Source: a virus. Taken from it: 21,451 nt of DNA. Below, in pieces: positions 1 to 21,451 of this stretch; position 1 is the stretch's first letter; each line of letters begins with the position of its first letter. Made by a program: the position numbers and the translations under genes. The stretch spans positions 1 to 21,451 of the IMG/VR virus record IMGVR_UViG_3300009104_000139; one strand, given 5' to 3'. The notes beneath the pieces were generated by a model. It was not told the origin of the DNA. It saw nothing but the letters and a program-made list of their open reading frames with translations, and did not search any database.

Positions 1-170
1 GCCATTTCAATAGTCCAATTGAAGTTATCAAGTTTTTTGATATTGTATGGTGGGAAGTTTGAGCCTTGAGTGTGCTTTAACTGTGTGTTAAAGTGGTCAA
101 AGACATTATCGAAGCCCACTTGAAATGGGCGAAGGTCGTTCCATATAGATAAGGTATTTGTAGTTACCAT
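1..170 (-). CDS. hsp20: Small heat shock protein Hsp20/IbpA-like (N-terminal part, runs off left edge)
   Basis: Only the first 56 residues are in the window. They read like the N-terminus of IbpA-type small heat shock proteins: a short arm with FDNVFDHF, then the FPPYNIKK-type segment, then NWTIEM, which is the first strand of the alpha-crystallin domain. Proteins of this family are ATP-independent holdase chaperones that bind unfolding proteins. Marine T4-like phages commonly carry one, usually thought to help virion protein folding or to protect the infected cell. The ATG at 170 has a good AAAAGGAG ribosome site a few bases upstream. An exact late promoter at 233-240 would give a leader of about 57 nt, suggesting late expression. 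The alpha-crystallin domain itself lies outside the window, so the call rests on the N-terminus only. Confidence 0.8.
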   Translation of the reverse strand, partial: MVTTNTLSIWNDLRPFQVGFDNVFDHFNTQLKHTQGSNFPPYNIKKLDNFNWTIEM

Positions 171-232
171 ATTTTTCTCCTTTTATTAAGCAAGTTTTAA
201 AAAATGATACCTCACAATGAGCGTATCACTAT

Positions 233-240
233 TATTTATA
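233..240 (-). promoter_or_regulatory. T4-type late promoter (TATAAATA) for hsp20
   Basis: Read on the minus strand this is an exact TATAAATA, the T4 late promoter box recognised by gp55. It lies 63 bp upstream of the hsp20 ATG and immediately follows the hairpin at 242-272. Confidence 0.7.
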
Positions 241-241
241 A

Positions 242-272
242 GGATAGTTTTTCGTGGAAGGAGAAACTATCC
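242..272 (-). terminator. Hairpin abutting the hsp20 late promoter (possible terminator)
   Basis: A perfect 9-bp inverted repeat, GGATAGTTT/AAACTATCC, with a 13-nt loop. On the minus strand it is followed by TTATAAATAA, a poor U-tract, so intrinsic termination is uncertain. It is the last of three hairpins in this gap and ends 1 nt before the late promoter. It may insulate hsp20 from upstream transcription or form the 3' end of a small RNA. Confidence 0.5.
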
Positions 273-342
273 AAAACCTTTTCAATCGGTGTCATTGCGG
301 ATGACACTCTACCTCGATGATAGGGCTTACGAACTGCCTATC
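242..342 (-). ncRNA. Candidate ~100-nt structured RNA with three hairpins
   Basis: The gap between the winged-helix gene and hsp20 holds three consecutive inverted repeats. They are TGATAGG/CCTATCA (318-324 with 337-343), GTGTCAT/ATGACAC (289-295 with 301-307) and the 9-bp hairpin at 242-272. A late promoter box at 348-355 predicts initiation at about 342, exactly where the first stem begins, so the transcript would start with a hairpin and end with one. No convincing ORF with a ribosome site is visible inside. This is inferred from structure and promoter geometry. It could equally be a structured hsp20 leader. Confidence 0.4.
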
Positions 343-347
343 ACTCC

Positions 348-355
348 TATTTATA
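348..355 (-). promoter_or_regulatory. T4-type late promoter (TATAAATA) upstream of three hairpins
   Basis: Exact TATAAATA on the minus strand, 13 bp after the stop codon of the winged-helix gene. It would transcribe the three-hairpin region toward hsp20, giving hsp20 two tandem late promoters with hairpins between them. Confidence 0.6.
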
Positions 356-367
356 CAACAAAAAGTC

Positions 368-706
368 TTATCTGTTAGAATAAGCAAACTTTTGTGTGCC
401 ATAAATAGATTCAATACCGGCAGCAACGATTTCGTTAAGGTTAGTAGTCGCTTCGTCTTTACCGAAATAGAATACTTTATCAACACCAGCAGCGATAATT
501 GATTTAGTTGGTTTACCCATACGATATGTAGTACCAGTAGATGTAGTGTTAATGTACACCATGTGTCCTTCAGTTCGCAATTGGTCAATCATTGCTCGTG
601 GTGATGTCAAATCAAATCTAGTTCTCAGAGAACTCCATGTTACTGGCTTACCTTTTGCAAGTAGATTTAATACCTTTTGTTTTTTCGTTAGCTTTTTATA
701 TGCCAT
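368..706 (-). CDS. Small winged-helix/HTH-like protein, function unknown
   Basis: 112 residues, basic N-terminus (MAYKKLTKKQKVLNLL). Residues about 8-60 have the pattern of a winged-helix domain: a first helix, PVTWSSLRTRFDL (possible helix-turn), SPRAMIDQLRTEGHMV (recognition-like helix) and a beta wing ending GTTYRMGKP. The rest (residues 65-112) is Ala/Gly/Ile rich and unassigned. The ATG follows AAGGAGTTATATA, a strong ribosome site. A perfect sigma-70-type promoter lies about 90 bp upstream, so it is probably an early gene. It may be a DNA-binding regulator, but the target is unknown. Similar small HTH proteins occur in marine T4-like phages. Confidence 0.65.
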   Translation of the reverse strand: MAYKKLTKKQKVLNLLAKGKPVTWSSLRTRFDLTSPRAMIDQLRTEGHMVYINTTSTGTTYRMGKPTKSIIAAGVDKVFYFGKDEATTNLNEIVAAGIESIYGTQKFAYSNR

Positions 707-791
707 TATATAACTCCTTCAAGTCAGTTGTGTTGCCGTTTAAATACAACTCGACACTAGGCAACGATAGTATCGAGTTCTTTTGTGTTAT

Positions 792-820
792 ATTATACAC
801 GAAACACTTTAGCTTGTCAA
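792..820 (-). promoter_or_regulatory. Consensus sigma-70 promoter for the winged-helix gene
   Basis: Minus strand TTGACA (815-820), 17-bp spacer, TATAAT (792-797). Both hexamers are perfect. The -35 box begins 4 bp after the stop codon of the GIY-YIG gene. Predicted leader is about 79 nt. Confidence 0.85.
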
Positions 821-823
821 GCG

Positions 824-2065
824 TTATTGTGTGCCGTCTTTCATTTTGGTTGGCATTTCGTGAAACTTTATTGTAATTCCATCAGCAATTAAATAATCAA
901 AAATTTTAGACCAGTATGGACGAATTTCTTGTTCCCATAATTTTTCTTGTCTAAGATTTGGGTGATGTATAACACAATAAAGTTCCTTTTTACCTGCTTC
1001 TTTAGCAGCGTACAAAGTTTCAAGAACTCTTTCAGCTGCAAATTTACCAGACGACATGTAAGTTGCGACAGTATTTTTGTCTTTGAACGACTCAACAACA
1101 TCACACAATGTTCTACTGTGTGGTAAAGCTTTGTAATTAACAAATAACATATTATTAGCTTCTAAATTTTTCTTTTCGATAATATTTGAAGCTTGATTTA
1201 TGCATTTTAGAATTTCGCCTTTTTTTGCATTGCCAGTAAACCCATATTCTTTTAACCATTCAACATTACTAATACTATCAGTAGGAACTCCATTTTCATA
1301 ATAGTTATCAAGAATATGTTTGACGCCGTCTTTGTTACCAATATCTAACTTAATAACATCCGACCTCTTGTTTAAAAGGTTACCAATTGATTTGAGTTCT
1401 GAGTCAGAATATTTTTCATGAACTTCATAAGGAACTCTTGCAACTGGAATATCGTTAGCGTGTTTAGATGATACAGCACCGAAAACCGTGTGGTTTCCAT
1501 CACCTCTCAAATCTTCACCATTTCTTCCTCTTGATTCATATACTAAAACAGGAGTACATTTATCTGTATTACCGTTTCTGTCATCAATTTTTTGTTTGAT
1601 AATTTTTTGAGTTGCTGGGTCGTGTTCAAACCTTACTTGAAGATACTTCATTGCTTCATGTATATCAAGGGATTCTTTTCCGACATTAAACTCACCGCTA
1701 ATAATTCGTTCATAAAGAATTCTGCATTTTTTCAAATCAGGTTCTTTGTAAGCAGGAAATCCATTTGTCTTGTTATAAAATAATGGATTATTTCTAGCAT
1801 CTGCTGTTGTGAGAATCTTATATTCACGATTTCGCATTTCAGCGTAGGCGCCAAAATACTCAACTTCAAATTTTAATTCAGAGTTTGAATCAGAAAATAC
1901 TTTTTGAAAGTCGGTATTTGTAGACGAATGTTTGTAAGCATCATCTACAGAACCTTTGTGGATTCCAACATATTGTTGGTTTGTTTGTAGGTTTGTGAAT
2001 CTATATAAATACGCCTCATAAGAACCAGGCGGCGTTGCTATTTTTCTTTCTTTTATATTACTCAT
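824..2065 (-). CDS. GIY-YIG nuclease domain fused to ParB-like domain
   Basis: 413 residues from the chosen start. Residues about 14-95 form a GIY-YIG-type nuclease domain: YLYRFTN (19-25) and YVGIHKG (32-38) are the two signature strands, with a conserved-looking MRNREYKIL helix later. Residues about 170-230 resemble a ParB/sulfiredoxin-like domain, with VLVYESRG followed by the DGNHTVFGA motif (189-197), comparable to the DGHHR loop of ParB-like nucleases. The C-terminal 180 residues are unassigned. The ATG at 2065 is preferred over an in-frame start 10 codons upstream because AAGGAGGG lies 5 nt before it. The gene has its own late promoter and sits between two transcription units, as expected of a free-standing homing-type endonuclease. 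Another possibility is a nuclease acting on host or competitor DNA. Confidence 0.7.
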   Translation of the reverse strand: MSNIKERKIATPPGSYEAYLYRFTNLQTNQQYVGIHKGSVDDAYKHSSTNTDFQKVFSDSNSELKFEVEYFGAYAEMRNREYKILTTADARNNPLFYNKTNGFPAYKEPDLKKCRILYERIISGEFNVGKESLDIHEAMKYLQVRFEHDPATQKIIKQKIDDRNGNTDKCTPVLVYESRGRNGEDLRGDGNHTVFGAVSSKHANDIPVARVPYEVHEKYSDSELKSIGNLLNKRSDVIKLDIGNKDGVKHILDNYYENGVPTDSISNVEWLKEYGFTGNAKKGEILKCINQASNIIEKKNLEANNMLFVNYKALPHSRTLCDVVESFKDKNTVATYMSSGKFAAERVLETLYAAKEAGKKELYCVIHHPNLRQEKLWEQEIRPYWSKIFDYLIADGITIKFHEMPTKMKDGTQ

Positions 2066-2141
2066 ATTCCCTCCTTGGGATTTAATAGTCACCAATTATT
2101 TCAGAGCGTTATTGCCACAGCTATAATTAGGACTTCATTAA

Positions 2142-2149
2142 TATTTATA
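2142..2149 (-). promoter_or_regulatory. T4-type late promoter (TATAAATA) for the GIY-YIG gene
   Basis: Exact TATAAATA on the minus strand, 77 bp upstream of the ATG at 2065 and about 10 bp after the terminator hairpin at 2159-2183. Confidence 0.7.
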
Positions 2150-2158
2150 ATGTAATAA

Positions 2159-2183
2159 AGTGGGCGGAGGATGGCCGCCCACT
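2159..2183 (-). terminator. Intrinsic terminator after the CobS-like gene
   Basis: Perfect 9-bp GC-rich stem AGTGGGCGG/CCGCCCACT with a 7-nt loop, followed on the minus strand by TTTATTACATT. It lies 29 bp after the CobS-like stop codon and separates it from the next unit's late promoter. Confidence 0.8.
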
Positions 2184-2212
2184 GGACTTACTACATTATG
2201 ATTTGATGTATT

Positions 2213-3406
2213 TTAATAATTCACATTATCTTCCTCAACATCATTGGATTCTTCGGGAACAAAGTCATCATTCAGCCAAGATGAAACATCTTCGCCGCCG
2301 TCAATCTTTGTGTATAAATCTAAGAACGAAGTCTTAGTATCTAGGTCGAAACGATTAGTACACATCTCAATCGCCTTCATTTTGTTTTTGAAGATTGAGA
2401 ACGCCTCAACGATATGAACTAAACGGCGAGTTGAAATCAATTCGTCAACGCCGCCTTCATAATAAGTCTTACGAATTATGTCAGCCCAAGTAACTAGTGA
2501 ATTAGCAAACTCATTGTCGACAGCAGAACTAAGTCCTTTGTCAGACATTACATTCAATAAGATTTTAGTTTCAATCTTATTAGTTGGGTAAGCCTGTTCG
2601 ATAGTAATTGGGAATCGTTCAAGGAACGCCTCGTTCAGAATGTTAGTACCGATGAACTTACCATCATCAGAACCTTGACCTTTTGTGTTAGCAGTAGCAA
2701 TCACATTGAAACCTTTAGCAGGTTTAACAAAACGATTTATCTTTTTAAGAAAAACGCCATTGCCTTCAAGTATAGGTTGTAGACACATAATTTTGTTAGA
2801 AGCAAGGTCAATTTCGTCAAGTAGTAATAACGCACCTCGTTCCATTGCCTCTACAACAGGACCATTCTGCCAGACAGTTTGCCCGTCTTGTAGCCTGTAA
2901 CCACCAAGCAAATCATCTTCATCAGTTTCGATTGTGATATTCACTCGAATACATTCACGATTCGTAGCAGCACAAGCCTGAGAAACATTCATAGTTTTAC
3001 CATTACCAGAAAGACCAGTAACGAATATTGGGTAAAACATTTTTGAAGATACAATCTTTTTAATATCTTTGAAAGAACCCCAAGGAACAAACACAGGGTC
3101 TTTTTCAGGAATAATGTTGCCGACTAAACTCGAAACAACAAACGCAGCCTGAGAAACAACTGGTTCTTTAGGTTCTTCGGGAACTAAAGGCACATCAGTT
3201 AGTGATGGTGAGAAATCATTACCAGCAATTGGTAGTGAATAAACACCACGAGAAACTAAGTACTTTTTATTTTTTAACCAAGATGGATTTTTGATTTCGC
3301 CAGATTTGACCATATCATTTATCTCAGAACGAGAAAGGTCAGTACGACCATATTTTTTATATAACGCCTCGACTTGGGCAGTTTGTGTTTCATTCAATCT
3401 ATTCAT
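2213..3406 (-). CDS. cobS: CobS/MoxR-like AAA+ ATPase
   Basis: 397 residues. The ATPase core has Walker A GLSGNGKT (131-138), Walker B LLLLDEID (193-200) and a sensor-1 strand ending IATAN (about 240). This arrangement is typical of the MoxR/CobS branch (AAA_5). Such ATPases usually work with a VWA-domain partner to remodel or load metal into a client; in cobalamin synthesis CobS pairs with CobT. Cyanophages and other marine T4-like phages carry similar genes annotated cobS. Residues about 35-60 (NPSWLKNKKYLVSRGVYSLP) form a small N-terminal domain also present in the separate 87-residue protein just upstream. The ATG at 3406 has AAAAGGAT 7 nt before it and a perfect promoter at 3452-3480. 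The VWA partner is two genes upstream. A chaperone role is more likely than true cobalamin synthesis, since no other pathway gene is present. Confidence 0.85.
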   Translation of the reverse strand: MNRLNETQTAQVEALYKKYGRTDLSRSEINDMVKSGEIKNPSWLKNKKYLVSRGVYSLPIAGNDFSPSLTDVPLVPEEPKEPVVSQAAFVVSSLVGNIIPEKDPVFVPWGSFKDIKKIVSSKMFYPIFVTGLSGNGKTMNVSQACAATNRECIRVNITIETDEDDLLGGYRLQDGQTVWQNGPVVEAMERGALLLLDEIDLASNKIMCLQPILEGNGVFLKKINRFVKPAKGFNVIATANTKGQGSDDGKFIGTNILNEAFLERFPITIEQAYPTNKIETKILLNVMSDKGLSSAVDNEFANSLVTWADIIRKTYYEGGVDELISTRRLVHIVEAFSIFKNKMKAIEMCTNRFDLDTKTSFLDLYTKIDGGEDVSSWLNDDFVPEESNDVEEDNVNY

Positions 3407-3451
3407 AATTTTATCCTTTTCATAATGTAATTTATCAATCTTTCACTAGCT

Positions 3452-3480
3452 ATTATACAGACATATCGGATGGCTGTCAA
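3452..3480 (-). promoter_or_regulatory. Consensus sigma-70 promoter for the CobS-like gene
   Basis: Minus strand TTGACA (3475-3480), 17-bp spacer, TATAAT (3452-3457), both perfect. Predicted leader about 39 nt. Confidence 0.85.
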
Positions 3481-3504
3481 GGTTTTTTCCATCTTTTCGG
3501 TCGA

Positions 3505-3536
3505 AAAAGGTTCAACTTTAGTTGAATTAAATTCAA
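3505..3536 (-). terminator. AT-rich terminator-like repeat A
   Basis: Minus strand stem TTCAAC-TAAA-GTTGAA (3511-3526) followed by CCTTTTTCG. A further half-site (3532-3536) just before the stem allows an alternative hairpin and overlaps the TGA stop at 3533. The same layout recurs at 6257-6288 and 7171-7203. It sits between the end of the 87-residue gene and the promoter for the CobS-like gene. Confidence 0.6.
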
Positions 3537-3796
3537 TCTCTTTCAGCATACGACCTAACAACATTATCGATATGTTCCTCAACCGTCATCAATGACGGCA
3601 GTCTATATACGGCCCTACCATATCGATAGGCCATATTCTTCATTAACCAAGCAGGTTTTTTAATACCATATTTGGCTTGTAAAATTGTAATATCTTTTCG
3701 AGTAATTTTGTATGTAAAGCCCTCATCATTTGCCAACTTGACAAACTTTTCTTGACGAGGAGTTAATTTTATATCTTCCATTCTTTTTATCATCAT
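3533..3796 (-). CDS. Small protein sharing the N-terminal domain of the CobS-like ATPase
   Basis: 87 residues. The segment KKPAWLMKNMAYRYGRAVYRLP matches the N-terminal segment of the neighbouring ATPase (NPSWLKNKKYLVSRGVYSLP) in both order and spacing: a Pro-x-Trp-Leu turn, a basic helix, Arg-Gly or Gly-Arg, then Val-Tyr-x-Leu-Pro. Upstream is a helical part with LTPRQEKFVKLA. It looks like a stand-alone version of that domain, plausibly a DNA- or partner-binding adaptor. The ATG at 3796 overlaps the stop of the VWA gene as ATGA, so the two are probably translationally coupled; an alternative start is the Met at 3781. The overlapping ATPase cassette suggests a shared task. No family name is claimed. 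Confidence 0.7.
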   Translation of the reverse strand: MMIKRMEDIKLTPRQEKFVKLANDEGFTYKITRKDITILQAKYGIKKPAWLMKNMAYRYGRAVYRLPSLMTVEEHIDNVVRSYAERD

Positions 3797-6171
3797 GCAA
3801 CTTGTTTTATAAATTTGTTAAGAACAACACGAGATGTTTTACTGTTTTTCAAAGAACCAGCAAACAATCGTTTGATTTCGCCTTTCTTGGCATTTTCAGA
3901 TGGTGTCTCCATTTTACTATCAACAACATTCATTTTGCCACCAGCAAGAAGGTAAAGTTCATCATAACCAGTATTTTCAGTAACAACAAGAACTTTGTTT
4001 TTTCTGAATTCAGCAGTAACTTTTTTTCTATCGAAAGTTTTAACACCAAGATTGTAGAAATCTTCTTGAGGGAAATATCTGTTAAGAGTGTTTTTGCCGA
4101 TAGTAGTTTTTTCATCAACAAAGAAACCAAGAACTTTAGAACCAGTTCTCATTTTCAGAACTTTCAACAGAGCATCAGTAAGGTGACGCCTTGCGTTGCC
4201 AACTGGCAAACTTTTCTTAGATTTTCTATCAGTCAAAATAACATTAGAATCATATTTCTGATATTTGAACTTCCAGTCGCCACCGATTCTTCTATGCAAC
4301 CAAGAATCTTCTTCATGTTTTTCATCATCATTCAATGAGATAATTCTCTCGCCGCCGTCAGAAGCACCATCAGTCAAAAATACAGTATTCATTTTATCAA
4401 TGTTGTATTTTTTCTGAAACGCAGGAACCATTTTCATTGCAGCCATAATTGTATCGTTTAATGGAGTAGATGAAAGTTGAAAACCACGAGGCACACCTGG
4501 AAGGTCATCTTTCCATTGTTCTGCCTTAGCAGCTTCGTAGTCATAGTTTCTGCCACGATATCCGTAACGGTCATAACCATAAGTCGTTGCAATGAAGTGT
4601 AAGTTCAACATACCTTCTTCATATTCTTTAGCAGTCATTTTTGAAGATATGAGATTTAACAACAACAGACTGGCATCAACTGTCATATCACCATCTTTAT
4701 AGTTTGGCACAGGTCTTTTGCGACCAACAGAATTGCCGTCCTCATCTTTAGTAACACCAAAATTATTATTGTTACTGAAAGCATAAACTTCAAAAGGTAT
4801 TTGAACTTTTCTACAAAACATTGTCAAGTTCATTAACTGTTTGATAGTCGGTGCAATCTTGTCGTGCATAGAACCAGACCAGTCAATAAACATCATCAAC
4901 CCGTGGTTCTTGCCATCAGGAGTAACAGTCAATCTTTTGAATATATCATCATTGAATTTGTAACTGTGTAATTTAAGTGGGTCAACAACACCAGAGTTTG
5001 CCTGCATTGAGCGACTATGAGCAGTTGCGGCCTTCTTGAGTTCAAACTCTTTGACCATGTAACTAACTGCCTTTGATTGATTCTTAGAAAATAGTTTGTA
5101 GTCAGTAATTAGTTTTGGCCAAGACTCTCTGTATTTATCTCTAAAGTAACCTTTTTCAGTTAAAGCCCTATTACGACTCTTTCTGAAAACACTAGAAATT
5201 TCTTTGTAGTCAATAACAAACTCAGAAAGGTTAGTGAACTCATGAACATGATAGTAAGCATTATCTCTACATCTTTCGTCAACTAAATCACTTTGAGCAT
5301 CAGCCCAAGCAGCATCAGTTTCAGACTCAGGAACAAAATCGCCTGGTGCATAAGAATCAGTACTCTCATTCCACTGGTCACCAGAATCAGTATCGCCGAA
5401 CATTGAGTCGCCTTCGCCATCTTCATCAGCATCATCGCCAGATTTGTTAGACTTGTTTGATTTGTTTTCAGACTTATCATCACCATCTTCGCCTTCATGA
5501 CCTTCACCGTCGCCGTTGTTGTCGCCTTCGTCAGCGTCGCCGTTGTCGTCTGCATCAAGAGAGTCGCCATCGCCATATTCATATTCATGGTCGTCAAGAG
5601 ATTTAGTTTCTGATTCACTCTTACAATATTCTGCCAAGTCAGCAGCAAGAATTTCAACATCTTTGAAAGTTTCAACATTTGCCATTCTTTCAACAAACAT
5701 AAGTTCTTCAGCACCATCAAACACAATGTCAGACTCAACATGCGACATTTTGAAGTGCATGTTTAGACGGTCAATCAATAACATCTCATTGACATTTTTA
5801 TCTTTAGTTTTGAAGAAATCGTTTCTGATTAAATCTCTGTAACCTTTGATGAACGATTGAGATAGCCCAGGATATTTTCTTTTGATTAGTTTTTCAATAC
5901 GAGCATCTTCAACAATGTTCAAGTAAGACTTAGGTGCAACATTAGATTCAACAGCAGCAGTCCACTCATCTTGAGGAGTATAAAGTGCATGACCAATCTC
6001 ATGTGCAAGAAGCATATCAAGAATATCGTTATTCATTTCTTTCCAGATAGGAACAACAAGAAGTCGATTTGCCAAATCAAAGTAGGCAGTTTCGACTTTT
6101 CTATGTTCTACTGTAATATTTTCAGTCGCAAGTAATTTTGCAAGATAAGATTTTGCTTCTTTGTTAATCAT
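3793..6171 (-). CDS. VWA-domain protein with HExxH metallopeptidase motif (CobT-like partner)
   Basis: 792 residues from the chosen start. Near the N-terminus is a zinc-peptidase motif HEIGH (57-61), followed by NIVEDARIE, whose acidic residues could supply the third zinc ligand. Residues about 190-270 are a low-complexity Asp/Glu/Gly/Ser/Lys linker, as in CobT. The C-terminal part holds a von Willebrand A domain with a MIDAS DxSxS motif (DWSGS, 430-434) and a later VFLTDGASDGG strand. CobT-like proteins partner MoxR/CobS ATPases, and a CobS-like gene lies two genes downstream. The start at 6171 is preferred: it has GAG about 8 nt upstream, whereas the in-frame ATG at 6192 has no ribosome site and would leave a leader of about 5 nt. 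The promoter is at 6204-6231. The exact substrate is unknown, and peptidase activity is inferred from the motif. Confidence 0.8.
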   Translation of the reverse strand: MINKEAKSYLAKLLATENITVEHRKVETAYFDLANRLLVVPIWKEMNNDILDMLLAHEIGHALYTPQDEWTAAVESNVAPKSYLNIVEDARIEKLIKRKYPGLSQSFIKGYRDLIRNDFFKTKDKNVNEMLLIDRLNMHFKMSHVESDIVFDGAEELMFVERMANVETFKDVEILAADLAEYCKSESETKSLDDHEYEYGDGDSLDADDNGDADEGDNNGDGEGHEGEDGDDKSENKSNKSNKSGDDADEDGEGDSMFGDTDSGDQWNESTDSYAPGDFVPESETDAAWADAQSDLVDERCRDNAYYHVHEFTNLSEFVIDYKEISSVFRKSRNRALTEKGYFRDKYRESWPKLITDYKLFSKNQSKAVSYMVKEFELKKAATAHSRSMQANSGVVDPLKLHSYKFNDDIFKRLTVTPDGKNHGLMMFIDWSGSMHDKIAPTIKQLMNLTMFCRKVQIPFEVYAFSNNNNFGVTKDEDGNSVGRKRPVPNYKDGDMTVDASLLLLNLISSKMTAKEYEEGMLNLHFIATTYGYDRYGYRGRNYDYEAAKAEQWKDDLPGVPRGFQLSSTPLNDTIMAAMKMVPAFQKKYNIDKMNTVFLTDGASDGGERIISLNDDEKHEEDSWLHRRIGGDWKFKYQKYDSNVILTDRKSKKSLPVGNARRHLTDALLKVLKMRTGSKVLGFFVDEKTTIGKNTLNRYFPQEDFYNLGVKTFDRKKVTAEFRKNKVLVVTENTGYDELYLLAGGKMNVVDSKMETPSENAKKGEIKRLFAGSLKNSKTSRVVLNKFIKQVA

Positions 6172-6203
6172 TTTGTTTCTCACTTTATTCATAATATAAT
6201 ACC

Positions 6204-6231
6204 ATTATAACAGGTTTCGGAACAATGTCAA
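6204..6231 (-). promoter_or_regulatory. Consensus sigma-70 promoter for the VWA gene
   Basis: Minus strand TTGACA (6226-6231), 16-bp spacer, TATAAT (6204-6209). Predicted start about 6197, i.e. about 26 nt before the preferred ATG at 6171. Confidence 0.8.
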
Positions 6232-6256
6232 GCATTATTCCACCATTTTAAAAGAA

Positions 6257-6288
6257 AAATATTCAACTTAGATTGAATTGAATTCAAC
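6257..6288 (-). terminator. AT-rich terminator-like repeat B
   Basis: Minus strand half-sites GTTGAA, TTCAA, TTGAA (6288 down to 6262) followed by TATTTTTC. The stem TTCAA-TCTAAG-TTGAA is short and AU-rich. The stop codon of the sigma region 4 gene lies in the first half-site. It is a diverged copy of repeats A and C. Confidence 0.5.
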
Positions 6289-6679
6289 TTACCCAACATG
6301 AAATGAGCTCTGGAGCGATTTTTCTTAGTTTTCTTAATGCTTTTGCTTCAATTTGTCTGATTCTTTCACGAGTAACATCAAATTGTCTTCCCACTTCCTC
6401 GGGTGTATGGTCAGCGCTCATATCGATTCCAAATCGCATTTTCAATACTTTTGACTCTCTTGGAGAAAGTTTTTCAAGCGCCTCTCGTATTTTTTTATTG
6501 ATGTTAGATTCTATTGCCATATCTTCTACATCAACAACGATATCTTCAAATTCAACAGAAGCATTTAATTCACATTCATCAGAAAGTGTCTTACAGATTT
6601 TTGCATAACGACTAAAATCCTTTTTGCGTATATCTCTTAAAGCTTTACTTTGTTCTGTAGTTTTAAATTTCCAAGTCAT
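6284..6679 (-). CDS. Stand-alone sigma-70 region 4 protein
   Basis: 131 residues. Residues 58-119 are close to the C-terminal end of bacterial Rpo[16 protein letters not shown], then [10 protein letters not shown] and [17 protein letters not shown], the region 4.2 helix-turn-helix that binds the -35 box and the beta-flap. Residues 44-70 resemble the region 3.2-to-4 linker. There is no region 2, so it cannot melt a promoter alone. It is distinct from gp55, which has only the region 2-like part. It may compete with host sigma region 4, replace it, or act as a promoter-specific co-factor (inference). The ATG is 3 nt after the upstream stop, with GGAT overlapping that stop, so it shares an operon with the 132-residue unknown gene. 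The C-terminus (ISCWVS) lacks the usual RpoD tail. Confidence 0.85.
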
Positions 6680-6682
6680 AAT

Positions 6683-7081
6683 TTATCCAACATGAGATAA
6701 TGACATCATGCCTTCAGACATTTCACAGATATGTGCATTGATTAGAGATTCCATTTCCATTCGTTCTTTATCTTTTTTAGAAACAAATTCTTTAGGCGGA
6801 ATAAACATTTTCTCAGCCCAAAACTTTGCTATTTCTTCATGTGAATTAAAGAAGTTTGAACCATACCACCAGCCATTTGAATAAAAATCAAACTCAAGGA
6901 TAGCGTGAACTACTTCTCTGTTTTCATATTCATCAAATACATAGATGTAAGAAAGACCGTTATGCATATGATAACCGTACTTATCTCGTTTGTTATAGTA
7001 TTTTGCGATTTTGATATTTTTATCTTCGTAATCAATATCAATTAGTTTGTTTGTAATTCTTGGTTTGAACATTGTTTTCAT
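6683..7081 (-). CDS. Hypothetical protein, 132 residues
   Basis: Not recognised. It is rich in aromatic residues (YHMHNGLSYIYVF, FDFYSNGWWYGSNFF) and then has a charged helical C-terminus ending in MMSLSHVG. The aromatic part looks beta-rich. The start at 7081 is chosen because AAGGA lies about 10 nt upstream; in-frame ATGs at 7105 and 7102 lack a ribosome site. It is first in the unit that also encodes the sigma region 4 protein, so it may be an early host-takeover factor, but nothing in the sequence proves a function. Confidence 0.65.
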   Translation of the reverse strand: MKTMFKPRITNKLIDIDYEDKNIKIAKYYNKRDKYGYHMHNGLSYIYVFDEYENREVVHAILEFDFYSNGWWYGSNFFNSHEEIAKFWAEKMFIPPKEFVSKKDKERMEMESLINAHICEMSEGMMSLSHVG

Positions 7082-7116
7082 ATTTTTTTCATCCTTTTTC
7101 ATCATAATATAGTTAT

Positions 7117-7146
7117 ATTATACACTATTTTGAGGGCTCTGTGTAA
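7117..7146 (-). promoter_or_regulatory. Probable sigma-70 promoter, weaker -35
   Basis: Minus strand TATAAT (7117-7122) is perfect; TACACA (7141-7146) with an 18-bp spacer matches 4 of 6 in the -35 box. It lies just upstream of the unknown/sigma region 4 unit. It is the only early-type promoter here without a perfect -35. Confidence 0.5.
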
Positions 7147-7170
7147 CTAATTGGACGATTTGACCCCGAA

Positions 7171-7203
7171 AAAGGTTCAACTTATGTTGAATTTAATTCA
7201 ACT
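7171..7203 (-). terminator. AT-rich terminator-like repeat C
   Basis: Minus strand GTTGAA-TTAAA-TTCAAC-ATAA-GTTGAA followed by CCTTTTTCGG. It is nearly identical to repeat A and lies 22 bp after the methyltransferase stop. Two alternative 6-bp hairpins share the middle half-site. Confidence 0.6.
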
Positions 7204-7224
7204 TAATATAGTTATATTCAGGTG

Positions 7225-8313
7225 TTATTTTTTGAAAATGAAGGTTGGTTCAAACTTCTTTCCTGGGATGTCAGGTCTGACATATTCACCCATGTACCTT
7301 TGTTGTTGTTTTGGCTCTGTGAGTTCGCCATCTAGGTTCATAACAGCAGGTTTGCCTTGTTGTGTACTTAATGATAACCACCAAGTATCTATATGTTCAA
7401 ACCCAACTTCTTTTGCAAGTGTTACTGTATCTTCTTCAAAGGTTTTATATTGTTTTGTATTTGCAACATTAAGTGCAAGATATTTGCCAGTTTTAAGACC
7501 CACATGTGCGTTGGCGATAGTCTGTTTTAAAAAGTGTTCTTTCCACATCTCTGAGGTATCAAACTTAATACTTGATTGTTCTGGTTCATCACCATATGCT
7601 TCCCAACCAAAGTATGGTGGACTTGTCATTACGAAATCTAAACTTTCTTCTGGCGGAACATAGGTTTCACTACCCTCTCTGCGAAGTTCATATCTCTTAT
7701 GTGAATGTCCATAATTATCTCGTATCTTTTCTAGTCCTTCGTATGTCGGTATACATGGGTCTGTGCCGATATAATTCACGCCAGCTGCAATCGCACCTAG
7801 TAATCGACCACCATATCCCATACTTGGGTCCCAAACTGTGCCTGCTTCAGTACCTTCTAATGGACTATCTTTATCTACGAAAACATCATAGAGGGCGGCA
7901 GCTGCTGTCGGTCTAAAGTTTGAAACCATCTGTGTGCCTGTAACTCGTCTTAACATCAATCTCATAAGAGAGTCAGTAATTTTATGAGGAGCTGTTTTTG
8001 GAAAAAACACACCATTCAATATTTTAGAAATGCCGTGTTTTAATTTTTCTTCATCATTCCATATATCCATGGGTGTTAGCATCTTACCACATTGAATACC
8101 CCAAGCGTGTTCCATAAATGACCATGCAAGACTTTGACCATGTTGTGTTTGACCTATAACTTTAGTTCTTCTATCTACAAGAACATCTCTCTTATAGTTC
8201 ATTAGTTGTTCAAATCTTTCATTTCTCCAAGCTTCATCAGTAGAATAATATGGAAAACCTTTCTCTCTCCATTCATCATAGACTTGTTGTATTAGTTCAT
8301 CACTTGCGCTCAT
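7225..8313 (-). CDS. DNA methyltransferase (N4-cytosine/N6-adenine type)
   Basis: 362 residues. The SAM-binding motif I is VWDPSMGYGGR (160-170), followed by YIGTDPC as the acidic strand. The catalytic motif IV is TSPPYFG (230-236), the S/DPPY signature of amino-methyltransferases. Motif I precedes IV. The N-terminal 150 residues could be a target-recognition or helical domain. The ATG overlaps the acetyltransferase stop as ATGA, with AAAGGATG upstream, so both are made from one mRNA starting at the promoter at 8767-8795. It may protect phage DNA or modify host DNA; no cognate restriction gene is present. SPPY is common in N4-cytosine enzymes, but the base cannot be decided from sequence. Confidence 0.8.
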   Translation of the reverse strand: MSASDELIQQVYDEWREKGFPYYSTDEAWRNERFEQLMNYKRDVLVDRRTKVIGQTQHGQSLAWSFMEHAWGIQCGKMLTPMDIWNDEEKLKHGISKILNGVFFPKTAPHKITDSLMRLMLRRVTGTQMVSNFRPTAAAALYDVFVDKDSPLEGTEAGTVWDPSMGYGGRLLGAIAAGVNYIGTDPCIPTYEGLEKIRDNYGHSHKRYELRREGSETYVPPEESLDFVMTSPPYFGWEAYGDEPEQSSIKFDTSEMWKEHFLKQTIANAHVGLKTGKYLALNVANTKQYKTFEEDTVTLAKEVGFEHIDTWWLSLSTQQGKPAVMNLDGELTEPKQQQRYMGEYVRPDIPGKKFEPTFIFKK

Positions 8314-8756
8314 AAAACATCCTTTACATTGTCATACATATACACATCGCCTGGCAATGCGTTCTTAACGCCATCTTTAGACCATGATGTTTGTCCAACT
8401 AAACTCATACCATTCTTTTCGTAAAACTTTTTTGCGATTTGATTATCACTTCTCACACTTAGAAAAACTCGTCTGTTAGTCCAATCAAAAAAGTTCTGAA
8501 GCGTTTGACTTGCAGTACCTTTGTTCTTGGCAGCTATTTGATGCAATACACAATCTCCTTGTTGTGCTGTTGCAGTACCTATTCTTTGTTTTCTTTTATA
8601 GTAATTGTATGTTATGATAACACCATTGTCTAGTATTAAGTTGCCACTTGCAATCATTCTTTTGATATAATCTTGTCTAATATGTGGAAACCATTGTTTG
8701 TGTTGAGAAAATATCTCTTTTACAACATCATAATCTTCATTTGTGGCATGTATCAT
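8310..8756 (-). CDS. GNAT-family N-acetyltransferase
   Basis: 148 residues. The C-terminal half has the GNAT pattern: a CoA-binding segment VLHQIAAKNKGTASQTLQNFF and then SVRSDNQIAKKFYEKNGMSLVG, the typical helix-strand that ends the fold. The acetyl-CoA loop (KNKGTAS) is a loose version of the Q/RxxGxG/A motif. The ATG at 8756 follows AAGGGGTAAT. The predicted transcript start is only about 4 nt upstream, so the ribosome site may lie in the promoter rather than the mRNA. Substrate unknown. It may act on a host protein, a small molecule or phage DNA together with the overlapping methyltransferase. Confidence 0.75.
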   Translation of the reverse strand: MIHATNEDYDVVKEIFSQHKQWFPHIRQDYIKRMIASGNLILDNGVIITYNYYKRKQRIGTATAQQGDCVLHQIAAKNKGTASQTLQNFFDWTNRRVFLSVRSDNQIAKKFYEKNGMSLVGQTSWSKDGVKNALPGDVYMYDNVKDVL

Positions 8757-8766
8757 ATTACCCCTT

Positions 8767-8795
8767 ATTATACTATAAAGTCCGTTCCTTGTCAA
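8767..8795 (-). promoter_or_regulatory. Consensus sigma-70 promoter for the GNAT-methyltransferase unit
   Basis: Minus strand TTGACA (8790-8795), 17-bp spacer, TATAAT (8767-8772), both perfect. Predicted start near 8760, about 4 nt before the ATG. Confidence 0.85.
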
Positions 8796-8831
8796 GCTAT
8801 GAGAGTCCTAAGACTATCATTAGTGGTCTAT

Positions 8832-9077
8832 TCATCTTAATATCCTATAATCTGATTCTGTTTCAACAACAACTCTTGCGCCACAACTTAACATCTTATC
8901 ACCATTCTCACCATAAATCACTTTACTAGGTCCTAATATTTCTACTTCGTGGCAATAAGTATTCTTACGACCTTCTTTAATTGTAATTACAGGTTCAATA
9001 GTGCCGTGTTTTAAATTTGCTCTAATCTTATGTTGATTCACATGAATATATTTTTTATTGGATGATTTTCGGGCCAC
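8832..9077 (-). CDS. Conserved small phage protein, function unknown
   Basis: 81 residues. It matches, from memory, a small conserved protein in marine T4-like phages, with segments like YIHVNQHKIRAN, CHEVEILGPSKVIY and LSCGARVVVETES. The start is GTG at 9077, with AAAAGGAGACAAA directly upstream. It overlaps the end of the peptide deformylase gene by 23 nt. It has two Cys and a beta-rich look but no recognisable catalytic motif. Confidence 0.7.
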   Translation of the reverse strand: MARKSSNKKYIHVNQHKIRANLKHGTIEPVITIKEGRKNTYCHEVEILGPSKVIYGENGDKMLSCGARVVVETESDYRILR

Positions 9078-9735
9078 TTTGTCTCCTTTTTATTTCTTTA
9101 ATCATCTTTTGTTTTGATTTCTCTGCCCGTTCTAGTTTGAGTTTACTCACTAGGTCTGTAAAAACATATCCGTTCATGTGTTCATTCTCATGCATAAAAA
9201 TTCTTGCAGACATGCCGTGTAGTGTTTCTTCGATTTCTTCGCCATTCTCGTTAGTATATTTTACTGAACACCACTTTGGTCTTTTGATTGATAAGAATAA
9301 AAATGGGAAAGATAAACAGCCCTCTTTGAGATTGATAGATTCAGGACTTACATCATTGATGAGTGGATTGAAAACACTTCTAACTTTGCCATCTTCAATC
9401 TGTGGGTGTCCGCCCATGACAAACATACGATACGGCAAACCTAGTTGATTCGCTGATAGACCAAGACCACCATACTTTGCCATGTTATCATACATAACTT
9501 TTGATAAATCTTTTCTATCTTTAAACCCAAACTGTTCTAAATTTTCATCTACAAAAGGTGCGACTTGCATCAATAGTCTTGGGTCGTTTGGTGGTATTAA
9601 AGGATATACTTTTTTGTCTTTCTCTTTTTGTATGTTTCCTTTTAGGTCACTTAGAATTGGAGTCTTACCTGTTTGTATATCTTCTAAGTATTGAGCTGCT
9701 TTCTCAATATTTTCTGAGTTTAGTTTTTCTGCCAT
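9055..9735 (-). CDS. def: Peptide deformylase
   Basis: 226 residues. All three deformylase motifs are present: GLGLSANQ (90-97), EGCLS (138-142) and HENEH (182-186); the Cys and the two His residues bind the metal. The enzyme removes the N-formyl group from nascent proteins. Marine phages often carry a deformylase, thought to boost protein maturation during infection. Compared with bacterial enzymes there is a charged N-terminal extension of about 45 residues (LEDIQTGKTPILSDLKGN region) of unknown role. The ATG at 9735 has AAAAGGAAAATAAT upstream and lies 1 nt after the stop of the preceding gene, so it is in the same operon. Confidence 0.9.
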   Translation of the reverse strand: MAEKLNSENIEKAAQYLEDIQTGKTPILSDLKGNIQKEKDKKVYPLIPPNDPRLLMQVAPFVDENLEQFGFKDRKDLSKVMYDNMAKYGGLGLSANQLGLPYRMFVMGGHPQIEDGKVRSVFNPLINDVSPESINLKEGCLSFPFLFLSIKRPKWCSVKYTNENGEEIEETLHGMSARIFMHENEHMNGYVFTDLVSKLKLERAEKSKQKMIKEIKRRQSGPKIIQ

Positions 9736-9736
9736 A

Positions 9737-10351
9737 TTATTTTCCTTTTCTTATTAAATCACAATTATAAGACAATGTTCGCCTTACTTGGTCGGTGGTA
9801 TTAAACGGATATACACAATGTAACAGAGAGTATGGAAATACAAAAAACTCTCCCACTTGTGCATCTACTCGTACTTGTGACCTAGAGAGTGGCGATTGGT
9901 CGCCGCCAGCAAATTCTAACCATCCGTTCGCAGGCGCTTCTTCTCTTGATGCTTCTATACCATAGGATTCAGGTCGTTTTAACATCAGTACAGACGATAG
10001 TCCTATTTCACTTACTGCGCTTGTATGATAATGTACAGGATTATATTCGCCTGATTTCATTTCATTTATCCAAGCGTGGTTCAAAACTGGTTCCCAAATT
10101 TCATCATTTGTAACAATGTCTAAATAATGTTGAAAAAGGTTTTGAAACCCATTTCTCATCTCATCAGTTAGTATCTCAGTAACTAATTTTTCATCTGCAA
10201 TTTTACCAGCAAGTTGGTCGTTATGTGGTTTTAGTTCTTTTGAATTGTCATCATATGCATGATTAATACTATCTACGAAATATTTAGGTAATTTAAATCT
10301 TATTATCTTAGTTCCTAGATTAAAAATATTATATTCCACTTCTCTCAACAT
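9737..10351 (-). CDS. 2-oxoglutarate/Fe(II) oxygenase-like protein (1)
   Basis: 204 residues. Residues 107-110 read HYHT within AWINEMKSGEYNPVHYHTS, a likely metal-binding segment; FVFPYSLLHCV supplies the distal His (178), and RRTLSYN carries the Arg that usually holds 2-oxoglutarate. The overall pattern (aromatic strand, HxH, FPs..H, R.s.sfN) is that of the double-stranded beta-helix oxygenases related to PF13759. Target unknown. The ATG at 10351 overlaps the gp46 stop (TAATG), so expression is coupled to gp46. This is the most divergent of the four HxH-type members in the window. Confidence 0.75.
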   Translation of the reverse strand: MLREVEYNIFNLGTKIIRFKLPKYFVDSINHAYDDNSKELKPHNDQLAGKIADEKLVTEILTDEMRNGFQNLFQHYLDIVTNDEIWEPVLNHAWINEMKSGEYNPVHYHTSAVSEIGLSSVLMLKRPESYGIEASREEAPANGWLEFAGGDQSPLSRSQVRVDAQVGEFFVFPYSLLHCVYPFNTTDQVRRTLSYNCDLIRKGK

Positions 10352-12066
10352 TATTGCATCATCCTTGTAAAATTGTTCTGTTTCGTAAATGTCATTACTC
10401 TTGGGAACTTGTCGATTAAAGTATCAGCTTTGTGAGATATTATAAAGACATTTTCTTTATTCATTGTATGATATAATATTCTCATAAACTCATCTGTGCC
10501 TGCTGTGTCTAGCGAAGAATCAAATATCTCATCTAGTATAAGCAGATTTGTGTTTGTTGAGTTCTTCAACTTAGCAATCTCACGCCAAGTGAATAATATC
10601 GCCAAGTCAATTCTTAATTTCTCACCCTCACTAAATGAATGATACTGAAAATCATCACGGTGTCTTGATTTAATTGTTTCATTGAATTCTTCATCAAGTG
10701 TAAAGTTGACAAAGAAGTCCATATCCGATAAGTGCTTATTTATATACTGATTCATTATCGGCAAATACTGTTTGATAATCTTCGTCTTAATACCACTATC
10801 TTGCATGAGATGTCTTGCAGTATCGATATAAAGTTTTTCTTCTTTTTCTTTTAACTTTGTTTTTTCTGCATCAACAAGCTGTTCTTGTAGTTGATTCAAT
10901 TCGCCTGTTGCAACCCCTGTTGAAAACTTTTCATCTGATAAGTTATCTATTTCTTCTTGTATTCTTTTCTTGTACTTTTCAATTTCAGTTATAGATGTTT
11001 CATAACGACCAATCAATAATTCTTTTTCTCTTATCGTAACAAGAGTTTCATTAATCTTATCTAGTTTCTTTTGTGATGTTCTGATTGCATTGTCAAGTTG
11101 TTTCATGCCAAGTTCTAGTTCAACAACTTTAGATTCTTTGACGGCGATTGTTGCCTTCTTAAATGCCTCGTCAATCGCCTGATTACATGTAGGGCAATCG
11201 TCATGTTCTTTAAAGAATCTCAATTCTTTTTTATGTTTGATACAAGTATTTTCTATCTTTGCTTCCATGGTCGTCAGTTTGCCATGTTTGTCTTTTAGTT
11301 TTGTTTCATCAATTATATCTATCTGTAAGTCTGCAATCTCTCGTCTAACACGAGCAATATCTTCTCTGTAGTTGTCTATATCTGTATCTGCATTTTCAAT
11401 TTCTAGTTTCTTTGACTCAACAGTATCTTTATTGGTATTACTAATATCATCTATATGTTTCTGTTGTGTTTCTATCTTACCATCAATCATCTGATAATTG
11501 AAATCTGCTTGTTTGATTGTTTCGTCTTGTGCCTTTGCCTTCTCTCTGAACATTAGATTCAGTTTAGAAAAGATTTCAATATCAAGTATTTCTTCTACGA
11601 CTTCTCGTCTGTGTCTGGCACGAAGTTGCATAAAAGGAACAAACGAAGCATTACCCAATATCACAACTTGTGTGAATGACCTAAAGTTTAGTTTGAGTAT
11701 GTGTTGTTCTAAATGTTTTTGATAATCTCTTATGGCCGCATCTTGATTCAACATATCACCATTACACCAAATCTCAAATACATTAGGTTTTATGCCACGA
11801 ATGATTTTATATTCTTTTTTGCCTATCTGAAACTCAACTTCAACTACACACTCCTTTTCATTGATTGTGTTTATAAGTTGGTCTTTTTTGACAGCACGAA
11901 ATGGTTTGCCGAATAGACCAAAACACAAGGCATCTAACATTGTAGATTTACCGGCACCATTATTACCAACAACAAGTATTGTGGGGGCTTCGTTTAAATT
12001 AATCTCTATAAATTGTTGCCCTGTTGATAAAAAGTTTTTATATCTTACTTTTTTAAATATTATCAT
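10351..12066 (-). CDS. 46: gp46-like recombination endonuclease subunit (Rad50/SbcC family)
   Basis: 571 residues, close to T4 gp46. The N-terminus has the SMC-type Walker A GNNGAGKS (34-41), the centre is a long coiled coil with a zinc-hook CPTC (291-294), and the C-terminus has the ABC signature FSEGEKLRID and Walker B LLILDEIFD. With gp47 it forms the Mre11/Rad50-like complex that resects DNA ends for recombination-dependent replication. The ATG overlaps the upstream oxygenase stop as ATGA, with only a weak ribosome site, so coupling is likely. In T4, genes 47 and 46 are close neighbours; here two oxygenase genes lie between them. Confidence 0.95.
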   Translation of the reverse strand: MIIFKKVRYKNFLSTGQQFIEINLNEAPTILVVGNNGAGKSTMLDALCFGLFGKPFRAVKKDQLINTINEKECVVEVEFQIGKKEYKIIRGIKPNVFEIWCNGDMLNQDAAIRDYQKHLEQHILKLNFRSFTQVVILGNASFVPFMQLRARHRREVVEEILDIEIFSKLNLMFREKAKAQDETIKQADFNYQMIDGKIETQQKHIDDISNTNKDTVESKKLEIENADTDIDNYREDIARVRREIADLQIDIIDETKLKDKHGKLTTMEAKIENTCIKHKKELRFFKEHDDCPTCNQAIDEAFKKATIAVKESKVVELELGMKQLDNAIRTSQKKLDKINETLVTIREKELLIGRYETSITEIEKYKKRIQEEIDNLSDEKFSTGVATGELNQLQEQLVDAEKTKLKEKEEKLYIDTARHLMQDSGIKTKIIKQYLPIMNQYINKHLSDMDFFVNFTLDEEFNETIKSRHRDDFQYHSFSEGEKLRIDLAILFTWREIAKLKNSTNTNLLILDEIFDSSLDTAGTDEFMRILYHTMNKENVFIISHKADTLIDKFPRVMTFTKQNNFTRMMQ

Positions 12067-12683
12067 GTTAAAATTAATTCCGTTAAGTCTTTGTTAATGC
12101 CTATTTTTCCTCGCACAAAAGTGTTAAATGCAATAGAAATTCTATCCGTAGTTGCCCTTTCGTTTGGCTGCACCCTATGATTTAACCACGATGGAAATAT
12201 AATAAGTTCATTAGTTATAGAAGGAAAAAACCAATTAGAAGAATTCCATAAATTATAATCTTTTATTTCGGGTTTCATCATTTCTTTTAAGAGCCAATTT
12301 TGGTCAATAAATGTAATCCTATCATCTTCTTCAGTTGATACATAAAAAACTCCACTTATAAAACTATTGGGATGACAATGTTGGTGATGTTGTTCGCCTG
12401 GTTTAGTTACATTTAACCATGATTGTGTGATATATAAATCTAATTCTTCTTTGGGAGCGAAAACTTCTTTAGCATATGTTTTAATATGGTGCTCACAAAA
12501 TTGTTTTAACTCTTTAAGATTTTCATCAAAAATATAATTATTCTTTGTAGATAAATTATAGTCATTATCAACCATCCCTTCTTTAATAATTTTTTGAATT
12601 TCTTCTTTAGAAGTTAAGTCTGAATCGCTTCTTGCGATATATACAGGAGTTGGGAATAAACCCTTTATTTCACCTTTCATCAT
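12063..12683 (-). CDS. 2-oxoglutarate/Fe(II) oxygenase, TIGR02466-like (2)
   Basis: 206 residues. It has LFPTPVY at the N-terminus, HCHPNSFISGVFYV (metal site, H102/H104), FPSWLNHRV (distal His 169) and DRISIAFN (Arg 181). This is the pattern of the TIGR02466/PF13759 family of putative 2OG oxygenases, frequent in marine phages. It is similar to proteins 6 and 7 in this window and probably their paralogue. The ATGATG start overlaps the stop of the preceding oxygenase gene. Substrate unknown. Confidence 0.85.
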   Translation of the reverse strand: MMKGEIKGLFPTPVYIARSDSDLTSKEEIQKIIKEGMVDNDYNLSTKNNYIFDENLKELKQFCEHHIKTYAKEVFAPKEELDLYITQSWLNVTKPGEQHHQHCHPNSFISGVFYVSTEEDDRITFIDQNWLLKEMMKPEIKDYNLWNSSNWFFPSITNELIIFPSWLNHRVQPNERATTDRISIAFNTFVRGKIGINKDLTELILT

Positions 12684-13309
12684 TGTAATTTATCATAAAT
12701 TTCATTAAAATTATACCACCCAGTAACTATCATTTTTTCATGGTCATTTGATATTTGGCCTTTGTGAGTGTGTGTCCAAGCACTAGGCCAAATTAATGTT
12801 AATCCTTTTTTACAAGGCACAGTAATGTTTTGGTATTTAAAATGTGTTCCTGCATTTGGCACATCATCACAATAAGTCATAAAAACCAAATGTCTATGAA
12901 TATTCCATTGGTTTCCTAAAGATTCTGCGTGCCATTTTTTATATCCACCGCCTTTCGGATACCATTGTAGATTATAAGCCTCTCTTATATTAAAGGATTT
13001 GACATTATTAGATTCTGCAAATAGTTTTAAATAATTATTTAAACAACCTTGTAAATAGGTTCTATATTCAAACCACGGATTGCTGTCATCATCAGGCCGA
13101 ATGTAAATATCAATAGACTCTTTTGTAGATGAATTGACTCCTTGCGAATCTGAATCGCCTTCACCACTACTCCCACTCTCACCAGAAATTTTATATTGTT
13201 GAGCATCTGGTGAGTTCCAATATTCATTTATATTATCTATAACCGACTCTGGCATAAACCAACCACCCATGTGTGTGCTTTTATCTAACTCAAATTTATT
13301 TAATTGCAT
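12680..13309 (-). CDS. Prolyl-4-hydroxylase-type 2OG/Fe(II) oxygenase (3)
   Basis: 209 residues from the ATG at 13309, chosen because AGGA lies 5 nt upstream; an in-frame TTG at 13327 has no clear site. YNLQWYPKGGGYKKWHAES gives an HxE-type iron motif (H127, E129) instead of the usual HxD. PSAWTHTHKG gives the distal His, and the last strand KMIVTGWYNF has Lys, not Arg, near the co-substrate position. Residues about 42-65 form a Ser/Gly/Asp-rich insertion (SGESGSSGEGDSDSQG) not expected in this fold. The start overlaps the gp47 end by 14 nt. Function and substrate unknown. Confidence 0.75.
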   Translation of the reverse strand: MQLNKFELDKSTHMGGWFMPESVIDNINEYWNSPDAQQYKISGESGSSGEGDSDSQGVNSSTKESIDIYIRPDDDSNPWFEYRTYLQGCLNNYLKLFAESNNVKSFNIREAYNLQWYPKGGGYKKWHAESLGNQWNIHRHLVFMTYCDDVPNAGTHFKYQNITVPCKKGLTLIWPSAWTHTHKGQISNDHEKMIVTGWYNFNEIYDKLQ

Positions 13310-14396
13310 CTGTGTCCTGAGCTTCAATATACATTTCTTTAATCATCACCTTCAGTCTGTCTTTATCTAGGTCAACTTTCAACTGGTCAACATAGTTACT
13401 CACTAAATTCATTGTATCTTCTGCACCTTCGACAACATCATCACTTACATTTACATGCGATAGGTCAGAATAATCTTCAAGTATTTTTAATTCGTGTACA
13501 GATATATCATTATACAGTCTTTCTAGCAATCTGTCAAACATTTCGTTATCTGATTTTTGAACAACGACCAACTTCACATACTTTTGATGATATTCTGTAA
13601 TGTCAATTTTGTCATAATTTATACAAGCACCATCATCTTCTGTGCCTGTAGCATCATCATAATAAAGTTTAATAAACATAGTAAATGGATTAGGCACAAA
13701 CTCGACCTCTCGTGTTTCAGTATCGAACACATGAAAACCTTTCTGATTCTGATAATCTGACCATGTGATTTCATACTGATTGCCCAAATAGAACACTTGA
13801 CCATCATCATTCTTGTGATGAAAATGGCCACTATAAGTTTTCTCAAAACGACTTACAATACCTTTATCGTGTCCGTGTGTTTGTTTCATGGCATCATTCA
13901 TTGCAAAGCCGTTTAAATCAAAATGCCCCATACAAACATCTGCTTCGGCAGTTCTAAGTAGTTCGATTGAATCTGCCTCATTCTCTGGATTAATCCAAGG
14001 CATCATCAATATTTTTGTACCATCAAAATCTACTACTTTACCTTCTTCGTATATCCAAGGCTCATTCTTACCATCAGCACTTGTGCATAATTCTTGCAAA
14101 GCATTTACTTTGTTTGTGTTTCGATAATAGATGTCGTGGTTGCCAATGATGAAATGTGTGTCTATCTTTTCTTCCCATAATCGCTTCATAAACTTATTTC
14201 TAAAGTTATATGCGATTCTAAAATTGATAAACTTTCGTCTGTCTACAACATCACCAAGATGTATTAGCGTTTTGATGTTGTGTTCTTTTAGATAGGGAAA
14301 AAATATCTCATCATAAAACTTGTGAAAGAAATCATCAAAGATAAGACTATCGTTTCTGGCGCCGAAATGGGTGTCATTTAGTAATGCAATTTTCAT
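13296..14396 (-). CDS. 47: gp47-like recombination endonuclease subunit (Mre11/SbcD family)
   Basis: 366 residues, near the length of T4 gp47. Metallophosphoesterase motifs are in order: NDTHFG (7-12), GDVVDRR (48-54), GNHD (85-88), MGHFD (156-160) and SGHFHHK (189-195). These bind two metal ions for the exonuclease/endonuclease reaction. It pairs with gp46 in the end-resection complex. No clear ribosome site precedes the ATG; the upstream gene ends 13 nt before it, so translation may be coupled. Confidence 0.95.
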   Translation of the reverse strand: MKIALLNDTHFGARNDSLIFDDFFHKFYDEIFFPYLKEHNIKTLIHLGDVVDRRKFINFRIAYNFRNKFMKRLWEEKIDTHFIIGNHDIYYRNTNKVNALQELCTSADGKNEPWIYEEGKVVDFDGTKILMMPWINPENEADSIELLRTAEADVCMGHFDLNGFAMNDAMKQTHGHDKGIVSRFEKTYSGHFHHKNDDGQVFYLGNQYEITWSDYQNQKGFHVFDTETREVEFVPNPFTMFIKLYYDDATGTEDDGACINYDKIDITEYHQKYVKLVVVQKSDNEMFDRLLERLYNDISVHELKILEDYSDLSHVNVSDDVVEGAEDTMNLVSNYVDQLKVDLDKDRLKVMIKEMYIEAQDTDAIK

Positions 14397-14409
14397 AATA
14401 TATTATTTT

Positions 14410-14874
14410 TTAGTTATCTAATTTAAGCCAATATCTTGTTCCAGAAGTTACTGGTTTTACTCTGTGCCTCACAAAAGAAGGGAATACCACAATGGAACCT
14501 TTCGGTGTTATCTCTGTACACACTTCAGATTCAATCTCTAAATCTCCACCTTCGTATTCTGTATCATCTGATAGGTTTATCATAACTGATAACTTTTTTG
14601 AAGAATCACAATTCCAGTCTGAAAAGTCACCTTCTGTATATTTTTTGAATTGACATAATTCTGAAAAAGCCCAATCAAAGTTCCAATTAGACTCTACATT
14701 TGCTTCGTTGATATATGGATGTATTTCTTTATAGAGCCAGTCAGCGTCCATCCAAACAACATCAGAACCAATCTCATTTGGTATTGTTAATTTTCCTGAC
14801 TGGAGTAATGCATTAACCCTAATGTCATCACAAAATGATGGGCGAATTGCTGACTGAACATAATAAAAATTCAT
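14410..14874 (-). CDS. PKHD-type oxygenase homologue with altered iron site (4)
   Basis: 154 residues. It follows the PKHD-type hydroxylase pattern closely: QFKKYTEGDFSDWNCDSS, KKLSVMINLSDDTEYEGGDLEI, GSIVVFPSFVRHRVKPVTSGTRYWL. The iron motif is normally HxD, but here it is Asn88-Cys-Asp90 (codon AAT at 14611-14613, one base from CAT). The distal His137 and Arg147 are kept. The protein stops soon after GTRYWL, earlier than usual, with LKLDN. It may be an inactive homologue or one using a different ligand set. No strong ribosome site is visible. The frame is intact and motif spacing is good, so it is called a gene rather than a pseudogene. Confidence 0.75.
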   Translation of the reverse strand: MNFYYVQSAIRPSFCDDIRVNALLQSGKLTIPNEIGSDVVWMDADWLYKEIHPYINEANVESNWNFDWAFSELCQFKKYTEGDFSDWNCDSSKKLSVMINLSDDTEYEGGDLEIESEVCTEITPKGSIVVFPSFVRHRVKPVTSGTRYWLKLDN

Positions 14875-14884
14875 AATGTAATTA

Positions 14885-15388
14885 TTATTTAGATTCTTCT
14901 GGTTCTTCTCTACTGTTTCTTCTGAGAAAATCTAACATAGCGCTTTGATACTGTGTATCATCGCCTTCAAGTGAGTCCATCATTTGTTCGACACCAAAGT
15001 TAGCAATCATCTTTTGTTTGACTTCTTGCTGTTTCTTTTCTTTTTGTATTCTACGAATAAACGCATAGTAAATTATCTGTGTAAAATATGCGAATGGGTT
15101 GTTACTCTTTTCGGGGTCGAAGTTGTCCATATACTGTAGACAATTCTCTATGCCATCAGAAATCATATCATCTCTGTATGTATAGTTGATAAAATTAGGT
15201 CGATAAGATAAATGATTGGCAATCTTTAGATAACATTCACCTATATAATTACTTACAGTAGGTCGTGGTTTGCCTTCTTCTTCAGCCTTAATTCTTAATG
15301 CACGATACTCTGTCATTGCTGCCAAAAACTTCTTATTATCTACATAATGAGGTTTTTGTTTTGGTTTTAACTTTTCTTCTTCTGCCAT
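14885..15388 (-). CDS. 55: gp55-like late-transcription sigma factor
   Basis: 167 residues. The segment PNFINYTYRDDMISDGIENCLQY, then NPFAYFTQIIYYAFIRRIQKEKK is the characteristic core of T4 and cyanophage gp55, the small sigma-2-like protein that directs RNA polymerase to TATAAATA promoters. Several exact TATAAATA sites occur in this window, consistent with its role. The ATG at 15388 has AAGGA 7 nt upstream and is preferred over an in-frame ATG at 15409. A perfect sigma-70 promoter at 15556-15584 lies upstream with a 52-codon ORF between. Confidence 0.95.
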   Translation of the reverse strand: MAEEEKLKPKQKPHYVDNKKFLAAMTEYRALRIKAEEEGKPRPTVSNYIGECYLKIANHLSYRPNFINYTYRDDMISDGIENCLQYMDNFDPEKSNNPFAYFTQIIYYAFIRRIQKEKKQQEVKQKMIANFGVEQMMDSLEGDDTQYQSAMLDFLRRNSREEPEESK

Positions 15389-15389
15389 A

Positions 15390-15548
15390 TTATAGTCCTT
15401 TTCGGTCATTACGCTTCATAAGATTCTTCAAACTTTTCACTAAATTACTTTTCTTTTTTGATTTGCGATTCTTCAATAAATGAAGTTTCTCTTTGATATG
15501 TTTTAATTGAGCGTCTTTTTTGATGTTTCTACTAGTTGTTTTATTCAT
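15390..15548 (-). CDS. Possible 52-residue basic protein upstream of gp55
   Basis: MNKTTSRNIKK...NDRKGL, about 19 of 52 residues Lys or Arg, predicted mostly helical. The stop codon lies 1 nt before the gp55 ATG, so coupling is plausible. The ATG at 15548 falls 1 nt after the predicted transcription start of the promoter at 15556-15584, so it would be translated from an essentially leaderless mRNA. No homologue is recognised. It could also be just the gp55 leader, but the frame is open from the promoter to gp55. Confidence 0.45.
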   Translation of the reverse strand: MNKTTSRNIKKDAQLKHIKEKLHLLKNRKSKKKSNLVKSLKNLMKRNDRKGL

Positions 15549-15555
15549 GTGATTT

Positions 15556-15584
15556 ATTATACTATACCTAGTCTGGGTTGTCAA
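15556..15584 (-). promoter_or_regulatory. Consensus sigma-70 promoter for the gp55 unit
   Basis: Minus strand TTGACA (15579-15584), 17-bp spacer, TATAAT (15556-15561), both perfect. It is back-to-back with the rightward promoter at 15620-15648. Confidence 0.85.
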
Positions 15585-15619
15585 GCATCTTATTAGAATA
15601 AATTATTTGGAATAATCGC

Positions 15620-15648
15620 TTGACAAGAGCAAAAAATGAGTGTATAAT
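15620..15648 (+). promoter_or_regulatory. Consensus sigma-70 promoter facing right
   Basis: Plus strand TTGACA (15620-15625), 17-bp spacer, TATAAT (15643-15648), both perfect. It is the only convincing plus-strand promoter in the window. Its transcript would start near 15655 and run antisense into the Sm-like and uvsW genes. No plus-strand gene with a ribosome site follows. Confidence 0.8.
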
Positions 15649-15654
15649 CGCACA

Positions 15655-15726
15655 TGTAGGTGCGGTGAGAGACCTTAATGGCTAAGAGCTAATTAGTGAA
15701 CTGTTACTCCTTTCTCTAGTAGTTCA
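15655..15726 (+). ncRNA. Candidate antisense/small RNA from the rightward promoter
   Basis: Inferred only from the perfect promoter just upstream. The first bases (GTAGGTGCGGTGAGAGACC...) hold small inverted repeats. A bulged stem TGAACT...ACT / AGT-AGTTCA (15697-15726) overlaps the 3' end of the Sm-like gene. No U-tract follows, so the 3' end is unknown. The only short ORF (ATG at 15679) has 4 codons. Confidence 0.3.
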
Positions 15727-16145
15727 AACTCCTCATCTTCTTTATTTGCGAACTCAGAATCAAGTTCTTCTGCAATATCCAATATTCTATCTATATCTTC
15801 ACTTGTAAGTGGTGGGCGTAATGCAAGTTTCTCATCAGTTGCTTGAATCTTTTGTAGCACAACTTCATAATAATGTGCCAACTCAACAGTCGCAAGTGAT
15901 ATGACTACAATCTTATCTTTTGTAATAACGAATTCTTTATCTTGTGAAAAAGGTATCCATCTTGATAGCATTGTATCTTCCTTTAACCCAAACTCCGTCA
16001 TACGAGGTGTTGTAACCAGTTCTAATGGGTTTACAATTCTCATATAATCATTATCAACAGATATAGTTCCCATCAATAGACTTCCGTCCATCAACTTTAC
16101 TAGCCTGTAATCAGTCGGGTGATTTGGTTCATTTTGTGTTTGCAT
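15693..16145 (-). CDS. Conserved phage protein with Sm-like fold pattern
   Basis: 150 residues. Residues about 12-95 resemble a small beta-barrel: YRLVKLMDGSLLMGTI followed by MRIVNPLELV is similar to the Sm1 motif of Sm/Lsm proteins, and KEFVITKDKIVVISLA could be the Sm2 strands. The C-terminal 45 residues are acidic (EDEEFELLEKG). A homologue next to uvsW is, from memory, common in cyanophages, but its role is unknown. RNA binding is only a possibility. A GATAAATA box (16151-16158), one base off the late promoter, ends 5 nt before the ATG. Confidence 0.7.
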   Translation of the reverse strand: MQTQNEPNHPTDYRLVKLMDGSLLMGTISVDNDYMRIVNPLELVTTPRMTEFGLKEDTMLSRWIPFSQDKEFVITKDKIVVISLATVELAHYYEVVLQKIQATDEKLALRPPLTSEDIDRILDIAEELDSEFANKEDEEFELLEKGVTVH

Positions 16146-16150
16146 ACTTA

Positions 16151-16158
16151 TATTTATC
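16151..16158 (-). promoter_or_regulatory. Possible variant late promoter (GATAAATA)
   Basis: Minus strand GATAAATA, then 5 nt, then the ATG at 16145. This is the same spacing as the exact late box before the ATG at 20794. One mismatch and the overlap with the end of uvsW make it tentative. Confidence 0.3.
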
Positions 16159-17635
16159 AGTCTTTAAGGTCTATATTGTGCATTTCGTAATCAAATTCTT
16201 CTTCTGTGTAGATGTTTATTCTCTCCTGAAAGTGTTTAAGAGTAAAGTTTTCTTTTGACTTCCAAGTCATATCGTCTGCAATATCATACAATGTGGCATC
16301 AACTTTGTTCTCACCAAGTCTTAGACCACGACCAATCGATTGTAGATTTCTCACTCTACTCTTAGAAGGACTTGCAAATATGATATTGTGTAAATTCTTA
16401 ATATTGACACCAGTAGAGAATGTGCCATAACTTGCAACAATGATTGCGTTACTTTCTTTTTCAACAATGCCTCGAATTGTTTCTCTTTCATCAGCCTCTA
16501 CACCACCAAAAATATAAAAGACTTTTCTATCATCAGCTGCCTTGTCTTTGATTATTTGATGTAGATGTTTACCATGTTTCTCTACAAGTTGAAATAATAC
16601 TAGTGTGTTGCCTTCTAATTTAATTGCAAGATTACGAATGAAGTTTTGCCTTGACCGACTACTTACAAGATAGTCAATCTCATCCTGATACTTGCCTTTT
16701 GCAATCATTTGACAATTCTCTGGTGTATGTTTTAGAATCAAACAACGAACAGTCAACTGTGATAATTGTTTTTTGTCCATCAGTTTCTTCGTTGATGTAA
16801 CTTTGTTGACAGCACCAAACAAACCCTCTAATACAAGTTTATGTGTCTGAGCACCATCAAGTGTTCCTGTCAACCCGATTCTGTATTTACAGTCTGTCAG
16901 TTTAGACATAATCTCTGTCAATGATTTTGATTTAAACAGATGTGCCTCATCACCAAACACAACACCGAACTGGTCAAAATAATTTTTCGGCAGTCGATAC
17001 AAACTTTGCCATGTCGAAATCAAAACTCTTTTGTCAGTAACATTTGAATATCCACTATACAATCTATGACAATACTTTTTTACATTCCAACCATACTCTT
17101 TGAAGTCAGAATACATTTGTTCTACAAGTGAAGTTGTCGGCACGATTAAAAGTATTCGATTGTTTGTATCGTCTTTGATTAGGTGTGTATAGTATCGAAT
17201 AAGTGAATAGATGATAAATGATTTACCACTTGCAGTCGGACTTAACAGTAACGCACGATTAAATTTCAGACTGTGAAAGATAGCATCAACTTGATAATCT
17301 CTTGCCTCAAACTTCTGGCCGAGGCTGTTAGAAAACTTTTCAACAAGTTCTCTCGTTACTTTATTTTCTACTACAACATCTTTACCAGCGACAACATTAT
17401 ACCCTCTTTCTTCTGCAAACGCCTTGATATAAGGATACAATCCAAAATATATTTCTTTTGTCTTTTGTGAGAATAATCTTATCTTGCCATCCCACATACG
17501 ATTGCGAAACGCAGGCATGAATTTATATCCAGGCACATAGAATGTGAAGAACTCTGAGAGCTCTCGTTGAATACTTGGGTCAGCATCAACAGTCAAATAT
17601 ACCTCGTCTTTCTTCTCTAAGATGAGAGTTTCCAT
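16157..17635 (-). CDS. uvsW: UvsW-like superfamily 2 helicase
   Basis: 492 residues, similar to T4 UvsW. Helicase motifs are in order: Q-motif-like region ARDYQVDAI, Walker A SPTASGKS (132-139), DEAH box (229-232), LTGT (255-258) and QSIGRGLR (motif VI). The N-terminal 100 residues correspond to the UvsW DNA-binding domain, with FMPAFRNRMWDGKIRLF. UvsW unwinds R-loops and branched DNA, helping switch from origin-dependent to recombination-dependent replication. The ATG directly follows the stop of the upstream oxygenase (TAAATG), with GGATT upstream. Confidence 0.95.
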   Translation of the reverse strand: METLILEKKDEVYLTVDADPSIQRELSEFFTFYVPGYKFMPAFRNRMWDGKIRLFSQKTKEIYFGLYPYIKAFAEERGYNVVAGKDVVVENKVTRELVEKFSNSLGQKFEARDYQVDAIFHSLKFNRALLLSPTASGKSFIIYSLIRYYTHLIKDDTNNRILLIVPTTSLVEQMYSDFKEYGWNVKKYCHRLYSGYSNVTDKRVLISTWQSLYRLPKNYFDQFGVVFGDEAHLFKSKSLTEIMSKLTDCKYRIGLTGTLDGAQTHKLVLEGLFGAVNKVTSTKKLMDKKQLSQLTVRCLILKHTPENCQMIAKGKYQDEIDYLVSSRSRQNFIRNLAIKLEGNTLVLFQLVEKHGKHLHQIIKDKAADDRKVFYIFGGVEADERETIRGIVEKESNAIIVASYGTFSTGVNIKNLHNIIFASPSKSRVRNLQSIGRGLRLGENKVDATLYDIADDMTWKSKENFTLKHFQERINIYTEEEFDYEMHNIDLKD

Positions 17636-18199
17636 TTACATAATCCAAGTCATAACACTAAATCGTTTTCCTTTTGTTACTTCTTTGACTTCATGTGGAT
17701 ACATAAAGTTAGATGGAAAAATGATAGCAGAGCCTTGTTTCTTCTCTATCTGTTTGTCGCCACAAAGAACAAACTCACCACCTTCATAATCATCATTTAA
17801 AAAGATTAAAGATGTGATGTGTGGATAACCATATTTTTGTCCATGACTGTGATGTATATTATCAATGTGTTGTTTCATAAATCCACCCTCTTTATAGAAA
17901 TTTAATCTAAAGTTGGTGCATATCAATTGATAATCTAGCGTTTTGTGAGTGCTTTTGTAGTCGTCTAAACAATGGCCAAAAGATTTTTTAAGTTGTTCAA
18001 AGTATGGCATTTGTTTATCAATCCAAAGTTCATTCATTGAAACTTTTGAAGTTCCTGTATCGTTTTCACCATCATAAAATGTCGATTCTTTCCACTTTGC
18101 TGTTTTTTCATAACTATTTACTATTGATTCACAAGTTTTTGTATCCATAGCATCTGGATAAAAATATATGTAATCAGAAATTTGCTGACTGGTATTCAT
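17636..18199 (-). CDS. Prolyl-4-hydroxylase-type 2OG/Fe(II) oxygenase (5)
   Basis: 187 residues. This is the most canonical oxygenase here: FRLNFYKEGGFMKQHID gives HxD (H111, D113), FPSNFMYPHEV gives the distal His169, and KGKRFSVMTWIM carries Arg179 for 2-oxoglutarate. A YEGGEF strand precedes it, as in P4H-like proteins. It probably hydroxylates a protein or small-molecule substrate, but none can be named. AGGAGAACATA precedes the ATG. The gene overlaps the end of oxygenase 6 by 26 nt. Confidence 0.85.
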   Translation of the reverse strand: MNTSQQISDYIYFYPDAMDTKTCESIVNSYEKTAKWKESTFYDGENDTGTSKVSMNELWIDKQMPYFEQLKKSFGHCLDDYKSTHKTLDYQLICTNFRLNFYKEGGFMKQHIDNIHHSHGQKYGYPHITSLIFLNDDYEGGEFVLCGDKQIEKKQGSAIIFPSNFMYPHEVKEVTKGKRFSVMTWIM

Positions 18200-18776
18200 T
18201 ATGTTCTCCTACTTGTCCTTTCAATTGCACATTCCATGCAATACTAATGCGTTTGTTTTTTGATATATTTTGAGGCACCCAATGTTGCAACCATGATGGG
18301 AAAATAATACATCTGTTAGTTTTAGAATTGAATGATAGTAAATTTGAGTTGTTGTGTGTTTTCTTAGTCTTTCTAGGCACGAACACATCTGATTGTGGTC
18401 TTGGGTCAAAGAATTGAATGCCTGCAGCTTTATCTGAATGTAGATAATAAACACCACTTAGAAAATTATTTGAGTGAGTGTGTGGCGGATGTGCCTCTTT
18501 GCTTCGTAATACATTTCCCCACATGTCAGTAATTGCAATATCTTCAACATCATAATCTAAAAGTTTTATTTGTTCTTTGCTTTTTTGAATGACCTTTTCT
18601 GCGAACTTTTCAAATGCAGGTTTAGTGTGTAAGTCTGGTTCTGTTTGCCAGTTGTTGTCGTATTCTCTTATTGTCCAGAGTTGCTCAATGTATTGTTTCA
18701 TATCATTACTGATTGACTTGTCGATAAAGTCATCTTCTACAAAAATGTTTGTGGCAAATACTGAATGTTGAATCAT
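18174..18776 (-). CDS. 2-oxoglutarate/Fe(II) oxygenase, TIGR02466-like (6)
   Basis: 200 residues from the ATG at 18776, which overlaps the uvsY stop (TAATG) and has GGAG upstream; a longer in-frame start inside uvsY is less likely. HTHSNNFLSGVYYL gives H99/H101, FPSWLQHWV gives H165, KRISIAWN gives Arg176. An insert of about 30 residues (DVFVPRKTKKTHNNS region) lies between the metal site and the distal His, as in proteins 2 and 7. Confidence 0.85.
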   Translation of the reverse strand: MIQHSVFATNIFVEDDFIDKSISNDMKQYIEQLWTIREYDNNWQTEPDLHTKPAFEKFAEKVIQKSKEQIKLLDYDVEDIAITDMWGNVLRSKEAHPPHTHSNNFLSGVYYLHSDKAAGIQFFDPRPQSDVFVPRKTKKTHNNSNLLSFNSKTNRCIIFPSWLQHWVPQNISKNKRISIAWNVQLKGQVGEHNEYQSANF

Positions 18777-19204
18777 TAGATTGCTCCACTCGTAAATTTC
18801 TTCCACTCGATTGCATTTTTAATTATGAAGTTTCGAGTGTTAATACTTCTCAAAACTTGTTCGAGATAGTTCACTACTTGTTTGAGATATGCTTCTTTCT
18901 GGTCAGCCTTCTGTAGTTCATCATCTGATTCCATATAGATGTGAACATCAGCCTTCAGTATTTTTAAGTCGAATGGTTTTTCTTTATAGACAGACGGGTC
19001 TGCTTTACCTGTATAGTATTCCCACTTCTGTCGTTTCAGAACTTTATGTTCATACTCTGCTTTCTTTAGAAGTAAAGAAAACTTGTTGAAGTGTTGTAGG
19101 TATTTGTTGTGTAGTAGAGGTATTTTGATTGACTCTGTGTCAAGTTCTGTATCATCTAGTGCAAAATCACGGTCAACCGATTGTTGTAGTTCTTCTAGTG
19201 TCAT
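18776..19204 (-). CDS. uvsY: UvsY-like recombination mediator
   Basis: 142 residues, as for T4 UvsY (137). The core LDTESIKIPLLHNKYLQHF, KRQKWEYYTGKADPSVYKEKPFDLKILK and RNFIIKNAIEWKKFTSG is characteristic. UvsY loads UvsX recombinase on gp32-coated single-stranded DNA. In T4 uvsW and uvsY are adjacent; here two oxygenase genes separate them. AAAGGCGAATAAATT precedes the ATG, overlapping the end of oxygenase 7. Confidence 0.9.
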   Translation of the reverse strand: MTLEELQQSVDRDFALDDTELDTESIKIPLLHNKYLQHFNKFSLLLKKAEYEHKVLKRQKWEYYTGKADPSVYKEKPFDLKILKADVHIYMESDDELQKADQKEAYLKQVVNYLEQVLRSINTRNFIIKNAIEWKKFTSGAI

Positions 19205-19207
19205 AAT

Positions 19208-19804
19208 TTATTCGCCTTTATAGTAAGTATTGAACGAAAACGAAACTCTATCTTCGATTTTATTCATATTTGATTCTACATGGTGTTTTAGCCAAGAGGG
19301 AAATAGATAAAGTTTGCTTTCGTAAACAGGCATGTTCCATGCCAATGAATCATATGAATTTCTTTCTGATTTAGGTTTTCTTTGAGAATCCCAGTATTCT
19401 AATACATCTGATAATGGGTGTTCAAAAACTATTTGACCACAATAATCTGGAGTTTTTATATAATACACACCTGATATTTCACTATTAGGGTGTTGATGTG
19501 TTATGTTAGAATCTTTGTAACCGTTTATATTAAACCATATATTAGATATTCTTTGCTCACAACTATTCATAATTTTGTCAGCAAAATTGTTTGAGTTTAA
19601 TTCTATTTGTTCGATTAGTGGTTGTAGAATAGACTCGTTTAAATCTAAGTCCTCTGATTGATAGCCACCTATATTGCTTATACTTCGGCCTTGTTCAGTT
19701 TTTCTATATTCATTGCAGTAATTATATAGTTTTTGATTGTCGATATCTAACTGAAATTCATAAACTGGAACTCTGAATATATCGTGTACCAATGGATTTT
19801 TCAT
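19208..19804 (-). CDS. 2-oxoglutarate/Fe(II) oxygenase, TIGR02466-like (7)
   Basis: 198 residues from the ATG at 19804. HQHPNSEISGVYYI gives H103/H105, FPSWLKHHV gives His174/175, DRVSFSFN gives Arg186. The N-terminal VHDIFRVPVYEF matches the FxtPvy start of the family. It is the paralogue closest to protein 2 (shared HPNS). A late promoter at 19833-19840 lies upstream; its predicted start is about 23 nt before the ATG. No good ribosome site is seen. A longer in-frame start at 19849 would overlap the promoter and is rejected. Confidence 0.85.
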   Translation of the reverse strand: MKNPLVHDIFRVPVYEFQLDIDNQKLYNYCNEYRKTEQGRSISNIGGYQSEDLDLNESILQPLIEQIELNSNNFADKIMNSCEQRISNIWFNINGYKDSNITHQHPNSEISGVYYIKTPDYCGQIVFEHPLSDVLEYWDSQRKPKSERNSYDSLAWNMPVYESKLYLFPSWLKHHVESNMNKIEDRVSFSFNTYYKGE

Positions 19805-19832
19805 TATGTATTCATCATGTATTGTTATATTA

Positions 19833-19840
19833 TATTTATA
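19833..19840 (-). promoter_or_regulatory. T4-type late promoter (TATAAATA) for oxygenase 7/uvsY
   Basis: Exact TATAAATA on the minus strand, 2 bp after the hairpin at 19843-19857. It would drive oxygenase 7, uvsY and the genes behind them. Confidence 0.7.
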
Positions 19841-19842
19841 CG

Positions 19843-19857
19843 CCCACAAAAAGTGGG
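19843..19857 (-). terminator. Short hairpin before the late promoter
   Basis: Minus strand CCCAC-TTTTT-GTGGG, followed by CG and the late box. There is no U-tract after the stem, so termination may be weak. It lies 11 bp after the stop codon of the tube-like gene. Confidence 0.45.
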
Positions 19858-19868
19858 TATTTCAAGTG

Positions 19869-20459
19869 TTACAGTTGCACTATATCATAGTACATGTAAC
19901 TAAAATCTACAGATGCTTGTAGATAGTTCACATCACTTGCCTGAACATCATACGATAATGCACCAAGAGATGTTGGGAAAATATTATCAAATCTTATTTC
20001 TGTTACAGCGATATTCTTACTGTTTAAAACTGTTAGTGTGGCGTCTGAATATATTCCGCCTTCAGAAAGAGGTACCGGTGTGTTTGTTATTGGCACATCT
20101 GCACCAGATGTAGAACCAGGATATCTATCAGCGCCAGCGGCTTGCAAATCTGCAAACTGTGTGTGATTTTGTGGAAAACCTAATCCAATTATCCAGTCGT
20201 GTATTTCTTTGTAGTTGTTTAAATTCTCATCTACAAGAAATGATATCGACAAGTCTTGATATGATACTTTCTCGCCAGGTATTGGTATATCTTTCAGTCC
20301 AGTTGGCATAGATGCCGAACCAATAGAGATGCCAGGAATGTTTGCAGTCTGGCAAAAGAATTCTACTTTGGGTAGTTTAGAGCATTTGAACCTAAACTGA
20401 ACAGGACTTGCATAATCCAGTACAGACGGCTCTCTAGTGTTTACATTCGTTGTTGTCAT
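19869..20459 (-). CDS. Tail-tube/baseplate-tube family structural protein (gp19/gp54-like)
   Basis: 196 residues. The pattern FRFKCSKLPKVEFFCQTANIPGIS, then IPIPGEKVSYQDLSISFLVDENLNNYKEIHDWIIGLGFP, is that of T4-like tube-fold proteins, which make the inner tail tube or its initiator. The C-terminal part (TLTVLNSKNIAVTEIRFDNIFPTSLG, VDFSYMYYDIVQL) completes the beta sheet. It may be a gp54-like tube initiator, the tube protein itself or another tube-like virion protein; sequence alone does not decide. The ATG overlaps the upstream stop (TAATG), so it is read with the 111-residue gene from the late promoter at 20800-20807. Confidence 0.75.
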   Translation of the reverse strand: MTTTNVNTREPSVLDYASPVQFRFKCSKLPKVEFFCQTANIPGISIGSASMPTGLKDIPIPGEKVSYQDLSISFLVDENLNNYKEIHDWIIGLGFPQNHTQFADLQAAGADRYPGSTSGADVPITNTPVPLSEGGIYSDATLTVLNSKNIAVTEIRFDNIFPTSLGALSYDVQASDVNYLQASVDFSYMYYDIVQL

Positions 20460-20794
20460 TAGTTATTCACCGGTGCATTAGCACGCCATTGATAGCACGA
20501 CCAGTATCTTGCAGTTGTCTTATCTTTTGCAGTATCGCAGTTGTGTCTAGCACGAAATGCCTTTCTTCTTGCTGGGTCATCTCGTTTGATAGACAATCCT
20601 GTCGTATCACCAAAAGATACTTTCTTTACTTTGTCGCCATCTTTGACATAAACATAAAACTTCTTACTTCCACCTCGTATCGGGTCGTTTAGTTTAACTT
20701 TCTTACCTTGATACTCTGCTTCTGTGATTTCTAAGTCTTGATATTTTTGTTCGCAAATGCAGTCTATTGCTTCTACTTGTTTTAATGTTTTCAT
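20459..20794 (-). CDS. Conserved T4-like phage protein next to gp23
   Basis: 111 residues. The C-terminal half, with RGGSKKFYVYVKDGDKVKKVSFGD, SIKRDDPARRKAFRARHNC and ARYWSCYQW, is a motif recalled from many marine T4-like phages, sometimes within head-related proteins. Three Cys and the His in RARHNC could bind metal, but that is a guess. Function unknown. The late box ends 5 nt before the ATG, so the predicted mRNA starts at the A of the ATG. No ribosome site is seen and no alternative in-frame ATG exists nearby. Confidence 0.75.
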   Translation of the reverse strand: MKTLKQVEAIDCICEQKYQDLEITEAEYQGKKVKLNDPIRGGSKKFYVYVKDGDKVKKVSFGDTTGLSIKRDDPARRKAFRARHNCDTAKDKTTARYWSCYQWRANAPVNN

Positions 20795-20799
20795 ACTAT

Positions 20800-20807
20800 T
20801 ATTTATA
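20800..20807 (-). promoter_or_regulatory. T4-type late promoter (TATAAATA) after gp23
   Basis: Exact TATAAATA on the minus strand, 5 bp before the ATG at 20794. It follows the gp23 terminator. Confidence 0.7.
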
Positions 20808-20822
20808 AGAGTTTTGAAAGTA

Positions 20823-20850
20823 AAAAAAAGACACCCGAAGGTGCCTTTTT
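20823..20850 (-). terminator. Intrinsic terminator after gp23
   Basis: Minus strand stem GGCACC-TTCG-GGTGTC with a UUCG tetraloop, followed by TTTTTTTT. A-run and T-run on both sides suggest it may act in both directions. It is a classic T4-style terminator 23 bp after the gp23 stop. Confidence 0.95.
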
Positions 20851-20872
20851 CTTTCTACTATGTAGAATAAAA

Positions 20873-21451
20873 TTACATAATGTTTGTAACTTTAACTCTA
20901 CGGTAGTATAGGTTTTGACTACCAGCAGCAACAGCACCAGAGTTATCTAGTGAACCGTCACCATCTGAGTGTGCAAATGGGTTTTGAACCATTCCGTAAC
21001 GAGTCTTGAAACCAATTTTAGGTTGGAATGAATCTTGACCAACTGCACGAACCATTTGTAATGGAACATATGGGCAGTAGAAAAGACCTGAGTCATAAGG
21101 TGAAGAACCTTTATAACCAGCAACATAGAATTGTGAAGCAGCGACATTCGCACTATATGGGTCAACATATACCTTGAACTTGCCGTTAAGAACACCAGCG
21201 AAAGTATTACCAGTGTCATCAACATTCAAGTTAGTTGCAAGTGCAGGAGCGTAATCTAATACACCAGCCATTTGAAGCGCAGAAGCGACATCAGCAGAAC
21301 AGATGATTAAGTTACCCTTACCTCTACGAGTCAACTGACCAATCGCATTAGCATCTCTTTCTAGTTGGTAAAGAAGTCCTTTGAACTTCTCAACTGACCA
21401 GCGACCATTTGAGTCTGTGTCAAGGTCGAAGATACCAGCAGTAGTAGTATT
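20873..21451 (-). CDS. 23: Major capsid protein gp23 (C-terminal part, runs off right edge)
   Basis: The frame stays open to the right edge, giving about 192 C-terminal residues. RRGKGNLIICSADVASALQMAG, LDYAPAL, TFAGVLNGKFKVYVDPY, YKGSSPYDSGLFYCPYVPLQMVRAVGQDSFQPKIGFKTRYGMVQNPF are hallmark gp23 sequences of T4-like phages. It builds the icosahedral head lattice. The gene is followed by a strong UUCG terminator. The start, prohead-targeting region and protease cleavage site lie outside the window. Confidence 0.97.
   Translation of the reverse strand, partial: NTTTAGIFDLDTDSNGRWSVEKFKGLLYQLERDANAIGQLTRRGKGNLIICSADVASALQMAGVLDYAPALATNLNVDDTGNTFAGVLNGKFKVYVDPYSANVAASQFYVAGYKGSSPYDSGLFYCPYVPLQMVRAVGQDSFQPKIGFKTRYGMVQNPFAHSDGDGSLDNSGAVAAGSQNLYYRRVKVTNIM

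Follow-up and report, generated by a model that had tools for sequence, protein, structure and literature searches.

The window, that is, the whole analysed stretch of 21,451 nucleotides, carries between positions 9737 and 19804 seven intact open reading frames, all on the minus strand, which belong to 2OG/Fe(II) oxygenase families and adjoin or overlap gp46, gp47, gp55, uvsW, and uvsY. Profile matches confirmed these neighbors as well as peptide deformylase and gp23, and the locus is the recombination and late-transcription operon of an uncultured marine T4-like phage. The original prediction of seven oxygenase-like genes within 10 kb, interleaved with T4 recombination and late-transcription genes, was borne out for all seven frames and their neighbors. 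The features are as follows:

9737..10351, minus strand, oxygenase 1 (ox1), PF13759 type, HYH...H...R, in the gp46/peptide deformylase slot, TAATG overlap with gp46
10351..12066, minus strand, gp46, SbcC-like recombination nuclease subunit (phrog_77, 6e-169)
12063..12683, minus strand, oxygenase 2 (ox2), PF13759/TIGR02466 type, HCH, ATGA overlap with gp46
12680..13309, minus strand, oxygenase 3 (ox3), phrog_61 type, HAE...H...K; likely true start ATG at 13309, ORF call extending to 13327
13296..14396, minus strand, gp47, SbcD-like nuclease subunit (phrog_100, 6.6e-94)
14410..14874, minus strand, oxygenase 4 (ox4), PKHD-like, shortened (154 aa), Asn88 in place of the first iron-ligand His
14885..15409, minus strand, gp55 late sigma factor (phrog_234, 3e-62)
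15556..15584, minus strand, predicted sigma70-like promoter, perfect TTGACA-17-TATAAT (consensus match only), upstream of gp55-ox4-gp47-ox3-ox2-gp46-ox1
15693..16145, minus strand, small core gene with a 'methylamine utilization' annotation in relatives (phrog_471, 5.7e-8)
16157..17635, minus strand, uvsW helicase (phrog_16, 6.6e-108)
17636..18199, minus strand, oxygenase 5 (ox5), PF13640 type, H111-x-D113...H169...R179, in the uvsY/uvsW slot
18174..18776, minus strand, oxygenase 6 (ox6), PF13759/TIGR02466 type, H109-x-H111...H175...R186 (numbering of the 210-aa ORF), in the uvsY/uvsW slot; likely true start ATG at 18776 overlapping the uvsY stop, ORF call extending to 18806
18776..19204, minus strand, uvsY recombination mediator (phrog_231, 8e-50)
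19208..19804, minus strand, oxygenase 7 (ox7), PF13759/TIGR02466 type, HQH, in the gp19-like/uvsY slot; likely true start 19804, ORF call extending to 19849
19833..19860, minus strand, hairpin CCCACTTTTTGTGGG, then T4-late-promoter-like TATAAATA (19833-19840), upstream of ox7 and uvsY

Four of the frames are of the PF13759 type (HxH...H...R) and three of the PF13640/phrog_61 type, and Pfam or PHROG profiles upheld the family assignment of each. PF13759 matched ox1 (E-value 1.2e-9), ox2 (6.2e-22), ox6 (9.7e-23), and ox7 (1.0e-20), all over the curated cut-off, and PF13640 matched ox4 (1.4e-9) and ox5 (2.9e-17) over its own, with ox3 just under it (2.7e-5, 25.5 bits versus a cut-off of 27; phrog_61 at 5e-30). 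TIGR02466, the third profile proposed for this search, was over its cut-off with ox2, ox6, and ox7 and only marginal with ox1. PF09859 gave an E-value of only 0.19 with ox5.

The predicted motifs were also present: each of the four PF13759 proteins has HxH, ox3 has HxE, and ox5 has HxD. HxH occurs in 98/98 PF13759-type proteins of the slots, and an alignment with 3bvc and 2rg4, two members of known structure, shows HxH...H...R retained. As HxH replaces HxD/E, ox1, ox2, ox6, and ox7 have no carboxylate ligand and are not canonical 2-His-1-carboxylate members; they would rely on the same pocket with three His residues. The 2-His-1-carboxylate iron triad is present in ox3 (HAE) and ox5 (HID) and kept in their orthologues. 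The description of ox4 as PKHD-like held for its family but not for its iron site, as the protein has N88-C-D90 and thus lacks the HxD/E...H triad, whereas residue 88 is His in 79 of the 81 sequences aligned. Because this first iron-binding His has been lost, ox4 is probably inactive, and it may be a decayed or repurposed copy.

The possibility that all seven are one recently duplicated family was rejected because the identity to the first member of each group is 14-23% and the profiles of ox6 and ox5 barely align (8.6% probability). The ox3 and ox5 profiles agree (94%). The comparison of ox1 with ox6 reached only 21%, and the assignment of ox1 therefore rests on Pfam/PHROG; a PDB sequence search with ox1 gave nothing usable.

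The double-stranded beta-helix fold is predicted by models for ox5 and ox6 and by HMM only for the other five. Structure prediction, which had been proposed as a check, gave for both proteins models of the expected 2OG type with a prolyl-hydroxylase-like fold (best Z 18.0 for ox5 and 20.0 for ox6). The best match of the ox5 model was the Pseudomonas putida prolyl hydroxylase PPHD bound to EF-Tu (4iw3, Z 18.0), followed by algal P4H, PHD2, and viral vCPH, and a profile match to the PKHD hydroxylase PiuC (9qn0, 9ghl) had an E-value of 3e-7. PPHD and PiuC share with ox5 the fold and HxD...H...R at 15-22% identity, and the fold match suggests that ox5 may be a prolyl hydroxylase (P4H/PHD). The ox6 model best matched the uncharacterised TIGR02466-type structures 3bvc (Roseovarius nubinhibens, Z 20.0) and 2rg4 (Oceanicola granulosus), which share its fold, HxH, and distal His/Arg at 20-21% identity, and it also matched the small-molecule enzymes MysH, HygX, and SnoN. 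A literature search on the substrates of TIGR02466/PF13759 proteins gave nothing functional.

These data bear on the question of whether the oxygenases modify or repair nucleic acid, by AlkB-like demethylation or DNA base oxidation. The genomic location would fit such a role, as would the adenine methylases in the same slots of relatives, and in Sullivan et al. 2010 (PMC3037559) the 2OG proteins of cyanophages are proposed to function in DNA repair. However, none of the seven proteins matched AlkB (PF13532) or TET/JBP (PF12851) at E<=1, and the predicted fold of ox5 groups with protein prolyl hydroxylases, and we consider this explanation very improbable.

We then compared about 150 related IMG/VR contigs, few of which span every slot; slot counts use the near-clade contigs that cover each junction. 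Of 95 clade contigs, 90 have a 2OG gene between uvsY and uvsW and five do not, and 159/160 genes found in this slot are 2OG genes, most of them supplied by one vertically inherited lineage, that of ox6 and ox5. Judged by these contigs, ox6 and ox5 are the only syntenically conserved genes of the seven and near-fixed in the clade. The other five are found only sporadically, in incomplete combinations. 2OG genes were found in 6/81 contigs at gp19-like/uvsY, 3/120 at gp55/gp47, 6/92 at gp47/gp46, and 7/43 at gp46/deformylase. Otherwise, the equivalent junctions were empty or held methylases, nucleases, or unknown genes; at gp47/gp46, gp55/gp47, and gp19-like/uvsY these were an MT-A70 methylase, PD-(D/E)XK nuclease, Dam methylase, endonuclease VII, or an unknown 262-aa protein. 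The idea that these methylase, nuclease, and endonuclease VII genes are hidden 2OG genes was rejected.

One relative with a 91% identical uvsW (L019) has all core genes and none of the seven oxygenases, and together with L020 (uvsW 91-92% identical) it lacks them in every slot covered. At the other extreme, all seven have orthologues in contig 3300021957_000347 (L089/L013), which in addition carries three further clear 2OG genes, one probable 2OG gene, and one cupin-like gene. Another contig (L026) has only ox1, ox5, and ox6, an ox1 homologue lies in the uvsY/uvsW slot of L086, and an ox3 homologue lies in the gp46/deformylase slot of L043. Such partial sets, the homologues in different slots, and the iron-ligand loss of ox4 argue against one shared reaction for all seven. 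The original prediction of a shared function in the DNA-repair core was thus mostly unsupported, as five of the seven genes are sporadic, and the loci of these five have unrelated contents in close relatives, an outcome it had itself named as speaking against it. What did stand is that 2OG families are over-represented in the block, where they account for 10/23 inserted families within the clade versus 1/21 just downstream (Fisher p = 0.004, post hoc).

Nucleotide similarity to three relatives (L019, L084, and L006) breaks off and restarts at gene ends, and cassettes are present or absent between relatives exactly at ORF boundaries, often with TAATG/ATGA start-stop overlaps, which suggest translational coupling of cassette to core gene. 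In comparison to contig 3300021957_000347, dN/dS of the seven oxygenases is 0.12-0.36 versus about 0.06-0.09 for most core genes, which shows that all seven are real genes on which purifying selection acts, although the constraint is weaker than on most core genes. In the same comparison, dS of ox1-4 and ox7 (0.28-0.38) is below that of the surrounding core genes (0.54-0.68), which suggests a history separate from them.

We therefore favor, with a probability of about 0.65, a reading of the recombination operon as an accessory-gene hotspot, preferentially stocked with hydroxylases acting on different targets, probably often proteins. The gene-gene junctions of the operon would serve as accessory-gene slots, with five of the seven oxygenases as sporadic cargo that occurs in other combinations, in other slots, or not at all in relatives, and with the ox6/ox5 pair as a near-fixed clade resident. 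The PF13640 members ox3, ox5, and, before its His loss, ox4 would be prolyl-hydroxylase/PKHD-type hydroxylases dependent on Fe(II) and 2OG, and, judged by fold alone, they may act mainly on side chains of host or phage proteins, in separate reactions. Their placement among recombination genes would reflect exchange and co-expression and not a joint role in recombination. Against this, a neutral hotspot would predict less specificity than is seen in the 2OG enrichment of the block and the almost exclusive 2OG content of the uvsY/uvsW slot, although most of these genes come from the ox6/ox5 lineage.

Such specificity could also be expected if the oxygenases jointly hydroxylated the coupled UvsY, UvsW, gp46/47, and gp55 and thereby tuned recombination-dependent replication. 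The start-stop coupling to core genes and the enrichment inside the block agree with this, and a 2OG gene lies between uvsY and uvsW not only in the clade but also in Mosig, P-SSM4, P-SSM3, and S-ShM2. On the other hand, L019 manages with the same core proteins without any of the seven, the slot has no 2OG gene in 5/95 contigs or in Melnitz, S-H38, and S-SKS1, the other slots also accept methylases, nucleases, and unknown genes, and phage S-SCSM1 has its 2OG genes instead among gp45/gp44/gp43/uvsX/gp41 and near psbD. A joint action on the recombination machinery is thus unlikely. Just as doubtful is a narrower proposal, in which the clade-specific and nearly core genes ox6 and ox5, fixed between uvsY and uvsW, encode a hydroxylase system of two enzymes, ox6 with a three-His iron site, that modifies one defined host or replication/translation protein (e.g., EF-Tu), and the other slots are a rapidly evolving modifier repertoire.

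It is also conceivable that the enzymes change nitrogen or carbon signalling in the host by consuming or sensing 2-oxoglutarate, oxygen, or iron, with the product being of little importance. This idea has been published for cyanophages (PMC3037559), the effects of several different enzymes would sum, and ferrochelatase genes are paired with pelagiphage 2OG genes (PMC9599517). Yet the NtcA argument applies only to cyanobacteria, and the nearest isolates infect Pelagibacter and Methylophilales. Moreover, the residues conserved near the active site are particular to each orthologous group, a pattern suggestive of selection for specific substrates, and ox4 is under moderate selection despite its iron-ligand loss. 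We regard a sink or sensor role as quite improbable.

With T4 core synteny and several 2OG genes, the window belongs with the multi-2OG marine T4-like phages (Kyanoviridae). These are already known, as Synechococcus phage S-SCSM1 has 24 2OG-Fe(II) oxygenase genes (PMC9602691), and the window is an unusually dense new case. Like the window, S-SCSM1 is a T4-like marine Kyanoviridae member with many diverse PF13759/PF13640 genes of low mutual identity among replication genes, eight of them in 69.6-86.3 kb among gp45/gp44/gp62/regA/gp43/uvsX/gp41. In contrast, no 10 kb of its examined annotated stretch contains more than five 2OG starts, versus seven in the window, and the gene at its gp47/gp46 junction is Tic22-like and not a 2OG gene. 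The nearest isolates by uvsW are Pelagibacter phage Mosig EXVC030M and Methylophilales phage Melnitz, and a nucleotide search found no match to the block in isolate phages. Mosig has the same core gene order and 2OG or phytanoyl-dioxygenase-like genes in uvsY/uvsW (42% identical to ox6), gp47/gp46, and gp46/deformylase, but only four in the span, none in gp55/gp47 or gp19-like/uvsY, and, except for the ox6 homologue, at low identity. The uvsY/uvsW gene of P-SSM4 and S-ShM2 is T4-GC 412; in P-SSM4 the slot holds, unlike in the window, a single PF13640-type protein nearer to ox4 relatives and not the ox6/ox5 pair.

Among the accessory genes of marine T4-like phages that still lack an explanation, those for 2OG oxygenases are some of the most common. 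The separation of a near-fixed pair at uvsY/uvsW from sporadic cargo provides a short list for testing, and natural gain/loss pairs (the window versus L019) and the natural iron-ligand loss of ox4 (Asn88) are ready-made controls. The ATGA overlap is retained at empty gp47/gp46 junctions, and the hairpin and T4-late-promoter-like sequence upstream of ox7 and uvsY are kept in L084 and L006.

By uvsW, the nearest isolates are the Pelagibacter phage Mosig (62%) and then the Methylophilales phages Melnitz (58%), followed by T4-like phages of Synechococcus and Prochlorococcus. Judged by this similarity, the source of the window is therefore an uncultured Kyanoviridae-like phage. The oxygenase-like genes ox1 to ox7 lie on the minus strand in the following order:

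Minus strand, from gp23: gp23 (3' part), 111-aa gene, gp19-like tail tube, ox7, uvsY, ox6, ox5, uvsW
Minus strand, after uvsW: small 'methylamine utilization' gene, gp55, ox4, gp47, ox3, ox2, gp46, ox1
Minus strand, after ox1: peptide deformylase, 81-aa gene, GNAT, methyltransferase-like, sigma70 region-4 protein, CobT-like, CobS-like

As the window, an IMG/VR virus record of 21,451 bases, is a contig fragment, seven is the number of 2OG genes within it, with the remainder of the genome outside view. In addition to gp55, a 131-aa protein with sigma70 region 4 is encoded at 6284-6679 (PF04545, 4.5e-18). A 423-aa protein (824-2095) gave no match in the Pfam search, and its residues 28-115 weakly resemble a homing-endonuclease family (phrog_314, 1.8e-5).

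The original prediction of seven 2OG-family genes interleaved with recombination and late-transcription genes was borne out. Six of the seven proteins passed the curated Pfam cut-off for a 2OG family, and ox3, which stayed 1.5 bits below it, matched phrog_61 with 5e-30; the ox3 and ox5 profiles agree (hhalign, 94%). Folds were assigned with predicted models for ox5 and ox6 and by HMM alone for the remaining five. The AlphaFold models of ox5 (32-row alignment, pLDDT 82) and ox6 (42-row alignment, pLDDT 81) both match solved 2OG-type folds. For ox5, the best match was the P. putida prolyl hydroxylase in its EF-Tu complex, which aligned over 171 residues at Z 18.0 and rmsd 2.7. Algal P4H, PHD2, Trichoplax PHD, and chlorella-virus vCPH followed roughly 1 Z lower. 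The ox6 model was closest to two uncharacterised marine proteins, 3bvc (181 residues aligned at Z 20.0 and rmsd 2.3) and 2rg4 (Z 19.9), and the third-ranked match reached only 16.9. PHROG 274 and 2297, labelled 'DNA endonuclease V' and 'DNA endonuclease', also match the ox5/ox6 region (17636-18806; ox5 with phrog_2297, 1e-18; ox6 with phrog_274, 7e-7), and these labels may mislead annotation.

The most economical reading of ox5 is a protein prolyl-hydroxylase-like activity, as suggested by the predicted fold, the HxD...H...R residues, which are kept in orthologues, and the fact that the nearest solved structures act on proteins. The P. putida enzyme hydroxylates EF-Tu (PMC7864055). As a common fold shows no function, this reading falls short of demonstration. 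By sequence profile, PiuC is nearest to ox5 (3e-7), and the Phold authors noted that phrog_61 proteins from marine phages look like human EGLN3 (PMC12774648). For ox6 and the other PF13759 proteins, we found no characterised relative in the literature.

All 98 PF13759-type proteins from the slots, i.e., the junctions between core genes where accessory genes sit, contain HxH, and 3bvc and 2rg4 likewise have HxH plus a distal His and Arg. In the predicted ox6 model, HxH lies at the end of a strand that takes the same place in the strand order as the one carrying HxD in the ox5 model. Thus, a histidine probably replaces the usual carboxylate ligand; 2OG dependence of these proteins is our assumption. 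In ox3, HxE...H is kept, and a conserved Lys is close to the usual Arg position. In ox4, Asn88 (14611-14613) occupies a position with His in 79 of 81 aligned sequences, and the second Asn occurs only in L190/L004, from the same population as the window (99.6% nucleotide identity). The protein is also shortened, and it probably no longer functions as an iron enzyme. As its dN/dS of 0.33 against the sibling contig 3300021957_000347 (L089/L013) indicates that the sequence overall is still constrained, ox4 would represent a natural active-site loss within a gene otherwise under constraint.

Protein queries with gp47, uvsW, and gp46 gathered 184 loci, 150 of which belong to the same clade; overlapping loci from one contig were counted separately, and the contigs in the counts below are not all independent, the window and L004 being one population. 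Five slots can hold 2OG genes. Of 95 contigs, 90 had one or more of these in the uvsY-uvsW slot, mostly the ox6-ox5 pair, and 159 of the 160 genes inserted in this slot were 2OG genes. The other slots held them in 6/81 (gp19-like-uvsY), 3/120 (gp55-gp47), 6/92 (gp47-gp46), and 7/43 contigs (gp46-deformylase). In another 30 clade contigs, the gp19-like-uvsY slot, that of ox7 in the window, carried an unknown 262-aa-type gene (259-269 aa, phrog_30607 4e-44; e.g., L046:1136-1924), and in 19 others gp47-gp46 carried MT-A70 methylases, a PD-(D/E)XK nuclease, or a methyltransferase-like gene. Contig L019 kept every core gene (uvsW 91%, gp47 88%) and had no oxygenase in any slot. The sibling contig (uvsW 93%) had orthologues of all seven ox genes and, additionally, three genes that clearly belong to PF13759, a probable 2OG gene, and a cupin-like one. 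2OG families made up 10/23 in the block versus 1/21 downstream (p = 0.004), a post hoc test, as the window was picked for that very feature.

Several further genes were seen in relatives. The probable 2OG protein of the sibling contig (L089:5736-6275, 179 aa, beside the gp19-like gene) has HxD, a distal His, and a phrog_274 match (5e-16), with nothing over the Pfam cut-off. A cupin/JmjC-like gene of 202-204 aa in the uvsW-gp55 interval (L089:11628-12236, L086:6115-6729), absent from the window, is possibly another oxygenase. In phage MED4-213, the 'minor coat protein' in gp55-gp47 (L273:4346-5002) matches DUF6445 (4e-13) and has weak 2OG similarity under the cut-off (4e-4 to 5e-4), and its annotation appears doubtful. 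The distant relative L185 has seven genes between gp55 and gp47.

The ox genes appear to behave as independent units, with intermediate contigs having only some of them. L026 has the subset ox1, ox5, and ox6; L006 has an ox7 homologue and an ox4-like gene in uvsY-uvsW; L086 has an ox1 homologue in uvsY-uvsW; and ox3 homologues lie in gp47-gp46 (L009, L005, L022) or gp46-deformylase (L043). As the trees contain several long branches, we used only the well-supported groupings: ox6 orthologues form a single group from a single slot, and the ox1 and ox3 clades each contain copies from differing slots. Similarity between the window and L019/L084/L006 stops and restarts at gene ends, and start-stop overlaps occur at filled and empty junctions alike. 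Against L089, dS of ox1-4 and ox7 (0.28-0.38) is below that of neighbouring core genes (0.54-0.68), which suggests, without proving it, that this cargo was exchanged later than the core.

Marine T4-like phages with multiple 2OG genes are already established. A 2010 comparison tabulated at most five 2OG clusters per genome (PMC3037559), pelagiphages have eight non-orthologous 2OG types, often adjoining ferrochelatase (PMC9599517), and S-SCSM1 has 24 2OG genes (PMC9602691), which are interleaved with replication genes as in the window. The window has 7 2OG starts in 10,068 bases, compared to 5 in the S-SCSM1 stretch examined, and the sibling contig equals or exceeds the density of the window (8 starts, including the probable one). 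We found no description in the literature of the near-universal and near-exclusive 2OG occupancy of uvsY-uvsW in this clade. Mosig, P-SSM4, P-SSM3, and S-ShM2 also have a 2OG gene there, whereas Melnitz, S-H38, and S-SKS1 do not.

Upstream of ox7/uvsY, a hairpin and TATAAATA (19833-19860), common to L084 and L006, look like a T4-type late promoter by consensus match. A perfect TTGACA-17-TATAAT consensus (15584-15556) precedes gp55-ox4-gp47-ox3-ox2-gp46-ox1. If both putative promoters are used, ox7-ox5 and ox4-ox1 would be under different promoters, a further argument against a single joint pathway. In the interval that separates gp55 from the 'methylamine utilization' gene, two perfect TTGACA-17-TATAAT sequences (15556-15648) lie back to back on opposite strands.
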